A stretch of 64,000 nt of DNA, from contig NZ_WYET01000001.1 of NCBI RefSeq assembly GCF_013376415.1, positions 806,001-870,000 on the forward strand, in the 5' to 3' direction. The notes beneath the pieces are model-generated. The model had not been told where the DNA came from, did not search any database, and was given only the letters and a program-made list of their open reading frames with translations. Of this stretch, positions 1 to 64,000 are shown piece by piece (positions within the stretch are counted from its first letter, which is position 1; each line of letters starts with the position of its first letter). This stretch comes from Flagellimonas chongwuensis. GTDB lineage: Bacteria; Bacteroidota; Bacteroidia; Flavobacteriales; Flavobacteriaceae. The position numbers and the translations under genes are program-made.

Positions 1-499
1 TGAAGAGCGTCATAAAAACACTGATTCTCATCAATAAAATCAAAGAAACAACTGCTGTAATAATGCCGCCGACCAATTGAACCAAACCGGTACCAATAAG
101 GTTTCTAACACCTTCAACATCCGACATTATTCGGGATACCAATGCGCCGGACTTGGCATTGTCAAAGAATCTAACAGGGAGGGCCAGTACCTTTTTCTGT
201 ACCTGTGCCCTAAGTTCAGAGATAAGGTATTGCGCTTGAACGCTTAATATTTTGGTCAATAAAAAAGAGGTGACCGACTGCACCAAAATTGCCAACATGA
301 CACCGGCAACAAGATATTTAAGCATGTCGACATCCTTTTTTACGATGACGTCATCAATCAAATATCTCGAAGCAATCGGAGCAACAAAACTTGCCGCTTT
401 GCTGATTGCAATCAAAAATAGACCAAGAAATACGAGTTTACGCTTTGGCCAAATAATGGTCTTGAACGCTGTGAGGATGCTAACTTTTTTATCAGGCAT
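1..499 (-). CDS. ABC transporter, N-terminal membrane part (partial)
   Basis: The gene runs off the left edge; only the first 166 codons are visible. Read from the ATG at 499, the product starts MPDKKVSILTAFKTIIW and then shows hydrophobic segments with the charged stretches typical of the type I exporter transmembrane domain (ABC_membrane, MsbA/multidrug style). The FFDNAKSGALVSRIMSDVEG stretch is the conserved coupling region of this family, where the membrane domain contacts the nucleotide-binding domain. The ATPase half would lie outside the window. Substrate cannot be told from this part. The upstream 120 bp separate it from the divergent TPM gene. Confidence 0.85.
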   Translation of the reverse strand, partial: MPDKKVSILTAFKTIIWPKRKLVFLGLFLIAISKAASFVAPIASRYLIDDVIVKKDVDMLKYLVAGVMLAILVQSVTSFLLTKILSVQAQYLISELRAQVQKKVLALPVRFFDNAKSGALVSRIMSDVEGVRNLIGTGLVQLVGGIITAVVSLILLMRISVFMTLF

Positions 500-619
500 A
501 TCAATTTTGTAGAAAGAGTCTGCAAGTTACGGCAAATTAAAAAGGATGCCGAATCGTTTAGTTTTAAGTCCAGAAAGATTACAAACACTATATTTAATAG
601 CTACAATACTAAAATAGTC

Positions 620-1657
620 ATGTTAAAAGCGAACTGGTTCGGTATTTTGTTTTTGATGTTCTCATTGTGTGCTGCACAGGAAGAGTATGCTAAGTTGTCC
701 GAAATTGTTGTTGATGACGCGCAGATTTTTACCCAGTCACAGCTTGATGGGCTACGCACCAAGTTATATCAATTTGAATCGGAAACCACCAACCAGTTAG
801 TAGTTTTGACCATTGATGACTTGCAGGGCGAAACCATTGAAACGTATGCGTTAGAAGTTTTCAATAAAAATAAATTAGGACAGCAAGGGAAGGACAATGG
901 CATTTTGATTCTGTTCTCCAAGTTCGATAGAGAGGTCCGGATAGAGGTGGGCTATGGATTGGAATCCTATATCACCGATGCCGTTGCTTCGCGAATTATC
1001 CGAAATACCATGATTCCAAGGTTCAAGGATGAAGATTACTTTGAAGGGATAGATCTTGCTACCGACCAGATCATAGAATTTTTGAACGACCCTGAAGCCT
1101 TGGAAGAATTCAAAGCAGAAATCGAGGCCGAAGCCGAAACACCTTGGTGGTTGTTTTTGATCATTGGTTTGTTCCTGTTAATGTTCGTTGCAGCTGGAGG
1201 GTTCGTTTTTTATAAGGGCTATTCCACGCTTATTGAAATAATACGAGGTATTTTCATTGGAAAATTAGCGGTCTTTAGGGGAATTTTCATGGCAGTTTTT
1301 ATGATGTTTCCCTTGATTTTTGGATTGGTTTTTATGGGTATGCCCTTGTTTTTTATGGCCATGCTGCTCGGTTTAGATGATGTATTGAATGGATTTGTAA
1401 AAGACTTTACTTGGGTATTATTGGTGATTCTTGTATTTATAGCGGTTACGATACTCCTGGCCATCCTAAAAATCAGGAGAAAAGGAGACAAGAATCTTAA
1501 GCTTTCATTTTTTAAATCCGATAAGACTTATATGAAAAAAACCTTCTCTTCTTCGGGTACCCATTCTTTTGGTTCCAGTTCTGGGAGCAGTTCGTCCAGC
1601 AGCTTTTCTGGTGGAGGTGGTAGTTCTGGAGGTGGAGGAGCAAGTGGAAGTTGGTAA
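620..1657 (+). CDS. TPM-domain membrane protein with Gly/Ser tail
   Basis: 345 residues. An N-terminal signal peptide ends near the CAAQ at residues 17-20. The TPM domain (TPM_phosphatase, YgcG/psb32 family) covers roughly residues 25-170, with the conserved VGYGLE and DGIL-type (here DNGILILFS) stretches. Several hydrophobic helices follow between about 175 and 285. The protein ends in a tail of Ser and Gly finishing GGASGSW, a common feature of YgcG-like proteins. TPM domains are described as membrane-associated and have been linked to photosystem repair or phosphatase activity in plants; the bacterial role is not settled. It stands alone, followed 51 bp later by the acylase gene. Confidence 0.85.
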   Translation: MLKANWFGILFLMFSLCAAQEEYAKLSEIVVDDAQIFTQSQLDGLRTKLYQFESETTNQLVVLTIDDLQGETIETYALEVFNKNKLGQQGKDNGILILFSKFDREVRIEVGYGLESYITDAVASRIIRNTMIPRFKDEDYFEGIDLATDQIIEFLNDPEALEEFKAEIEAEAETPWWLFLIIGLFLLMFVAAGGFVFYKGYSTLIEIIRGIFIGKLAVFRGIFMAVFMMFPLIFGLVFMGMPLFFMAMLLGLDDVLNGFVKDFTWVLLVILVFIAVTILLAILKIRRKGDKNLKLSFFKSDKTYMKKTFSSSGTHSFGSSSGSSSSSSFSGGGGSSGGGGASGSW

Positions 1658-1708
1658 TTGTTGACGATTTCACGTATTTTCACACAAACTAACTAAACCA
1701 ATCCCGAG

Positions 1709-3883
1709 ATGAGAATTATTGTCCTTGCAGCACTTTTTTTAGTTGTTTCATGTTCTGAAAAGCCCAAAACGGAGGTGGAACAATGGGAAGCACAAGCTGA
1801 AAACATTACAATCATACGAGACAATTTTGGGGTTCCCCATATTTATGGGAAAACAGATGCCGATGCCGTTTTTGGTTTGCTATATGCCCAGTGTGAGGAT
1901 GATTTTAACAGAGTGGAACAAAACTACATTTGGGCTACGGGCCGCATGGCTGAAGTAGAAGGGGTGGATGCCCTGTACAGTGACCTTCGTGCCAAGCTTT
2001 TTATGACAGAGGAAGAAGCAAAGGCCCATTATGAAGATAGTCCTGCGTGGCTGAAAGAACTTTGTGATGCCTTTGCTGACGGAATCAATTATTATCTACA
2101 TACCCATCCCGAGGTGAAACCTAAATTACTGACCCGTTTTGAACCTTGGATGCCCATGTATTTTAGTGAGGGTTCCATCGGCGGCGATATTGAGCGCATA
2201 TCCACTAGAAAAATCAAAAGTTTTTATGAAAGTGGAATGGAATTGCCAACAATGGAAGCGCTTCAAATCAAAAAAAAGGAGGAAATGGCAGAGCCACAAG
2301 GTTCCAATGGAATTGCCATTTCTGGAGACTTGACCGAATCTGGAAATGCGATGTTATTGATCAACCCCCATACTTCATTCTACTTTAGAGGTGAAGTACA
2401 CGTGGTGAGCGAAGAAGGTCTGAATGCCTATGGCGCCGTGACTTGGGGTCAGTTTTTTGTGTACCAAGGCTTCAATGAGAAAACAGGATGGATGCATACC
2501 TCCACCTATACCGATGTGATGGACGAGTTTAAGGAAACCATCGTAAAAAATGATGGAAAATTGTTTTATCAGTATGGGGAGGAACTGCGACCTGTGGATT
2601 CCAGTTCGGTTACCTTAAAATATAAAAATGGGGGAAGTATGAAGGAGAGGACATTCCCAATGTACCATACCCATCACGGACCGATTACCCATCAGGTTGA
2701 TGACCAATGGACGGCTTCCGCCATGATGTGGGAACCAGTAAAGGCTTTGGAACAATCCTATACTCGAACCAAGCAAGATGGTTATGACGGTTTTCGAAAA
2801 ATGATGGATATTCGTACCAACTCATCGAACAATACAGTGTATGCCGATGCAGAAGGGAATATTGCCTATTTTCACGGAAATTTTGTGCCAAAGCGGGATA
2901 CTATATTCGATTATAACCAACCTGTGGATGGCAGCAACCCCAAAACAGATTGGCAAGGATTACATACCGTAGATGAAAATATTTTGGTGCTGAACCCTGA
3001 AAACGGTTGGATACAAAACTGTAATTCTACACCGTATACTTCAGCGTTGGAGTTCAGTCCAAAGCGTGAAGATTACCCCAATTATATGTCGAGAGATCAG
3101 GAGAACTTTAGGGGCATCCATGCTATAAAACTTTTGACCGGCAGAAGCGGATATACCTTGGATGGACTTATCGAACTGGCGCATGACCCTTACTTGCCAG
3201 CTTTTGAAGCATTGATTCCAGGTTTGGTGAAAGCCTATAATGAAAATGCAAAAGCATACCCAGAGCTTCAAGAACCTATTGAAATTCTGAGAGAATGGGA
3301 TTTTAACACCTCAAAACAATCCGTTGCTATGACCTTGGCGCATTACTATGGTACACTTTGCTATTCCAAAGCAGAACGTCCTGAAGGAATGTATTCCATG
3401 CAGTGGGTCGAATATTGGGGCAGTGATTGGCCGGATGCTCAAAAACTGGAATTTTTTCAAGAAACATTGTCCAAATTGGAAAATGATTTTGGCACTTGGA
3501 AAATGCCTTGGGGCGAGGTGAACCGTTATCAAAGATTAAATGGCGACATTCGTCAACCTTTTGATGATGACAAACCCAGTATTCCCATTGGTTTTGCCAG
3601 CGGAACATGGGGAGCTTTGGCCGCATACGGTGCTAGATATAACAACAATACTAAAAAGATTTACGGAACACGGGGCAACAGTTTTGTGGCTGCTGTGGAA
3701 TTTGGAGATAAAGTAAAAGCAAAGACAATGTTGGCAGGTGGGCAGAGTGGAAATCCAAAATCACCATATTTTAATGATCAGGCACAAAGATATGCCGACA
3801 TGGAATTCAAGGATGCGGCATATTACAAGGAGGATGTGCTAAAACGGGCTGAAGCAACGTACTCCCCGGGCGAGAAATATTGA
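1709..3883 (+). CDS. Penicillin acylase family lipoprotein (Ntn hydrolase)
   Basis: 724 residues. Lipobox VVSC at residues 12-15 predicts a lipoprotein. The body matches the penicillin/acyl-homoserine-lactone acylase family: the alpha part begins with IRDNFGVPHIYG (about 36-47), and QGSNGIAI at 197-204 holds the probable autocatalytic Ser199 that would become the N-terminal nucleophile of the beta chain. A late RGNSFVAAVEFG stretch is also typical. Members cleave amide bonds in beta-lactams, N-acyl homoserine lactones or acyl peptides; the substrate is not predictable here. The stop lies 8 bp from the convergent 3892 gene. Confidence 0.88.
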   Translation: MRIIVLAALFLVVSCSEKPKTEVEQWEAQAENITIIRDNFGVPHIYGKTDADAVFGLLYAQCEDDFNRVEQNYIWATGRMAEVEGVDALYSDLRAKLFMTEEEAKAHYEDSPAWLKELCDAFADGINYYLHTHPEVKPKLLTRFEPWMPMYFSEGSIGGDIERISTRKIKSFYESGMELPTMEALQIKKKEEMAEPQGSNGIAISGDLTESGNAMLLINPHTSFYFRGEVHVVSEEGLNAYGAVTWGQFFVYQGFNEKTGWMHTSTYTDVMDEFKETIVKNDGKLFYQYGEELRPVDSSSVTLKYKNGGSMKERTFPMYHTHHGPITHQVDDQWTASAMMWEPVKALEQSYTRTKQDGYDGFRKMMDIRTNSSNNTVYADAEGNIAYFHGNFVPKRDTIFDYNQPVDGSNPKTDWQGLHTVDENILVLNPENGWIQNCNSTPYTSALEFSPKREDYPNYMSRDQENFRGIHAIKLLTGRSGYTLDGLIELAHDPYLPAFEALIPGLVKAYNENAKAYPELQEPIEILREWDFNTSKQSVAMTLAHYYGTLCYSKAERPEGMYSMQWVEYWGSDWPDAQKLEFFQETLSKLENDFGTWKMPWGEVNRYQRLNGDIRQPFDDDKPSIPIGFASGTWGALAAYGARYNNNTKKIYGTRGNSFVAAVEFGDKVKAKTMLAGGQSGNPKSPYFNDQAQRYADMEFKDAAYYKEDVLKRAEATYSPGEKY

Positions 3884-3891
3884 GCAAAAAT

Positions 3892-4554
3892 TTAATTGTT
3901 CTTTGTAATTCCGCTATCCTCTTCCTTTACAATAATTAGGCTGGCCTTGGAGCCTGTGGAAAGATTCCAGCGGTTATTGTGTATAACTACACCTTTATCG
4001 TCCGTAACTACGACTTGGGCGGTATTTGGTCCTGAAGAACCTTGGTTGAGGGCTTCGAATTCAATTCGGTTGAAACCTTCTACAAGATCTAGGTTGATTC
4101 CTCTGTAAGAACCTGAAAGCAGTAAATTATATTCTACTACTTCACCATTCACATAAATTTTGATACGGTCCCCGTCCACATATTCATGGTCCCTAGCAAC
4201 AATGCCAACAAATTTTGCCGTGGTTTTGAAATCACCCAGATATTGGTCACCAAAATGTTCATTGGCTCCCTTTTCCCTTTTTTCAATAACCTTGGGGTCT
4301 ATGACCATATCGTGACCTGCCTGAAGAAGTTCCCTGTCGGGCAACATTTTTACACCGGGCTTTTCGTTTTTGGAGGTAAGGCTTTCATCGAGTACCGAAG
4401 GCATTCGAAGTAAAGTACCTTGATTGCTTGCTTTTATATCAAGATTATTTTTCTCGCCAATCTTTAAAGGTCGCGTAGTGGGCAAGTCGCCCTGAGCGAA
4501 CATGGGCAAGCTGAAAAGGACGGCTCCCAAAACGATATATATCTTCTTTTTCAT
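3892..4554 (-). CDS. Secreted hypothetical protein
   Basis: 220 residues with a clear signal peptide (cleavage probably after MFAQ, about residue 21). The middle contains VGIVARDHEYVDGDRIKIYVNGEVV, followed by a beta-rich stretch to the C-terminus (LVEGFNRIEFEALNQGSSG), which reads like a small all-beta domain. I do not recognise a named family. The coding character is good (full-length frame, signal peptide, convergent stop with the acylase gene). It is transcribed alone; the next minus-strand gene upstream starts after an 81 bp gap. Function unknown. Confidence 0.75.
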   Translation of the reverse strand: MKKKIYIVLGAVLFSLPMFAQGDLPTTRPLKIGEKNNLDIKASNQGTLLRMPSVLDESLTSKNEKPGVKMLPDRELLQAGHDMVIDPKVIEKREKGANEHFGDQYLGDFKTTAKFVGIVARDHEYVDGDRIKIYVNGEVVEYNLLLSGSYRGINLDLVEGFNRIEFEALNQGSSGPNTAQVVVTDDKGVVIHNNRWNLSTGSKASLIIVKEEDSGITKNN

Positions 4555-4635
4555 GGCAAGACAGCTAATTATCTGGAGAATAAAGTTAGCAAATACCTTG
4601 CCATCAACATTATAAATTGGCGTTAAATCGTTAAG

Positions 4636-5772
4636 CTACATACTTTTCTTATTCTTAGATTTTAATCCAAATAACGGATGCATTACGGGAATGCGTAGAA
4701 TAATCAAATCGTAGATCAACCAACTTATCCCAAAAGTTCCCACGACCAGAACAAATGCTTTTGGTAGAAATCCCCATCTCAAATCCATCAAATAATAGCC
4801 AATGACAACGGTGACGGTCTGGTGCAAAATATAAAAGGGGTAAACTGCTCGGTTGGAGTACGCCAACCCCTTGCTGGGCTTGTTGAGGTATTGTGCAGCG
4901 TAGGCGAACAATACCAATATCCAAGACCAAATATTCATCACTTTTAAAAATGCTTCGGTAAAATGTACCACATAGCCATCTTCCAAAAACAGCCATATAA
5001 AAGCTTGGGATGCAAATCCTACTATTCCCAGGATTATGGCCTTTGATTTTACTTTTGTCAGTGCTTGCCAAAACACATCCTCTGTCGCAATCAATGTAAA
5101 ACCATAGAAAAATAGGATTATACTAAATATAAAATTGAACCAATCATCCACCAAGGCGTGGGTGACGGGAAAGAAAGGTTCGACCAGCGATTCTACAAAG
5201 TAGAGCGGAATAACAAATGCATAAATGCCCCACGTTTTTTGAATCAATCTTTTTACCCAGTCGATAAAAAGGGTCTGGTGCCTTCTTAGGAACACAAATA
5301 GCGGAGCCAAAATCCAGGAGAACACCAGAAGATAGGGTAAGAACCAAAGGTGGTGCCAACTTAGATTGCCTTCGGGGTAAACACCATCAAAAGCAACCGA
5401 GGTAAAATATTGCCAATATGAACCCGTAAACTGTCCCTCTGCTAAACGCTCAAAATATACTTGTGGTGGCACAATCAAAATCATACCGGCGACCAAAGGA
5501 ATCCCTAGTCGCAGAAATCGTTCCCACATGAATTTCCCCATACTTCGTTTTCCCAAAGCGTAATAGGTGCCCATACCGGAGATAACAAATAGAATGGGAA
5601 GACGCCATTGATTAAGGAACAACATGGGCCAGCGTAGCCAATCGTAAATAATGTTGTTCTTAACGTGCCAGCCCCAAGGAACAAAAAACATTCCTACATG
5701 ATAAAATATGAGCAATGCAAATACGATAACCCGAAGCCAGTCCAAATCGTAACGCCTGATTGATGTTTCCAT
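4636..5772 (-). CDS. Acyltransferase family 3 membrane protein
   Basis: 378 residues and about ten hydrophobic segments. It opens with the hallmark RRYDLDWLRVIVFALLIFYH, containing the conserved Arg/Asp and the H that family 3 acyltransferases (OafA/MdoC type, PF01757) use, and continues with SWHHLWFLPYLLVFSW near residues 135-150. These inner-membrane proteins transfer acetyl or succinyl groups to extracytoplasmic glycans or lipids. The acceptor is unknown here. Its upstream neighbour is the AraC-type membrane regulator on the same strand, 89 bp away, so co-regulation is possible but not shown. Confidence 0.83.
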   Translation of the reverse strand: METSIRRYDLDWLRVIVFALLIFYHVGMFFVPWGWHVKNNIIYDWLRWPMLFLNQWRLPILFVISGMGTYYALGKRSMGKFMWERFLRLGIPLVAGMILIVPPQVYFERLAEGQFTGSYWQYFTSVAFDGVYPEGNLSWHHLWFLPYLLVFSWILAPLFVFLRRHQTLFIDWVKRLIQKTWGIYAFVIPLYFVESLVEPFFPVTHALVDDWFNFIFSIILFFYGFTLIATEDVFWQALTKVKSKAIILGIVGFASQAFIWLFLEDGYVVHFTEAFLKVMNIWSWILVLFAYAAQYLNKPSKGLAYSNRAVYPFYILHQTVTVVIGYYLMDLRWGFLPKAFVLVVGTFGISWLIYDLIILRIPVMHPLFGLKSKNKKSM

Positions 5773-5861
5773 GTTTTAAATTTTCCCAAAGATGGAAAGT
5801 GCCTTTCAGAAAGAACTACTTTTTGTGTCGGGAAACGTCCTGAATTGTAATTCTGGAGAAA

Positions 5862-7025
5862 TTAACCACGGTTTTGCTTCATAAACAATGAGGGTGATTG
5901 ACCAGTATGTTTTTTGAAAGCGTTGTAAAAGGCAGACTTGGATTTGAACCCGACAGATGCCCCAATAGCTTCCACTGTAAGATGTTTAAATTCTTTATCC
6001 AACAATCTTTCTTGCGCCAAAGCAATTCTTTTTTGGTTGATGTATTCATTGAAATTGGTGCCGGTTTCCGAGTTGATGAGCCTGGAAATGGCGTTAGCAT
6101 TGGTGTCCAACTGCTCTGCTATTTTTTTTAGCGTGATGTCTTGCTTGGTATAATACTGGGCCTCGGAAATAAAACTTTCAACGGCTTCAAATTGAATGGG
6201 ATTACCTGCTATGGTCTCATATTTATCGGCAATCCATGATTTTTCAAAAAAACGTGATTCGGAAAGGATGAAAAATGATGTAATGAAAATAGTAATGGTC
6301 TGCATGATTCCTATGATGTGATCACCTCCATCATCATCATGGTTCAGATAAATTAAAAGTAAGGTAAACATCAGTACCAAAAAGATGATAACCGTATTTC
6401 TTGAGAAAATATACTTGTCCATCTTTATGTTTTTGGATGAGGTCCATCCCTTTTTCCATGATTTTATAACCAATATTATGGACAGGATGAGATAAAATGT
6501 AAAGCTCAGGAGTACCAGCCATCTAAATTCATCCTTGATAAGATGGTAGGAGTAATCCACGGCTTTTGGCACATCCAAAAAGCCCAAATTCCTATAATAG
6601 GCACCTAAATACGCGTTTATTTTTACTTCGATTGGACTTGTGTAATAGTTAAATTGGGAGATTAAATAGAGCAGTGGGAGCACAAAATGCGGCCAATGTT
6701 TTTTAAGGGTAAATGGTTTTCTGTTTAAAAGGGTATACAAAAAAAAGTACATGGTGGGCATGATCATCAATACCAAGAATTCCGTGGAATCATTTAAGTG
6801 GAAAGCATATTTGATGAGTCCGGTGTAACATAAATACACATCAAAAAAAACAAGGCATTGTACCAAAAGTGACCATCCAAAGAGCGTGATGGCCGATTTC
6901 CGTTTGGCCCTTAAAAAAATAACCAGGGCCAAAAACAATCCTTGGATAATGCCCAATAGCATAATATGCGACGCTAGGTCGTGACGTATGGGAATTTGCT
7001 CAAGGATGTGTTGTACCTCTTGCAT
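5862..7025 (-). CDS. Membrane-bound AraC family transcriptional regulator
   Basis: 387 residues. Residues 15-260 carry about seven to eight hydrophobic helices. The C-terminal 100 residues are an AraC/XylS HTH (HTH_18): ITLKKIAEQLDTNANAISRLIN is the first helix-turn-helix and VEAIGASVGFKSKSAFYNAFKKHTGQSPS the second, with the family's signature ending. This design is common in Bacteroidetes, where a membrane sensor is fused to an AraC DNA-binding domain. The gene abuts the metallophosphoesterase gene upstream (2 bp gap), so the two are probably cotranscribed. The signal sensed is unknown. Confidence 0.88.
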   Translation of the reverse strand: MQEVQHILEQIPIRHDLASHIMLLGIIQGLFLALVIFLRAKRKSAITLFGWSLLVQCLVFFDVYLCYTGLIKYAFHLNDSTEFLVLMIMPTMYFFLYTLLNRKPFTLKKHWPHFVLPLLYLISQFNYYTSPIEVKINAYLGAYYRNLGFLDVPKAVDYSYHLIKDEFRWLVLLSFTFYLILSIILVIKSWKKGWTSSKNIKMDKYIFSRNTVIIFLVLMFTLLLIYLNHDDDGGDHIIGIMQTITIFITSFFILSESRFFEKSWIADKYETIAGNPIQFEAVESFISEAQYYTKQDITLKKIAEQLDTNANAISRLINSETGTNFNEYINQKRIALAQERLLDKEFKHLTVEAIGASVGFKSKSAFYNAFKKHTGQSPSLFMKQNRG

Positions 7026-7027
7026 AT

Positions 7028-7924
7028 TTATTTCACTAGGTAATCAGCTAATTTTTGAGGACCTTCCAATAATGCCCGCACAATTTGAAGAGTACCATCA
7101 GGTTTGGTGTCAATATACCATTTAATCAGTGATATCTCTCCATTTACAATCTCGATACCCGTGATGCTCCTTGGGTGAACGCAACTCCCATCATTAAAAA
7201 AAGGAATTTGGCCCGGTTCGGGAAATCTGGGCCTGTGCGTATGACCTGCTAACGTGATCAGCAAATCTTTTTTCAATATCCACCGTTTGATTCGCCTTTC
7301 TATGCGGATAAGCTCTTTGTAGTTTTTAGCAGGACTCGTCGGGTCAGCAATACCCACTACCTGTAGCGGTTTCCATAATATTCTAACCAAAAACCGACCA
7401 ATCCGCCAACAAACATAATTCCACCAATCCGCTTGGTGGCCATGGACACAAAAAATCTCCTGACCCGTTTTGGTGTGCTTCAAAATAAGGGCCTCATGGT
7501 AAGTAATTCCCTCAAAAAGTTCTTTGTCGGAGCCATCGATCGGTTCAAAATAATGTGAAAGATGCTCATCCACATATTCGGGGTCCCGATATACCATGTC
7601 GTGGTTGCCCCAAAGCATATGGAGGCGTTTTTCCAAATGGAACCGTTTTAATAATTGGTAAACATTCTTATGCGCTTCAAAAATGGCTTCGAAAGTAATG
7701 TTTTCCCATAGTTCATCACCGTCCCCCAATTCGATATAGGTAAACCCTTCGCGGTAATATTGGTTAAGGGCATGGAAATAAATATTTCTATTGTTGGCAA
7801 AATCGTCAGCAAAACTATTGTCCCCTCGATGGCAGTCGCTGAAGAAGATAAACTTTGAACCTTCGTCGAATGGAATCGTCACAGCATTTTTGTAAGCTCT
7901 GTCTAATCGTTTTGATGAGGACAT
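7028..7924 (-). CDS. Calcineurin-like metallophosphoesterase
   Basis: 298 residues. All the metal-binding blocks of the calcineurin-like fold are visible in order: FSDCHRGD (28-35), LGDGDELW, WGNHDMVYRD, VHGHQADWWN and LAGHTHRPRF. The arrangement and size recall the LpxH/YbbF group, which hydrolyses UDP-2,3-diacylglucosamine, but the N-terminal DCHRGD and extra inserts make the substrate uncertain. No signal peptide, so it is likely cytoplasmic. It is the first gene of a probable two-gene unit with the AraC regulator downstream (2 bp gap) and diverges from the GAF gene. Confidence 0.85.
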   Translation of the reverse strand: MSSSKRLDRAYKNAVTIPFDEGSKFIFFSDCHRGDNSFADDFANNRNIYFHALNQYYREGFTYIELGDGDELWENITFEAIFEAHKNVYQLLKRFHLEKRLHMLWGNHDMVYRDPEYVDEHLSHYFEPIDGSDKELFEGITYHEALILKHTKTGQEIFCVHGHQADWWNYVCWRIGRFLVRILWKPLQVVGIADPTSPAKNYKELIRIERRIKRWILKKDLLITLAGHTHRPRFPEPGQIPFFNDGSCVHPRSITGIEIVNGEISLIKWYIDTKPDGTLQIVRALLEGPQKLADYLVK

Positions 7925-8007
7925 CTAAAAGTTTTTGCTAAATATCCTTAAAAATGGCGATTTGTCCATAAAGAAACCGAATAATGAAACTCCATTTGTA
8001 GTTTTTG

Positions 8008-8015
8008 TAACTTTG
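8008..8015 (+). promoter_or_regulatory. Flavobacterial -7 promoter box
   Basis: TAACTTTG matches the Bacteroidetes -7 consensus TAnnTTTG perfectly and lies 27 bp upstream of the GAF gene ATG. I could not place a convincing TTG -33 element at the normal 17-23 bp distance, so this is a box-level prediction only. Confidence 0.5.
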
Positions 8016-8041
8016 TGCCCTAAACCACGACTAATTTGGGT

Positions 8042-10417
8042 ATGCACCATAACCTCAATTCCGAGAGCCCTCTGGTTCAATTGGTAAGCTTCAATAAATT
8101 GTTGGAGCATTACGACGAACTGCTGAATAGCGACAACGCTTATGAAGTGGAAAGGGCAAGGTATGTACTGGATGCACAGGCACCATATCCAGAGTTGCGC
8201 GATGGCTTTACCGACTTATCCTTGTTGGAGAAACATAGGGATGTAATTCGAGTGATCTTAGAGGATTCTTTCTCACCTATTCTGACCAAGAACGAGATTA
8301 AAACCGCATCCACACCCTTTGAGAATTTGGTCTTCAATTCTTCCGAACGCTTCCGTCAGATTTTGAAGGATGCCGGCGAGGATTTTGACCTTGCGATCAC
8401 CAACATACCCATGGAGTTCGGTTACATTATGAGATGTACCGTAATTTTAAAATTCCACTACGGATATAATCTGGATTTTAAGCGCCCCTTTTTTTACGAT
8501 ATTCCAGATACCAATGGGGTGATGCGCAGGTACCGCATTTTGTACAATGCGGATTTTATGGAAATCATCCCTACCGAAAATGCCAAGGAGCTTACCCAGG
8601 ACGATGTGGACGAGTTGCTTGACAATTTTTACAATTTGGACATATGGAGGGAGAAAATTCCACCCAATAGTTTTATTGCCAAAGGTTTTGTTATCTCCAA
8701 TATGTTCGATGTAACTGCTGAACATTCCGTGTCGGAAATCAAATCGACTTTGATAGGTCGTGCTCAAAAGGGCAAGGATACCTTCATGGAGAGTTTCGAG
8801 GATACCTTTAGGTCCTTCTTTAATCTGAACGATATAAAAGTTGGATTTTCCGGATATGATGCCGATGCCAATAATTTTTTCCGGATCTATGGTAAGGGGA
8901 TGGAAAGTTACATCCTTAATGGAAAGGATATGGAAGAATGTGATTCCATGTTCTGTAACCATACCCATGGAAAACTTTTCAAAGAGAACAAGTATTTTGC
9001 CATCTCCAATGTAGAGAAATATTTTGAAGGATCCCATGGAGAGACCCAACCTTATAAGAGTTTGATGGAGCAAGGCATTAAAAGTGCCATACTGGCCCCA
9101 ATTGCTGTTAATGGAAATCTTTTGGGGGTTTTGGAATTGGTGTCGGGCAAGGTCAATGAACTCAATAGCGTAAACGCCAACAAGTTGGACGATGTTATGC
9201 CATACATTATTGCGGCGGTTATGCGGACCATTGAGGAAGAGGAGAATTTGATAGATGCCGTTATACAGCACGAGTGTACCTCGGTGCACCCTTCCGTTTA
9301 TTGGAAGTTCCAAGAAGAGGCCAAACGTTTTATGAAGGACGAGTTGGCTGGCAACGAACCTGTCTTCAAAGAAGTAGTGTTTAAGGATGTATATCCACTT
9401 TATGGCCAAATTGATATTAAAGACTCTGCGAAAGAGAGAAATTTGGCTATCCAAAGGGATTTAATGATTCAACTTTCGGAAATCAACGATGTGCTGGATA
9501 TCGCTATTGAAAAATACAAACTCCCTATTTACGAAGAACTGCAATTTAGGGTAAACAATTACCTGAGCGAGGTAAGGGAGGCCCTGTTTACACACACGGA
9601 ACAAGCTGTTTTTGATTTTGTGAAAGAAGAAGTGGATCCCGTCTTTAATCACCTTCAAAAGGAAGATGAAGCCATTGCAGGGTTGCTTGAACAGTACAAT
9701 AAAAAAATCGACAAGGCCACTGAGAGCTACTACGACCATCGTAGAAATTACGATAACAGCGTGATGGAGGCCAATATGAAGCTCGCCGCCCTTCTTGATA
9801 AAAGACAGGAAGAAGCACAGGAAATGTTTCCACATTATTTTGAGCGCTATAAGACCGATGGCGTAGAGCACAACATGTATATTGGAAGTTCCATCACAAG
9901 GGACAGGGAGTATAGTGAACTGTTCCTGAGCAACCTTAGGTTGTGGCAACTTCAGGTCATGTGCGAAATGGAAAATAAATATTATGGCCTAAAGCCAAAG
10001 TTGCCTGTAAAGCTTGATGTAGCTTCCTTGGTTTTGGTGTATAGTACATCGTTGGCCATTAGGTTTAGAATGGACGAGAAACGTTTTGATGTGGACGGTA
10101 CGTACAATGCTCGTTACGAGGTTATCAAAAAACGTATCGATAAGTCATACATCAAGGGAACCAATGAGCGTTTGACACAAAAGGGCATATTGGCCATTGT
10201 GTACTCCCAACGTAAAGATGAAAAGGAGTATATGCGATATATCAGCTTCCTAAAGGCGAAAGGCTATTTTACCAATAATATTGAAATCGTGGAGCTCGAA
10301 GGAGTTCAAGGTGTATCTGGATTAAAAGCGATACGGGCAGAGATTCTTTACCAAAAGGACAAAAAATCGGAGCGCACCTATACTTACGACGATTTAATGG
10401 AAGAACTAAACTCCTAG
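8042..10417 (+). CDS. GAF domain-containing protein
   Basis: 791 residues when started at the ATG at 8042; a TTG six bases earlier would add two residues, but the ATG is preferred. Residues 265-400 form a GAF domain: ESYILNGKDMEECDSMFCNH, then GIKSAILAPIAVNGNLLGVLEL, the usual last strand pair. The remaining regions are predominantly helical, with a long acidic or coiled segment at about 480-590. There is no kinase, cyclase or output domain that I recognise, so it may be a ligand-sensing scaffold. The strong box TAACTTTG at 8008-8015 gives a likely promoter. The stop is 1 bp from that of the convergent HD-PycTM gene. Confidence 0.82.
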   Translation: MHHNLNSESPLVQLVSFNKLLEHYDELLNSDNAYEVERARYVLDAQAPYPELRDGFTDLSLLEKHRDVIRVILEDSFSPILTKNEIKTASTPFENLVFNSSERFRQILKDAGEDFDLAITNIPMEFGYIMRCTVILKFHYGYNLDFKRPFFYDIPDTNGVMRRYRILYNADFMEIIPTENAKELTQDDVDELLDNFYNLDIWREKIPPNSFIAKGFVISNMFDVTAEHSVSEIKSTLIGRAQKGKDTFMESFEDTFRSFFNLNDIKVGFSGYDADANNFFRIYGKGMESYILNGKDMEECDSMFCNHTHGKLFKENKYFAISNVEKYFEGSHGETQPYKSLMEQGIKSAILAPIAVNGNLLGVLELVSGKVNELNSVNANKLDDVMPYIIAAVMRTIEEEENLIDAVIQHECTSVHPSVYWKFQEEAKRFMKDELAGNEPVFKEVVFKDVYPLYGQIDIKDSAKERNLAIQRDLMIQLSEINDVLDIAIEKYKLPIYEELQFRVNNYLSEVREALFTHTEQAVFDFVKEEVDPVFNHLQKEDEAIAGLLEQYNKKIDKATESYYDHRRNYDNSVMEANMKLAALLDKRQEEAQEMFPHYFERYKTDGVEHNMYIGSSITRDREYSELFLSNLRLWQLQVMCEMENKYYGLKPKLPVKLDVASLVLVYSTSLAIRFRMDEKRFDVDGTYNARYEVIKKRIDKSYIKGTNERLTQKGILAIVYSQRKDEKEYMRYISFLKAKGYFTNNIEIVELEGVQGVSGLKAIRAEILYQKDKKSERTYTYDDLMEELNS

Positions 10418-10418
10418 G

Positions 10419-11612
10419 TCAGAAAATCAGCCTTTCCGGGCCAAAATACCTAAAGGCGATTATAAAAGAGATTACGGAGATAATCATGCCCAACATAAAA
10501 ATATTGTAGGTAATCCGTAGTATTTTATATTTTTTGTTAAGGACAACGCCCAAGTAATAGAGGTCTTTGGTCAAGGAAGAGTATACATAATCCTTATCCT
10601 TTACTAGCTCTTTCAGTGCCCATTCGTATTCGGAAAGCTCCATTTGGTGAAAGTTTCCGAAAAACAGGAGGTTTACCTTTCTTTTTTCCACATCTTCCTT
10701 GGTGAATTTACCACTCGTGACATTGGGTCTGGTGGCCAATACCGAAAGTACCATGGAGACAACACTGAACATAATCAAAATCAAGGTAGGATAAATCATG
10801 TAGGTATTGGACGGATTGTCCAACTTGGTCAATAGATTGGCCAACACCAAAGAAATGACTATAGCGTTGACCGAAAGCAATATGTTCGCTTTGGTATCGG
10901 CAATATCGCTCAATTTTAAATGATTTTTTAGTGTGACCCGGTACAGGGTTTGAACGCTTCTATCGGGGCTCTCATTTTTGTACTTGGCCTTCAAGGCTTC
11001 TTTTTTGGCAATCTTTTTTTCTTCTTTCTTTTCTTTCAACAATTTTTTAAGGTTTTGTTGTTTGCCTTCTTCCCAATTTTCCTTGGCATAGTCGGTGAAG
11101 AAATTATGTTTGGTGCGGAACATTTTAATGTTTTTGTCCCGCCATTCCTTGTTGGAATAATCGGCGATTCCCAAAGCTTTCAGTTCTTCTTTCAAGAAAT
11201 CGGTGGTCTCCCAATAGCTTTTTTTGGCAAAATGGGATATGTCGGCATCTCGGATAATCCCTTCCAAAAGGTTGGATGGCTCGTTGCACATTTTGGTGAC
11301 TATGATCAACGAACAAACCTGTTCAATCCCTTCAGCGTCATACCCATTCTTTTGGAGAAAATCCCTGGCAATCTCACAACTGTTTTCCTCATGGTTTTCC
11401 CAACCTTTGGTATGCCCCGTATCGTGTAGCCATGCAGCTAACATTAACCTTTCGTTTTCAACTTCGCTCAGGTTATAATAGTTGAGCAATTCTTTAGTAC
11501 TTTTGACTACTCTTTGGGTATGTCGCAAGTTGTGGTACAAGAACCTTGCATCTAGTTCTTTTGTTAGTAGTTCAGAAACAAAGTGTTCAGTTTTTTCAAC
11601 GATTTCCGACAT
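10419..11612 (-). CDS. HD hydrolase fused to Pycsar-type TM effector domain
   Basis: 397 residues. Residues 20-180 are an HD domain with HNLRHT (27-32), the WLHDTGH pair (His63-Asp64), NHEENS (73-78) and RDADISH (121-127), a full metal-binding set expected to hydrolyse phosphodiester or nucleotide substrates. A charged lysine-rich linker (about 185-215) follows. Residues 222-397 match the PycTM effector domain (PF18967): YRVTLKNHLKLSDIADTKAN, then membrane helices near 245-262, 272-292 and 370-392. In Pycsar defence the TM effector answers cCMP or cUMP made by a cyclase. No cyclase gene is adjacent here; the nearest partners are a GAF protein and a metallophosphoesterase. Confidence 0.85.
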   Translation of the reverse strand: MSEIVEKTEHFVSELLTKELDARFLYHNLRHTQRVVKSTKELLNYYNLSEVENERLMLAAWLHDTGHTKGWENHEENSCEIARDFLQKNGYDAEGIEQVCSLIIVTKMCNEPSNLLEGIIRDADISHFAKKSYWETTDFLKEELKALGIADYSNKEWRDKNIKMFRTKHNFFTDYAKENWEEGKQQNLKKLLKEKKEEKKIAKKEALKAKYKNESPDRSVQTLYRVTLKNHLKLSDIADTKANILLSVNAIVISLVLANLLTKLDNPSNTYMIYPTLILIMFSVVSMVLSVLATRPNVTSGKFTKEDVEKRKVNLLFFGNFHQMELSEYEWALKELVKDKDYVYSSLTKDLYYLGVVLNKKYKILRITYNIFMLGMIISVISFIIAFRYFGPERLIF

Positions 11613-11665
11613 AGTTCCAGATTAGAGCATCCAAATTACAAAATTTTGGAATCAACCTCGTGTAT

Positions 11666-14600
11666 ATGAAGAAACATTACTTTTTACTGTTTTTAATGGT
11701 CTTGGTCTCTGCTTGTGCAACATATGAAGCCAAATATGCAGAGCCTTTTTCCGCACACAATGTTCTGATCGAAAAGGAGGTCGAACACACGTTTTATTTG
11801 ATTGGTGATGCAGGTAAATCCCCGATGGGTGATGTAAACCCTACTCTAAAAGCGTTTAAAAAAGTTTTAGATCAGGCCGACGCCAATAGTACCGCCATCT
11901 TTTTGGGAGATAATATTTATCCTGCTGGCCTACCCGATAAAAAGGATTCCACCATTGCATATCTGGAAGCCAAAAACCATTTGGATGCCCAATTGAGCAC
12001 TTTGGAGAACTACAAGGGGAAGAAACTCTTTATCCCTGGAAATCATGATTGGTACACGGAGGGGCTCAAAGGCCTAAAACGAGAAGAAGAATATGTGGAG
12101 GAAGCACTGGATGATAATGATGCTTTTCAGCCAGAGAACGGATGCCCCATTGAAGAGATAGAGGTCAATGACAAGGTCTTGCTCGTCGCCATTGATACAG
12201 AGTGGTACATTGTAAATTGGGACAAGCATCCTACTATAAATGATGATTGCGAAATAAAGAGCAGAAACCGTTTTTTTGAGGAATTGGAAAGCATCATCAA
12301 AAAGAACCGGGACAAAACCGTTATTTTGGCCATGCACCATCCTATGTTTACCTACGGTTCGCACGGAGGCCAATTTTCATTTAAACAAGGAATCCATCCC
12401 AGTGGGGGTAAAGTGCCGCTTCCCATTTTGGGGTCCGCTATTAATCTGCTGCGAAAGACATCAGGGGCTACATCGGAAGACATTTCCAATAAAAAGTACA
12501 ACGAGCTTAAGCAAAGAGTTGTGACCCTTGCGCAATACTCCGAGAAGGTAATATTCGCATCGGGCCATGAGCATACGCTTCAGTATATCGAGGAATATGG
12601 TAAACCTCAAATTGTAAGTGGTTCGGGGGCCAAAACAGGTACCACCCGACTTTTGAACGGCAGTAAATTTTCAACAGGTAAAACTGGCTATGCAATTTTA
12701 AGGGTGTATACGGATGGTTCATCACAAGTTGAGTTTTATGGTGCCGATGCCAATGCAACAGCACTGCTATATCAAACTGAAGTCCTTCCACCCGATAGAT
12801 CTACGGAACGGCTGGGACTGGCCGAAGATTTTCCTCCATATAAAATGGCGTCCGTATACGAACCGGAAGAGATCAAGAAGAGTGGGTTTCACAAGTTGCT
12901 TTGGGGCGAACGGTACAGGAAGTATTATGGAACCAAAGTAAAGGCGCCCACCGTTCGGTTAGATACCCTCTTTGGTGGATTGACCGTTGTTCGAAAAGGT
13001 GGAGGAAACCAATCGAATTCTTTACGATTGGCCGATAAAGATGGTAGGGAGTATGTGATGAGGGGCTTGCGAAAAAGTGCAGAGCGATACCTTCAGGCCA
13101 TAGCTTTTCAGGACCAATACGTCATTGGAAAGTTCGAGGACACGTACCCCGAAAAATTGCTGTTGGATCTATATACAGGTGCACATCCGTATGCACCATT
13201 TACCATTGATAGAATGTCGGACGCACTTGGAATGTACCACACCAACCCTAAATTGTACTATGTGCCAAAGCAATCCGTTTTGGGCGATTACAACAAGGAG
13301 TTCGGTGATGGCCTATATATGATCGAGGAGCATGTCTCGGACGACCATGATAATCTAGAAAGCTTTGGATTCACCAAAAAAATAGAAAGCACCTACGATC
13401 TTATGGACAAGCTCCGCGAAGATGAGGAATATAGCATAGACCAAAGGGAATACGTAAAGGCCCGCTTGTTCGATATCTTGATCGGGGATTGGGACAGGCA
13501 TGTGGACCAATGGCGTTGGGCAGAATTTAAAACTGAAGACGGAAACAAGGTATACAAACCTATTGCCCGTGATAGAGATCAGGTGTTTTCCCGTTGGGGA
13601 GATGGCCTCATCATGAACTTTGGATCCAGGGCAGTTCCGGCGCTTCGTATTTTTGAAGGATTTCATGAAGAGGTTAGAAGCGTGAAAGGGTTGACCTCTT
13701 CACCCCGAACCTTTGCCTTGGATATGGCCTTGCTTACAGAAACCGATATGGAGATGTGGATATACCAGGCCAAATTTATCCAACAAAATCTGACAGGTGA
13801 AATAATCGATGAGGCATTTTTGGCTTTTCCAGAAGAGGTGAGGGACGAAACCTTGACAGAAATCAAAAGAATTCTTTTGGCCCGAAAACAAAACTTGGTC
13901 GAAACGGCACGCGAGTACTATGCCGTTTTGAACAAATACAGTGTAATTACGGGCACGGATAAGGATGATTATTTCAATATTGTCTCGCGTCCCAATGGAG
14001 ATGTTGAGGTGAGGGCCTATCGAATCAAAGGAGGGGAGTACACGGATTTGTTCTTCAATAAGGTGTATAGTCCCGATTATACCAAAGAAATCTGGATCTA
14101 TGGATTGGATGATGATGATATTTTTGAGGCCAATACGGAAACATCAAAAATAAAGGTGCGTATTGCTGGAGGTCAAAACAATGACGTTTATAAGGTCTCG
14201 GAAGATTCCAAACGGCTTTTGATCTATGATTTTAAATCAAAGAAAAACACTTTGGAAGAAGCCTACGGTGGTAAGGTAAAATTGGTTAATGATTACGATA
14301 CCAATACGTATGACTTTCTGAACATAAAAGGCAGTAACAATCAAACGTTGCCCACTGTAGGATTTAATCCAGACGATGGTGTTAGGATAGGCTTGGCCAA
14401 CACCTATACCTTTAATGGATTCAGAAAAAATCCATTTACGCAGCAGCATACGGTAAGTGCAGCCTACTATTTTGCGACGGATGGTTTTGACTTAGGTTAT
14501 CGTGGAGAATTTGCACATATTTTCAACAAAGTGAATTTGGAACTTCACGCAAGGTTCACCAGTCCTAATTTTACCCAAAACTTTTTTGGTTTTGGGAACG

Positions 14601-15379
14601 AGACGGTCAATAATGATGATGAAGAACCCTTGGAGTTGGATTATAACCGTGTCCGTATCCGAAACCTGAGATTTGCACCATCATTGGTGTGGCGCGGATT
14701 TTTCGGTTCCAAGGCACGATTGGGAGTATCCTATGAGAACATTGAAATTGAGGAAACCGAAAACAGGTTCATTAATGAATTTTATTTGGAAAATGGAGAG
14801 GAAAACCATCTGAGCTTTTTTGGGGTCGATGGCGAATACAGCTATTCCAATACCGATAACGAGGCCTTTCCAACTTTGGGAATGGCATTTGCCCTCGAAG
14901 GTGGTTTCAAGACCAATTTGGATGATTCCTCCAAGTCGTTCGGATATGTTATTCCATCATTTTCTTTAGATCATAAGCTTACTGCCGATGGCATGTTAGT
15001 GCTCGCTACCAAGTTCAAGGGACATTTTATTATCGGGAACGGCTACGAATTTTATCAAGCCGCCAGTATTGGTGGAAACAATGGGTTGCGAGGGTTCCGT
15101 TTCCAAAGATTTTCCGGCAAAACAGCCTATTTTCAAAATACCGACCTTAGGTATAGCTTTAGGAGTATGAAGACCGGCCTGATGCCCATAACACCTGGAA
15201 TTTATGGCGGGTTTGACTATGGCCGCGTTTGGTACCCTGGTGAGGAATCGGACAAATGGCACAATTCCTACGGAGGAGGATTCTTCTTAAATGGAGTCGA
15301 CGTGCTTACGGCCAATTTTGGGCTTTTCAACAGTGTGGATGGGCTACGTTTTGCTTTTGGGCTTGGGTTCGGGTTTTAA
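11666..15379 (+). CDS. Metallophosphoesterase, kinase-like middle, beta-barrel lipoprotein
   Basis: 1237 residues from the ATG at 11666 (a GTG at 11660 is less likely). Lipobox VSAC near residue 17 makes it a lipoprotein. Residues 40-350 are a calcineurin-like phosphoesterase with LIGDAG, LGDNIYP, PGNHDWY, AMHHPMF and SGHEHTL. Residues about 435-650 look like an atypical kinase fold: VRKGGGNQSNSLRL, then DGREYVMR, GDWDRHVDQWRW and PIARDRDQVF. The last 350 residues are strand-rich, contain a Gly-Leu-Arg-Gly-Phe-Arg motif and end in FAFGLGFGF, like a BamA/TamA (surface antigen) barrel. The first and last assignments are firm; the middle is my inference. It converges with, and overlaps by 4 bp, the next gene. 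Confidence 0.82.
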   Translation: MKKHYFLLFLMVLVSACATYEAKYAEPFSAHNVLIEKEVEHTFYLIGDAGKSPMGDVNPTLKAFKKVLDQADANSTAIFLGDNIYPAGLPDKKDSTIAYLEAKNHLDAQLSTLENYKGKKLFIPGNHDWYTEGLKGLKREEEYVEEALDDNDAFQPENGCPIEEIEVNDKVLLVAIDTEWYIVNWDKHPTINDDCEIKSRNRFFEELESIIKKNRDKTVILAMHHPMFTYGSHGGQFSFKQGIHPSGGKVPLPILGSAINLLRKTSGATSEDISNKKYNELKQRVVTLAQYSEKVIFASGHEHTLQYIEEYGKPQIVSGSGAKTGTTRLLNGSKFSTGKTGYAILRVYTDGSSQVEFYGADANATALLYQTEVLPPDRSTERLGLAEDFPPYKMASVYEPEEIKKSGFHKLLWGERYRKYYGTKVKAPTVRLDTLFGGLTVVRKGGGNQSNSLRLADKDGREYVMRGLRKSAERYLQAIAFQDQYVIGKFEDTYPEKLLLDLYTGAHPYAPFTIDRMSDALGMYHTNPKLYYVPKQSVLGDYNKEFGDGLYMIEEHVSDDHDNLESFGFTKKIESTYDLMDKLREDEEYSIDQREYVKARLFDILIGDWDRHVDQWRWAEFKTEDGNKVYKPIARDRDQVFSRWGDGLIMNFGSRAVPALRIFEGFHEEVRSVKGLTSSPRTFALDMALLTETDMEMWIYQAKFIQQNLTGEIIDEAFLAFPEEVRDETLTEIKRILLARKQNLVETAREYYAVLNKYSVITGTDKDDYFNIVSRPNGDVEVRAYRIKGGEYTDLFFNKVYSPDYTKEIWIYGLDDDDIFEANTETSKIKVRIAGGQNNDVYKVSEDSKRLLIYDFKSKKNTLEEAYGGKVKLVNDYDTNTYDFLNIKGSNNQTLPTVGFNPDDGVRIGLANTYTFNGFRKNPFTQQHTVSAAYYFATDGFDLGYRGEFAHIFNKVNLELHARFTSPNFTQNFFGFGNETVNNDDEEPLELDYNRVRIRNLRFAPSLVWRGFFGSKARLGVSYENIEIEETENRFINEFYLENGEENHLSFFGVDGEYSYSNTDNEAFPTLGMAFALEGGFKTNLDDSSKSFGYVIPSFSLDHKLTADGMLVLATKFKGHFIIGNGYEFYQAASIGGNNGLRGFRFQRFSGKTAYFQNTDLRYSFRSMKTGLMPITPGIYGGFDYGRVWYPGEESDKWHNSYGGGFFLNGVDVLTANFGLFNSVDGLRFAFGLGFGF

Positions 15380-16233
15380 TTCAATGTCAACTCATAAAGC
15401 TTTCTACCCCCATACTTGTTTTCCTCATCTGCGACCAAGAGGGTTTTATCATCATAAAAGCACACTGATTCAATCTGGGTGTCGGTTTGTAGGTCAATTA
15501 TCTTGATGGATGATTTTGTAAAATCCGGAGCGGTGAAATCCGTCAGTAGAAAAACAAACCCATAGCTTAAGAGGGCAATGGTTTTGCCATCGGGAGAAAT
15601 ATCCGCACTGGTCACCGAACAATGATTCTGATCTCCGCATAGGAACAAGTCACCTAAAAATTCAGCTTTGTATTGCCCTTCCCTTTCCGGTACACGATAG
15701 ATCAGGGTTTTTCCCGTATATGGTCGCGTACGGTTTTTGGTAAAAATGTAGAGGTAATCGTTTAGGTGGAAAAAACCTTCTGTATCAAAATAAAGGCTGT
15801 CCTTCTCTGGTGGGAAATTGGTTTGCTGAGGGTAAGAGAACTCAATCTTATCCGCATTGGGTTCTTTTTTCTCCATTTCATCTTTGGTAACCTTATAAAT
15901 GACCAAATCTTCCCGAGCGTTTTTGTTGTTGCCAAAATCCCCAATATACAGGTTGCCTTCGGTATCCATGGTCAAATCTTCCCAGTCAACGTTCTTGGCA
16001 TGGTCAATTTTTAGAGATTCCTTAATTTCAGCCGCTTTATTGACTCTATAAATTTTGTCCTTGTTTCCACTATCCTCAATAACCCATACCTTGCCATCTT
16101 GGGTCACTTCTAAACCAGAAACTTCTTTGAGCTTGGAAGAAAATTTTCCAAGTTTGTCCAATTCCCCCAAATAAGTTTGCTGAGCACAGGCACTTACTGC
16201 CATTACTAAAAAAATAAGGACAAGTTTATTCAT
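15376..16233 (-). CDS. Propeller-like secreted lipoprotein
   Basis: 285 residues. The signal VSACAQQ (about 13-19) predicts a lipoprotein. The body is built of repeated beta-strand units such as KVWVIEDSGNKDKIYRV, NLYIGDFGNNKNA and KTIALLSYGFVFLLTDF, which suggests a beta-propeller, possibly of the SMP-30/SdiA-regulated kind. I do not recognise a catalytic signature. Its start overlaps the upstream GyrI-like gene by 8 bp, so the two are probably translated together. The gene's end overlaps the convergent 11666 gene by 4 bp. Confidence 0.72.
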   Translation of the reverse strand: MNKLVLIFLVMAVSACAQQTYLGELDKLGKFSSKLKEVSGLEVTQDGKVWVIEDSGNKDKIYRVNKAAEIKESLKIDHAKNVDWEDLTMDTEGNLYIGDFGNNKNAREDLVIYKVTKDEMEKKEPNADKIEFSYPQQTNFPPEKDSLYFDTEGFFHLNDYLYIFTKNRTRPYTGKTLIYRVPEREGQYKAEFLGDLFLCGDQNHCSVTSADISPDGKTIALLSYGFVFLLTDFTAPDFTKSSIKIIDLQTDTQIESVCFYDDKTLLVADEENKYGGRKLYELTLN

Positions 16234-17125
16234 TGGATTCCTTTATGGGCATAAACACCTCGGTTGTCCATTCAAGTTCATTCCCGCCAATGTGGGGGTT
16301 GTTGTGAAAAACCTCAATTGGTTTTTTCTCTATGGAGATGTTGTTCTCTTTGGCGTAATCAAGCAAAGCATACCAAGCACGGTCCGAGGTGATATAGTTG
16401 CCATGGTAAACCGCTTTAAGCGCATTTTTACTGAACATTCGCTTATACTCGATATCTGGGTGATCCGGAAGTTTTTCCGATCTTACAATGGGATTACAGA
16501 AGTTATAGGAAAGCAGATTATTATCTAAATCCCAATCCAAGACTTCCACAAATGGAGGACCGTTCAGCTGTACTTCGTTCTCTGCAAGGATGCCGTCCAA
16601 GAAATTATAGTTTGCCATCATGCCCTTTGCTTTGTCTTCGGGAGAAGTATTAAGTTTGACACAGGCACAAAATGATGAAAATGTTTCTTCTTCATTTTCA
16701 ATGGATACTTTAAAGCCCTTTATGTGCTCATTCAATAAAGAATTGAAATCCAACAATAGCTTTCTGGAGCCTTTTTCAAAATCTGTATCCGAAAAGGGGA
16801 CTGATAAACGATTGCCAAGGGAATGGGATAAATCTTTGATGTTCACCTCGACTTCACTAAGGGAATCGTGCACCCGGGTTATCTTCCAATCATATATGTG
16901 TACCGAGTCATTAACAAGAATGGTCTGCTCAAAATGGCTTGGAGTTTTGTAATCTATAGGGATTACGGAATCAAAGCCCTTGTTCCATGCTTTTACGGTT
17001 TCGTATATGGTCCCAGGAATTGCCTTCGCCTTAAAATTGACCTGATAATCTTGGGGCTTTAAGAACAGATACCACAAAATTACTCCAACCACTAGGGCAA
17101 GGATTATAGAAATAATCTTCCTCAT
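16226..17125 (-). CDS. Membrane-anchored SRPBCC-like/GyrI-like protein
   Basis: 299 residues. One N-terminal helix (residues 5-20) anchors it. The first half (VNFKAKAIPGTIYETVKAWNK onward) looks like an SRPBCC fold domain. The last 100 residues read as a GyrI-like effector-binding domain: AVYHGNYITSDRAWYALLDYAKENNISIEKKPIEVFHNNPHIGG, which has the GxY and E.Y-type pattern of GyrI/AraC effector domains. Proteins of this shape are common in Bacteroidetes but not characterised; a small-molecule-binding role is the plain inference. It precedes the propeller lipoprotein with an 8 bp overlap. Confidence 0.7.
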   Translation of the reverse strand: MRKIISIILALVVGVILWYLFLKPQDYQVNFKAKAIPGTIYETVKAWNKGFDSVIPIDYKTPSHFEQTILVNDSVHIYDWKITRVHDSLSEVEVNIKDLSHSLGNRLSVPFSDTDFEKGSRKLLLDFNSLLNEHIKGFKVSIENEEETFSSFCACVKLNTSPEDKAKGMMANYNFLDGILAENEVQLNGPPFVEVLDWDLDNNLLSYNFCNPIVRSEKLPDHPDIEYKRMFSKNALKAVYHGNYITSDRAWYALLDYAKENNISIEKKPIEVFHNNPHIGGNELEWTTEVFMPIKESNE

Positions 17126-17147
17126 AACTAAGGAGCAAAAATACGGA

Positions 17148-18479
17148 TTAGCCTTTTGTCATATCCAGTTTGTCCACGATAAATTTTCCTAGGTCCCGCC
17201 CTTGCTTAATTCCCACTTCAATTGCAGCACGATAATGAATACCTCCGTACATGCGGCTCAATGCGGCCTCGTCCGACGCTTGGTTAAAGGACGTAAAGGA
17301 ACGTACTGGTAGGCCATATGCTACTTCAGTGTCATCATCAAAGGCAAAGTCATCACCAAATATATCGGTCAATGCTATGGCTGCTGCCCCTGATACCACA
17401 CTATGTCCGCTGGTATACTCTGGAAACGGCGGTGTTTGCAATACAGGTTCCCAGCTGTCATCAATGTATTCGTTGATCACGGTCTCTGGGCGAATTAGGT
17501 TACTTCTATATTTTTCGTCCCAACAGCTAATGAATCCATCTGCGATGGCAATAGAGGTTTTAGTATAGGCATATACGGTTTTTGCAAAATCCGCATTGGT
17601 TTTTCTTGCAGCAATTTTAGTGATGCCGATCCAATGGGCCCCGGGAGTAATCTTTTTAGTGGCGAACATTAAGTGTCCTCGGGTCACGGAAACATAAGGA
17701 TTACAATCCCAAAACTGTGCAATTGCAATCTCGTCGGATTTATCACCTTTGCCCACCATACTTTTTCTAACCTCGTACACTTCCATTACTTCCTGATAAA
17801 ACTTTGAGTCTTTTTCCATGGAAAACTCTGGTGGTGGAATGGGCTTGAACTGCTGGGCGGAATCAATAGCGAAGGGGCGTATTTTCATCCAATGTGGTTC
17901 AATCCCATTCATATAGGCCGGGGGAGTAGGTTGCCAGCGAGAAGGGTCGTTTGAATCTACGGAGAACTTGGGCATGGTGCGCGTTTCCTTATAGTTGTCC
18001 TTGTTCATCCAGTCTCCCACAAAATTGGCTACTTCCAGTCCGTATTCCTTACTGGCATTAAAAACGGTTTCGTTCTTTTCCTTCCAAGTAGAATATAGGC
18101 TGTCCCTAAAGCTTTCCATTCTTTCTTCGGAAAAGATAAGCCTCTTGCTAATATTCATATGAGCGATGAGGGCGGCCATCTCGTAGTTGATATTCTCACT
18201 ATTGGTGGGGTCTGGAATATTTTCCAAATCCGTTACTTGCCCCGCCAAGGATTTATAATTATCGTCTTTCTTGGCAATAATCTCATATGCCGCAATGTTG
18301 GAGTAGGCAAAAATCCTACTGGCCACAGGAGGCGAGAATATATCATGGATCATTATTTCGATTACTTTGTCCACAGAGGCATGGAATTCTTCCGGAGAAA
18401 CTTCAACGGGTTCCTCTTTTTTTTGGCATGATGCCAAAACCAATAGTACTGCTACGATTAAACTTATTCTTTTCTTCAT
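17148..18479 (-). CDS. Vanadium-dependent haloperoxidase family lipoprotein
   Basis: 443 residues. Lipobox ASC at about residue 18. The C-terminal PAP2/haloperoxidase fold keeps every vanadate-pocket residue at the family spacing: Lys323 and Arg330 (seven apart), Ser357-Gly358-His359, Arg409 and His415 (six apart), as in the Curvularia chloroperoxidase set. The enzyme could oxidise halides with peroxide or act as a phosphatase on phosphorylated ligands; sequence alone does not decide between them. It lies 12 bp downstream of the second VCBS gene, in line with a shared transcript. Confidence 0.85.
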   Translation of the reverse strand: MKKRISLIVAVLLVLASCQKKEEPVEVSPEEFHASVDKVIEIMIHDIFSPPVASRIFAYSNIAAYEIIAKKDDNYKSLAGQVTDLENIPDPTNSENINYEMAALIAHMNISKRLIFSEERMESFRDSLYSTWKEKNETVFNASKEYGLEVANFVGDWMNKDNYKETRTMPKFSVDSNDPSRWQPTPPAYMNGIEPHWMKIRPFAIDSAQQFKPIPPPEFSMEKDSKFYQEVMEVYEVRKSMVGKGDKSDEIAIAQFWDCNPYVSVTRGHLMFATKKITPGAHWIGITKIAARKTNADFAKTVYAYTKTSIAIADGFISCWDEKYRSNLIRPETVINEYIDDSWEPVLQTPPFPEYTSGHSVVSGAAAIALTDIFGDDFAFDDDTEVAYGLPVRSFTSFNQASDEAALSRMYGGIHYRAAIEVGIKQGRDLGKFIVDKLDMTKG

Positions 18480-18491
18480 GGCCTTGAGAGA

Positions 18492-21400
18492 TTAATCATT
18501 GATTTTATAAACTTGTGCTTTATCGTTATTGAATATAGCTAACAAATATTTTTTATTATTGAGGGTAATTGTTTTTAAGTGCCTGATGGATTTTTTGGTG
18601 AAATCCAATCCCAATTGGTTGCCCAATATAATGCTGCCATCGCTTTTGATGAGGGCTCCCGGAAACGAATCCAGTCTCCCATGATAAGGTTTCATGCCAA
18701 AATAATTACCTGCTAGCAGCACTTCGGTATTTCCATCTCCGGTAAAATCAGCTAGAGCAAAAGAAAGAATAGGGGACACCTGCAGCTCATTTTTAAATGG
18801 TACAAAAACAAAGCTACCACCGTCATTCCGTAAATAACCGGATTTCAATGTGTTTACCTGTAGTTGGGTGGACGATTTCAGGACATCTTCCCCAAAAATT
18901 TCTTCCATCGTGTCGCCAGCAAAGGATTTGTAGGTGGTATATTTCTTTTTTAGGTACACCAACTGTGATGCCAATCCGTCCAGAGTCTCCAATGGATAGT
19001 ATTTTCCGTTTTTTTCCATGGCCGTTACCGTTTCCGTTTGACCATTATCGTCAAAATCGTTAAAGTATAACTTCATGGGATGCTCTTCGGAGGCTTTGAA
19101 CCTTGAATTGGTTCCCCAGTTTCCTAAAAGATAATCGGTGTCCCCATCTCCGTCAATGTCAAAAGCTTCAATGGCCTGCCATAGTCCGGGAATGTTTACA
19201 TGCTTCACTTCGGTAAAAGTACCATTTTGATATTGTAGGAACTTTGGAGACATCCATTCGCCGACCAGAATAAGGTCGGTGGTACCGTCACCATCAAAAT
19301 CGCTCCAAATGGCATCGGTTACCATGCCTTTGGAAAACTTCTGAAAAGCTTTATTTATTTTAAATGAGCCATTTTCATTTTCCAATAGATAAGAATTGGC
19401 AAGAGCACCGAACTCTGCTGTAATGGTATGCCCGCCGATAAAAACATCCATGTCGCCATCATCATCAAAATCAAAAGGGGCAACAACTGACGAATTTTGA
19501 TAGGATTCAGGTAGTTCGAGACTTTGGAAAATCGAGTCTTTTTGAACGTAATAGGCATCCAATAAGGGTTCTGCTTTTCCAAAAAAGTCACCTCCCCCAG
19601 AGCTTATGATCAGGTCGTTTTTTCCGTCATTGTTAAAGTCAGCTATGCCTGCCGAGATATTTTCTCGAATAGAATCTTTTTGAAGGCTTTCAATGTTTTG
19701 GTTTACAAAAATGGAATCCTGTTGTACAAATATTTGGGATGATATATATTTCGAACCTCCGATGAAAATATCTTCCCTGCCATCATTGTTTAAGTCTCCC
19801 ATAGCTAATGCAGGCCCTCTGTCCGAGATTTGATACGGAATCAATTTTTCACGGTTAAAGTCCGTGTAGTTGTCCTCAACATGTGTAAAATCCAAACCTA
19901 GATTATTATCTACTGGACTGAACAGGGGTTTTTTGCTTTCGCGAAGCGAATTGTAGTCAAAAGGCTTAGTGTTTTTGGGCTCAACGGTCAGCGTTTGATT
20001 TACTGGTATATTTTGTAAAACCTGATAGGTCTTGTCCGGCCAAACTATTTTGATGGAATCTACCTTTTCGACATTTTTATATCCAAAATGAACCATGGGT
20101 TCCGAGGATGCTTGAAACCCTCTTGTAGTAAATAATTCCTTGAATTGAAGCCCTCCATTGGCATAGGAATATACTTTGGTTCCAATTCCGAACTTATTGT
20201 TTTGGGAATAGTTAAACCTAATCTTGAGATGCTTTCCTTTCTTGTTTGTTTTATTGACGTACAAAGTCACGGGCTGGTCAATGTTGTTCGTAACCAAATC
20301 CAAATCACCATCGCCATCGAGGTCGCCCATGGTGGTCGCTCCGGAAACCAAGGTGTCTTTTGTAATCCATTTATTGGACATGTCTTGGAAATGAAGGTCT
20401 TCACCACCTTTAAAGACATAATTGTGCACACTTCCCGATGGCATTAGATTCAAAGCTTGTTGGTCTACAAGTTTGGTGTTGTCTATTTTGCTCTTGATCT
20501 GGTCGTTGGAGACGAATTTGATAAAATCAAGGTCGTTGGGTCTTTTGGGTATTCCGTTGGAAATAAACACGTCCTGGCGACCGTCTAGGTCAAGGTCGCC
20601 AAAAAGGGCACTCCAACTCCAATCGGTTGCAGCAATACCGCTCATCAATGCGGTTTCCATAAAGTTGCCATCGGGCTGGTTTACAAAAAGCATGTTACGT
20701 GTAAACTGATAATGGTACCCAAAACGGTCTATCCGCATCTTTTGGGTCTGGATATTGTCATCGCCTTCCGAAGATTTTAGGGCCACTTCGTCTTCCGGTA
20801 GCATATCCAACGAAAGTAAATCGGGTCTGCCATCATTGTTGATATCAGCAACATCGTTACCCATGGAAAAGCGGGAAGTGTGTCCAAAATATTTTTTTAG
20901 ACTTTCTGTAAAAGTGCCATCCCCGTTATTCAGGTAGTAATAGTCATCTTCATGAAAATCGTTGCCTACATAAATATCCGGGTATCCATCTTGATTAAAA
21001 TCCGAGATAGCCAGGCCTAGACCATAACCGTTCACACCTCCGTAAATACCGGCCTCTTCGCTGACATCGGTAAATTTTCCATTATCGTTTCGGAGCAATT
21101 TGTCACCGGTTTCATATAATCTGTCGTACCGAAGGTCAAAACGCCCGAAGGAATTTTGTGTGTGTACGGCATGGTTGAGCAGGTACATGTCAAGGTCGCC
21201 GTCCAAATCATAATCAAAAAAGGCAGCGTTGGAGCTATAGGAGTCAAAATCCAGTCCATATTCGGCGGCTCTTTCCGCAAAAGTGTTGTCACCATTATTG
21301 ATGTACAGTTCATTAAAACCATTGAACCCGTTGATACCGACCACGGCACACACATAAATGTCCAAGAATCCATCACCATTTACATCGGCCATGGTAACCC

Positions 21401-21731
21401 CGGTATTCCAATCACTGCTCCCTTCGATTCCCGCAGAACTTGATATGTCTTCAAACTTGAGGTTTCCTTTGTTGAGGTAGAGTTTGTTTTTTACCTGGTT
21501 CCCGGTAAAGAATATGTCCGGTAGCCCGTCGTTGTTGATATCGCCAATGGATACACCACCTCCATTATAAAAATACAGGTAGTCCAAAATACTCAGGTCT
21601 TTGGTGGACGTAAGGGTATTGGTGAAATCCAGCCCCGTTTTTTTTGTGTCGGGATTTTCAAAAAGGCTACCTCCTTTATTGCAGGAAATGGCCAGCACCG
21701 CCATGAACCATATGATAGGGAACCTATTCAT
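18492..21731 (-). CDS. VCBS-repeat lipoprotein with ASPIC/UnbV domain (copy 2)
   Basis: 1079 residues. Lipobox AISC near residue 17. Many FG-GAP/VCBS blades with calcium-type loops occur through most of the chain, e.g. DINNDGLPDIFF, DVNGDGFLDIYVC, DLDGDGDLDLV, DFDGDGTTDLIL. An ASPIC/UnbV unit is found around residues 515-590 (KVDSIKIVWPDKTYQVL). The family is thought to bind sugars or proteins at the cell surface. Its start overlaps the end of the upstream VCBS gene by 8 bp, so the pair is one operon. The protein is collinear with that neighbour over its whole length, so it is a tandem duplicate. Confidence 0.9.
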   Translation of the reverse strand: MNRFPIIWFMAVLAISCNKGGSLFENPDTKKTGLDFTNTLTSTKDLSILDYLYFYNGGGVSIGDINNDGLPDIFFTGNQVKNKLYLNKGNLKFEDISSSAGIEGSSDWNTGVTMADVNGDGFLDIYVCAVVGINGFNGFNELYINNGDNTFAERAAEYGLDFDSYSSNAAFFDYDLDGDLDMYLLNHAVHTQNSFGRFDLRYDRLYETGDKLLRNDNGKFTDVSEEAGIYGGVNGYGLGLAISDFNQDGYPDIYVGNDFHEDDYYYLNNGDGTFTESLKKYFGHTSRFSMGNDVADINNDGRPDLLSLDMLPEDEVALKSSEGDDNIQTQKMRIDRFGYHYQFTRNMLFVNQPDGNFMETALMSGIAATDWSWSALFGDLDLDGRQDVFISNGIPKRPNDLDFIKFVSNDQIKSKIDNTKLVDQQALNLMPSGSVHNYVFKGGEDLHFQDMSNKWITKDTLVSGATTMGDLDGDGDLDLVTNNIDQPVTLYVNKTNKKGKHLKIRFNYSQNNKFGIGTKVYSYANGGLQFKELFTTRGFQASSEPMVHFGYKNVEKVDSIKIVWPDKTYQVLQNIPVNQTLTVEPKNTKPFDYNSLRESKKPLFSPVDNNLGLDFTHVEDNYTDFNREKLIPYQISDRGPALAMGDLNNDGREDIFIGGSKYISSQIFVQQDSIFVNQNIESLQKDSIRENISAGIADFNNDGKNDLIISSGGGDFFGKAEPLLDAYYVQKDSIFQSLELPESYQNSSVVAPFDFDDDGDMDVFIGGHTITAEFGALANSYLLENENGSFKINKAFQKFSKGMVTDAIWSDFDGDGTTDLILVGEWMSPKFLQYQNGTFTEVKHVNIPGLWQAIEAFDIDGDGDTDYLLGNWGTNSRFKASEEHPMKLYFNDFDDNGQTETVTAMEKNGKYYPLETLDGLASQLVYLKKKYTTYKSFAGDTMEEIFGEDVLKSSTQLQVNTLKSGYLRNDGGSFVFVPFKNELQVSPILSFALADFTGDGNTEVLLAGNYFGMKPYHGRLDSFPGALIKSDGSIILGNQLGLDFTKKSIRHLKTITLNNKKYLLAIFNNDKAQVYKIND

Positions 21732-24700
21732 TTAGGGCAAAAATCTTTGGTTTGTTGTTGTTTACGGCAGCAATGACGTAAATTTTACCGTTTTTATCCT
21801 TGAATTGTTTCAAATATTTTACTTCGTCCCTGATTTTAAATCCGCTGGTTTCGTAATCTTGCCAAGTGAATCCCATTTTTCCGTCTCCCAGCAATAGGTT
21901 TCCTTGGCTTGCATCCAATCGGGAAAACTGTGGTTTAAACTCGTAATTGTTCCCGGCCATGATCAAATCCAGATTTCCATCTTGGTTAACATCGGTACAG
22001 GTAATATCACAAACACATGACAGTTGGACTCGCGGCGGCAAATTCTTGATAGAGAATTTTCCGTTTCCTTCGTTTATGGCAATCACGGATGCTGAGGTTT
22101 CCGCTTTTTTTACAATGGATTTGTCCATAACTTCCTTAGGAAAAAGTTGATGTATGGTGCGGTGCGCATAGTCCGATGCTTTTAGATTCTGTTTTTTGAG
22201 CAAGGGAAGTTGTTCGGTAAGTTCCCTTTTTTGATGGATTGGGTAGTCGCCCCCATTTTCTTGCACGGTTACAATCTGCTCAATGGTCCCGTTGTTGTCA
22301 TAATCGTTGATGTACATTCGCATTGGGGCATATTCCGTGGGTTTGTAATGTAGGTTGAGACCTTGGTTGCCCAAAATCAGGTCTTGGTCGCCATCTCCAT
22401 CAAGGTCTGCGGTTTCTACAGTGTTCCACCAACCATAAAGACTGTCGAGCGAACTAGTCATTTTAGTCAGTCTTCTTCCTGTATTTTTATAAACCTTAGG
22501 GGTATCCCAGTCTGCTGTTACTACAAGGTCTTTTTTGCCATCCCCATCAATATCTACCCATTTGGAGTCGGTAACCATTCCTGCGTCTTTGAGGTCATAC
22601 CCCAAACGCTCGGTGACATTGTTGAAGGTGCCATCTCCATTGTTTTCCAAAAGCAGGTGGTCGGGGGAAACTCCGTAAACGCCTACCACACTTCGAGAGC
22701 CTATGAAGAGGTCAACATCTCCATCCTCATCAAAATCAAAAGCCGAAATGGTGGAAATATTTTTAAATGTTGATGGAAGTTCGTTTTCTGATTTGGAGAA
22801 GTTTCCTTTGCCATCGTTCAGATATAATCTGGCCCGATAGTTTCGCTGCATGGCGACGTCATTTCCGCCAGAGCCAACGACCAGGTCCATGTCTCCATCT
22901 CCATCTGCATCAAAAAAGGCAGCAGCAACGTCTTCGTATTCTTTGTCCTCTTCAAAAACCATACTTTTTTTGAGAGCAACCTTTCCTTTTCCTTGATGTA
23001 CATAGATGGACCCTGATTGACCTTTCGCGCCGCCAAGGTAGAAATCTTCATTGCCGTCACCGTTAACATCTGCCACAGCTAAAGATGGTCCTTCTTGTGA
23101 TAGTTTATGGGAGATAAGACCTTCGTAGTCAAAATCATTGTAATTGTCTTCCTTATGGATTCCTGTCGAGCTATTATCCAACTCTGTCAAAAAGGATTTT
23201 TTGGTTTGTTTCTTCGGTAATTTATAGGTTTCGATTGCATTGGCATAGTCTAAGGCCAACATTTGGTTTGCTTCTACTTTTTCCAATTTTTGAGTGAGCA
23301 TATCAGGCCAAACTATTCTAATAGAGTCCAATTGTGTAGTTTTCCCTAAACCAATCGTCATCTCGTATTGCATTGAAGATTGAAAGCCCCTTGAAGGAAT
23401 CAACTCTTGGTTCACGATGTTTCCATCAAAATATAGTTTAGCGAGTGCTCCTACAGCAAAAGGGTTGTTTTTTGGGCCTTTGAACTTGAGTTGGATGTAG
23501 TTATTGTCCAACATCGATTCGGTATTGTTTCTATATATAAAAGCAGGGGTGTTCACATTGTTGATGACCAAGTCAAGGTCCCCGTCATTATCCAAATCTG
23601 CATAGGCGGCACCATTGGAGCGAGATGGCAATTCGAAGCCCCATTCCTTGTTGGCATTTTTGAAGGAGATATCGCCATTATTTTTGTAAGCGTAGTTGGG
23701 CTGGGGTTTGATGGGCATTTTGCTGATAATGGAGTCTATTGACTCCTTTTTACCCGTTAAGGCCATTTTTTGGACAATCTCGTTGGCAAAGAAGTCGACA
23801 AAATCCAAATCGGTCAAATCGTGGTTGATGCCGTTTGTTATAAATATGTCCTTTAGGCCGTCGTTGTCCATGTCGAACATAAGTCCTGCCCAGCTCCAAT
23901 CCGTGGCATCAATGCCGCTATAATAGGCCACTTCGGAAAAAGTGCCATTTCCATTGTTGAGCTGCAAGGTGTTTTGAATGTATTGCTGGCTAAAGTCTTT
24001 GCTCTGTTTTAGGTTAAAAACGTTGTAGCCTTCAAATTCCATTACGGATTTTACCCGGGATTCTTCTTCTGGAAGCATGTCCGTTATGAAAATATCGTTG
24101 TGACCATCGTTATTGATGTCGGCAATATCGATTCCCATCGCGGAAAGGCTCATGTGCGATGTCCATTCCTTGATTTCTTCTTTAAAAGTGCCGTCCTTTT
24201 GATTGATGTACAGGTAATCTCGTTCATAAAAATCGTTGGACACGTAGATGTCTGGGTACAGGTCCCCATTGAAATCAGTGACCAAAACTCCTAAGCCAAA
24301 CCCTATTAAACTCCCATAAATTCCAGCTTCTTCGCTTACATCCACAAATTTGCCGTCATCATTCCTTAACAACATGTCTCCAACCCCTTTAAAAATGTCA
24401 GGAACGCCTTCCCAGTCCTGCGCACGAACTTCACGCTGTTCTGCATATCCAAGACTACTTACAGGAATATTGCTATTGTTAAGAATGTACGCATCCAAAT
24501 CTCCATCTTTATCATAATCGAAGAATGAGGCATGGGTGGTAAATCCTGTTTTGGCAAGATTGTATTCCTCAGCTTTTTCTGTAAAGGTTAGGTCACCGTT
24601 GTTAATATATAGGTCATTGTCATGATTATTGCCTTCCATGTTTCCTGCATTGCATACATAAATATCCAAGAGGCCATCATTGTTGATGTCAACCATTACT

Positions 24701-25071
24701 ACACCAGTGGACCAAGGTTTGTTTCCTAATACTCCAGCCATTTCGGATATGTCCTCAAACTGCATGTTCCCTTTATTTAGGTAAAGCTTATTGGGCTCCA
24801 TGTTACCGGTTAGGTAAATATCCTGTAGTCCATCGTTGTTAATATCACCAATGGCAACACCCCCGCCATTATAAAAGTTACGGTACTTAAAGATGTTGAA
24901 GTTCTTCTGGTTTTCTACCTTGTTTATAAAGTTGACACCTGTTTCCTCTGGTTTCAACAGTGTGAACAGGGTTTCTTTTTTTTCCTCTTCAGAATTGGGT
25001 GTTTCTTTATTGTTACAGGAAATAATAAGGCCTAATAGAAGAAGGCTAACTGTGCTATATCTCAGTTTCAT
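21724..25071 (-). CDS. VCBS-repeat lipoprotein with ASPIC/UnbV domain (copy 1)
   Basis: 1115 residues. Lipobox IISC near residue 19. It has the same architecture as the following gene: VCBS blades such as DINNDGLQDIYL and DLDNDGDLDLVI, an ASPIC/UnbV unit (QLDSIRIVWPDMLTQKLEKV), and further VCBS repeats to the C-terminus. It starts 334 bp after the end of susD, behind a terminator-like hairpin, so it may have its own promoter. It is upstream of copy 2, whose start overlaps its stop by 8 bp. A cell-surface binding role in the SusC/SusD locus is inferred from context. Confidence 0.9.
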   Translation of the reverse strand: MKLRYSTVSLLLLGLIISCNNKETPNSEEEKKETLFTLLKPEETGVNFINKVENQKNFNIFKYRNFYNGGGVAIGDINNDGLQDIYLTGNMEPNKLYLNKGNMQFEDISEMAGVLGNKPWSTGVVMVDINNDGLLDIYVCNAGNMEGNNHDNDLYINNGDLTFTEKAEEYNLAKTGFTTHASFFDYDKDGDLDAYILNNSNIPVSSLGYAEQREVRAQDWEGVPDIFKGVGDMLLRNDDGKFVDVSEEAGIYGSLIGFGLGVLVTDFNGDLYPDIYVSNDFYERDYLYINQKDGTFKEEIKEWTSHMSLSAMGIDIADINNDGHNDIFITDMLPEEESRVKSVMEFEGYNVFNLKQSKDFSQQYIQNTLQLNNGNGTFSEVAYYSGIDATDWSWAGLMFDMDNDGLKDIFITNGINHDLTDLDFVDFFANEIVQKMALTGKKESIDSIISKMPIKPQPNYAYKNNGDISFKNANKEWGFELPSRSNGAAYADLDNDGDLDLVINNVNTPAFIYRNNTESMLDNNYIQLKFKGPKNNPFAVGALAKLYFDGNIVNQELIPSRGFQSSMQYEMTIGLGKTTQLDSIRIVWPDMLTQKLEKVEANQMLALDYANAIETYKLPKKQTKKSFLTELDNSSTGIHKEDNYNDFDYEGLISHKLSQEGPSLAVADVNGDGNEDFYLGGAKGQSGSIYVHQGKGKVALKKSMVFEEDKEYEDVAAAFFDADGDGDMDLVVGSGGNDVAMQRNYRARLYLNDGKGNFSKSENELPSTFKNISTISAFDFDEDGDVDLFIGSRSVVGVYGVSPDHLLLENNGDGTFNNVTERLGYDLKDAGMVTDSKWVDIDGDGKKDLVVTADWDTPKVYKNTGRRLTKMTSSLDSLYGWWNTVETADLDGDGDQDLILGNQGLNLHYKPTEYAPMRMYINDYDNNGTIEQIVTVQENGGDYPIHQKRELTEQLPLLKKQNLKASDYAHRTIHQLFPKEVMDKSIVKKAETSASVIAINEGNGKFSIKNLPPRVQLSCVCDITCTDVNQDGNLDLIMAGNNYEFKPQFSRLDASQGNLLLGDGKMGFTWQDYETSGFKIRDEVKYLKQFKDKNGKIYVIAAVNNNKPKIFALNE

Positions 25072-25405
25072 TTATTGTTCTTTTTTAACCAAAAAATGGG
25101 GGTGTCACCATCCATAACCTTACAAGTTCCTCTTCCCCTTTGATGTTTACTTTTCAATTTTTCTGGCAATCACACAGATTTTTTTAGTTTTTGATATCAG
25201 CTCGTTTCTTCATGTTCATCAATATGTGCTAAATAATCTGTACGAAGCAACCAATCTACCAAGTTGGGTGTTTATCTCAAAATTATTGATGGCCATTAAT
25301 ATTTCATTAATCCTTTATTTGCTATTTTTTACTGTTTCAGTCAAAAAGCAATGCCGCCCTTTGAGATAAGGACGGCATTTATATTAAAACAGCTTAAACT
25401 TTATG
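25072..25405. other. Intergenic gap between susD and VCBS genes
   Basis: 334 bp without a gene. It holds the hairpin terminator at 25341-25380 just after susD. The rest is AT-rich and should contain the promoter of the VCBS pair, but I found no convincing TAnnTTTG box. No RNA gene is visible. Confidence 0.5.
25341..25380 (-). terminator. Rho-independent terminator after susD
   Basis: In the minus-strand transcript, AATGCCGTCC (25379-25370) pairs with GGGCGGCATT (25359-25350) as a 10-bp stem with one G-U pair and a 10-nt loop, followed directly by GCTTTTTGA. It sits 26 bp past the susD stop and would separate susCD from the VCBS genes. Confidence 0.75.
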
Positions 25406-26983
25406 TTAGTAACCTGGGTTCTGAACTAGATTAGGGTTGGATAAGAGTGCCGTTGCCGGTATTGGGAATAGATTTACATTATCATCCCCACTAACTTCCT
25501 TAAGGCCCCATGGTGCAGAAAACTGGCCAAATCTTACCAAGTCGTTTCTTCTCCAGAATTCAATGAACAATTCACGAGCTCTTTCGTCAAGAAGGGTTTG
25601 TTCATCGACACTAGCTAGATCAGGTGTATCTTCTCTTAAACTTCTAAGCTCATTTACCATTGTGGTTGGATTTCCACCCATACGCATCATTGCTTCTGCT
25701 TTCATCAAATGAGCGTCGGCATATCTAAAAATGATTTGGTGCTGTCTGTATGAGTTTACTCCATCCTCTTCATCTGTTGGGTCGTAAGGGTGATACTTGA
25801 TAACACGAACTCCTTCTGCTTCACCATTACCAACTAGGGAAGGGAATTCTTTTTGGAAAACCAATGGTTGGTTCTGTCTGTTGGTCAACGGGGTCCCATC
25901 TTCATTGTATTGAAGGTCAATTAAAAAACCATAACCAATTCCCAAATTTTGCTCATTGGCTGTAGCGGCATCAGGAACAAATCCTCTTCTTTCTTCTTGG
26001 CCATCGCCCACGTAGTTGGTGTTTGGATCACCTTCGAACAAGTCGTAGAATTCGGCTAAAGTTGAGAAACCGTTCCAACCTCCACCAGTATTGTCCGGTG
26101 AGTTTTGATTATAGTGCAGACTGTTCCAAATTCTGGCACCAAGGTCACTTCTCAAAAATAGGATAGTTTCAGTATCGTCGGTCGGCTCAAAAATCTGGAA
26201 ATAACCTTCCTGAATATCGAAGCCGCTAGCATTGATCTCGTCAACTAAGTCAATTACGTTTTGCATATCGGCATTGTCTGGTGTTCCTGTTCCTTTGTAG
26301 ACATGCCCATTCAAGTAGAGTTTAGCCAATAGGAACTTAGCCGCTTCTTGAGAGGCTGTTCCAACATTGGCTACTCCTGGACCAACAGATGGCAAAGCAG
26401 CTATAGCCTCGGTCAAATCTGTTTCGATAAAGCTATAGGCCTCAGGTCTAGTTAGTACCGTAGGGTTTATTTCTGGACCTTCATCTACTCCTCTGAAAGG
26501 AACAGATCCGAAAAGGTCCATTACAAAGAACATGTTAAATGCCCTTAAGAACTTTGCTTGGGCCACAGTACTGGTTTCAGCACTTGTTGTCTCGATGATT
26601 TCAGAAGCTCTAAAGATATTCTGGTTCAGGTTGTTCCATGCTCCTTTAACAAAGGCATGGTCAGGAGTCCAGGTATGGGTGTGCAACTGCCTCCAAACAC
26701 CATTGTCTCCCCAGTCTGTTCCTCTTGTTGGAACCAACAGCTCATCAGAGGTTACTTCAGACAACGAGTACATGTTCTCTTGAGTAGCAAAATCGCCACC
26801 AACCTTGTTGTACAGATCATTTAACGCACTGGAAGGGTTGGTTACCCCTGTAAACCCAGTGTCGCCTGTTCCTTCACTTATCAACGAGTCTGTTTCCTCT
26901 ATTTCCAAATCGGTACAAGAGTAGGTAAGACCTAGTATTAAGAGTGAAGCAAAAACAAATTTTTTATATGTTTCTAGTTTCAT
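25406..26983 (-). CDS. SusD/RagB family nutrient-binding lipoprotein
   Basis: 525 residues, a usual length for the family. Lipobox LTYSC at 19-23 gives an outer-membrane lipoprotein. The chain shows SusD hallmarks: an N-terminal helical scaffold with AKFLRAFNMFFVMDLFGSVPF, then EAAKFLLAKLYLNGHVY, and a C-terminal YADAHLMKAEAMMRMGG followed by LLDERARELFIEFWRRNDLVRFG, the diagnostic SusD end block. It would form the lid of the SusC transporter and bind oligosaccharides or peptides. It starts 11 bp after susC ends. Confidence 0.93.
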   Translation of the reverse strand: MKLETYKKFVFASLLILGLTYSCTDLEIEETDSLISEGTGDTGFTGVTNPSSALNDLYNKVGGDFATQENMYSLSEVTSDELLVPTRGTDWGDNGVWRQLHTHTWTPDHAFVKGAWNNLNQNIFRASEIIETTSAETSTVAQAKFLRAFNMFFVMDLFGSVPFRGVDEGPEINPTVLTRPEAYSFIETDLTEAIAALPSVGPGVANVGTASQEAAKFLLAKLYLNGHVYKGTGTPDNADMQNVIDLVDEINASGFDIQEGYFQIFEPTDDTETILFLRSDLGARIWNSLHYNQNSPDNTGGGWNGFSTLAEFYDLFEGDPNTNYVGDGQEERRGFVPDAATANEQNLGIGYGFLIDLQYNEDGTPLTNRQNQPLVFQKEFPSLVGNGEAEGVRVIKYHPYDPTDEEDGVNSYRQHQIIFRYADAHLMKAEAMMRMGGNPTTMVNELRSLREDTPDLASVDEQTLLDERARELFIEFWRRNDLVRFGQFSAPWGLKEVSGDDNVNLFPIPATALLSNPNLVQNPGY

Positions 26984-26994
26984 GCTTATTTTTT

Positions 26995-29900
26995 TTAAAA
27001 AGTTACACTAAAGCCAAAGGTGTATGTTCTTGGCCTTGGGAATGATGAGTAATCGATACCGGCAATTGGAAGTCCGTTCAAAAGGTCTCCGGACGCTGGG
27101 GTAACACTTACTTCAGGATCCAAACCACTGTAATCGGTGATTACAAATAGGTTCTGGCCTGTGATGCTCAACCTCATTGTTTTGAATAGTCCATCACCTG
27201 AAAGAGGAACGTTGTATCCTATGGAAGCTGTTTGCAATCTAACAAAGTCACCCTTCTCCAAGAATCTAGTTGATACTGATGCTTCTGCAAAACGGCTCTC
27301 CTCTCCTGCCAAGGCCACTACATCTTTTATAACGTTGTTACCACTTCCAATTGCACCTGCTGTGAAGAAGGCGTTAGCTGTGTTGTTATAAATGTAATTC
27401 CCAAATTGTCCAGTGAAATATAGGGAAGCATCCCAGTTTTTATAGTTTGCTGAGGTTGAGAAACCTCCTGTGAAATCGGGCAGCGCACTTTTACCAACAA
27501 ATTTTTGGTTATCCGTACCGCCTTCGTGAACAGGGTTTCCGTTCTCATCAAATCCAGTAAACTCTCTCAAATAGAACGAGTAAAGTGGCTGTCCAGATTG
27601 TAAACGTTGTGCGAAAGCATTGGTAAGACCCGCACCTCTAATTGTTCCCGCTGGAATTGCTCCTTCAAAATCTTGAATTTCGTTTTTGTTGTATGCCATG
27701 TTGAAACCAGCTGTCCAAAAGAAGTCCTCACCTTGTAAAATATCATAGTTAAGGGAGAATTCTACACCCTGGTTCAAGACCATTGCGTCCAAGTTCTGGA
27801 AAAAGAATGGTTGAGGGGATGGTTGTGCAGCTTCAACGCTAAGCAATAAATCCCTAGTTTCTTTACGATACACATCCACACTACCATTTAGGCGGTCATT
27901 GCCAAAACCAAAGTCAATACCAACACCGTATTGGGTTGTTTCCTCCCACTTAAGGTCGGGATTGGCAAAATCCACTGTACTGGTACCAGGTACGTTTACA
28001 GCGCCACCGTCACCTACACTTCCTCCTGAATATCTTTCTCTTCTTACGAATCTACCGTAGCCAATACCATCTTGGTTACCTGTGATACCATAGCTCAATC
28101 TTAATTTAAGGGTAGATACTGCATCTCCTATGAAATCTTCTTCATTGATTTTCCAAGCAAAGGCTGCAGATGGAAAAATACCATATTTATTGTTTTCACC
28201 AAAACGCGAAGAACCATCAGCTCTCACGGTGGCGGTAAACAAATATTTGTTGGCCAAGGTGTAGTTTACCCTTCCGAAGAAAGATTGAAGTTCGTCCGTA
28301 TTGTCGAATGTGTCAGCAAACAGTGCTCTAACTGCCACACCACTGGTTTCTCCTAAAAACTCTGTTTCTGGATTGGGAAACAAACGGTTAACAAAAAGAC
28401 CATTGGGATTGTTGGGTACATCGAAAGAGTAACCATACTGCTGATAATTTCCTGAAATCATTGATTCAAGTGTAGAAGCAGAACTGGAAAGGTCTCTTGG
28501 CATTTGATTAAGGTCAGGAGTGCTGTACCCCCACCCTTCTATATTTCTTCCTCTTCTATTGAAATCTTGATAAGAGAAACCGACCAAAGCGTCCAAGTTT
28601 GAATTGTCAAATTCCTTGGTGTAGTTCAATGTGGCTTCCAATAATCGGTTTTCATTGATCAAGTCGTTCAAAGCACCTCTACCGTTATTGCCGGCACCAC
28701 GCGCAACGTTGAACGATTCTGATGTTAATGAAGCTTCTCTTTTTGAATCTGATTTATCGTAACCTACAGTAACCTTTCCTGTCAATTCATCGGTTATGTC
28801 ATATTCAGCAGAAAGGTTTACCAATACACGGTCAGTGTATGTCATACTCTGCCAGTTGTTCAATAGGTTCAATGGGTTGATCCTATCCCCAGGGTTGAAT
28901 CGTGGACTTGCGGGCCAAGTTGGGTTTGCTGCATATGCGGCACCCAACAAGTCACCGGTAGAACCAGCACTACCACTCAATGGTGGGGCCTCATCGTTTA
29001 CCCTTGACAGTGTACCTTGTAAATTGATGCGTAACTTGTCATCCAAAAATCTTTGGGAAGCGTTCAACCTTCCAGTAATTCTTTCTTGCGATGATTTTTC
29101 AATGACACCAAATTGTTTTCCGTAATTGAAAGTAGCTCTAACATTCCCAGAACCGTAGTTCCTTGAATAAGCTAAGTTGTTATTTGTTGAAGCAGTAGAC
29201 CTTGTTACCAAATTCTGCCAATCTGTATCTGCTCCGGCATTGATTGCTGAGCCTCCAAAAGTATCAACGGCATCAAGGAATTCGGAAGCGTTAAGAAGGT
29301 CGTAACTTTCTGCTGGTGTAGAATAGCTCAAATCGGAAGAATACTCCCAAGTTCCGCCTCTGGCTCCGGTTTTTCCACTTTTAGTCGTAATTATTACCAC
29401 TCCATTTGCACCTCTAGAACCATAAATCGCTGTTGCAGAAGCATCTTTAAGGATGCTCATGCTTTCAATATCGTTAGGGTTAAGGAAGCTAAGTGGGTTT
29501 CTTGCAGAGCTTGAACCAACACCAATGTTTGTTCCTTCGGAGGAAGTATCCCCAGAAGGCAACGGAACTCCGTCAACTACAAATAAAGGATTGTTGTTGG
29601 ATCTTACAGAAGAAGTACCCCTAATTCTAATAGCAACACCAGAACCAGGTTCACCACTACCTTGTGCAATCTGCACACCAGCTGTTTTACCTTGGATTAA
29701 TTGTTCTGGGGAAGAAATAACACCTTTGTTGAAATCTTCCGAAGTAACTGCCGAAACGGCACCTGTTGCATCTTTTACGGTTGTTTGACCGTAACCAATA
29801 ATAACAACTTCGTCCAATGCTTGAGCATCTTCCGCCAAGGTAACATCAATGGTAGATTGCCCATTGACTGCAATTTCTTGGGTTTTGTAACCAATGTAGC

Positions 29901-30117
29901 TAAATACCAAAGTTGCGGCATCCTCTACATTGTTTAGGGTATAATTACCGTCAAAATCGGTCTGCGTACCGTTGGTAGTGCCTTTTACCAATACGCTTGC
30001 CCCTGGCAAAGGTCCGTTCGCATCCGAAACGGTACCTGATACTGTTTGGGCTTTTACCAACCCAAAGCACAGGAATGCTCCGAGCATTAAAAAGCTCCTT
30101 AGTAGCGTAATCTTCAT
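26995..30117 (-). CDS. SusC/RagA family TonB-linked outer-membrane transporter
   Basis: 1040 residues. After a signal peptide ending near VKAQ (21-24), residues 25-110 form the carboxypeptidase-regulatory-like domain (VSGTVSDANGPLPGASVLVKG). Then comes the plug with the SusC signature (VIIGYGQTTVKDATGAVSAV, about 106-125; LFVVDGVPL, 177-185; ATAIYGSRGANGVVIITTK, 228-246) and a long beta barrel ending in FGFSVTF. It forms the importer with the SusD lipoprotein. The cargo is unknown; the nearby GH13 suggests an alpha-glucan, which is an inference only. First gene of the minus-strand locus and divergent from the LacI regulator. Confidence 0.93.
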   Translation of the reverse strand: MKITLLRSFLMLGAFLCFGLVKAQTVSGTVSDANGPLPGASVLVKGTTNGTQTDFDGNYTLNNVEDAATLVFSYIGYKTQEIAVNGQSTIDVTLAEDAQALDEVVIIGYGQTTVKDATGAVSAVTSEDFNKGVISSPEQLIQGKTAGVQIAQGSGEPGSGVAIRIRGTSSVRSNNNPLFVVDGVPLPSGDTSSEGTNIGVGSSSARNPLSFLNPNDIESMSILKDASATAIYGSRGANGVVIITTKSGKTGARGGTWEYSSDLSYSTPAESYDLLNASEFLDAVDTFGGSAINAGADTDWQNLVTRSTASTNNNLAYSRNYGSGNVRATFNYGKQFGVIEKSSQERITGRLNASQRFLDDKLRINLQGTLSRVNDEAPPLSGSAGSTGDLLGAAYAANPTWPASPRFNPGDRINPLNLLNNWQSMTYTDRVLVNLSAEYDITDELTGKVTVGYDKSDSKREASLTSESFNVARGAGNNGRGALNDLINENRLLEATLNYTKEFDNSNLDALVGFSYQDFNRRGRNIEGWGYSTPDLNQMPRDLSSSASTLESMISGNYQQYGYSFDVPNNPNGLFVNRLFPNPETEFLGETSGVAVRALFADTFDNTDELQSFFGRVNYTLANKYLFTATVRADGSSRFGENNKYGIFPSAAFAWKINEEDFIGDAVSTLKLRLSYGITGNQDGIGYGRFVRRERYSGGSVGDGGAVNVPGTSTVDFANPDLKWEETTQYGVGIDFGFGNDRLNGSVDVYRKETRDLLLSVEAAQPSPQPFFFQNLDAMVLNQGVEFSLNYDILQGEDFFWTAGFNMAYNKNEIQDFEGAIPAGTIRGAGLTNAFAQRLQSGQPLYSFYLREFTGFDENGNPVHEGGTDNQKFVGKSALPDFTGGFSTSANYKNWDASLYFTGQFGNYIYNNTANAFFTAGAIGSGNNVIKDVVALAGEESRFAEASVSTRFLEKGDFVRLQTASIGYNVPLSGDGLFKTMRLSITGQNLFVITDYSGLDPEVSVTPASGDLLNGLPIAGIDYSSFPRPRTYTFGFSVTF

Positions 30118-30486
30118 AAATAATTAATTTTAAGTTTAGTTAATTTTAATTCAAGTGTTAAACATATATAAAAAAAAGGTTAATCGAAATTTAAGTATAT
30201 TGCAATATTCAACGAAACCGTTTTCGTGTTGACAACTTTATGAGGTGTGGATTTCACAATTTTAAATCTGCAAGTTTGTTTAATTCCCAATTAAGTATAC
30301 GGGAATTGCGAAATCAGCAATAATCCCTCTAATATAGCAATTTTATTTTTTGAACAATATTTTTATTGATGACAACTAAGACAATGGACGTTCATGTTTT
30401 GTTAAAAAAGTAAAACACGTAGACTACATTGTTTGATTATTGAGTAATTTTCAAGACCGAATTAGATTACCACAAAATAAATTTAA
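30118..30486. other. Divergent control region, susC / LacI regulator
   Basis: 369 bp without a gene between the starts of susC (minus) and the LacI-type regulator (plus). AT-rich. It contains the LacI-type palindrome at 30213-30226. No ribosome-binding sequence precedes either start, as usual in Bacteroidetes. I see no RNA gene or riboswitch. Confidence 0.55.
30213..30226. promoter_or_regulatory. Putative LacI-family operator
   Basis: CGAAACCGTTTTCG is a 14-bp palindrome with one mismatched pair, centred on CG, the usual centre of LacI/GalR-family operators. It lies 96 bp upstream of susC and 260 bp upstream of the LacI-type gene. Binding by that regulator is inferred from position and symmetry. 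Confidence 0.6.
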
Positions 30487-31506
30487 TTGAAAGCCAAGAT
30501 TACATTAAAGGATATAGCAAGAGAACTTGAGGTGTCCATTTCTACCGTCTCCAAAGCACTAAAGAACAGCGAGGAAATCAGTAGGGATACCAAAGAGAAG
30601 GTTCAGGCCTTTGCTAAGCTTTATAATTACAAGCCAAATAATATAGCAATTAGCTTAAAAAACAAGAGGACCAAGAATATCGGGGTTGTAATTCCGGATA
30701 TCGTCCATCATTTTTTTACCACCGTTATCCGTGGTATTGAGAAGTATGCAAATGCGCGCGGTTATAATGTTATCGTTTGTCTTTCTGAGGAGTCTTTTGA
30801 CAAGGAGGTCATCAATATGGAAATGCTGGCCAATGGTAGTATCGACGGTTTTATCATGTCGCTTTCTTCCCAAACACAGGAGAAAGGGGACTACAACCAT
30901 TTAAAGGAAGTTACCGACCAAGGTATTCCCGTTGTACTTTTCGATAGGATCACACACGAGATAGATTGCGATAAAGTGATTATTGATGATGAGCTTGGTG
31001 CTTACCAAGCAACAAAAAAATTTATAGACCAAGGTAAGAGAAAAATAGCACTGATTACCACGGACGATTACCTAAGTGTAAGCAAGGCTCGGACCAAGGG
31101 ATATTGGAAAGCATTACAGGAAAGTGAAATGGGGGCCGATGAATCCATGATTCTAAAGATGCCATCAATGGAGATGGACGAAGAAGCCATCAAAACCTTT
31201 CTGGATAAGAAGGAGCCCGATGCCGTTTTATGTGTAAATGAAATCTTTGCCGTCTGCGGCATGCGATTTGTCCAGAAAAAAGGTCTAAGAATACCAGAGG
31301 ATATTGCATTTATCGGATTTACTGATGGAGTTTTATCCAAATATGCCAATCCAAGCCTAACCGTTGTGGCACAGCATGGTGAAAAAATGGGTGAGGAGTC
31401 GGCAAGGATGTTGATAGATAAGGTTGAGAGTGAGGCAGAAGAAGAGACCTATCAAACAAAAATTCTGGAGCCTACCTTGGTCATTAGGGACTCTATAGCC
31501 CATTGA
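30487..31506 (+). CDS. LacI/GalR family transcriptional regulator
   Basis: 339 residues, starting at a TTG codon; no ATG occurs before the HTH, so the TTG is needed. Residues 4-26 are the LacI HTH (ITLKDIARELEVSISTVSKAL) with the hinge segment after it. The rest is a periplasmic-binding-protein-like ligand domain with NIGVVIPDIVHHFFTTVIRGIE and EDIAFIGFTDGVLSKYANPSLTVV, the usual start and end blocks. It probably senses a sugar or sugar phosphate and controls the divergent susCD operon and perhaps the GH13 gene 28 bp downstream. Confidence 0.92.
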   Translation: MKAKITLKDIARELEVSISTVSKALKNSEEISRDTKEKVQAFAKLYNYKPNNIAISLKNKRTKNIGVVIPDIVHHFFTTVIRGIEKYANARGYNVIVCLSEESFDKEVINMEMLANGSIDGFIMSLSSQTQEKGDYNHLKEVTDQGIPVVLFDRITHEIDCDKVIIDDELGAYQATKKFIDQGKRKIALITTDDYLSVSKARTKGYWKALQESEMGADESMILKMPSMEMDEEAIKTFLDKKEPDAVLCVNEIFAVCGMRFVQKKGLRIPEDIAFIGFTDGVLSKYANPSLTVVAQHGEKMGEESARMLIDKVESEAEEETYQTKILEPTLVIRDSIAH

Positions 31507-31534
31507 CGTAACAAACTGGCCTAATTTCTTTTGA

Positions 31535-33406
31535 ATGAGAATACTATTTGGCCCTATTTTATTCCTAGTATTAGTCATATTATCTTCGTGTAAAGATAAA
31601 CCAGACCAAAAGACGAGCCCGTTGCCCATGAAAAAGAAAGCAGTAGTCTATCAGGTATTTACCCGACTTTTTGGAAATACCCAAACGACCAACAAGCCAT
31701 GGGGCACTATCGAAGAAAATGGAGTGGGCAAGTTTGCCGACTTTACCCCAAAAGCCTTGTCAGAGATCAAGGAGTTAGGAGTGACCCACATTTGGTATAC
31801 AGGGGTGCCTCATCATGCCGTTATCCAAGACTATTCGGATTATGGAATCTCAAACGACGATCCCGATGTAGTAAAAGGAAGAGCAGGCTCTCCCTACGCG
31901 GTAAAGGATTACTATAATGTAAACCCCGATTTGGCCGTGGATCCTGCCAACCGTTTGGAGGAGTTCAAGGAGTTGATTCAAAGAAGCCACACCGCAGATT
32001 TAAAAGTCATAATCGATATTGTTCCCAATCACGTGGCCCGAGGTTATCAGGGGCTTACAAATCCAGAGGGTGTACAAGATTTTGGGGCCGCTGACGATAC
32101 TTCCAAGGAATACTACATCAACAACAATTTTTACTATATCCCAGGCCAAGCCTTTAAAGTGCCCGAGTGGCAAGATGGATATTTACCATTGGGAGGTAAC
32201 GAGAATACGTTGGCAGATTCCAAGTTTGAGGAAAATCCGGCAAAATGGACAGGAAACGGCTCCCGATTGGCGCAGCCTCATTTTAATGATTGGTACGAAA
32301 CCGTAAAGATCAATTATGGTGTACGCCCCGATGGGACCAAGGATTTTGAAGAATTACCCGAAGAATATCGTCAAAAGGATTACAGGGAGCACTACAAATT
32401 CTGGAAGGATAAAAAATTGCCCGATTCGTGGCACAAATTCAAGGATATTACCCAATATTGGTTAAATTTTGGTGTGGACGGCTTCCGTTTTGATATGGCC
32501 GAAATGGTACCCGTAGAGTTTTGGAGCTATCTTAACTCCAACATCAAAATGACAAAACCAGATGCATTCCTGTTGGCCGAAGTATATAATCCAGGATTGT
32601 ACCGCGATTACATTCAGAAGGGGAAAATGGACTACCTATATGATAAGGTAGAACTCTATGATAGTATAAAACATATTATGAAGGGGTATGGTTGGACCGA
32701 CCATATCCCCGTAGTGCAAAGAGGAATGGCCGATATAGAGCACCATATGCTCCACTTTCTGGAAAACCACGATGAACAGCGTATTGCCAGTCCCGATTTT
32801 GTTGGCAATGCAGAATTGGGAAAACCCGCAATGGTGGTTTCCGCAACCATCAGCACGTCCCCGACGATGATATACTTTGGTCAGGAAGTTGGTGAGCCGG
32901 CCGCAGAAGATGCTGGGTTCGGAAAGCCTACAAGAACATCCATTTTTGATTACATCGGGGTGCCGCACCACCAAAGGTGGCTCAACAACAAAAAATATGA
33001 TGGAGGCCAATTATCAGATGAAGAGAAACTTCTCAGGGATTTTTACAAGCGCCTCCTAAATTTCACTATCAACAGTGAAGCGTTGATGGGCCAATACCAA
33101 GAAATTCATTTTTATAATAAAGACAATACAGAGGGATACGACCATAGGGTTTTGTCTTATGTGAGATGGACAAACAACGAGAAAATCATTGTGCTTACCA
33201 ATTTTGATGAATACAAAAGCTATTCCCTCGAACTCAAAATACCGGAAGATGTAGTGGCCGAATGGCAATTAAAAGATGGAAAATATCTGCTAAAAGAGGA
33301 GCTCTACGGAACGCTCAATACGGATATGACCATTGCTGATGGCCAGGGAAAAATACAACTGGAGTTGGCACCGCTTCAATCTTATATTTTTAAGGTTGAT
33401 GAATGA
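31535..33406 (+). CDS. GH13 alpha-amylase family lipoprotein
   Basis: 623 residues. Lipobox SSC at 17-19. The GH13 catalytic core is complete: DIVPNH (161-166), GVDGFRFDMAE with nucleophile Asp320, AFLLAEVYN with acid/base Glu349 and FLENHDEQRI with Asp413. A C-terminal beta domain follows (LKIPEDVVAEWQLKDGKYLLK). The lipoprotein signal puts it at the cell envelope. The specificity (alpha-glucan hydrolase or transglycosylase) is not decided by sequence. It follows the LacI regulator by 28 bp and probably belongs to the same regulated unit. Confidence 0.9.
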   Translation: MRILFGPILFLVLVILSSCKDKPDQKTSPLPMKKKAVVYQVFTRLFGNTQTTNKPWGTIEENGVGKFADFTPKALSEIKELGVTHIWYTGVPHHAVIQDYSDYGISNDDPDVVKGRAGSPYAVKDYYNVNPDLAVDPANRLEEFKELIQRSHTADLKVIIDIVPNHVARGYQGLTNPEGVQDFGAADDTSKEYYINNNFYYIPGQAFKVPEWQDGYLPLGGNENTLADSKFEENPAKWTGNGSRLAQPHFNDWYETVKINYGVRPDGTKDFEELPEEYRQKDYREHYKFWKDKKLPDSWHKFKDITQYWLNFGVDGFRFDMAEMVPVEFWSYLNSNIKMTKPDAFLLAEVYNPGLYRDYIQKGKMDYLYDKVELYDSIKHIMKGYGWTDHIPVVQRGMADIEHHMLHFLENHDEQRIASPDFVGNAELGKPAMVVSATISTSPTMIYFGQEVGEPAAEDAGFGKPTRTSIFDYIGVPHHQRWLNNKKYDGGQLSDEEKLLRDFYKRLLNFTINSEALMGQYQEIHFYNKDNTEGYDHRVLSYVRWTNNEKIIVLTNFDEYKSYSLELKIPEDVVAEWQLKDGKYLLKEELYGTLNTDMTIADGQGKIQLELAPLQSYIFKVDE

Positions 33407-33458
33407 TTCATTTTTTTCATTTTCAAATTGTATTTTTAATTTCTAAAACCAAACCAAC

Positions 33459-34211
33459 ATGAATAAGACCTTGCTAGTAGCTCTAGGAGCTTTTCTATTT
33501 TTAACCAGTTGTGAAATGAAAACATCGAAACCATTGGTAATTGGCCATAGAGGTGCTATGGGGCACGAAACCGAGAATACCTTGGCATCCGTTCAAAAAG
33601 CACTTGATTTAGGTGTGGATATGATAGAAATAGATGTGTTTAAAATTCAAAGTGGTGAAATTGTCGTTTTTCATGATGAAAAAGTGGATAGGCTGACAAA
33701 TGGTGGCGGCAATATTGAAGAATATAATATTGTTCAACTTCGACAACTTATCTTGGATGGCGGGCATAAAATCCCCATGCTTCAAGATATTCTAAAACAG
33801 ATAGACAACAAAGTTGTTTTGAACATAGAGCTAAAAGGTCCCGGGACCGCGGATAGGGTAAATTACATTGTAGATTACTACATCAAATCCAAAGGATGGA
33901 GTCCGGAGAATTTTGTGATTTCAAGTTTTAATTGGGATGAACTAAGAGATATGAGGTCCCGTAATGCAGATATAAAAATTGCTATACTGACTTCGGAAGA
34001 CCCAATCAAAGCGATTGTTGTGGCCAAAGAACTGAAGGCCGTTGCTATAAACCCTCATTTTGAAACACTTACGAAAGAGAATACGGCAAAAATCCAAGAA
34101 GAAGGATTAAAAGTGTACACATGGACGGTTAACGAACCCGAGGACATCCAAAAAATGACCGAGTTCGGGGTAGATGGAATCATTACCAATTATCCGGAAC
34201 GTGTGAAGTAA
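33459..34211 (+). CDS. Glycerophosphodiester phosphodiesterase lipoprotein
   Basis: 250 residues. Lipobox TSC at about 16-18. The GDPD core is visible: VIGHRGAMGHETENTLASVQKAL (His-Arg-Gly with Glu-Asn-Thr), VDMIEIDVFKIQSGEIVVFHDEKVDRLTNG (Glu, Asp, His-Asp), then LNIELKGPG and the terminal VYTWTVNEPEDIQKMTEFGVDGIITNYPERV. It would release glycerol-3-phosphate from glycerophosphodiesters in the periplasm. Its last base is shared with the next gene's start (TAATG). The convergent glycerol facilitator and kinase genes fit a glycerol-salvage theme. Confidence 0.9.
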   Translation: MNKTLLVALGAFLFLTSCEMKTSKPLVIGHRGAMGHETENTLASVQKALDLGVDMIEIDVFKIQSGEIVVFHDEKVDRLTNGGGNIEEYNIVQLRQLILDGGHKIPMLQDILKQIDNKVVLNIELKGPGTADRVNYIVDYYIKSKGWSPENFVISSFNWDELRDMRSRNADIKIAILTSEDPIKAIVVAKELKAVAINPHFETLTKENTAKIQEEGLKVYTWTVNEPEDIQKMTEFGVDGIITNYPERVK

Positions 34212-35476
34212 TGTACGATATTGTTATAGCAGGGGGAGGAGCAGCAGGATTTTATGCGGCAATTCAAATTGCGGAATTGTCGCCGGAGTTAAATATAGCC
34301 ATTTTTGAAAGAGGTAAAACCGTACTTTCCAAAGTAAAGGTTTCAGGCGGGGGACGTTGCAATGTAACCCATGGCGAATTTCTTCCCAAAGAATTGGCCA
34401 CCAACTATCCTCGTGGAGAAAAAGAGCTTTTAGGGCCCTTTCATAAATATGCCCCAATGGATGTTATGGCATTTTTTGAAGAAAGGGGAGTGCCACTCAA
34501 AATAGAGGAGGACGGACGGGTTTTTCCTAAAAGTGATTCATCCCAAAGTATAATAGATTGCTTGGTCACTGAGGCAGAGCGCTTAGGTGTGCAAGTTTTA
34601 AAAAACAGTTCGGTAAAGGTCATCGATAAATTGAATGATGGTTGGCAGGTAACAACCATGAACAAGCATTACCAGACCAAAAAGTTACTGCTGACTACAG
34701 GGAGCAACCCTAAAATTTGGGCACAGCTACAAAAATTGGGACATCAGATAATATCTCCCGTACCTTCCTTGTTCACATTCAATATAAAGGATAAAAGGAT
34801 TCAGGGAATTCAAGGGATAAGTGCGTATGCTACCGTAGAGGTACTTCCAAAAAAGACTTTTCATACCGATAAAAAAAACTTGAACCTTAAGAGTAACGTA
34901 AAAGATGAACCGGTTCTTTATTCAGATGGACCACTTTTGATTACACACTGGGGTTTGAGCGGGCCTGCCATTCTGAAGCTTTCTGCGTGGGGCGCGAATA
35001 TTTTGCACGATTATAATTATTCTTTCAGAATAAGAGTGAACTGGTTGCCCGAATACAGTACCGAATCCATGGAGGCTTACCTTAAAGAACTCAAAGAGGT
35101 GGAGGCCAAAAAAACTGTTATGCGCACCAATGTTACGGAATTGCCCAAACGTTTATGGAAGCGCTTGGTGGAAGCAGCCAATATAATGCCAGATGAACGC
35201 TGGGGCGATATAAATAAAGAGCAGCTACTTGCGTTGGCCGAACAACTGACAGCTTCATCCTTTAAGGTTGAGGGGAAAAGTACCTTCAAGGAAGAATTTG
35301 TAACTGCAGGTGGAGTGGATTTAAAAGAAATCAACTTTAAGACCTTTGAGAGTAAATTACATCCCAATCTCTATTTCGCAGGAGAAATCATTAATGTGGA
35401 TGCTATCACAGGTGGGTTCAATTTTCAAAATGCATGGACAGGTGCTTACATTGCTGCGCAAGCCATTGTTTCATGA
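34211..35476 (+). CDS. HI0933-type FAD-dependent oxidoreductase
   Basis: 421 residues. It starts with an FAD-binding Rossmann motif, IVIAGGGAAGFYAAI (4-18), and then the HI0933/BaiN signature VSGGGRCNVTHG (44-55). The C-terminus ends in the FAD-binding block LYFAGEIINVDAITGGFNFQNAWTGAYIA. This family includes aminoacetone oxidase and BaiN-like flavoproteins; the substrate is not known. The start codon overlaps the stop of the GDPD gene by one base, so the two are translationally linked, although a functional link is not obvious. The stop is 5 bp from the convergent glpF stop. Confidence 0.88.
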   Translation: MYDIVIAGGGAAGFYAAIQIAELSPELNIAIFERGKTVLSKVKVSGGGRCNVTHGEFLPKELATNYPRGEKELLGPFHKYAPMDVMAFFEERGVPLKIEEDGRVFPKSDSSQSIIDCLVTEAERLGVQVLKNSSVKVIDKLNDGWQVTTMNKHYQTKKLLLTTGSNPKIWAQLQKLGHQIISPVPSLFTFNIKDKRIQGIQGISAYATVEVLPKKTFHTDKKNLNLKSNVKDEPVLYSDGPLLITHWGLSGPAILKLSAWGANILHDYNYSFRIRVNWLPEYSTESMEAYLKELKEVEAKKTVMRTNVTELPKRLWKRLVEAANIMPDERWGDINKEQLLALAEQLTASSFKVEGKSTFKEEFVTAGGVDLKEINFKTFESKLHPNLYFAGEIINVDAITGGFNFQNAWTGAYIAAQAIVS

Positions 35477-35481
35477 AAACA

Positions 35482-36207
35482 TTATAAGGCCAAAGCAATC
35501 CATGCAGCTATCGAGGCTCCCAAAATAGGTCCAACAACAGGTATCCAAGCATAGCCCCATCCACTATTTCCTTTGTTTTTTAAAGGCAAAAGTGCATGAA
35601 CAATGCGCGGACCCAAATCCCGTGCAGGATTAATGGCATAGCCTGTGGCTCCCCCTAGTGATAAACCAATGCCCCAAACAATGAGAGCAACTGGCAAAGC
35701 GCCCAGAGAACCCAGACCTATAATCACATTCTCCGTAGATAGTACTGCGTCTGTAAAATAGAGTACGGAAAAGACCAATACAAATGTTCCCAATACCTCG
35801 GAGAACAGATTTATAAATGTATTTGGGATAGCTGGCGCTGTACAAAAAACTCCTCGCTTGGTGTCTCCATCCTCTGTGGCGTTAAAATGATCTTTATGGA
35901 CCAACCATACACAGAGAGCCGCAAACATTGCACCGATAAACTGGGCCAATATATATGAGGGAACCTCTGTCCAAGGAAATTCACCAGCAACGGCCAATCC
36001 AATACTTACTGCAGGGTTTATGTGCGCACCACTGTATGGGCCAGCGACAACAACACCGGTATAAACAGCAAAAGCCCAGCCTGTAGTGATTACAATCCAG
36101 CCAGAGCCGTTACCATAGGTTTTTTGTAGGGATACGTTGGCGTTTACACCACATCCGAGTACCATCAGCAAAAAAGTACCTACAATTTCAGATACAAATG
36201 GAGTCAT
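35482..36207 (-). CDS. glpF: MIP family glycerol facilitator
   Basis: 241 residues and six membrane helices. Two pore motifs are seen: HINPAVSIGLA (around 61-71) and INPARDLGPRI (around 190-200). The Asp right after NPAR marks aquaglyceroporins rather than water-only channels. The gene lies 36 bp downstream of glpK on the same strand, so they form a glycerol-uptake operon. No glycerol-3-phosphate dehydrogenase is in the window. Confidence 0.9.
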   Translation of the reverse strand: MTPFVSEIVGTFLLMVLGCGVNANVSLQKTYGNGSGWIVITTGWAFAVYTGVVVAGPYSGAHINPAVSIGLAVAGEFPWTEVPSYILAQFIGAMFAALCVWLVHKDHFNATEDGDTKRGVFCTAPAIPNTFINLFSEVLGTFVLVFSVLYFTDAVLSTENVIIGLGSLGALPVALIVWGIGLSLGGATGYAINPARDLGPRIVHALLPLKNKGNSGWGYAWIPVVGPILGASIAAWIALAL

Positions 36208-36243
36208 ATAAAGAAAGTGTTAGTGTTTATGTTACTTGACAAA

Positions 36244-37740
36244 TTAAGTGTTCTCGGTCCAGAACTCCAACGCTTTTATTGCTTTATACCAACCTTTGAT
36301 ACCTCCATCAATGGCTTCACGCTCTTTAGTTGGATTAAAATGCACGTCGGTTTGCCAAATATTTTGGATTTCTTCTGCGCTTTCCCAATACCCAACGGCC
36401 AAGCCTGCCAAATAGGCGGCTCCCATTACGGTAGTTTCCACAATCTTTGGTCGTACCGTGACAGTGTTCAAAACATCGGCCTGAAATTGCATCAGCATAT
36501 CATTTATAGTGGCACCGCCATCAACACGTAGTTCTTTTATGGAAATACCGGAATCCGCTTCCATAGCTTTTAGGATATCCATGGTCTGGTAGGCAATGGA
36601 CTCCAAAGCGGCACGTGCAATATGGGCATCGGTACTACCCCGTGTAAGCCCAAAAATAGTTCCCTGCGCCTTTTGGTTCCAATGTGGAGCTCCCAGCCCA
36701 GCAAAGGCAGGAACAAAAAACACTCCTTCTGTACTGGCTACGGAACTGGCAAGTTTTTCCACTTCAGCTGAGGTTTTTATAATGTTTAGACTGTCACGTA
36801 GCCATTGCACCACAGCTCCGGCAATAAAAATGCTTCCCTCGAGGGCATATTGTGTTTTTCCATCGATTTTCCATGCGACGGTGGTAAGCAGGTTGTTGTC
36901 GGAAACAATGGGTTTTTCCCCAATATTCATCAGCATAAAACAACCTGTACCGTAGGTGTTCTTGACCATCCCTTTTTTGGTGCACATTTGCCCGAACAAA
37001 GCGGCTTGTTGGTCACCTGCAATTCCAGCTATCGGAATGGGAGTAGCAAATAGATTAGGAGTTGTTTCACCATAGATTTCACTGGATTGCTTCACTTCGG
37101 GAAGCATGCTCTTGGGAATGGTCAACAAATCCAAGAGTTCATCGTCCCAATCCATGGTGTTGATATTAAACAGCATGGAGCGGCACGCATTGGTCACATC
37201 GGTAATATGAAGCCCACCATCCGTCATTTTCCATATCAACCACGAATCTATGGTTCCCATGATCAAATCGCCCGCTTCTGCCTTTTCTCGAGCGCCCTCC
37301 ACATTGTCCAAAATCCATTTTACTTTGGTACCGGAAAAATAGGAATCGATGACCAGACCGGTTTTTTTTCGAATCAAATCGGATTTACCTTCTTTTTTCA
37401 ACTCATCGCAATAATCTGCTGTACGTTTGTCTTGCCAAACAATGGCATTATATATTGGTTCACTCGTGTTCCTGTCCCACACCACAACTGTTTCCCTCTG
37501 ATTGGTAATACCAATGGCAGCCATTTGTGATGCTTTTAATCCTTTCTTGCTAACGGCTTCTGCGGCCATACCTGCTTGGGTCGACCAGATTTCATCGGGA
37601 TCATGTTCTACCCATCCCGGTTTTGGAAATATCTGTGTGAATTCTTTTTGTGCTACGGAAATAATGGTTCCCTTTTGATCAAAGACCACGGCACGGGAAC
37701 TTGTAGTGCCTTGGTCCAAGGCAAGGATATATTGATTCAT
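36244..37740 (-). CDS. glpK: Glycerol kinase
   Basis: 498 residues, the standard length. FGGY-kinase blocks are complete: [17 protein letters not shown] (5-21), [53 protein letters not shown], and TYGTGCFML followed by [17 protein letters not shown]. It phosphorylates glycerol with ATP to glycerol-3-phosphate in the cytoplasm. It is first in a two-gene operon with glpF and diverges from the DUF1697 gene, 60 bp away. Confidence 0.95.
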
Positions 37741-37800
37741 TTTGCTAATTTAAGTGCGTTTGAATTTACTAAAATTAATTCGGGTTTGGAATCCATCATT

Positions 37801-38340
37801 ATGGGGAATACACATATAGCTTTGTTGCGCGGAATCAATGTAAGTGGTCAAAAAAAGATAAAAATGGCCGATTTAAGGCAAATTTTGGAGGAAAATGGAC
37901 TAAAAAATGTCAAAACCTATATCCAAAGCGGCAATATTATTTTTGATAGTGAACCGGTGGATAGGAGTGCACTTCAGGAAAAAATAGCGATAATTATACG
38001 TCAACAATTTGGATTTGATGTACCTACCTTGGTGCTTAGAAAGAATGATGTGGAACACATATTGAAAGCAAATCCTTTTCACGAAGAGGCGGAGGAAAAC
38101 AAACTGTATTATGTTTTGCTGAAAAGTACCCCTAAAGAAGTGCTGGTTGAGCAGTTCAATCAGCTTCAATTTGAACATGAAGGTTTTAAAATCACCGATA
38201 CCTGCGTATATCTTTTCTGTAAAGGTGGCTATGGTAAGGCAAAACTCAACAACAATCTCATTGAAAACAAACTCAAGGTAGAGGCGACCACCCGTAACCA
38301 CAAAACCATGTTGAAATTATTGGAATTGGTTTCGGATTAG
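37801..38340 (+). CDS. DUF1697 family protein
   Basis: 179 residues from the ATG at 37801. A longer open frame starting at 37576 overlaps the start of glpK and is not supported. MGNTHIALLRGINVSGQKKIKMADLR is the conserved DUF1697 N-terminus, followed by VKTYIQSGNIIFDS, the second conserved block. Family function is unknown. The stop overlaps the convergent tspO stop by 4 bp. Confidence 0.9.
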   Translation: MGNTHIALLRGINVSGQKKIKMADLRQILEENGLKNVKTYIQSGNIIFDSEPVDRSALQEKIAIIIRQQFGFDVPTLVLRKNDVEHILKANPFHEEAEENKLYYVLLKSTPKEVLVEQFNQLQFEHEGFKITDTCVYLFCKGGYGKAKLNNNLIENKLKVEATTRNHKTMLKLLELVSD

Positions 38341-38813
38341 GCGTTGAGCTCCCAAATTTTGTAGTTCAGTGCCGAAGCAAAGGCTACCCACAGGACATAG
38401 GGTATCATTAGGATGGCAGCGGTCTTACTGATGACCTTGAACCATTTTATGGTAAGTATGATCATTGTCAAGAGGGCCAAAATCACAATCATACCGCCCA
38501 ATGGATTCTTTAGACCAAAAAAAACGATGCTCCATAAGGCGTTGAGCAATAACTGAAATACGAAGTGGTACAATGCCGTTTTTACCCAAATATGGTGATA
38601 GCCCTTGGACCAAACCAGACCGGCGGCCACACCCATCATAATATATAATGCTGTCCATACTGGGGCAAAAAGGTAGTTTGGGGGCGTAAAAGAAGGCTTG
38701 TTCAGGGTAACGTACCAATCGTTGACGGAGCTTTGGGTGGCGATGCTCGCCAAAAAACCAATGGCAAGGCAGACCAAAACGCTCAGGGTTATGTAGATAA
38801 TTCTTTTTTTCAT
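38337..38813 (-). CDS. TspO/MBR family membrane protein
   Basis: 158 residues and five hydrophobic helices, the TspO fold. Conserved residues are seen in WYVTLNKPSFTPPNYLFAPVWTALYIMMGVAAGLVW and in LLNALWSIVFFGLKNP, which match the tryptophan-rich sensor family (binding of porphyrins or other tetrapyrroles/sterols is known for relatives). It diverges from the mvaD gene with a 94 bp spacer; no functional connection is claimed. Confidence 0.9.
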   Translation of the reverse strand: MKKRIIYITLSVLVCLAIGFLASIATQSSVNDWYVTLNKPSFTPPNYLFAPVWTALYIMMGVAAGLVWSKGYHHIWVKTALYHFVFQLLLNALWSIVFFGLKNPLGGMIVILALLTMIILTIKWFKVISKTAAILMIPYVLWVAFASALNYKIWELNA

Positions 38814-38907
38814 GGTTGGTACAACTTCGACTAAAATAAGAATTTATTTGCATCCGATTTCCAGTAAGTTTGTCGCTGCTTATATTTGTTGAAATAATCC
38901 ATCCTCC

Positions 38908-39993
38908 ATGACGGAAAATGATTTTTTGCCCGGTAATTATCAAAATTTGCCAGTAAAAGGCAAGGTTGCCTGGAAAGCACCAAGCAATATTGCCCTTGTA
39001 AAATATTGGGGAAAACGTCCCGTTCAAATGCCCGCCAATCCATCCATAAGCTTTACATTGGATACTTGCGCAACGACCACATCCGTAGCTTTTGAAAAAA
39101 ACAACAGCAACACAGGTTTTTCTTTTGACTTATTTTTTGAGGGAAAACCGAAGGACGATTTTAAACCGAAGATCCAAACCTTTTTGGAGCGCATAGAAAA
39201 GTACCTTCCCTTTTTAAAGGAATACTATTTTACCATCGAGACCTCAAACTCCTTTCCGCATAGCAGTGGTATTGCCTCCTCTGCCAGTGGCATGGCAGCA
39301 CTGTCATTATGTTTGATGGATATAGAAAAGCAACTAGACCATGCCTTGGATGAAGCATCCTTTTATGCCAAAGCTTCGCATTTGGCCCGTTTGGGTTCTG
39401 GAAGTGCTTGCCGAAGTATTAAGGGCAGTCTGGTTCAGTGGGGAGGGCACAACAATATTCCAAATAGTTCTGATGTGTACGGAATTGAATACCCGTTCGA
39501 GGTGAACCCAGTTTTTAGAACTTATTGCGATACCATCTTGTTGGTGCACAAGGGACAAAAACAGGTCAGTAGCACGGTGGGCCACCAATTGATGCACGGT
39601 CACCCGTATGCGGAAAATCGATTTCAACAGGCATTTGATAACTTGGACAAGTTAAAACCGATCTTGGCAAGTGGCGATTTGGAAGAATTCATCAAACTAG
39701 TGGAAAGTGAAGCATTGACCTTACATGCCATGATGATGACCAGTATGCCTTATTTTATTTTGATGAAACCGGATACTTTGGAAATCATCAATAAAATTTG
39801 GGAATACCGAGAAACCACCAAAATCCCCGTCTGCTTTACCTTGGACGCCGGCGCCAACGTGCATTTGCTCTATCCCGAAGCGGAAAAGGAAAAAGTGCGC
39901 GATTTCATCAAAAATACATTGGCCAAGCATTGCGAAAACGGCCAGTATATTCACGACCAAGTAGGGCAGGGAGCTATCAAAATAAACACTTAA
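38908..39993 (+). CDS. mvaD: Diphosphomevalonate decarboxylase
   Basis: 361 residues, GHMP-kinase superfamily. The N-terminal WKAPSNIALVKYWGKRP (22-38) and FPHSSGIASSASGMAALSLCL carry the diphosphomevalonate decarboxylase signature; later HAMMMTSMPYFILMKP and FTLDAGANVHLLYP are typical. It converts mevalonate-5-diphosphate to isopentenyl diphosphate with ATP. It is followed by a hairpin-T-run terminator and then by the mevalonate-kinase-like gene, all in the same direction. Most of the rest of the mevalonate pathway is not in the window. Confidence 0.93.
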   Translation: MTENDFLPGNYQNLPVKGKVAWKAPSNIALVKYWGKRPVQMPANPSISFTLDTCATTTSVAFEKNNSNTGFSFDLFFEGKPKDDFKPKIQTFLERIEKYLPFLKEYYFTIETSNSFPHSSGIASSASGMAALSLCLMDIEKQLDHALDEASFYAKASHLARLGSGSACRSIKGSLVQWGGHNNIPNSSDVYGIEYPFEVNPVFRTYCDTILLVHKGQKQVSSTVGHQLMHGHPYAENRFQQAFDNLDKLKPILASGDLEEFIKLVESEALTLHAMMMTSMPYFILMKPDTLEIINKIWEYRETTKIPVCFTLDAGANVHLLYPEAEKEKVRDFIKNTLAKHCENGQYIHDQVGQGAIKINT

Positions 39994-39998
39994 AAATG

Positions 39999-40018
39999 AA
40001 CAGCTAAGCTGTTTTTTT
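39999..40018 (+). terminator. Terminator after mvaD
   Basis: AACAGC, TAA, GCTGTT followed by a run of T's: a short stem of six pairs with a 3-nt loop and a U-tract, 5 bp after the mvaD stop. Short, but the form is right. Confidence 0.6.
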
Positions 40019-40069
40019 ACGTTATTTGCCAAGATTTTAGGCGGACGGGAGCAGTTTTTTATGGATAAA

Positions 40070-40087
40070 ATCGATTTGTTTATCGAT
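40070..40087. promoter_or_regulatory. Inverted repeat upstream of mevalonate kinase gene
   Basis: ATCGAT, six bases, ATCGAT: a perfect 6+6 inverted repeat 48 bp upstream of the kinase ATG, in an AT-rich spacer. It could be an operator; nothing more can be said from sequence. Confidence 0.3.
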
Positions 40088-40134
40088 GTTTGTCAAATAT
40101 TAAACAAAATTTGTTTGTATCTTAGTAGTATCAT

Positions 40135-41073
40135 ATGAAAGGTCCATTATTTTATTCCAAGATATTATTGTTCGGGGAGTACGGCATCATCAAGGACTCC
40201 AAGGGACTATCCATACCTTATAATTTTTTCAAAGGAGCGCTCAAGTGGGATAACGACAATTCCGAAATGGCGCAAAAATCGAACAAAAGCCTAAAGGCCT
40301 ATGCCGAGTATTTAAAAGTACTCGAGATAAAGGAGGAAGGTTTGGTCTCTTTTGACATTGAAGCTTTGGAAAAGGACGTGGCAGATGGAATGTACTTTGA
40401 CAGTTCCATTCCCCAAGGCTACGGAATTGGCAGTAGCGGTGCATTGGTCGCTGCGATTTATGACCGTTATGCCACCGATAAAATCACGGTACTGGAAAAC
40501 CTTACCCGCGAAAAATTGCTTCAATTGAAGAAGATTTTTGGTAAAATGGAATCTTTTTTCCATGGTAAATCTTCCGGATTGGACCCGTTGAACAGTTATT
40601 TGAGCTTGCCCATACTTATCAATTCCAAGGACAATATCGAATCTACTAGCATTCCTTCACAGAATACGGAGGGAAAGGGTGCAGTTTTTTTATTGGATAG
40701 TGGAATGACGGGGGAGACTGCACCCATGGTGCAACTGTTCATGGAAAACATGAAGCAGGAAGGTTTCCGTAATATGATCAAGAACCAGTTCATCAAACAT
40801 ACAGATGCCTGTGTGGAAGACTTCTTGAACGGTAATGTAAAATCGTTGTTCGGGAACTTAAAACAACTTTCACATGTTGTTTTTGACAACTTTAAGCCTA
40901 TGATTCCTTCCAAGTTTCACCAACTTTGGCAAAAAGGTATCGAAACCAACGATTATTACCTCAAACTTTGCGGTTCCGGTGGCGGTGGATATATTTTGGG
41001 CTTTACCCAGGACTTGGAAAAAGCCAAAAAAGCACTCAAAGGCCATAATCTGGAAGTAGTGTACAACTTCTAA
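40135..41073 (+). CDS. Mevalonate kinase-like GHMP kinase
   Basis: 312 residues. GHMP-kinase motifs: KILLFGEYGIIKDSKGLSIP (5-24), YGIGSSGALVAAIYDRYA (ATP-binding Gly-rich loop) and LCGSGGGGYILGFT. The second conserved block is GKSSGLDPLNSYLSLP. Position next to mvaD and the family pattern make mevalonate kinase the best call; a phosphomevalonate-kinase role cannot be excluded. It is followed 10 bp later by the UbiA gene, so the two probably share a transcript. Confidence 0.82.
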   Translation: MKGPLFYSKILLFGEYGIIKDSKGLSIPYNFFKGALKWDNDNSEMAQKSNKSLKAYAEYLKVLEIKEEGLVSFDIEALEKDVADGMYFDSSIPQGYGIGSSGALVAAIYDRYATDKITVLENLTREKLLQLKKIFGKMESFFHGKSSGLDPLNSYLSLPILINSKDNIESTSIPSQNTEGKGAVFLLDSGMTGETAPMVQLFMENMKQEGFRNMIKNQFIKHTDACVEDFLNGNVKSLFGNLKQLSHVVFDNFKPMIPSKFHQLWQKGIETNDYYLKLCGSGGGGYILGFTQDLEKAKKALKGHNLEVVYNF

Positions 41074-41083
41074 AAGCAAACGC

Positions 41084-41989
41084 ATGCTTAGTAGAAAAAA
41101 CAAACTCTTGCTGTTTAAGCTATTGAGTCTGTTTTCTGTGGTTCGGGGCTACAATATCCTCGTGATAACCTTTGCACAGTACTTGGCCTCTATCTACATA
41201 TTGTCACCCAACATACCTTTGCGTAAAGTGGTTTTGGATGTAAATTTGTTCCTTATCGTAACTGCTTCTGCACTTACCATAGCGAGCGGGTATATCATAA
41301 ATAATTTTTATGACGCGGAAAAGGACTTGATCAACAAGCCTACCAAAAGTATGTTGGATCGTTTGGTTAGCCAGCGTTTTAAACTGACCACCTATTTTAT
41401 TCTTAACTTTTTGACTGTTTTTGCAGCGAGCTATATTTCATTTAGGGCGGTATTGTTCTTTTCGGCCTATATTTTTGGTATCTGGATTTATTCGCACAAG
41501 CTGAAACGTATACCTTTTGTCGGCAATTTGGTATCGTCAACTTTGGCCATTGCCCCGTTTTTTGTGGTTTTTGTCTACTACCAGAACTTTCAGACTGTGA
41601 TTTTTGTACATGCACTTTTCTTGTTCCTATTGATTTTGGCCCGGGAAATGATCAAGGATCTGGAGAGTATGGCAGGCGATTTGGCACAGAACTATAAAAC
41701 TATTCCTATATTATATGGGGCTGGTGTCTCAAAATCCATTATCACATTTTTGATTGTACTCACTTTGGTTCCCGCACTTTTGTTGATCAAAACCTTTGAT
41801 GTCGGGTATATGCATTATTATTTTATGGCGTGTGTGATACTTTTGATTTTTTTCTTGGCGCTCTTATGGAAAGCCGAGGGCAAAATGCACTACGTTTGGC
41901 TGCACAACATCATCAAATTTATTATTGTGGTGGGCGTTTTCAGTATTTTGTTGATAGATGTGGATGTGGTACTGAACCGAATTTTGTAA
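41084..41989 (+). CDS. UbiA prenyltransferase, GGGP-type
   Basis: 301 residues with about eight membrane helices. The two aspartate-rich metal sites of UbiA enzymes are visible: NNFYDAEKDLINKPTKSML (about 69-87) and REMIKDLESMAGDLAQNYKTIP (187-208). In Bacteroidetes, this gene is usually called geranylgeranylglycerol-phosphate geranylgeranyltransferase. Its place after the mevalonate genes fits an isoprenoid-lipid role, and the prenyl donor/acceptor are inferred, not shown. Confidence 0.82.
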   Translation: MLSRKNKLLLFKLLSLFSVVRGYNILVITFAQYLASIYILSPNIPLRKVVLDVNLFLIVTASALTIASGYIINNFYDAEKDLINKPTKSMLDRLVSQRFKLTTYFILNFLTVFAASYISFRAVLFFSAYIFGIWIYSHKLKRIPFVGNLVSSTLAIAPFFVVFVYYQNFQTVIFVHALFLFLLILAREMIKDLESMAGDLAQNYKTIPILYGAGVSKSIITFLIVLTLVPALLLIKTFDVGYMHYYFMACVILLIFFLALLWKAEGKMHYVWLHNIIKFIIVVGVFSILLIDVDVVLNRIL

Positions 41990-42026
41990 TTCTTTGTTCT
42001 TTAGGATTTTTGGAACTTAAAAAGAC

Positions 42027-42034
42027 TACATTTG
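42027..42034 (+). promoter_or_regulatory. TACATTTG -7 box before pseudouridine synthase
   Basis: Perfect match to the Bacteroidetes TAnnTTTG consensus, 16 bp upstream of the ATG at 42050. No properly spaced TTG -33 element was found, so the assignment is tentative. Confidence 0.4.
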
Positions 42035-42049
42035 CAAAAAATTCGACTG

Positions 42050-42892
42050 ATGGCGAAATCAGACAACCATAGGGGCAAAAGGCCCTCAAAAAACTTCAAG
42101 GGCGGTGAAAGAAAAAAACCGTTCAACAAAAATTTTTCTTCAAGACCCAAGCAGAATGCTCCCCAGAAAAAATCCAATCCAGATGAGATTCGATTGAACC
42201 GCTATATTGCCAATGCCGGGATTTGTTCCCGTAGGGAAGCTGACACCTATATTGCTGCTGGAAACGTGACCGTAAACGGAAAACCGGTGACAGAAATGGG
42301 TTACAAGGTAAAGCGTTCCGATGATGTGCGTTTTGATGGAAAGCGCCTTAATTTGGAAAAAAAGGAATACGTGCTGTTGAACAAGCCCAAAAATTTTATT
42401 ACTACCACAAGTGATGAAAAAGGGCGCCGTACCGTAATGGAACTGATTTCGAGTGCATCCAACAACCGTTTGTTGCCGGTAGGCCGATTGGACCGAAATA
42501 CGACCGGTTTATTGCTTTTTACCAACGACGGTGACCTCACCAAAAAATTGACGCATCCCAAGCACAATATCCGTAAGATTTACCACGTGCATTTGGACAA
42601 TAACCTAAGTTTGGGCGACCTCCATAAAATTGAAGCCGGTCTAGAACTGGAAGATGGCCCCATTACCGTTGATAGCGTGAGTTACATTCAAGGAGCCCCA
42701 AAACGCGAGGTCGGAGTAGAAATCCACAGCGGGCGAAACCGTATTGTGCGCCGTATTTTTGAACATTTGGGTTACAATGTTACCAAGTTGGATAGGGTAA
42801 TCTTTGCTGGATTGACCAAAAAAGACTTGCCACGAGGCCATTGGAGACATTTAACGGAGCAGGAGGTAATCAATTTGAAGAATCTGAAGTAA
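42050..42892 (+). CDS. Pseudouridine synthase, RluB/RsuA type
   Basis: 280 residues from the ATG at 42050; a TTG 18 bp earlier is possible but less likely. The first 40 residues are basic and disordered. An S4 RNA-binding domain follows (IRLNRYIANAGICSRREADTYI, about 47-68). The RsuA/RluB catalytic core is VGRLDRNTTGLLLFTNDG, with the catalytic Asp in GRLDRNT. It would modify uridine in rRNA (16S or 23S); which site is not clear. The stop is 22 bp from the convergent hypothetical at 42915. Confidence 0.9.
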   Translation: MAKSDNHRGKRPSKNFKGGERKKPFNKNFSSRPKQNAPQKKSNPDEIRLNRYIANAGICSRREADTYIAAGNVTVNGKPVTEMGYKVKRSDDVRFDGKRLNLEKKEYVLLNKPKNFITTTSDEKGRRTVMELISSASNNRLLPVGRLDRNTTGLLLFTNDGDLTKKLTHPKHNIRKIYHVHLDNNLSLGDLHKIEAGLELEDGPITVDSVSYIQGAPKREVGVEIHSGRNRIVRRIFEHLGYNVTKLDRVIFAGLTKKDLPRGHWRHLTEQEVINLKNLK

Positions 42893-42914
42893 TTATATGA
42901 TTGACAAATGTTCT

Positions 42915-43469
42915 TTACAATTGTTCAATTATACAATTAGCACCTTTGATAATGGCCTTAATTTTTTTCTTTGTTCTGCCTTTAGCTTTTAGGTCAACAT
43001 ATTCACCCTCGTCAGTATCAGGAATTCGTACAAGCTCAATTTTAGAGTCTGCAAATTTTTTCAATTCTGATTCTGTCAGTAGAAAAACAAAAGAGTAAGC
43101 AGTAAAATTTTTAGAGCTTGAAGTAGTCATTATTCCTCCAAAGCCTTGATAAAACCCATTTGAAGATGTAACATTTTCAATTTTTGGTTCGGACTTTTTT
43201 ATTGTTGTCAAGACTATCGTAGAGCCATTTTCCAGTTTAAATGAAACCTCAGTTTTTTTCTCGAATTCATAATCTCTTTCTCCCCAATAATTGAATGTGA
43301 TATCGAACGTTATGGTGTCATTTTTAATTTCTAAATAGACAGTCTTGTCATTAAAATCAAATGATGTGATTTTCTCGTTCGTAAAGGGGTCTTGTTCAGT
43401 TTTACATTTCTGCGAATAGATTTTAATCGATAAAAAAAATATGAATATAATGCTGATTTTTCTTGTCAT
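42915..43469 (-). CDS. Secreted hypothetical protein
   Basis: 184 residues. N-terminal signal peptide (cleavage near IYSQ, about residue 20). The rest is beta-strand-rich: KTVYLEIKNDTITFDITFNYWGE and NFTAYSFVFLLTESELKKFADSKIELV. No family recognised. It has the 3' half (box and nearby bases) of the shared regional promoter at 43495-43514, and is the last gene of the accessory block before the convergent pseudouridine synthase. Confidence 0.7.
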   Translation of the reverse strand: MTRKISIIFIFFLSIKIYSQKCKTEQDPFTNEKITSFDFNDKTVYLEIKNDTITFDITFNYWGERDYEFEKKTEVSFKLENGSTIVLTTIKKSEPKIENVTSSNGFYQGFGGIMTTSSSKNFTAYSFVFLLTESELKKFADSKIELVRIPDTDEGEYVDLKAKGRTKKKIKAIIKGANCIIEQL

Positions 43470-43494
43470 CTTTTGTTTTTAATGAATTATAATG

Positions 43495-43514
43495 GCCGAT
43501 AAGTGAAGTTGTTA
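43495..43514 (-). promoter_or_regulatory. Shared regional promoter, partial copy (a)
   Basis: Reading leftwards it gives CAACTTCACTTATCGGCC, which matches 16 of 18 bases of the complete copy at 49061. The two CGTCAATT repeats are not recognisable; the position lies inside the end of the methyltransferase gene. It is 26 bp upstream of the 43469 start. Confidence 0.5.
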
Positions 43515-43517
43515 CTT

Positions 43518-44285
43518 TTACTGCATTGGTTTTTTACAAAGGTAAATCAGCTCGGTGCTGTCAAAACCGTACTTAAACTGCTCTTCTTTTGTAAAGGAAG
43601 AAATATAATCATCCTCTGTTACCTCAAAGCCAGTATTTGTCAACCGTTCTTTGTAGTCTTTGCCATACCACCGCACATGGTCACGCCTTCCAAAGGCCTT
43701 TAGCCTTGCTTTGGGGGATGTTATGGAAAAATCCTCATAAGTTTTGTCGCGATCATAATCAATGGGAACTTGGAATATGCCCAAACCATTTGGTTTCATC
43801 ACCCTATAAAGTTCCGACATTGCCAATGCATCATTGGGAATATGTTCTAGAACGTGGTTGCATAAAATAAAATCAAAAGAGTCGGTCTCATAAGGGATTT
43901 GGGTAATATCGACCTTATTGATTATGGTCTTTCCTTTGTAATCGTATACTTTTGGATGTAAATCACACGGAAAATATGCAATATCGTCCGACTCTGAGAA
44001 AATGTCATAAAAAACTTTCTCTGGGGCAAAATGGAGTAACCGTATAGATTTAGCTATCAATTTTTTGTCCTGTATATATTTCCAAATCAATCTATGCCTT
44101 TCCAATGAACCACATTTATGGCATTTGGAGTTCTTCCTTTTTGTATTCCCAAATGGTCCAAATTCCCGGTACTCTGAATTACAGATGGAACATTGGACAC
44201 TATTTCCCTTGAATATTTTTTCCTTTCTCTTTTTACGGTATTCCCTATGCTTTTGTTTGATGGAAAATTTAAGTAGGCTGCTCAT
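43518..44285 (-). CDS. SAM-dependent methyltransferase with zinc ribbon
   Basis: 255 residues. The N-terminal 35-80 region has two CxxC pairs (CSIC and CHKC, around 32-60), a zinc-ribbon-like unit. The remainder is a class I methyltransferase (Methyltransf_11): LLHFAPEKVFYDIF (motif I region), DFILCNHVLEHIPNDALAMSELYRVMKPNG (post-I and IV region). The target is unknown. It has its own shared promoter copy (b) 23-90 bp upstream. Confidence 0.8.
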   Translation of the reverse strand: MSSLLKFSIKQKHREYRKKRKEKIFKGNSVQCSICNSEYREFGPFGNTKRKNSKCHKCGSLERHRLIWKYIQDKKLIAKSIRLLHFAPEKVFYDIFSESDDIAYFPCDLHPKVYDYKGKTIINKVDITQIPYETDSFDFILCNHVLEHIPNDALAMSELYRVMKPNGLGIFQVPIDYDRDKTYEDFSITSPKARLKAFGRRDHVRWYGKDYKERLTNTGFEVTEDDYISSFTKEEQFKYGFDSTELIYLCKKPMQ

Positions 44286-44307
44286 TATTTTTCAGATTTG
44301 AAAAATA

Positions 44308-44375
44308 AAGATGGATAAAACTGTCCAATGCGGTAGCCACCAATTGATGAATGCCCCTTATGAATTGACGGATGC
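44308..44375 (-). promoter_or_regulatory. Shared regional promoter, copy (b)
   Basis: On the minus strand: GCATCCGTCAATT (distal) and GCATTCATCAATT (proximal), starts 21 bp apart, then 28 bp, then CATCTT in the place of TAACTT. The methyltransferase start is 23 bp downstream. Confidence 0.65.
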
Positions 44376-44383
44376 TTGTTTTT

Positions 44384-44836
44384 TTAACTATATCTGATTT
44401 TTATGCTGCTAAATCCGCCCAGACTATCGTAGCCGCACCAGATGTGCCCCCAATCAAAATCCCGTGTTTCCCCGACCTCTTTTTTGAGCCAGGCTTTACA
44501 ATATTCCAGATATTTCATTTCGTCTTCATAGCTCCAACTGTTCCAATCTTGATTGGATTCAAAAGGGGTTGGGCTAATAAAAATCTCGCAAAGCTTTAAT
44601 TTGTTATAGCTGAAATTTAAGCGAAAAATGAAATAGTCATCATTGACGATTACATTCCGAAAGACTATTTTTTGCTCCAGAGCATCCGAGGTCCCAATGA
44701 CTTCAAGATTCTCACCAAGTTGCCAACTTTTTACCCTATTGAAATCAGCATGGGGACCAAATCCTACGCCCTCTGCAATGGACAAGGTGCCCGTATGTTT
44801 GTCCAATATCATCTGTTTATGGGTATTCGAATCCAA
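44384..44836 (-). CDS. Hypothetical protein
   Basis: 150 residues; a second Met (44812) gives a non-overlapping start and is also plausible. No signal peptide. The sequence contains FGPHADFNRVKSWQLGENLEVIG and DWGHIWCGYDSLGGFSSIKI. I do not recognise it. It follows the lipoprotein gene with a 20 bp overlap (or a 4 bp gap from the second Met), so the pair probably shares the promoter copy (c). Confidence 0.6.
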   Translation of the reverse strand: MDSNTHKQMILDKHTGTLSIAEGVGFGPHADFNRVKSWQLGENLEVIGTSDALEQKIVFRNVIVNDDYFIFRLNFSYNKLKLCEIFISPTPFESNQDWNSWSYEDEMKYLEYCKAWLKKEVGETRDFDWGHIWCGYDSLGGFSSIKIRYS

Positions 44837-45446
44837 ACTTAAACGCTCTCAAATGACCATTGGAAAACTCATAATCAGCATAATACACAGGCATATTATA
44901 TCTCTTAAGGAACTTTGAGGTCTTAAAATCATCTACCCTGTAATGTAGAACGGTGGCATTATCCATGTTCGTTATCCTGTGCGGTTCGCCTTTTATCGCT
45001 TTAAGCTGTCCCGCTGTCATGCCAAGTCTTATACCGCTTTCAGTTTTGAATTCATTCTCTTTCATTGCCAATTCCTTTTCCTCTGTACCGACGGCATGGG
45101 CAACATGGAACTCAGAAAATTCCTTGGCCTCATTTCCTGGGTGAAAATAAATGGTAAGCAGTTGTTCGGAATCTCTTGAAACCACGCTTGTATTTGGCAA
45201 TCCCTTGTGCACAAGCCTTTCCATCACGTTGTTTCCCAGTATACTATCCACTTTTTTGGAATTGAGCAGACAAATGCCCGCAATTGTAGTATCAGGTTTG
45301 AACTTCTTTTTGAGAGAATCGGTTTTTGAAAGGCGGTGTTCAAGCTTTTTTGGAACTGTGATAGGTTCTTCCCTTTCTTTTAATTCATATTTACAACTTG
45401 TGGCAATACATAGAATCCCAATTAGGGTCATAAATAATTGTTTCAT
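44817..45446 (-). CDS. Hypothetical lipoprotein
   Basis: 209 residues. Lipobox ATSC at about 15-18 predicts a lipoprotein. Repeated charged stretches; SGIRLGMTAGQLKAIKGEPHRITN (about 140-163) resembles the short SmpA/OmlA-like motif seen in many small lipoproteins (GMTxxQVxxLxGxP), a hint only. It is first of a two-gene unit with the 44384 gene and carries the shared promoter copy (c). Confidence 0.68.
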   Translation of the reverse strand: MKQLFMTLIGILCIATSCKYELKEREEPITVPKKLEHRLSKTDSLKKKFKPDTTIAGICLLNSKKVDSILGNNVMERLVHKGLPNTSVVSRDSEQLLTIYFHPGNEAKEFSEFHVAHAVGTEEKELAMKENEFKTESGIRLGMTAGQLKAIKGEPHRITNMDNATVLHYRVDDFKTSKFLKRYNMPVYYADYEFSNGHLRAFKFGFEYP

Positions 45447-45495
45447 TTCATCCGTTATTTTTGATTGTTTCTGCGCATTGGGCAGTACGTGGCGG

Positions 45496-45563
45496 AAGTT
45501 AAATGAAATATAAGGTTAAATTACCCATGAATTGACGAATGCCCCATTTGGGTTGACGGATTT
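45496..45563 (-). promoter_or_regulatory. Shared regional promoter, copy (c)
   Basis: On the minus strand: AATCCGTCAACC (distal) and CATTCGTCAATT (proximal), starts 21 bp apart, 28 bp, then TAACTT. The lipoprotein start is 50 bp downstream. Confidence 0.65.
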
Positions 45564-45590
45564 AGAAATAGCATCAAAAATTTAAAACAA

Positions 45591-47780
45591 TCACCGGTTA
45601 AACCAATAGGTAAACTTGAGCGTCAACGACCATAAATTTCCTTCAAGCGGCGATAGTTGCTCGTTGTTGTTGAATACCAAAAATAAATCGGAAGCTGGGG
45701 CATACCGCCATTGCAACCTCGAGTTGATGCCAAAATTATTGATCTGCTCATTGTATTGGAAAAGGGTGTTCCAAAACAATTTATTGGTGAAGGTGATGTC
45801 CGCTTCCGTGCCCACCAGCCAAAAATCCGTGGTATACCATGGTTCGGGCAGATCAAGATTATTGTAGCTGAGGACAGCGCCCAAACTCACGTAGGGTTGA
45901 AAACGATACCCCAGTTCCGCATTTAGGTTGGTTCGGTATCCCCCAGAAAAATAGCGGCCCAATCGGGTAGTCAGATTATAGGTGAACAAACTTTTAGGAC
46001 GCGAATTGTACGAAAGGTATACGCCGTTCCAATGGTGGCGGGTACCGGTTGCCAGTTCCTCCTTGCCCGTGTTAGTGGGGTCGAAAGGTGCCAAAAGCTG
46101 TACATATTCATTAAAAACATCGACTCCCAAGGAACTACGATCTATAAAGTTTACCGCATACCCCAAAATGGAGACATAATCTGTGGAATTCATATTAGGG
46201 TCAAAATAATAGAAACCGGTGTATTGTGGCCCATGACTCACTACGGTTTCGCTGGCTGGTAAAAACAAATGACCTACGGAACCTTCCAGTTTAACGTAGT
46301 TGGTACGGGGCACAAAACCCACTTCCGAAGTAAAATCATCGGAAATATATTCCTGCTGTACCCGCCAGTTCCATCTACGGCTGCTATATTGTAAATGGGC
46401 CCCCTGTGCAATTCCATTGTAGGAAGAGTCGGGACCGAAGGATTTCAACATAAAAACTTTTCCATTGTACTTATTGTCCGCAGAGGCCAAGTTGTATTCA
46501 AGTCCAAGGTTTCTATTGAACTTCGTGTATTGGGTCTGAAGACTATCGGCCAAGGAATTGTAATCCAGCGATTCCTTGTTAACGAACATCAAACCAATAT
46601 TGGAACGCGAGAATACCTTTTGTTGTAAAGAGAGTACGGCAAAGTTCTGGCTTGGTAGACCTGTTTCGTCCAATTTGTCGGTCTGCATGTCCATCATGCC
46701 TAGACGGAGGTTGCGGTTAAGGTTTCCACTAACCCTTGCCCCGGCAATTATGGGCACGCCCAATCCGATTCTGCGGGAAAAGAAAGGACGTATCTCATCA
46801 TATCCAAAACTGGCAAAGAGGTCAGCGTTTTCCAGAAAAAACTGACGCCTTTCGGGGAAGAAGAGCTCAAACCGGGTCAAATTGGCTACTTGACGATCGG
46901 CTTCAACCTGTGAAAAATCTGGGTTTATGGTCAAATCCAAATTTAAAGAAGAGGTGAGCCCTAATTTAACATCGCCACCCACTTTAAATTCATTCTCATA
47001 ATCGAGATTTTCGATACTCGAATTGCCAACAGTGCCCAATACGTAGGGGATAATGGAATAATTTAGCCCTTGTTTTGGGGGTGGATTGTCCCAGACCATA
47101 GTGCCGGTATAGGCCAAAGATGCCGTCGGGAACTGTCTTGGAATCGGTGTCCAGCTCGATTTTTCGTTGGTGCTCAAATCCAACCGGGAAAAGTTGACGC
47201 CCCATTCGGTCACATCTTTTTCATACCGGATGGATTTAAAGGGAATGGCCATTTCTACCACCCATTTGTCTTCATAATTTTGAACTTCCGAAACCCATTT
47301 ACTGTCCCAATTCAGGTCGATACTGCCGCCGTTGGACATGGTGCCATCCCATTGGGCACCATAGGCGTTAGCCCCAAAACTAAACCCAGTGGTCTGGTTG
47401 TTGAACGGGTCCATGAACAACAAAAAATTATCGTTGCCCCCAAAGGAAAAGTCCCTGCGGAGCGATTCCACTACATAGGTGTTACCTGGAGTCTTAAAAA
47501 AAGTAGCCAACAGATAGAGTTGTTTGTCATCGTAAGCTATTTTTACTTCGGAAGGTTGTGTGGCCTTGCGGTCGTCCATGGGCAAAACCATAAAAAAGTC
47601 GTTTGCTGGTTCTGCCTTTTGCCATGTTTCCTCGTTGTCAAGACCATCAATAGTGAAGGTTTCGGTAGTCTTGAAAAGATGAATTTTGTAATCTGCATTT
47701 TTCTTTTGGGCATGTAAAAACACACAAAAGAACATGGCTAATGCCATGAGGACGGGGGTGAGGTTGGTTCGGTTGATCAT
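45591..47780 (-). CDS. DUF5916/CBM9-like outer-membrane protein
   Basis: 729 residues from the ATG at 47780; an upstream in-frame Met (47828) adds 16 residues and would put the signal peptide at the wrong place. The signal peptide ends about VFLHAQ. Residues about 30-200 are a carbohydrate-binding family 9-like domain (TFTIDGLDNEETWQKAEPANDFF, then WGVNFSRLDLSTNEKSSWTPI), and a long strand-rich barrel (DUF5916) ends in LTLKFTYWF. The substrate is unknown. It is the only unit of the accessory block with no shared promoter copy. Confidence 0.82.
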   Translation of the reverse strand: MINRTNLTPVLMALAMFFCVFLHAQKKNADYKIHLFKTTETFTIDGLDNEETWQKAEPANDFFMVLPMDDRKATQPSEVKIAYDDKQLYLLATFFKTPGNTYVVESLRRDFSFGGNDNFLLFMDPFNNQTTGFSFGANAYGAQWDGTMSNGGSIDLNWDSKWVSEVQNYEDKWVVEMAIPFKSIRYEKDVTEWGVNFSRLDLSTNEKSSWTPIPRQFPTASLAYTGTMVWDNPPPKQGLNYSIIPYVLGTVGNSSIENLDYENEFKVGGDVKLGLTSSLNLDLTINPDFSQVEADRQVANLTRFELFFPERRQFFLENADLFASFGYDEIRPFFSRRIGLGVPIIAGARVSGNLNRNLRLGMMDMQTDKLDETGLPSQNFAVLSLQQKVFSRSNIGLMFVNKESLDYNSLADSLQTQYTKFNRNLGLEYNLASADNKYNGKVFMLKSFGPDSSYNGIAQGAHLQYSSRRWNWRVQQEYISDDFTSEVGFVPRTNYVKLEGSVGHLFLPASETVVSHGPQYTGFYYFDPNMNSTDYVSILGYAVNFIDRSSLGVDVFNEYVQLLAPFDPTNTGKEELATGTRHHWNGVYLSYNSRPKSLFTYNLTTRLGRYFSGGYRTNLNAELGYRFQPYVSLGAVLSYNNLDLPEPWYTTDFWLVGTEADITFTNKLFWNTLFQYNEQINNFGINSRLQWRYAPASDLFLVFNNNEQLSPLEGNLWSLTLKFTYWFNR

Positions 47781-47848
47781 TGTTTGTTTAGTGGAGTAAA
47801 TGTAATAATTTACTTTGTTTTTTAACAATGAATTAAAACTAGCGTGGT

Positions 47849-47944
47849 TATATTGTCAAATAATTATGTGCAATCTAAAATGATGGATTGAGGATGGAGT
47901 GGTTGGGAGTGTTTTAGGTGTTGCACTTATCGTTTGACAATATA
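47849..47944. repeat. 12-bp inverted repeat pair upstream of DUF5916 gene
   Basis: TATATTGTCAAA at 47849-47860 and its exact reverse complement TTTGACAATATA at 47933-47944, 72 bp apart. It could be the ends of a small degraded element or two opposed promoter-like sequences. Not explained by any gene. Confidence 0.5.
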
Positions 47945-48046
47945 AAATCGGTTGGGTTTTCGGAGTGCGTTCCTGTTCACCGTTGCAGAAAGTTGAAGAG
48001 AACGAGTGCTGGCAAATCACTGAACCCCAACTGTTTTATATTGTGT

Positions 48047-48060
48047 GTTGGCGGCTGGCA
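48047..48060. repeat. Cassette boundary, left
   Basis: GTTGGCGGCTGGCA. Its partner at 48989-49002, reverse-complemented, reads GTTGGCGGTAAGCA (11 of 14 matches). The two flank exactly one AT-rich gene, the pattern of a gene cassette. Confidence 0.6.
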
Positions 48061-48061
48061 T

Positions 48062-48976
48062 TTATTTATTAGTCCGTTTTGAAATATACTTTTCATATCC
48101 TAATTCACTATCAAAGCAGTTTTTTCCACGTTTATTGACAAATTTCAATTTCATCCAATCTACTAATCTCTTTGTAGTACCTTCAAATGATTTTGATTTA
48201 TCAATCGCATTACCTTTATCGAGATATTGATTGCAAAAATGTATGTAATAAAGTGTGCCATAACCAACAATTACAAATGGTGATGAAAGATGAATAATTT
48301 CAAATCTACGCCATTTGTCAGAATCTATGTAAATTCCTTTGTCATCTGAGCCTTTTATTATTTTGTCATTATCCAATTCATACGAACTAAAGAAGAAGTC
48401 TAAATATTTATGATTAATGGTAATAATCTTTATTATCTTATCAAATGAGACTTTTTCAAAACGCCTAATATTTTCGGGAAACTCAAAGAACCAGCAATAA
48501 ACATAAAGTTTAAGGTCGTTATATATAAAACTTAAAAAATCCTTTAAATCATCTCCAGTCCAATAACTATTGAATTCAGTGAATTTATATTTTATGTTTG
48601 GCTTTTCACAGAATGATATTGGATTAGAAAACAAATTATCTGTCGGTGAGTAATCTATATCAATAGAAAGAGCTTTTGTCACTTTATTACAGGACGTACA
48701 AGTTGTAAAAACAACAATTTCCCTATAATCATTTGTTCCAAATCTGGGAGTGTAATTAAATTGAACATTAAACCACTCATTTCTACAGGAACATTTTTTC
48801 TTCTTGGGATATTCATTCTGAATCAAGTCATACCAAAAGTCTATACTTTCGAGGATTAAATAATTGTCATCCTTTTTTGTTGTGAGTAATCCAACTCCAT
48901 CTTCCTTCAGAAAACGAACTTGAAATTCACTTTCACCTGACTCAGTCAATATTTTCAGTTGTTTTTCTGTTTGCAT
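48062..48976 (-). CDS. AT-rich hypothetical protein (cassette gene)
   Basis: 304 residues, with no signal peptide or membrane segment. Two Cys pairs lie in CSCRNEW and CTSCNKVT (about 100 and 133), a possible zinc site. I do not recognise the family. The base composition is visibly AT-richer than its neighbours, and the gene fills almost the whole interval between the inverted boundaries at 48047 and 48989, so it is probably horizontally acquired. The shared promoter copy (d) lies upstream but outside the cassette. Confidence 0.7.
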   Translation of the reverse strand: MQTEKQLKILTESGESEFQVRFLKEDGVGLLTTKKDDNYLILESIDFWYDLIQNEYPKKKKCSCRNEWFNVQFNYTPRFGTNDYREIVVFTTCTSCNKVTKALSIDIDYSPTDNLFSNPISFCEKPNIKYKFTEFNSYWTGDDLKDFLSFIYNDLKLYVYCWFFEFPENIRRFEKVSFDKIIKIITINHKYLDFFFSSYELDNDKIIKGSDDKGIYIDSDKWRRFEIIHLSSPFVIVGYGTLYYIHFCNQYLDKGNAIDKSKSFEGTTKRLVDWMKLKFVNKRGKNCFDSELGYEKYISKRTNK

Positions 48977-48988
48977 CGTGTCTTTTTA

Positions 48989-49002
48989 TGCTTACCGCCA
49001 AC
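48989..49002. repeat. Cassette boundary, right
   Basis: TGCTTACCGCCAAC, the inverted partner of the boundary at 48047. Confidence 0.6.
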
Positions 49003-49025
49003 GTTAAAGATATGATTCGTTTTAA

Positions 49026-49045
49026 TACTTCGGCTACGCTCAGTA
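49026..49045. repeat. REP-like palindrome, copy 1
   Basis: TACTTCGGCTACGCTCAGTA: ACT/AGT arms around the core TCGGCTACGCTC. The same core occurs in argD and downstream of proC. Confidence 0.6.
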
Positions 49046-49060
49046 CGCAGTGAATTATTT

Positions 49061-49141
49061 TGACCGATAAGTGAAGTTAGCAGATTTCCGGTTGAATCTC
49101 CAGAAGAAATTGACCAATGCCCTACTTCAATTGACGGATGC
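49061..49141 (-). promoter_or_regulatory. Shared regional promoter, copy (d)
   Basis: On the minus strand: CATCCGTCAATT (49140-49129) and CATTGGTCAATT (49119-49108), starts 21 bp apart, then 28 bp, then TAACTT (49079-49074) and the extended CACTTATCGGTC. Best-conserved copy. The AT-rich gene starts about 98 bp from the box, across a REP and the cassette boundary. Confidence 0.7.
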
Positions 49142-49240
49142 TCTAATTTGCCATATTTTTAGACAAAAGATTAATTGGTTGATGTGTTTAAGAAGATTTT
49201 TAGCAATAAGCATCTATATCAATCTTGCGGAGTACGCAAT

Positions 49241-52200
49241 TTATTTGATTGCCTTTTCCAAATATGTTTTGGCCTTTTTGATCATTGCTTTGGCAGGCTC
49301 ACCTTTTACCACAATAGATGATTCGTTCCTAAAATACTTGCTGTTTTCATCACGAAGTGCAGAAAACCAGTTGAACGAACCATCAATAATTATGTCATTG
49401 TCGATTATAATTGTTTTGCTATGGATGCCATTTACCAATTTCAATTTCGCTCCACTTTGCATAATTATCTCACGGCCTTTCTGGGCTACAGGTTTTAGCT
49501 GATTATTTTGTAGGTCAAGTGTTGAGTCCGTAATTATGGTAACCTTTATCCCTTTATTGACGGTATTGCTTAGTTGTTCCTTTACAGAATCGATTTTAAT
49601 TGAGGTCAATTTTCTTTTGTCATTGTTATCAAAGCACTTGATTGTATCACATTCTATCGCATTCGAAGAAATGAACGGGGAAACAATAATCAGTTCAGAT
49701 TTTGCAATTTCGAATGCACGGTTAAGTGTGCCAACATGCGTTTTTAAGTCAGCGACGCGAATTACATCGTGATTTGTTTCTGTAGTATCAAAAACAATCT
49801 TGTTGGACAACTCACAATTTTCATCTTCTTGTAGCCATTGTTTTAAACGGCCCAACGGATTGTTCTTTGTTGCATCAATGGCGTTTAGATTGCCAAAAAC
49901 AAGAAAACTTGATTTTGCTCTCGAAACGGCTACATTGAGCATATTTAGATTGTCGGCAAAGAATGTACTGTCGCCTGGTGTAAGTACAGTTGAAAAAATA
50001 ACAATATCGATTTCAGCACCTTGCAATGCGTGAACCGTACCAGATATCAACTTTTGATATGCTTTTTTATCAACCTTTAAGAGCTCACTTTTAATAAGGG
50101 ACGCTTGGGATTTATAGGGAGTAACTATGGCAAGTATTTCTGCAATAGGTTTATTGCCAAAAGAATTTTCAAGTTCCGCTCTCTTGCTTTCAATCCATTT
50201 GGAAATGGTAATGGCATCTTGATGGTTCTGTCTACTATTTCCCACCTTATCACTTGTGCTTTCAATGTGCATAAATCCTTTTAAAGGAAGGTCTATGTCC
50301 ACCTTTCTTTTATTCCCTTTGGTCAGGATCAGTTTGTTGTGATATACATTTTTGTTTGAATAGGAAATAATCTTGTCCGGGCATCTCCTATGTTCTTTTA
50401 AAAGTGTACCTCCGAGTTCACCATCTTTCACAAAACAGGAACGTTGGGCCATTTTCATTAAGCTACCGGACGAACATAGTAACCCTGAATCCTTATAGTT
50501 ATTGATTGCATCATCGGAAGCATCCTTGGCCAGGATATTGTTCATTTTAAGATTGACAATATCGAGTTTTTCCTCCACGGACCAAACAGGTTCTATCTGA
50601 AATACATCACCTACAACAATTGCTTTTTTTGCCAAGGAAAATGAAGGTATTGAAATATCTGGAGCAACTTGTCCAGCTTCATCAACAATGATCAGGTCGA
50701 ACAAATCGTAATAGGCTTGTTCACCTTCGGCATTATCGTAAAAGGTACTAAACCTAGGAATTGAATGAAAGGTGGAGATATAAATGGGTGTTGCCCCCGC
50801 AAACCGCTGTAGTTTTTCTTTATAACCAATCTTGCCCCGCTCCTTATCCTTGCTGTTTTTTTGGAGCTTGGCCTCAAGGTTCAGTAAATATTCAGCTTCT
50901 CTAAAATGTATGGCATACCAAAAAGCTTCATAACGGAACGAAATATCCATTCTAACCTGCATATCCTCCAACGGTTGTAAATTTTGATATTCTTTGCCGG
51001 TCATGGACTGAAGTTTGGTGAATTGGTCACCATAATTGTTGTTCCAGTCATTAATGCAGGATTGATAATTGGAAGTAAACTCCTCAACCTTGTTTTTAGA
51101 GTCAATGGCATGGGTCAACTCTATGTCCAGTTGTTTGGCCGAGTTGGTCTTTGAAATAATTTTCTCGTTGAGCAAATGAATCAAAGCACTGTAGCTGCTG
51201 TAGTCCGAAACTTCCTTCAAGTCAATATGTAACAGTGTTCTTTGAAATAGTGAAGCCCTTCGCTCCTTAAATTTTGGAAGAAAGGAAAATGCTTTTTGGA
51301 TAAATGGTTGTTGTTTTTCTACTTGTATCAGATTCTTTTCTGCATCCGAAATTTGTTGAATTTCAGCGTTGCAATTCTCAACCTTGGTTTGAATAGAGGA
51401 AACAAGTTCTTTTAAATCATCAAGATTGGAACATCCACTTTTTTCTAAAAGCAGACCTATGTTTTCATAGTTTTCAGCAATTTCAAGATGCTCCCTAATG
51501 TGATTGACTTTTGATTGAACTATATTGAATAATTGATGTTTGCATTCTTCAATATCCTTGCTTTTTTCAATATATGCTTCGAACTCATTTAGAAAGAACT
51601 CTTTTTTATCATCAACCGGGTCACTTTCAAAATCATTTATAAAACCGTTTCCAAATTCAGAAGTACAGGTCTGATACTTTTTGTTTTCATTGGTGGATAG
51701 GTATAGCCCTAAAGAGGATAAACCAGGTAACCAACGTTGGGTCAATTTATCCTTTGAGTCCAGTACAAAACTGTCAAGTATATTTGTTATGGCTTGATTG
51801 TTTGCGGAACATGCGACCAGTAATTCTGGTTTTTGCTGATTTACAACAGTGGAGACCACACTATTTGCAACAACGGACTGTAAAAAGGTGGTTTTCCCAG
51901 TTCCTGGTGGGCCATTTACAGCCAAGATATTTGAATCCGTAAGAAGATTAAAACAAGCAATACTTTCTCTTTGCGATACGGATAGGGGAAACTCGCCACT
52001 CATTTGCCCAATGTGATTTTTGTTCCGAATGATCGTGGATTTATCAGGAATCGACATGCAGTCTACTTTCCCGGCATCAATTAGGCTATTGAGCAAACTG
52101 TTTTTAGGAGGTGCCTCTTCGAGTCTTTTATATAGTTTTCGGATATTTCCTGTTAGGCCGCGTAGTTCACCTTTTTGTATGAATATATGTTTTTCGTGCT

Positions 52201-52735
52201 TTGTGTTGAACTCATCAAAGTTCTTCGCTGTTACAATCGAAAAAAAAGATTCGCACTTTTTCCAGTATGCTTCCCATGAATCGTCTTTGAACTCAACTTT
52301 CTGTAAGGCAATATCAACATCTTTTATGGATGCGATATTACAGGAACCTTTGTAGGTAGGGGAAAGGTATTCCCTAACAAAAAACGGTCTGGATACACCC
52401 TTATTGGATTTTTGTGGCTCAAGTGTCCCATCTTTGTACATTATTGCTGGGATCCAAAAAGGATAGGCTATTTCTTCCTCCAGCTCCTTTGATCGTGCAT
52501 GCTCAAATTCTGGTTGGATTGAACAAGGGCAAATATCTACGTTTATATATGGTGTATCTCTGTTGGCCCCAGAAATTTTCCACAAGAATTTTGCGTGTTT
52601 TTGAGGTACTTGCTGTATAAAGTAGGAATCTACGGGAATCGGGTGTGTGGAAACATCAATTCTTTTTCTGTCAACATCTAACAGCGTTTTTTTCCAATAA
52701 CCCAACCAAGCTTTTATATCTGAAACCTCTACCAC
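49241..52735 (-). CDS. SF1 helicase-PLD nuclease, Mokosh type II-like
   Basis: 1164 residues. SF1/Upf1-like helicase (AAA_11/AAA_12) with Walker A GPPGTGKTTF (275-284), DEAG (685-688), VVGDVFQIEP (707-716), VHALQGAEIDIV (901-912) and NVAVSRAKSSFLVFG (934-948). A long coiled insertion separates the first two motifs (about 390-640). Residues 980-1164 form a phospholipase D-like nuclease with one HxK motif (HSK, 1105-1107; GSFN, 1119-1122). Mokosh type II is defined as one gene joining an SF1 RNA helicase with a C-terminal PLD domain, the same order. So an anti-phage role is likely; it was not tested here. The shared promoter copy (e) is 86 bp upstream. Confidence 0.85.
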   Translation of the reverse strand: MVEVSDIKAWLGYWKKTLLDVDRKRIDVSTHPIPVDSYFIQQVPQKHAKFLWKISGANRDTPYINVDICPCSIQPEFEHARSKELEEEIAYPFWIPAIMYKDGTLEPQKSNKGVSRPFFVREYLSPTYKGSCNIASIKDVDIALQKVEFKDDSWEAYWKKCESFFSIVTAKNFDEFNTKHEKHIFIQKGELRGLTGNIRKLYKRLEEAPPKNSLLNSLIDAGKVDCMSIPDKSTIIRNKNHIGQMSGEFPLSVSQRESIACFNLLTDSNILAVNGPPGTGKTTFLQSVVANSVVSTVVNQQKPELLVACSANNQAITNILDSFVLDSKDKLTQRWLPGLSSLGLYLSTNENKKYQTCTSEFGNGFINDFESDPVDDKKEFFLNEFEAYIEKSKDIEECKHQLFNIVQSKVNHIREHLEIAENYENIGLLLEKSGCSNLDDLKELVSSIQTKVENCNAEIQQISDAEKNLIQVEKQQPFIQKAFSFLPKFKERRASLFQRTLLHIDLKEVSDYSSYSALIHLLNEKIISKTNSAKQLDIELTHAIDSKNKVEEFTSNYQSCINDWNNNYGDQFTKLQSMTGKEYQNLQPLEDMQVRMDISFRYEAFWYAIHFREAEYLLNLEAKLQKNSKDKERGKIGYKEKLQRFAGATPIYISTFHSIPRFSTFYDNAEGEQAYYDLFDLIIVDEAGQVAPDISIPSFSLAKKAIVVGDVFQIEPVWSVEEKLDIVNLKMNNILAKDASDDAINNYKDSGLLCSSGSLMKMAQRSCFVKDGELGGTLLKEHRRCPDKIISYSNKNVYHNKLILTKGNKRKVDIDLPLKGFMHIESTSDKVGNSRQNHQDAITISKWIESKRAELENSFGNKPIAEILAIVTPYKSQASLIKSELLKVDKKAYQKLISGTVHALQGAEIDIVIFSTVLTPGDSTFFADNLNMLNVAVSRAKSSFLVFGNLNAIDATKNNPLGRLKQWLQEDENCELSNKIVFDTTETNHDVIRVADLKTHVGTLNRAFEIAKSELIIVSPFISSNAIECDTIKCFDNNDKRKLTSIKIDSVKEQLSNTVNKGIKVTIITDSTLDLQNNQLKPVAQKGREIIMQSGAKLKLVNGIHSKTIIIDNDIIIDGSFNWFSALRDENSKYFRNESSIVVKGEPAKAMIKKAKTYLEKAIK

Positions 52736-53076
52736 AATCCTAATTTTTAATGAATCAACCCATGGAAATGTTGAATGTTAATAGTCTATCTAGTGGGGGA
52801 TTGGAAAAAATCAAATAATGAAGTTAGTGAATATGGGCCAGAAATTCCTACATCAATTGACGAATGGCTGTTTTGAATTGATGGATTTTTGAATCCTGCT
52901 TCATTATCCAAGCCAGGGATAGCAATTTTGTCTCCTTTGAAAATCGTAAGGTCTTTCAGGGTAAAAATGAAACTAAAAAGAAAGCAGAGAGAAATTGATG
53001 CTGGTTGTATTTTCTAAAAAGGATTGAAGAGAGGAATAAGGAGGTCAACACAACCAACTTTGTTGTACACCACTTT
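52736..53076. other. Intergenic gap upstream of the helicase gene
   Basis: 341 bp without a gene. It holds the shared promoter copy (e) at 52821-52887. The rest is AT-rich; a weak ACAAC/GTTGT hairpin at about 53048-53066 may be the end signal of the gene at 53077. Nothing else is seen. Confidence 0.45.
52821..52887 (-). promoter_or_regulatory. Shared regional promoter, copy (e)
   Basis: On the minus strand: ATCCATCAATT (distal) and CATTCGTCAATT (proximal), starts 21 bp apart, then 28 bp, then TAACTT. The helicase start is 86 bp downstream. Confidence 0.68.
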
Positions 53077-53559
53077 TTATTTATTGTCCAATTTAAAAAC
53101 CCAAATACCAATAACTATAGTTAAGGAATATATTAAAGCTAAAATTGTCTGTTCAGATCCTACTATAAGAAATCCTTTATCTACAATGTAAAATGTAATC
53201 CACACGGATAAAAAGGCATAAGTGGATAATATAATTTTCTTCGATAAGTTCGAATATCTATTTTTCAGTTTCTTTTTTATCAGCCAAAAAATAACCATTG
53301 TGGGTATAGAATAAACAAAACCAACAATAATCATGGTAAGTATTATATCAAAAGAACCGTAAAAACTCAGAGTGTCACTAAAGTTTGAATCAGTTACTAT
53401 AGCTCCTAAAATTAATGCTATCAATAGTGGTGAGATGACTATTGTGAATAACCAAATTGTGATTATATATTTCATTGGCTTGTTATTCAAGTTGAAAAAT
53501 ATAGAATTCAGAACTTCTTTTACTGGTTCGTTGTCCCATTTTTGTTTCTCAGTTCCCAT
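53077..53559 (-). CDS. Small four-helix membrane protein
   Basis: 160 residues from the ATG at 53559 (one codon pair earlier, 53565, or the later Met at 53475 are alternatives). Four hydrophobic segments at about 34-56, 68-90, 105-125 and 135-155. No family recognised. The reading frame overlaps the end of the GNAT gene by about 40 bp, so the two are translationally coupled and probably share copy (f). Confidence 0.6.
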   Translation of the reverse strand: MGTEKQKWDNEPVKEVLNSIFFNLNNKPMKYIITIWLFTIVISPLLIALILGAIVTDSNFSDTLSFYGSFDIILTMIIVGFVYSIPTMVIFWLIKKKLKNRYSNLSKKIILSTYAFLSVWITFYIVDKGFLIVGSEQTILALIYSLTIVIGIWVFKLDNK

Positions 53560-54056
53560 TTCCAAATAAGCCCATCATCCGGGTCGTTGATTTCTTCAAC
53601 TTTTTCAAAACCACATTTCAGCAGCACTTTGGTTGAAGGGTTCTCAAATCCGAGGGTGTGTGCAATTATTGTTTTTACGCTACTGTTCTTAAACGCATTT
53701 TCAATAAGCCCTTTTGTCATTTCAGTTGCTAGCCCTTTATTACGGTAGGCCGGAGCGATTTCATATCCAAGCTCAACGGTTCCATCTGACGTTGGTTTTC
53801 CTTTGTAACCACCGCTTCCTATCAATCTGTTATCCTTTTTGTGAATGGGGAAATAGGTCCACCAATCTTTTTCATCTTCATTTTCCGTAAGCTTGTCAAG
53901 TGAGTATTGTAAAGCGCCAACTCCAAACTCTGTCCAATTGTCTTGTATGGTAACACCTAACTTTTGGGCAATGCTATCATTTCCTTTAATAGCTGCTTTT
54001 AAAATTTCACTGTTACACGGAATTAGTCTCAAGTGTTCTGTCTCAACTGTAGCCAT
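53520..54056 (-). CDS. GNAT family N-acetyltransferase
   Basis: 178 residues from the ATG at 54056; an upstream in-frame Met runs through the shared promoter copy (f) and is rejected. TEHLRLIPCNSEIL at the start and LGYEIAPAYRNKGLATEMTKGLIENAF (acetyl-CoA binding loop) mark a RimJ/RimL-like GNAT. The substrate is unknown. It is first of a two-gene unit with the membrane protein. Confidence 0.82.
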   Translation of the reverse strand: MATVETEHLRLIPCNSEILKAAIKGNDSIAQKLGVTIQDNWTEFGVGALQYSLDKLTENEDEKDWWTYFPIHKKDNRLIGSGGYKGKPTSDGTVELGYEIAPAYRNKGLATEMTKGLIENAFKNSSVKTIIAHTLGFENPSTKVLLKCGFEKVEEINDPDDGLIWKWELRNKNGTTNQ

Positions 54057-54079
54057 TAACTGAATTTTAGGTCTTCGCT

Positions 54080-54152
54080 GAGTTAAGTTAGAGGTTTTCC
54101 GGTCGAAACTAAGGAAGAAATTGACCAATGCCTTGTTTGAATTGACGGATGC
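54080..54152 (-). promoter_or_regulatory. Shared regional promoter, copy (f)
   Basis: On the minus strand: CATCCGTCAATT (54151-54140) and CATTGGTCAATT (54130-54119), starts 21 bp apart, then 28 bp, then TAACTT (54090-54085). The GNAT start is 29 bp from the box. The distal repeat touches the stop codon of the M1 peptidase gene. Confidence 0.7.
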
Positions 54153-55744
54153 TATAATTTTCCCATATCCTCAAACAATGTCCACTCATTTGGATCTAAA
54201 ACAACGGAATCGGGTCGGTCTTTGCTTTCCAATTGGATGTTTTGGTTGCGCTGGTCCAACTCAATGGTTTTTATGGTCAGTTTCCCATCTTTTACCACAC
54301 CTATTTCCAAAGGAAACTCAAATACATGGTGGTCCTGTAATTGCTGCAGGGTGAGATTGATTTTTCCATCGGCGTAATTCCACTTCCATTTAATCTGCGG
54401 GTGGCCTTTTATAAACAGCCATTGCTCAAAAAAGGACGCCAAATCTTCTCCAGATGTCTCTTCCATCACCTCTCTAAAATCATCCGTAAGCACATTGCTG
54501 TTTTGATACTCGGTATAATAAGTTCTGATACCTTTCCAGAATACACCATCACCCAATTTGTGACGTAGCATGTTCAATACCCAACCTCCTTTTTGATAAG
54601 TGTTGGTGCTCAACACCTTCATTGGGTCCTTAATGGTAAGGTCAACAATGGGGACGGGGTTTTTTCGGTAATACTCAAAGATTTGCCGTTTATCGATGGC
54701 CAACTCCTCTTTTCTGCGGTCATCACCATATTCGTTTTCTAAATAGAGAATGCAGAAATAGGTTGCAAAACCCTCACTCAACCACACATGGTTCCAGCTT
54801 TTTTCGGTTGCTGAATTTCCAAACCATTGATGTGCAATTTCGTGCGCAATCAAAGGTTCAACTGTTTTGTTTCCTGTCACCGAATTTTCAAAATAAGCGA
54901 TGGTGCCTGCATTTTCCAGTCCACCCCACTGTGTTTTCGCCTGCATATTGGCCAGTTTGGCATACGAATAAGGTCCAATATGATCTATAAAATATTCCAG
55001 CACATGTCCTGCTACTGTATAATCGCTAAAACCCTCCAACCGGTTCTGTGGATATACCCATGCCGTAACCTCAATTCCATCAATGTTGTCCACGACTCGT
55101 GAAGCAAATTCTGTAACACCAATCGTCATTACTTTTGTGGCTACTGGGGCAGGCTCGCTATAAATCGTGAGTTTAAAGCCATTTTCAAGATTACTTTCCT
55201 CCACTTTTTTGCCCGTTGCCACCACATCGTATTGTTCTGGGGCAGTGATCCGGAATTCCACACTGGCCTTGTCGTATGGATGGTCTACAGACGGCAACCA
55301 ATGCCTAGCCAAGTTGGGCCAATTGTCTCCAAAAAAAGAGCGCTTACCATACTTAGTGGTATCAATGACCAAGCCTTTTTCGGGCACCCCCTGATATTTG
55401 ATGGTGAACGTTTGTACGGAATCCTTTGAATTTTTAGGAACGATGTTGATTTTGTTATTGGTGTAAGTATAGTTCGCCTTGATGTTTTGTTCTAATACTT
55501 CGGTGACTTCCATGCCAAATTCTCCCGATTTTTGGATGAGGTCCAAAGCAAATGGAACCATACCCTCCTTAAAACGAACTGTTACTTCGGTCTCCCCTTT
55601 GATTTTGTTGGAAGCATCATTCAATTGAAGGGCAAAAACATAGTTTTGAATATCTACCGATTCATTTTTGGCATAGAGGTCTTGGGCATTTCCAGTGAGG
55701 CAAGCAAAAATAAAAGTGAATACAAAGGTTACACTATGTTTCAT
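54152..55744 (-). CDS. M1 family metallopeptidase
   Basis: 530 residues from the ATG at 55744, which starts a clear signal peptide (ends about LTGNAQ); a longer frame would overlap the restriction enzyme gene. HEIAHQWFGNSATEKSWNHVWLSEGFATY contains HExxH plus the third ligand Glu 18 residues later. WGGLENAG matches the GxMEN exopeptidase motif, with Leu in place of Met. It would be a secreted aminopeptidase. It starts 22 bp after the end of the restriction endonuclease gene. Confidence 0.9.
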   Translation of the reverse strand: MKHSVTFVFTFIFACLTGNAQDLYAKNESVDIQNYVFALQLNDASNKIKGETEVTVRFKEGMVPFALDLIQKSGEFGMEVTEVLEQNIKANYTYTNNKINIVPKNSKDSVQTFTIKYQGVPEKGLVIDTTKYGKRSFFGDNWPNLARHWLPSVDHPYDKASVEFRITAPEQYDVVATGKKVEESNLENGFKLTIYSEPAPVATKVMTIGVTEFASRVVDNIDGIEVTAWVYPQNRLEGFSDYTVAGHVLEYFIDHIGPYSYAKLANMQAKTQWGGLENAGTIAYFENSVTGNKTVEPLIAHEIAHQWFGNSATEKSWNHVWLSEGFATYFCILYLENEYGDDRRKEELAIDKRQIFEYYRKNPVPIVDLTIKDPMKVLSTNTYQKGGWVLNMLRHKLGDGVFWKGIRTYYTEYQNSNVLTDDFREVMEETSGEDLASFFEQWLFIKGHPQIKWKWNYADGKINLTLQQLQDHHVFEFPLEIGVVKDGKLTIKTIELDQRNQNIQLESKDRPDSVVLDPNEWTLFEDMGKL

Positions 55745-55766
55745 TGAGTATTGTTTGGGGCAATTT

Positions 55767-56519
55767 TTATTTTCTTTTTTCCACAGTAACCCATGTTTTA
55801 TCAAATCCGATTGCTTCAAGTATTTTGTCCTTATTCAAAGCTTTCGGGGGCTTCAGTTTTAAAATTAAACTGCTTGTCGGCACTTCTTCGATAATTGTGA
55901 ATTGCGAACCGTGAGGTTGCCAAACGAATCTTTTGTTATCCGTTCCTTTGTGGAAGCCTTCGAGGTTTCCGTTCTTATTCCAAGAGAATTCAAATAGTTC
56001 TGGGTCGTATCGAACGGTGTCATATTCGAAAACGGCGACCTGAGTTAAATCATTTGACTTTACGAGAACCACGGTTCTTAAGTGTTTAAACTTTTCGCGA
56101 ATTGAAGAAACTCTTTCGTTCCAAATTTCAAGAACTTGTTCGCCAACTTCATCTGGGTCAGCAGAGGTGTCGATTGTACCACCATAAGAGTAGACTATCG
56201 AATTCCGACCTGAAATAAGTCGTACCTTATTCAGGTTTCTGAAGTCTTTTACTCCCGATTTTACTGTCTTAGCACCCCAAGCCGTGTTGCCTAAAACCAC
56301 ATCATCAAGTCCAACGTTTGAAGGTTTCCAATCTGCGCCAATGCAATGCGCGAATATTTCTTCCCATTCTGAACCTTCAAGAACTCCTTTACCTTTAGAG
56401 GCAAGCAGATAAACAATTTCTCGTCCAAGTATGTACGGAAACTCCGAACCAAATTCATTAAGAGGATAAGGTGGCAGAGATTTATTAACGGTCCGAAGTT
56501 TTGGTGATTTTTTACTCAT
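55767..56519 (-). CDS. Probable type II restriction endonuclease
   Basis: 250 residues. The protein is directly coupled to the cytosine methyltransferase gene by TAATG (one base shared), the standard arrangement of a type II pair. GLDDVVLGNTAWGAKTVK (70-87) carries Asp72/Asp73 and Lys84, and Glu51/Glu53/Glu54 precede it: a plausible PD-(D/E)xK-like centre. The recognition site is not predictable from sequence. The partner and the absence of other functions make the call reasonable. Confidence 0.75.
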   Translation of the reverse strand: MSKKSPKLRTVNKSLPPYPLNEFGSEFPYILGREIVYLLASKGKGVLEGSEWEEIFAHCIGADWKPSNVGLDDVVLGNTAWGAKTVKSGVKDFRNLNKVRLISGRNSIVYSYGGTIDTSADPDEVGEQVLEIWNERVSSIREKFKHLRTVVLVKSNDLTQVAVFEYDTVRYDPELFEFSWNKNGNLEGFHKGTDNKRFVWQPHGSQFTIIEEVPTSSLILKLKPPKALNKDKILEAIGFDKTWVTVEKRK

Positions 56520-57505
56520 TAATTCGGATTATATTTTAAATCGTATTCTCTTAAAACTGCCGCTTGGTCTAATGAAGTTGCGACATAGGGTAGAAGCTTC
56601 TGAACAACAGCTTTTATCATGTTGACTGGTACTGCATTTCCTGCTTGTCTTTTAGCTTGTCCATCGCTGACCACAATTTTAAACCAATCAGGAAAACCTT
56701 GAAGTCTTAGCATTTCTCGGGGTGTTAAACGTCTTTCTCCATTAACCAAAAGGTAGTTGTATGAGGCACCTGCTCTTAACGCACAGGAAAATGGATATGA
56801 CGAAATATTACCTGACTTGTTCTCGTGCCAAATCGAAGGATAGAATGAAGATTTATGGCTTTCTTTTCTTTTGTTCTTTATGTAGTCCGAAGCGAAATGC
56901 TTTTTGTCAACTTTCTTTTCTAAGATTTCAGTTAGTGGCTTAAAGGGTTTGATTGGGTCTGGATATGTGAACATTATCGGTTGTTTGTGTCCGACAATTA
57001 CAATTCTTTCTCTCTTTTGAGGAAGCCCGTAATCAAGAGCGTTTAATACGCTGTATTGAACATGATAACCGAGGTCTTTTAGGGATTTTAAAATTACTTT
57101 GAGCGTATTCCCTTTATCATGCCCGACAAGTTGTTTAACGTTTTCAAGGATAAATGCTTTTGGCTCTTTTTCCTTAATTATTCGGGCAATGTCAAAGAAC
57201 AGAGTTCCCCGAGTGTCGTTTAACCCTTTCATCTGACCTATAATGCTGAATGGTTGGCAAGGAAAACCTGCAAAAAGAATATCATGGTCAGGAATTTCTT
57301 TTTCGTCAACTTGAGTAATGTCGCCATGTGGTCGTTCACCAAAATTAGCTTCATAACTGTCCTGAGCAAACTTATCAATGTCTGAAGAAAAGACACATTC
57401 TGCGTTAATTTCCTGCTCTTCGCAAGCTTCTTCAAAAGCTATTCTGAAACCACCGATTCCGCAGAAAAGGTCAATAAATCGTATTTGTTCTCTACTTTCA
57501 TACAT
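56519..57505 (-). CDS. DNA (cytosine-5) methyltransferase
   Basis: 328 residues, a usual C5-methylase length. Motif I LFCGIGGFRIAFE (13-25), motif IV FAGFPCQPFSIIGQ with catalytic Cys, motif VI ENVKQL, motif VIII PQKRERIVIVG, motif IX RRLTPREMLRLQGFPD and motif X QAGNAVPVNM are all present. The target-recognition region is short, between VIII and IX. The gene is first in an operon with the restriction enzyme, with the shared promoter copy (g) 134 bp upstream. Confidence 0.93.
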   Translation of the reverse strand: MYESREQIRFIDLFCGIGGFRIAFEEACEEQEINAECVFSSDIDKFAQDSYEANFGERPHGDITQVDEKEIPDHDILFAGFPCQPFSIIGQMKGLNDTRGTLFFDIARIIKEKEPKAFILENVKQLVGHDKGNTLKVILKSLKDLGYHVQYSVLNALDYGLPQKRERIVIVGHKQPIMFTYPDPIKPFKPLTEILEKKVDKKHFASDYIKNKRKESHKSSFYPSIWHENKSGNISSYPFSCALRAGASYNYLLVNGERRLTPREMLRLQGFPDWFKIVVSDGQAKRQAGNAVPVNMIKAVVQKLLPYVATSLDQAAVLREYDLKYNPN

Positions 57506-57639
57506 AAGTCAAATTTACTTTCGTTTGTGGCAACTTAAAAGTCTGTCTGCTACTTTTTGTTAACATGGTTACTGTCGTTTTTAATTATCCCAACGGTTAG
57601 CTAAATATCGTTTCAATGGTTTTTAGCGTACGATAAGTG

Positions 57640-57707
57640 AAGTTAGTATTTTTCGGGTTCAAATTCTAGCTACAATTCATCAATGCCCCCATTAGGATTG
57701 ATAAACC
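57640..57707 (-). promoter_or_regulatory. Shared regional promoter, copy (g)
   Basis: On the minus strand: TTTATCAATCC (distal, weak) and CATTGATGAATT (proximal), 22 bp apart, then 28 bp, then TAACTT with CACTTATCG after it. The methyltransferase start is 135 bp downstream of the box. Confidence 0.6.
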
Positions 57708-57738
57708 AGAAATCAACACTTGATAAGTAGTGGTATCT

Positions 57739-59025
57739 TTAGGAATCTAAGGATTTCTCCATTTTTTCTTTTATCTGTTTCAAGCACAGATTGCCCAAGC
57801 TGCCTTCGTGGGTATGTTCTATATCCCGTTTGGGCTTAAAGTTGCCATTTTCGATCGCTTTGCCCATGGTTTTGTAGGCATCACGGAACGGCATGCCACT
57901 TTTTACAAGCTCGTTTAAAGTGTCCACACTAAAGAGGTAATCGTATTTGGGGTCTTCCAAAATGGCCTTGTTCACTTTGATTTCCTTTAAACTGAACGTC
58001 ATCATTTCCAAACAGGCATGCATGTCCTGCAAAGCAGGAACAATTACTTCTTTCACCAATTGGAGATCCCTGTGATAACCACTGGGTAAATTATTCATGA
58101 TCATAATCAATTGGTTGGGTACCGCTTGAATCTTATTACATTTTGCCCTAATGAGCTCAAACACATCCGGATTCTTCTTGTGCGGCATAATGCTGCTTCC
58201 AGTGGTCAGCTCGTTAGGGAACGAGATAAAATTGAAGTTCTGGCTCATGTACAGGCAAATGTCCATCGCCATTTTGGATAGGGTAGCGGCAACGCTGGAA
58301 ATTCCGAAGGCCGTTGCTTTTTCCACTTTGCCACGACCCATTTGGGCGGCCACTACATTGTATTTCAATGTAGAAAATTCCATTTCGGCAGTGGTGAAAC
58401 TTCTATCGATAGGGAAGGAGCTTCCATAGCCTGCGGCACTTCCCAAAGGATTCTGGTCGGCAGCTTTATAGGCGGCCTGTACAAAGTATAGGTCGTCTAT
58501 CAAACTTTCGGCATAGGCAGAAAACCAAAGTCCAAAGGAGGATGGCATGGCAATTTGAAGGTGGGTATAGCCAGGAAGCAATACATTTTTATGTTTGTCC
58601 GCCAATTTCATCAGCAAATCGAAGAGTTCCTTTACTTGATCTTTGATTTCCGTCAATTCATCTCTGAGGAACAATTGCATAGCCACCAAGACTTGGTCGT
58701 TCCGTGAACGTGCCGAATGGATTTTTTTACCGGTATCGCCCAATTTTTCCGTCAGCATAAATTCGATTTTGGAGTGCATGTCCTCAAAATCGTCTTCTAT
58801 GGCAAACTTTCCTTTTTCGATGTCCTTGGCAATTTCATCCAAAGCTTTTACTAGTTCTTTGGCCTCATCCTCGGATAACAGTCCAACTTTACCCAACATT
58901 TTGGCATGTGCCTTGGAGGCGATTACATCATATTTGGCTAAGACCAAATCCAGTTCGCGGTCGTTGCCCACGGTAAAATGGTCTATCTTTTTATCGGTAC
59001 TGAATCCTTTATCCCAGAGTTTCAT
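57739..59025 (-). CDS. argH: Argininosuccinate lyase
   Basis: 428 residues from the ATG at 59025. MKLWDKGFSTDKKIDHFTVGNDRELD is the usual start. The fumarase-superfamily signature GSSIMPHKKNPD (about 279-290) is intact, and GYTHLQIAMPSSFGLW and HSARSRNDQV are also present. It splits argininosuccinate into arginine and fumarate, the last step of the pathway. It is last in the arginine operon. Confidence 0.95.
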   Translation of the reverse strand: MKLWDKGFSTDKKIDHFTVGNDRELDLVLAKYDVIASKAHAKMLGKVGLLSEDEAKELVKALDEIAKDIEKGKFAIEDDFEDMHSKIEFMLTEKLGDTGKKIHSARSRNDQVLVAMQLFLRDELTEIKDQVKELFDLLMKLADKHKNVLLPGYTHLQIAMPSSFGLWFSAYAESLIDDLYFVQAAYKAADQNPLGSAAGYGSSFPIDRSFTTAEMEFSTLKYNVVAAQMGRGKVEKATAFGISSVAATLSKMAMDICLYMSQNFNFISFPNELTTGSSIMPHKKNPDVFELIRAKCNKIQAVPNQLIMIMNNLPSGYHRDLQLVKEVIVPALQDMHACLEMMTFSLKEIKVNKAILEDPKYDYLFSVDTLNELVKSGMPFRDAYKTMGKAIENGNFKPKRDIEHTHEGSLGNLCLKQIKEKMEKSLDS

Positions 59026-59094
59026 ACTATTCAATTATCAGTTGTCAATGAGCAATAAACGATAGATGAATGTAAATTGCTGATTGGTCATTGT

Positions 59095-60165
59095 TTATTG
59101 TAAAAATCCCGTTAGGGTTTTGATGTAAATATCTATGCCCTCCTCAATTTCCCTCACGAAAATAAATTCGTTGGCGGAGTGTGATCTTGTACTGTCACCT
59201 GGCCCCAATTTTACGGATTGACAGGTCAAAGCAGCCTGATCGGATAAGGTGGGCGAACCATAGGTTTTTCTGCCCAGTGCCAATCCACTTTTTACCAATG
59301 CATGATCGGGATCAATGCAGGATGAGTTTAGCCGCAGGGAACGGGGTGTCATTTTGCATGGGGCTTCTTTTTGAAGGATGTCCGAAATCTCTTGGTTGGA
59401 GTAGCAATCGTTTACCCTTACATCCACAACTAAATCAACTTGTGCAGGAACTACATTGTGCTGTTTACCTGCATTTATTTGGGTAACGGTCAATTTTACT
59501 TCGCCCAAGGCATCGGATACTTTATCAAACGAGTAATCCTTGAACCATTGTAATGTTTCAATAGCATTGTAGATGCAGTTGTCATCATTCGGGTGTGCCG
59601 CGTGCGATGGTGTGCCAGAGACAACCGCATCAAAAACCACCAATCCCTTTTCTGCAATCGCCAGGTCCATCAATGTGGGTTCGCCTACAATGGCCACATC
59701 AATTTGTGGTAAAATTGGAAGCAGGGCCCTAATGCTTTTCTCTCCCGCGTCCTCCTCTTCACCAGTGGCAGCCATAATAATATTGTGACTTAGCCCTTCT
59801 TTTTCATAAAAATGAACAAAGGTGGCCAATAGCGACACCAGACATCCGCCTGCATCATTACTGCCAAGACCGTAAAGTTTGCCGTCTTCGATATGGGCAT
59901 CAAATGGGTCTTTGGTATAGGCGCTGTTCGGTTTTACGGTATCGTGATGGGAGTTGAGCAACAGGGTCGGTTTGCTCTCATCAAAATATTTGTTGAAAGC
60001 ATAAATATTGTTGTGCTGTCTCTTGGTCTCGATACCAAAGCTTCTCAAAAATGCCTCTATCGCATCCCCTGTTTTGTCTTCTTCCCCGGAAAAAGATTGG
60101 GTGCGAATGAGTGTTTTAAGAAGTTCAATGGCTTTTTCCGTTAATATGTTTTGGGTTATGTTCAT
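59095..60165 (-). CDS. argE: M20 deacylase (N-acyl-ornithine/citrulline)
   Basis: 356 residues. Peptidase-M20 metal-binding blocks are intact: LLLNSHHDTV, YGLGSNDAGGCL, AATGEEEDAGE, VGEPT and SHSANEFI. Given its place in the arginine operon, the role is deacylation of the acylated ornithine or citrulline intermediate. The acyl group (acetyl or succinyl) is unresolved; see the transcarbamylase. The start overlaps the end of argB by 4 bp. Confidence 0.85.
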   Translation of the reverse strand: MNITQNILTEKAIELLKTLIRTQSFSGEEDKTGDAIEAFLRSFGIETKRQHNNIYAFNKYFDESKPTLLLNSHHDTVKPNSAYTKDPFDAHIEDGKLYGLGSNDAGGCLVSLLATFVHFYEKEGLSHNIIMAATGEEEDAGEKSIRALLPILPQIDVAIVGEPTLMDLAIAEKGLVVFDAVVSGTPSHAAHPNDDNCIYNAIETLQWFKDYSFDKVSDALGEVKLTVTQINAGKQHNVVPAQVDLVVDVRVNDCYSNQEISDILQKEAPCKMTPRSLRLNSSCIDPDHALVKSGLALGRKTYGSPTLSDQAALTCQSVKLGPGDSTRSHSANEFIFVREIEEGIDIYIKTLTGFLQ

Positions 60166-60941
60166 AAAGTCAATGTCGTATATTCAGAATTGTTGGCTTC
60201 GAGCATGTTCGTGTTTCCAACACATACTTTGGAAACGTTGTTCCGTAATGCGTAAAAACAATTGTGCATTTTGGGCAACATACCATCAGCAATGATGCCG
60301 TATGCCAATAACTCGTCGTACCCTTTTGAATCGATGTGCTTTATGACTGAGTTTTCGTCCTCGATATCTTGAAGCACCCCTTTTTTCTCGAAGCAATAAT
60401 AAAGGGTAGTCTCAAATTGGTCGGACATGGCGATGGCGATTTCCGCGGCAATGGTATCGGCATTGGTGTTCAACATTTGTCCGTTACCATCGTGGGTCAA
60501 GGCACAAAATATGGGTGTGAAACCTGCCTGCAACAATTTAAAGATTCCGTAGGTGTTCACGGTGTCCACATCGCCCACAAAACCGAAATCTACATTTTTC
60601 TTGGGTCTTTTATGGGCACGTATCGCATTGGCGTCGGCACCGCTCATTCCAATGGCATCGGTACCCAACGATTGCAATTTGGCCACTATTTTTTTACTGT
60701 ACAATCCTCCGTAGACCATTAGGGCAATATCGAGGGTTTCAGCATTGGTAATGCGTCTGCCGTTGACCATTTTGGATTCCACCCCCATCTGATTGGCCAA
60801 TTCGGTAGCTTTTTTGCCTCCGCCATGGACCAAAATTTTGTTGCCGTCCATTTTGGAGAACAGGTCCAATACCTTTTTGCATCCTGCAGCATCTTCAATA
60901 AGATTGCCACCAATTTTTACTACGGATAATTTCTGTTTCAT
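60162..60941 (-). CDS. argB: N-acetylglutamate kinase family
   Basis: 259 residues. KIGGNLIEDA (9-18) and ILVHGGGKKATELANQMG (Gly-rich loop with the GGGK) are the amino-acid-kinase signatures; the last third has NTNADTIAAEIAIAMSDQ. It would phosphorylate N-acylglutamate. It sits between the SDR gene (1 bp gap) and the argE-like gene (4 bp overlap). Confidence 0.92.
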   Translation of the reverse strand: MKQKLSVVKIGGNLIEDAAGCKKVLDLFSKMDGNKILVHGGGKKATELANQMGVESKMVNGRRITNAETLDIALMVYGGLYSKKIVAKLQSLGTDAIGMSGADANAIRAHKRPKKNVDFGFVGDVDTVNTYGIFKLLQAGFTPIFCALTHDGNGQMLNTNADTIAAEIAIAMSDQFETTLYYCFEKKGVLQDIEDENSVIKHIDSKGYDELLAYGIIADGMLPKMHNCFYALRNNVSKVCVGNTNMLEANNSEYTTLTL

Positions 60942-60942
60942 T

Positions 60943-61689
60943 TTATGTATTTATAATTCCTCCATCTATGGTCACTGTGGTTCCTGTAATCCAAGAACTA
61001 TCCTCGGAAACCAAGAAAAGTACAAGTTTAGCAATATCCTTGGGCGTCCCCAACCTTTTTAACAATGTAGTCCTTTTCGCATTTTCGACAGCAGTATCTG
61101 GATTCTCAAAAGCTTGGGCGGATTCCCACAACAAAGGGGTGTCCACAGGGCCTGGACAAATGGCATTCACTCTGACTTTTGGCGCATAATCAACTGCCAT
61201 TTGCTTCATCAGGGCTACGGATGCAGCTTTGGAAGCACAATAAGCGGGATGGTTCGGGAAACTCTTGAAGGCTGCAATTGATGCATTGATTAAAATATTG
61301 CCTTGCGGTTGTTTTTGCAACTGTGGAAGTGCGTATTTACAAAGGTAAAAGATGGAACTCAAATTCGTATCGATGGTGTGCCGCCACGAATCAATGGACA
61401 GCTCTTGGACATTTCCCAATCCAAGAATGCCCGCATTCAATGATAGGATGTCCAGCTTGCCATGGGTTTCCATAGCGGTTTGCACCAATTTTTTGTTGTA
61501 GGATGGGTCGGTAACATCACCTGGAACAAAAAGCACATTGTTAAGGCCGTTTTCCAATGCTTTGCCACTTTCTTGGTTGCGACCAGAAAGTACTAGCTTG
61601 GCCCCTTCAGAAGAAAAGGATTCGGCAATGGCTTTTCCTATTCCACTGGTTGCGCCTGTAACTATGCAGACCTTGTCCTTGAGTTTCAT
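60943..61689 (-). CDS. SDR family oxidoreductase inside arginine operon
   Basis: 248 residues. Complete classical short-chain dehydrogenase: TGATSGIGKA (NAD(P) loop, 10-19), NAGIL (89-93), catalytic Ser (INASIAAF) and YCASKAA with Tyr/Lys, then CPGPVDTPLL. Its substrate is unknown. It is tightly coupled to the transcarbamylase gene (4 bp overlap) and to argB (1 bp gap), so its expression is tied to arginine synthesis, though no arginine step needs an SDR. Confidence 0.88.
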   Translation of the reverse strand: MKLKDKVCIVTGATSGIGKAIAESFSSEGAKLVLSGRNQESGKALENGLNNVLFVPGDVTDPSYNKKLVQTAMETHGKLDILSLNAGILGLGNVQELSIDSWRHTIDTNLSSIFYLCKYALPQLQKQPQGNILINASIAAFKSFPNHPAYCASKAASVALMKQMAVDYAPKVRVNAICPGPVDTPLLWESAQAFENPDTAVENAKRTTLLKRLGTPKDIAKLVLFLVSEDSSWITGTTVTIDGGIINT

Positions 61690-62624
61690 TTTTCCTCCAA
61701 TATTTTTTTCAATACAATCTGTGCGGAATAAATCCTGTTGTTGGCCTGTTCCACCACCAATGATTGTTCTCCGTCCAAAACGGAGTCCTCCACAATCATG
61801 TTTCTTCGAACGGGAAGGCAGTGCATAAACTTGGCATGTCCCAATTTTTCTTTGGTAATGGTCCAGCTTTTATCCTTGTTCAATACTTTTCCGTAATCGG
61901 AATAGCTGCTCCAGTTTTTCACGTATACAAAATCCGCATCTTCCAGTGCCTTGTCCTGATCGTATTCAATTGTGCAACCTTGAGTCAGTTCTGGATTAAG
62001 TTCATATCCTTCGGGATGAGTGATGACAAAATCGGCATCCTGCAGTTTCATCATCTGAATAAAGGAATTGGCCACCGCATGTGGCAATGCTTTGGGGTGG
62101 GGTGCCCAGGACAAAACTACTTTCGGTCTCTTTTTTACTTCATTCTCCTTCAAAGTAATGGCATCGGCCAAAGCCTGAAGCGGATGCCCTACGGAACTTT
62201 CCATGTTCACCACTGGAATTGTGGCATATTTGGCAAATCCATTGATTACCTCCTCGGCTTCGTCTTTTTCTTTGTCCACCAAACCTGCAAAAGCGCGAAT
62301 GGCTACAATGTCGGAATATTGGGAAACCACTTGTGCGGCCTCTTTGATATGTTCCGAAGTGCCTTGGTCCATTACAGTGCCATCACCATATTCCAGCGCC
62401 CAGCCTTCGTTGCCGAAATTCATGATCATTACTTCCATACCAAGGTGCATGGCCGCCTTTTGCGTGCTTAAACGGGTCCTAAGGCTATTGTTGAAAAACA
62501 ACAGACATATGGTTTTACGTTTGCCCAAATCTTCAAACCGATATGGGTCTTTTTTTAGGGTTATTGCTTCATCTACCCAATCGGGTAGGGATTCTATATC
62601 GTTTACGGATAAATAATGCTTCAT
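61686..62624 (-). CDS. N-acyl-L-ornithine transcarbamylase (probably succinyl-type)
   Basis: 312 residues. The carbamoyl-phosphate block is FNNSLRTRLS (44-53). The family splits into acetyl- and succinyl-ornithine enzymes; the deciding position is Glu92 in Xanthomonas (acetyl) and Pro90 in Bacteroides (succinyl). Here the aligned residue, from MDQGTSEHIKE, is Ser90, and replacing Glu92 by a small residue in the acetyl enzyme is known to shift it to succinyl. So I lean to succinylornithine; the alignment is by eye. The start overlaps the aminotransferase stop by one base. Confidence 0.85.
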   Translation of the reverse strand: MKHYLSVNDIESLPDWVDEAITLKKDPYRFEDLGKRKTICLLFFNNSLRTRLSTQKAAMHLGMEVMIMNFGNEGWALEYGDGTVMDQGTSEHIKEAAQVVSQYSDIVAIRAFAGLVDKEKDEAEEVINGFAKYATIPVVNMESSVGHPLQALADAITLKENEVKKRPKVVLSWAPHPKALPHAVANSFIQMMKLQDADFVITHPEGYELNPELTQGCTIEYDQDKALEDADFVYVKNWSSYSDYGKVLNKDKSWTITKEKLGHAKFMHCLPVRRNMIVEDSVLDGEQSLVVEQANNRIYSAQIVLKKILEEK

Positions 62625-63769
62625 TATAATGCTTTTTTCAGCGCTTCAAAAAATAGGTCAATGTCGTTTTTAGTGATGTTCAGTGCTGGTAAAAATCGCA
62701 ACAATTTTTTGTTTTTGGCACTTCCGGTGAATATGTGCTGCTCCATGATCATTTTTTTACGGAGCTCGGCCACTTCAAAATCAAATTCCAAGCCTATCAT
62801 CAATCCTCGGCCCTTTACTTTTTTAATTTTGGGTATTTCGGCTGCTTTTTCCTTAAAATACGAACCAAGTGTTGAGGCGTTCTCGATTAAATGCTCATCT
62901 TCCAAAACTTCCAATACCGCCAAACTGGCTGCGCACGCCAAATGGTTACCACCAAAAGTGGTTCCCAAAAGACCATATGATGGCTTAAATTTTTCATGTA
63001 TCAAAATACCGCCTACGGGAAAACCGTTCCCCATGCCTTTGGCAATGGATATGATGTCGGGTTGTACACTTCGACTCCGCTCAGTGTCCAAATGGTGCTG
63101 AAATGCAAAGAACTTACCACTACGTCCGTATCCTGACTGTACTTCGTCCGCAATTAGGACAACATTGTGCTTGTTACATTTTTTGGCTATAAACTGAAAG
63201 AACTCTGTGGTAGGCTCGTCCAATCCACCAACACCTTGAATTGCCTCTAAAATAACGGCGCAATAGGTGCCAGTTTCAATGGCTTTTTCAAAGGCATTAA
63301 AATCGTTCAATGCCAAGAAAGTGACCTCTTGTTGCCTGTTAATGGGCGCATTGATGCTCGGGTTGTCCGTGGCGGCAACAGCAGCAGAAGTTCTTCCATG
63401 AAAACTATTGGTAAAGGCGATTACTTTTGATTTTCCTGTGTGGAACGAGGCCATCTTTAGTGCGTTTTCGTTGGCTTCGGCGCCCGAATTACACATAAAA
63501 AGGTCATAGTTTTCACAACCAGACAAATCACCTAGCTTTTGTGCCAATGCTTCCTGCAATGGGTTTTGTACCGAATTGCTGTAGAAGGCCATTTGGTCCA
63601 ATTGTTCCTTGATTCGTTTTACGTAGTGCGGATGTGTATGGCCAATGGAGATTACGGCATGACCACCATAAAAATCCAAATATTTTTCCCCTTTGTCGTC
63701 CCAAACCTCAATGCCCTTGGCCTTTACTGGAGTGACATCATATAATGGGTATACATCAAATAGTTTCAT
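62624..63769 (-). CDS. argD: Acyl-ornithine aminotransferase, with REP-encoded insert
   Basis: 381 residues, fold-type I PLP enzyme. VVLIADEVQSGYGRSGKFFAF and ISIAKGMGNGFPVGG (Lys as the PLP Schiff-base residue) match ArgD. It would transaminate N-acyl-glutamate semialdehyde to N-acyl-ornithine. A short extra peptide DTERSRSV lies between the conserved FAFQHH and QPDIIS blocks, encoded by a REP-like palindrome (63066-63087). It is the next gene after proC. Confidence 0.9.
   Translation of the reverse strand: MKLFDVYPLYDVTPVKAKGIEVWDDKGEKYLDFYGGHAVISIGHTHPHYVKRIKEQLDQMAFYSNSVQNPLQEALAQKLGDLSGCENYDLFMCNSGAEANENALKMASFHTGKSKVIAFTNSFHGRTSAAVAATDNPSINAPINRQQEVTFLALNDFNAFEKAIETGTYCAVILEAIQGVGGLDEPTTEFFQFIAKKCNKHNVVLIADEVQSGYGRSGKFFAFQHHLDTERSRSVQPDIISIAKGMGNGFPVGGILIHEKFKPSYGLLGTTFGGNHLACAASLAVLEVLEDEHLIENASTLGSYFKEKAAEIPKIKKVKGRGLMIGLEFDFEVAELRKKMIMEQHIFTGSAKNKKLLRFLPALNITKNDIDLFFEALKKAL
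63066..63087. repeat. REP-like palindrome within argD, copy 2
   Basis: ACACT, then TCGACTCCGCTC, then AGTGT. The 12-base core is identical to that of copy 4 at 63833. In frame in the argD coding strand; it encodes the residues TERSRS. Confidence 0.7.
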
Positions 63770-63780
63770 AATTTCTTATT

Positions 63781-63806
63781 TGTCATCTCGAGCGTAGTCG
63801 AGAGGT
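63781..63806. repeat. REP-like palindrome, copy 3
   Basis: TGTCATCTCGAGCG followed by TAGTCGAGAGGT, a hairpin with the CTCGA/TCGAG arms. It is inverted relative to copy 4. Confidence 0.6.
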
Positions 63807-63828
63807 AAACTTACTTTTTTAGGTCTCG

Positions 63829-63853
63829 CATCTCGACTCCGCTCGATGTGACA
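63829..63853. repeat. REP-like palindrome, copy 4
   Basis: CATCTCGACTCCGCTC followed by GATGTGACA. Inverted against copy 3, so the pair could form a longer hairpin between proC and argD. Confidence 0.6.
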
Positions 63854-63869
63854 GCTCGACCTGATATCT

Positions 63870-64000
63870 TTATCCTTTTCTGATTTGACTGATTTTTTCG
63901 AACGAGGATACAATTCCCCTGATCAATGATGAGCTCAATCCTTGATGTTCCATTTCGTTCAAACCTTCAATGGTGCATCCTTTTGGGGTGGTCACGCGAT
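63870..64000 (-). CDS. proC: Pyrroline-5-carboxylate reductase, C-terminal part
   Basis: Runs off the right edge. The visible last 43 codons include VTTPKGCTIEGLNEMEHQ and LSSSLIRGIVSSFEKISQI, the P5C-reductase dimerisation-domain signature (TTPGGTT-like) and ending. It would finish proline synthesis (NADPH-dependent reduction). It lies upstream of argD with 100 bp between, which holds the REP pair. Confidence 0.88.
   Translation of the reverse strand, partial: RVTTPKGCTIEGLNEMEHQGLSSSLIRGIVSSFEKISQIRKG

What the first reader, a model, noticed from the sequence alone, without database searches (positions are those of the whole stretch)
49241..52735. Single-gene helicase-nuclease resembling Mokosh type II
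The protein joins SF1/Upf1-like helicase motifs I, II (DEAG), III, V and VI in order with a C-terminal phospholipase D-like unit (HSK at 1105, GSFN at 1119). Mokosh type II defence is defined as one gene with these two parts, so the match is by architecture. A long coiled insertion (about 390-640) separates motif I from DEAG. It is surrounded by other accessory genes and shares the regional promoter.
Basis: partly seen in the sequence, partly recalled or inferred. Interest (0 to 1): 0.75.

Follow-up and report, generated by a model that had tools for sequence, protein, structure and literature searches.

The report
One-gene Mokosh type II phage defence
A marine bacterium carries an intact one-gene anti-phage system of an already described kind (a motor protein fused to a nucleic-acid cutter), sitting in a spot where related bacteria carry other genes or none.

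Summary
The gene is on the MINUS strand, window 49241-52735 (1164 aa, GTG start). It matches PADLOC MkoC end to end (1030.7 bits, profile 5-1134 of 1136). Key residues of the helicase motifs and of one HxK-D-GSxN motif are invariant in 10 aligned proteins, itself and nine homologues. Residues 981-1164 fold confidently (pLDDT 82.9) as a Nuc/NucT-type nuclease (1byr Z 15.8). It is a Mokosh type II system, not a new kind. It is accessory: no orthologue in 59 other same-genus genomes searched, though Allomuricauda abyssi has a frame-shifted one. Two by-products. (1) An MkoC profile hit alone does not prove Mokosh II: 4 of 7 sampled genomes with a hit at E up to 1e-100 carry a relative without the PLD domain. 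(2) The 'regional promoter' is real: a 21-nt-period, LytTR-like direct repeat, often 28-29 nt before a TAnnTT element, found in 36 of 60 genomes of the genus, 0 of 38 from other families and 0 of 247 from other genera of the family. It lies upstream of mkoC, where homology with A. abyssi starts.

The parts
49241..52735 (-). mkoC, 1164-aa SF1/UPF1-like helicase with C-terminal PLD nuclease domain (Mokosh type II)
51887..51916 (-). helicase motif I (Walker A) NGPPGTGKTT, residues 274-283
   Evidence: invariant in the 10 aligned proteins; coordinates checked
50966..51580 (-). variable-length insertion before motif II, about residues 386-590 (205 aa here, 97 aa in two homologues, 182-218 aa in seven)
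50672..50683 (-). helicase motif II DEAG, residues 685-688
   Evidence: D, E and G invariant; coordinates
50585..50611 (-). helicase motif III region GDVFQIEPV, residues 709-717
   Evidence: G709, D710, Q713 invariant; coordinates
50012..50041 (-). helicase motif V GTVHALQGAE, residues 899-908
49913..49936 (-). helicase motif VI NVAVSRAK, residues 934-941
49244..49795 (-). PLD nuclease domain, residues 981-1164
   Evidence: PLDc_2; AlphaFold2 pLDDT 82.9; Nuc/NucT fold; profile match to 1byr, 6ehi, 4ggj
49370..49423 (-). HKD active-site motif HSK(x4)D(x6)GSFN, residues 1105-1122
   Evidence: H1105, K1107, D1112, G1119, S1120, N1122 invariant in the 10 aligned proteins; coordinates
52855..52887 (-). 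direct-repeat box (two 12-mers, 21-nt period) 119 nt before the mkoC start; LytTR-like
   Evidence: counts in genomes
52819..52826 (-). TAACTTCA, -7-like promoter element exactly 28 nt after the box
49108..49140 (-). next direct-repeat box, 3' of mkoC and upstream of the 304-aa gene; homology with A. abyssi ends 38 nt beyond it
54119..54151 (-). direct-repeat box upstream of the GNAT gene and close to the 3' end of the M1 aminopeptidase; the homology block of that gene ends within 15 nt of it in 9 of 9 relatives compared
48062..48976 (-). 304-aa protein of no family found; neighbouring gene, not beside mkoC in A. abyssi
55767..57505 (-). neighbouring C5-cytosine methyltransferase (56519-57505) with 250-aa partner, possibly a type II restriction-modification pair (partner's role inferred)
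   Evidence: methyltransferase: Pfam PF00145, PADLOC MTase_II; partner: no family found

Best explanation
The gene is an intact, single-gene Mokosh type II (MkoC) anti-phage system, acquired horizontally and kept under purifying selection. Most likely an SF1 UPF1-type motor (ATP bound at K281, hydrolysed through D685/E686) loads on and travels along single-stranded nucleic acid made during phage infection, probably RNA. It brings to it a C-terminal PLD domain that pairs with the same domain of a second chain into one active site and cuts the phosphodiester backbone through a phospho-histidine at H1105, without a metal ion. Shown here: gene, motifs, family, predicted PLD fold, accessory distribution, purifying selection. 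Inferred from the families: substrate (RNA about 0.6 over DNA), catalytic steps, dimer, trigger, and defence activity of this copy.
For: Full-length MkoC match, 1030.7 bits. Pfam AAA_11, AAA_12, PLDc_2. Motif residues of helicase and HKD invariant in 10 aligned proteins. PLD model pLDDT 82.9 with Nuc 1byr Z 15.8, NucT 6ehi Z 15.6, Zucchini 4ggj Z 12.6. Helicase part nearest to UPF1, NAM7, SEN1, SMUBP-2 and DNA2 among solved chains (single sequence agrees, without DNA2). Matches over residues 1-1164 at 77-92% identity in four genomes, one of them frame-shifted; 48 of 626 matching plasmid records cover at least 80% of the query, all under 60% identity. dN 0.038 and dS 0.40 against the A. abyssi copy over 1127-1128 codons. 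No orthologue in 59 other same-genus genomes searched. PMC10013915 (passages read) describes Mokosh type II as mkoC with an N-terminal RNA helicase and a PLD nuclease effector.
Against: No experiment here. The A. abyssi copy is frame-shifted after residue 1128, losing the conserved tail, so the system may be dispensable. RNA as substrate rests on family resemblance only; the matched helicases include SMUBP-2 and DNA2, which act on DNA as well (recalled). The full-length fold could not be predicted (pLDDT 28.6). The window protein has one full HKD motif (other H-x-K triplets at 47, 180 and 799 lie outside the PLD domain), so activity would need a dimer, which was not modelled.
Confidence: 0.85

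Rival explanations
1. A housekeeping RNA/DNA-processing helicase-nuclease of the host rather than a defence gene.
For: UPF1-like helicases are housekeeping in other organisms (general knowledge); one copy only in the genome.
Against: No orthologue in 59 other same-genus genomes searched; GC 0.375 against 0.409 for the window; the site lacks mkoC in 15 of 15 relatives fetched (A. abyssi has it); homologues on plasmids, one beside drt3a/drt3b reverse-transcriptase defence genes.
Confidence: 0.04
2. An MkoC-type protein whose defence acts on DNA intermediates (replication forks, recombination ends), not on phage RNA.
For: Closest solved PLD folds are the endonucleases Nuc and NucT; SMUBP-2 and DNA2 are among the helicase matches.
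Against: Best helicase profile matches are the RNA helicases UPF1 and NAM7; papers call the helicase an RNA helicase (PMC10013915, passages) or say that Mokosh degrades viral transcripts (PMC11291487, passages), though neither passage shows an experiment.
Confidence: 0.3
3. A decaying, non-functional copy.
For: The closest copy, in A. abyssi, is frame-shifted near its C-terminus.
Against: Motifs intact and no stop in 1164 codons; dN/dS about 0.1.
Confidence: 0.05

Closest known systems
Mokosh type II (MkoC), PADLOC PDLC03924
   Same: One gene; profile covered 5-1134 of 1136 positions; helicase then PLD in the same order; one HKD motif.
   Different: Nothing seen in the protein beyond sequence divergence and insertion length; in this genus it sits behind a promoter box that the three mkoC loci from other families lack.
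PLD-less MkoC-like helicases (G112, G369, G479, G750, viral L102)
   Same: 896-962 bits to the MkoC profile in the four genome copies, over about its first 85%.
   Different: End before the PLD domain; no HKD motif in the gene or in the fetched surroundings; form one side of a branch, support 79/80.
Mokosh type I (MkoA + MkoB)
   Same: Helicase part matches MkoA (116.2 bits) and PLD part matches MkoB (36 bits).
   Different: Type I splits the parts over two genes (recalled); here they are fused.
Nuc / NucT single-HKD nucleases; Zucchini/PLD6
   Same: Fold of residues 981-1164 (Z 15.8, 15.6, 12.6) and HxK-D-GSxN motif.
   Different: Fused to a helicase; 17-19% sequence identity over the aligned residues.

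Membership tests
Mokosh type II (MkoC) | best defence profile is MkoC, full length | tested here: met
   1030.7 bits, residues 7-1161 on profile 5-1134/1136
Mokosh type II (MkoC) | SF1/UPF1-type helicase motifs I, II, III, V, VI in the N-terminal part | tested here: met
Mokosh type II (MkoC) | C-terminal PLD domain with HxK(x4)D(x6)GSxN in the same protein | tested here: met
Mokosh type II (MkoC) | single gene, no obligatory partner | tested here: met
   by inspection of gene lists, no neighbour is shared by the mkoC loci of the window, L005 and L043-L046, and the genes next to it differ between the window and L002; neighbours were not compared by profile
Mokosh type II (MkoC) | protects a host from phage | not testable with these tools
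   needs plating assays
Nuc-type single-HKD nuclease (for the PLD part) | Nuc fold | tested here: met
   1byr Z 15.8, rmsd 2.0 over 139 residues
Nuc-type single-HKD nuclease (for the PLD part) | two chains form one active site | not tested
LytTR-type binding site (for the upstream box) | 9-nt direct repeats with a 12-nt spacer just upstream of a promoter | tested here: met
   21-nt period, which is 9 + 12 if the repeat core is taken as 9 nt; TAnnTT at +28 or +29 in 12 of 24 own-genome sites; spacing rule from passages of PMC6193735
LytTR-type binding site (for the upstream box) | bound by a LytTR regulator | not testable with these tools
   no regulator was sought or assigned

The most novel reading that the evidence does not exclude
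In this genus accessory genes of the argH-to-CBP745 spot, defence genes included, behave as 'promoter-headed cassettes': a gene begins with the same LytTR-like direct-repeat box plus a -7-like element, and exchange happens between boxes, so that a defence gene imported from another family (homology to the Ancylomarina copy starts just after the promoter element) is put under a host regulon as it arrives.
Probability: 0.25. Interest if true: 0.5.

Novelty: new member of a known kind. Interest (0 to 1): 0.3.

Why it matters
As a defence system it is ordinary: one more Mokosh type II. It is useful in two ways. It shows that an MkoC profile hit must be checked for its PLD half, since a PLD-less lineage scores almost as high and could be counted as Mokosh II. 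And it points to a promoter box found only in this genus among the genomes searched, ahead of a defence gene and its neighbours, which makes it testable whether defence genes join a host regulon on arrival.

Tried and rejected
Full-length structure: AlphaFold2 with four permitted close sequences gave pLDDT 28.6 and was not used. Viral contigs with the single sequence: no relative; with the alignment, 14 loci, of which I examined 9 (L100-L108): 4 cover most of the query and 3 of these have an HKD motif. sigma-70 promoter scan of the region: 37 found against a mean of 29.6 (sd 4.4) in shuffles, uninformative. Rfam and tRNA scans of the window: nothing. First pattern for the repeat was too strict and found 0.

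Recent transfer of mkoC between the two Allomuricauda lineages by synonymous divergence: mkoC dS 0.40, but the 10 other genes compared range from 0.16 to 1.23 and two of them are lower than mkoC, so no claim is made. Homology block ends at boxes: 37 of 121 interior block ends lie within 15 nt of a box against 3.9% for random positions. This is suggestive only: about 32 of the 37 are the same place (3' end of the M1 aminopeptidase) seen in many pairs, and ends tend to fall between genes, where boxes are. Not every box has the phased element: TAnnTT is at +28/+29 in 12 of 24 own-genome sites and at +28 in 7 of 26 sites of relatives, where the next commonest offset has 4; several of these sites precede paralogous genes and are not independent. 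mkoC itself starts 119 nt after its box, farther than is usual. Not every genome of the genus has the box at this threshold: 24 of 60 have none.

The box as an integron attC site was considered and rejected (direct, not inverted, repeats). TAACTGA heptamer repeats (PMC4679880, passages read) are a different repeat. The tree used a wrong ORF for G750 and was replaced. The PLD-less group has only moderate support (79/80), and the tree is unrooted, so one loss of the PLD is likely but not shown. The MkoC profile at E up to 0.001 rings in 219 of 395 genomes and 10 of 14 controls, because it catches other UPF1-like helicases; only E up to 1e-100 was used for counts (at which 1 of 14 controls, E. 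coli, rings). PADLOC, Pfam and NCBIfam on the 304-aa and 250-aa neighbours and plasmid searches with them: nothing. Paper search for 'MkoC' listed only unrelated papers among the 10 shown of 676; the Mokosh searches showed no paper on the mechanism of MkoC in their listings, which is no proof that none exists.
Full report
OBSERVATION. The finding's interval holds one ORF on the minus strand, GTG start at 52735-52733, stop at 49241-49243, 1164 codons with no stop; the plus strand, in the frame read, is closed. The genome (G000, 3.77 Mb) has one copy. In an alignment of ten full-length proteins (the window protein and nine homologues of 28-79% identity to it) the residues of motif I (N274-T283), II (D685, E686, G688, Q689), III (G709, D710, Q713), V (G899-H902, L904-A907), VI (N934, V935, V937-A940) and of the HKD unit (H1105, K1107, D1112, G1119-N1122) are invariant. 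The insertion lies at about 386-590 and varies in length: 205 aa here and in three near relatives, 97 aa in two homologues, 182-218 aa in the other four.

IDENTITY. PADLOC MkoC matches residues 7-1161 with profile positions 5-1134 of 1136 at 1030.7 bits; next are MkoA (116.2 and 71.4 bits) and MkoB (36 bits), which I recall as the type I proteins. Pfam gives AAA_11, AAA_12 and PLDc_2 above cut-off; NCBIfam gives no family at its cut-off. Against solved structures the helicase part, as a profile, finds UPF1, NAM7, SEN1, SMUBP-2, DNA2 and others; the PLD part finds Nuc, NucT and mitochondrial cardiolipin hydrolase (Zucchini/PLD6). The best solved folds are Nuc 1byr (Z 15.8, rmsd 2.0 over 139 residues) and NucT 6ehi (Z 15.6); Zucchini 4ggj reaches 12.6 (Foldseek also ranks Nuc first). 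The passage of PMC10013915 that I read describes Mokosh type II as mkoC with an N-terminal RNA helicase and a PLD nuclease as effector, and a table of PMC10952713 (passage) lists the PLD-like domain under both Mokosh types. The primary description (Millman et al. 2022) was not read. Membership is therefore met on every feature testable here.

RELATIVES. Genome contigs gave four near relatives: Allomuricauda abyssi (92%), Ancylomarina euxinus (79%), Alkalitalea saponilacus (77%) and Labilibacter marinus (77%). The last three belong to other families (Marinifilaceae and Marinilabiliaceae as printed), so the gene moves between families. Among 98 other genomes near the host, 59 of them of the same genus, none holds an orthologue; 7 hold only partial helicase matches of 27-36%. 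A. abyssi, whose flanking genes are 70-98% identical to the window's at the protein level and which is therefore surely close kin, does have one. Of 626 plasmid records with a match, 48 cover at least 80% of the query.

A CAUTION ABOUT THE PROFILE. In two overlapping samples of 395 genomes each (the class; the phylum) seven distinct genomes have an MkoC match at E up to 1e-100. Four of them (G112, G369, G479, G750) carry proteins of about 970-1000 aa that stop before the PLD domain and have no HKD motif, yet score 896-962 bits. No HKD motif was found in the fetched surroundings either: 12-16 kb for G112, G369 and G479, a shorter stretch for G750. A viral contig (L102) has another. The other three have an HKD motif: the window's genome, G204 and G657, whose gene is split over two frames. 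On a tree of the helicase part the five PLD-less proteins are one side of a branch with support 79/80, unrooted. So the PLD must be checked in each MkoC hit; here it is present.

WHERE IT SITS. Between argH and a conserved 745-aa protein (45591-47828, which I call CBP745) lies a variable interval. In a search of 59 genomes, 36 of them of the genus with the own one, 16 other genomes have CBP745 at 82% identity or more; I fetched 15 of them, leaving out G014. None has mkoC there. In G022 and G013 the M1 aminopeptidase is followed at 231 and 363 bp by CBP745 (coordinates), in G029 argH lies 198 bp from CBP745, and in G019 about 12 kb of other genes lie between. A. abyssi has mkoC at the same place, followed by a different pair (HTH/IrrE-like metallopeptidase, PADLOC RmrA-like, and a DUF4411/PIN protein). 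The window has a C5-methyltransferase with a 250-aa partner between argH and the aminopeptidase, and GNAT, 162-aa and 304-aa genes beside mkoC. mkoC has GC 0.375 against 0.409 for the window. Against A. abyssi, dN is 0.038 and dS 0.40 over the first 1127-1128 codons, so selection is purifying; that copy is frame-shifted after residue 1128.

THE 'REGIONAL PROMOTER'. Five boxes of two 12-mers with a 21-nt period (CATCCGTCAATT-like) lie on the minus strand at 54119, 52855, 49108, 45530 and 44342, ahead of the GNAT, mkoC, 304-aa, 209-aa and 255-aa genes (the loose scan of the 64-kb window lists 13 hits in all, the other 8 weaker or overlapping, against a mean of 2.9 and a maximum of 7 in 20 Markov controls). 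In the own genome 17 sites match the consensus with up to 3 mismatches, 0 for the reversed pattern. In 98 genomes, 36 of the 60 of this genus (own included) have such a site and 0 of 38 from other families of the order, reversed control 0; in a sample of the family, 0 of 247 genomes from 234 other genera have one. In the own-genome loci looked at, 15 of 18 sites with a following ATG-started ORF have that ATG 53-68 nt after the box, the others at 93-146; for two sites and for mkoC (GTG, 119 nt) the script found none. A TAnnTT element follows the box at +28 or +29 in 12 of 24 own-genome sites, no other offset having more than 2; in relatives' hotspot loci it is at +28 in 7 of 26 sites, the next offset having 4. 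LytTR-family sites are direct repeats mostly separated by 12 bp, just upstream of the promoter (PMC6193735, passages; AgrA repeats centred near -60, PMC4227749, passages); that the half-site TCCGTCAAT fits the LytTR consensus at 8 of 9 positions is from recall. For mkoC the element is TAACTTCA at 52819-52826. Homology with A. abyssi runs from 52888 to 49070, from one base outside one box to 38 nt past the next one; homology with Ancylomarina begins at 52810, just inside the promoter, and no box was found in the Ancylomarina, Alkalitalea and Labilibacter loci (only 280 and 538 nt lie upstream of the gene in the first two). This supports that the imported gene sits behind a promoter type of its present genus; that boxes are the exchange sites is suggestive only (with the caveats under Tried and rejected).

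MECHANISM. Most likely the UPF1-type motor loads on single-stranded nucleic acid formed in infection, probably RNA, and delivers a dimeric, metal-independent PLD nuclease to it. Motor and nuclease parts are shown by sequence and, for the PLD, by predicted fold; substrate, trigger, catalytic steps and dimer are inferred, and protection is untested for this copy.

VERDICT. It is a new member of a known kind, of low to moderate interest; the promoter box and the PLD-less lineage are the parts worth a second look.

Noticed in passing
window 44342-44374, 45530-45562, 49108-49140, 52855-52887, 54119-54151 (minus strand): LytTR-like 33-nt direct-repeat box (21-nt period), often with a TAnnTT element 28-29 nt downstream; 17 sites in the genome at up to 3 mismatches, found in 36 of 60 genomes of the genus, 0 of 38 from other families and 0 of 247 from other genera of the family.
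   Followed up: partly
L048, L049, L051, L126, L102: MkoC-like helicases of about 970-1010 aa without any PLD domain or HKD motif; the four genome copies score 896-962 bits on the MkoC profile; role unknown.
   Followed up: partly
window 47829-57738: Variable argH-to-CBP745 interval in the genus: empty or nearly so (G022, G013, G029), methyltransferase, GNAT and mkoC (window), IrrE-like/PIN pair with mkoC (A. abyssi), or 12 kb of other genes that by eye look biosynthetic (G019, L059).
   Followed up: partly
window 55767-56519: 250-aa protein next to a C5-cytosine methyltransferase, no family in Pfam, NCBIfam or PADLOC and no match in plasmids; possible unrecognised restriction endonuclease.
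   Followed up: partly
window 48062-48976: 304-aa protein of no family found downstream of mkoC, behind its own copy of the box.
   Followed up: partly
L074-L076, L078, L082 (own genome contig C2, 297-311 kb): Five copies of the box within 14 kb, each ahead of a similar-looking gene for a putative lipoprotein (judged by eye from the translations).
   Followed up: no
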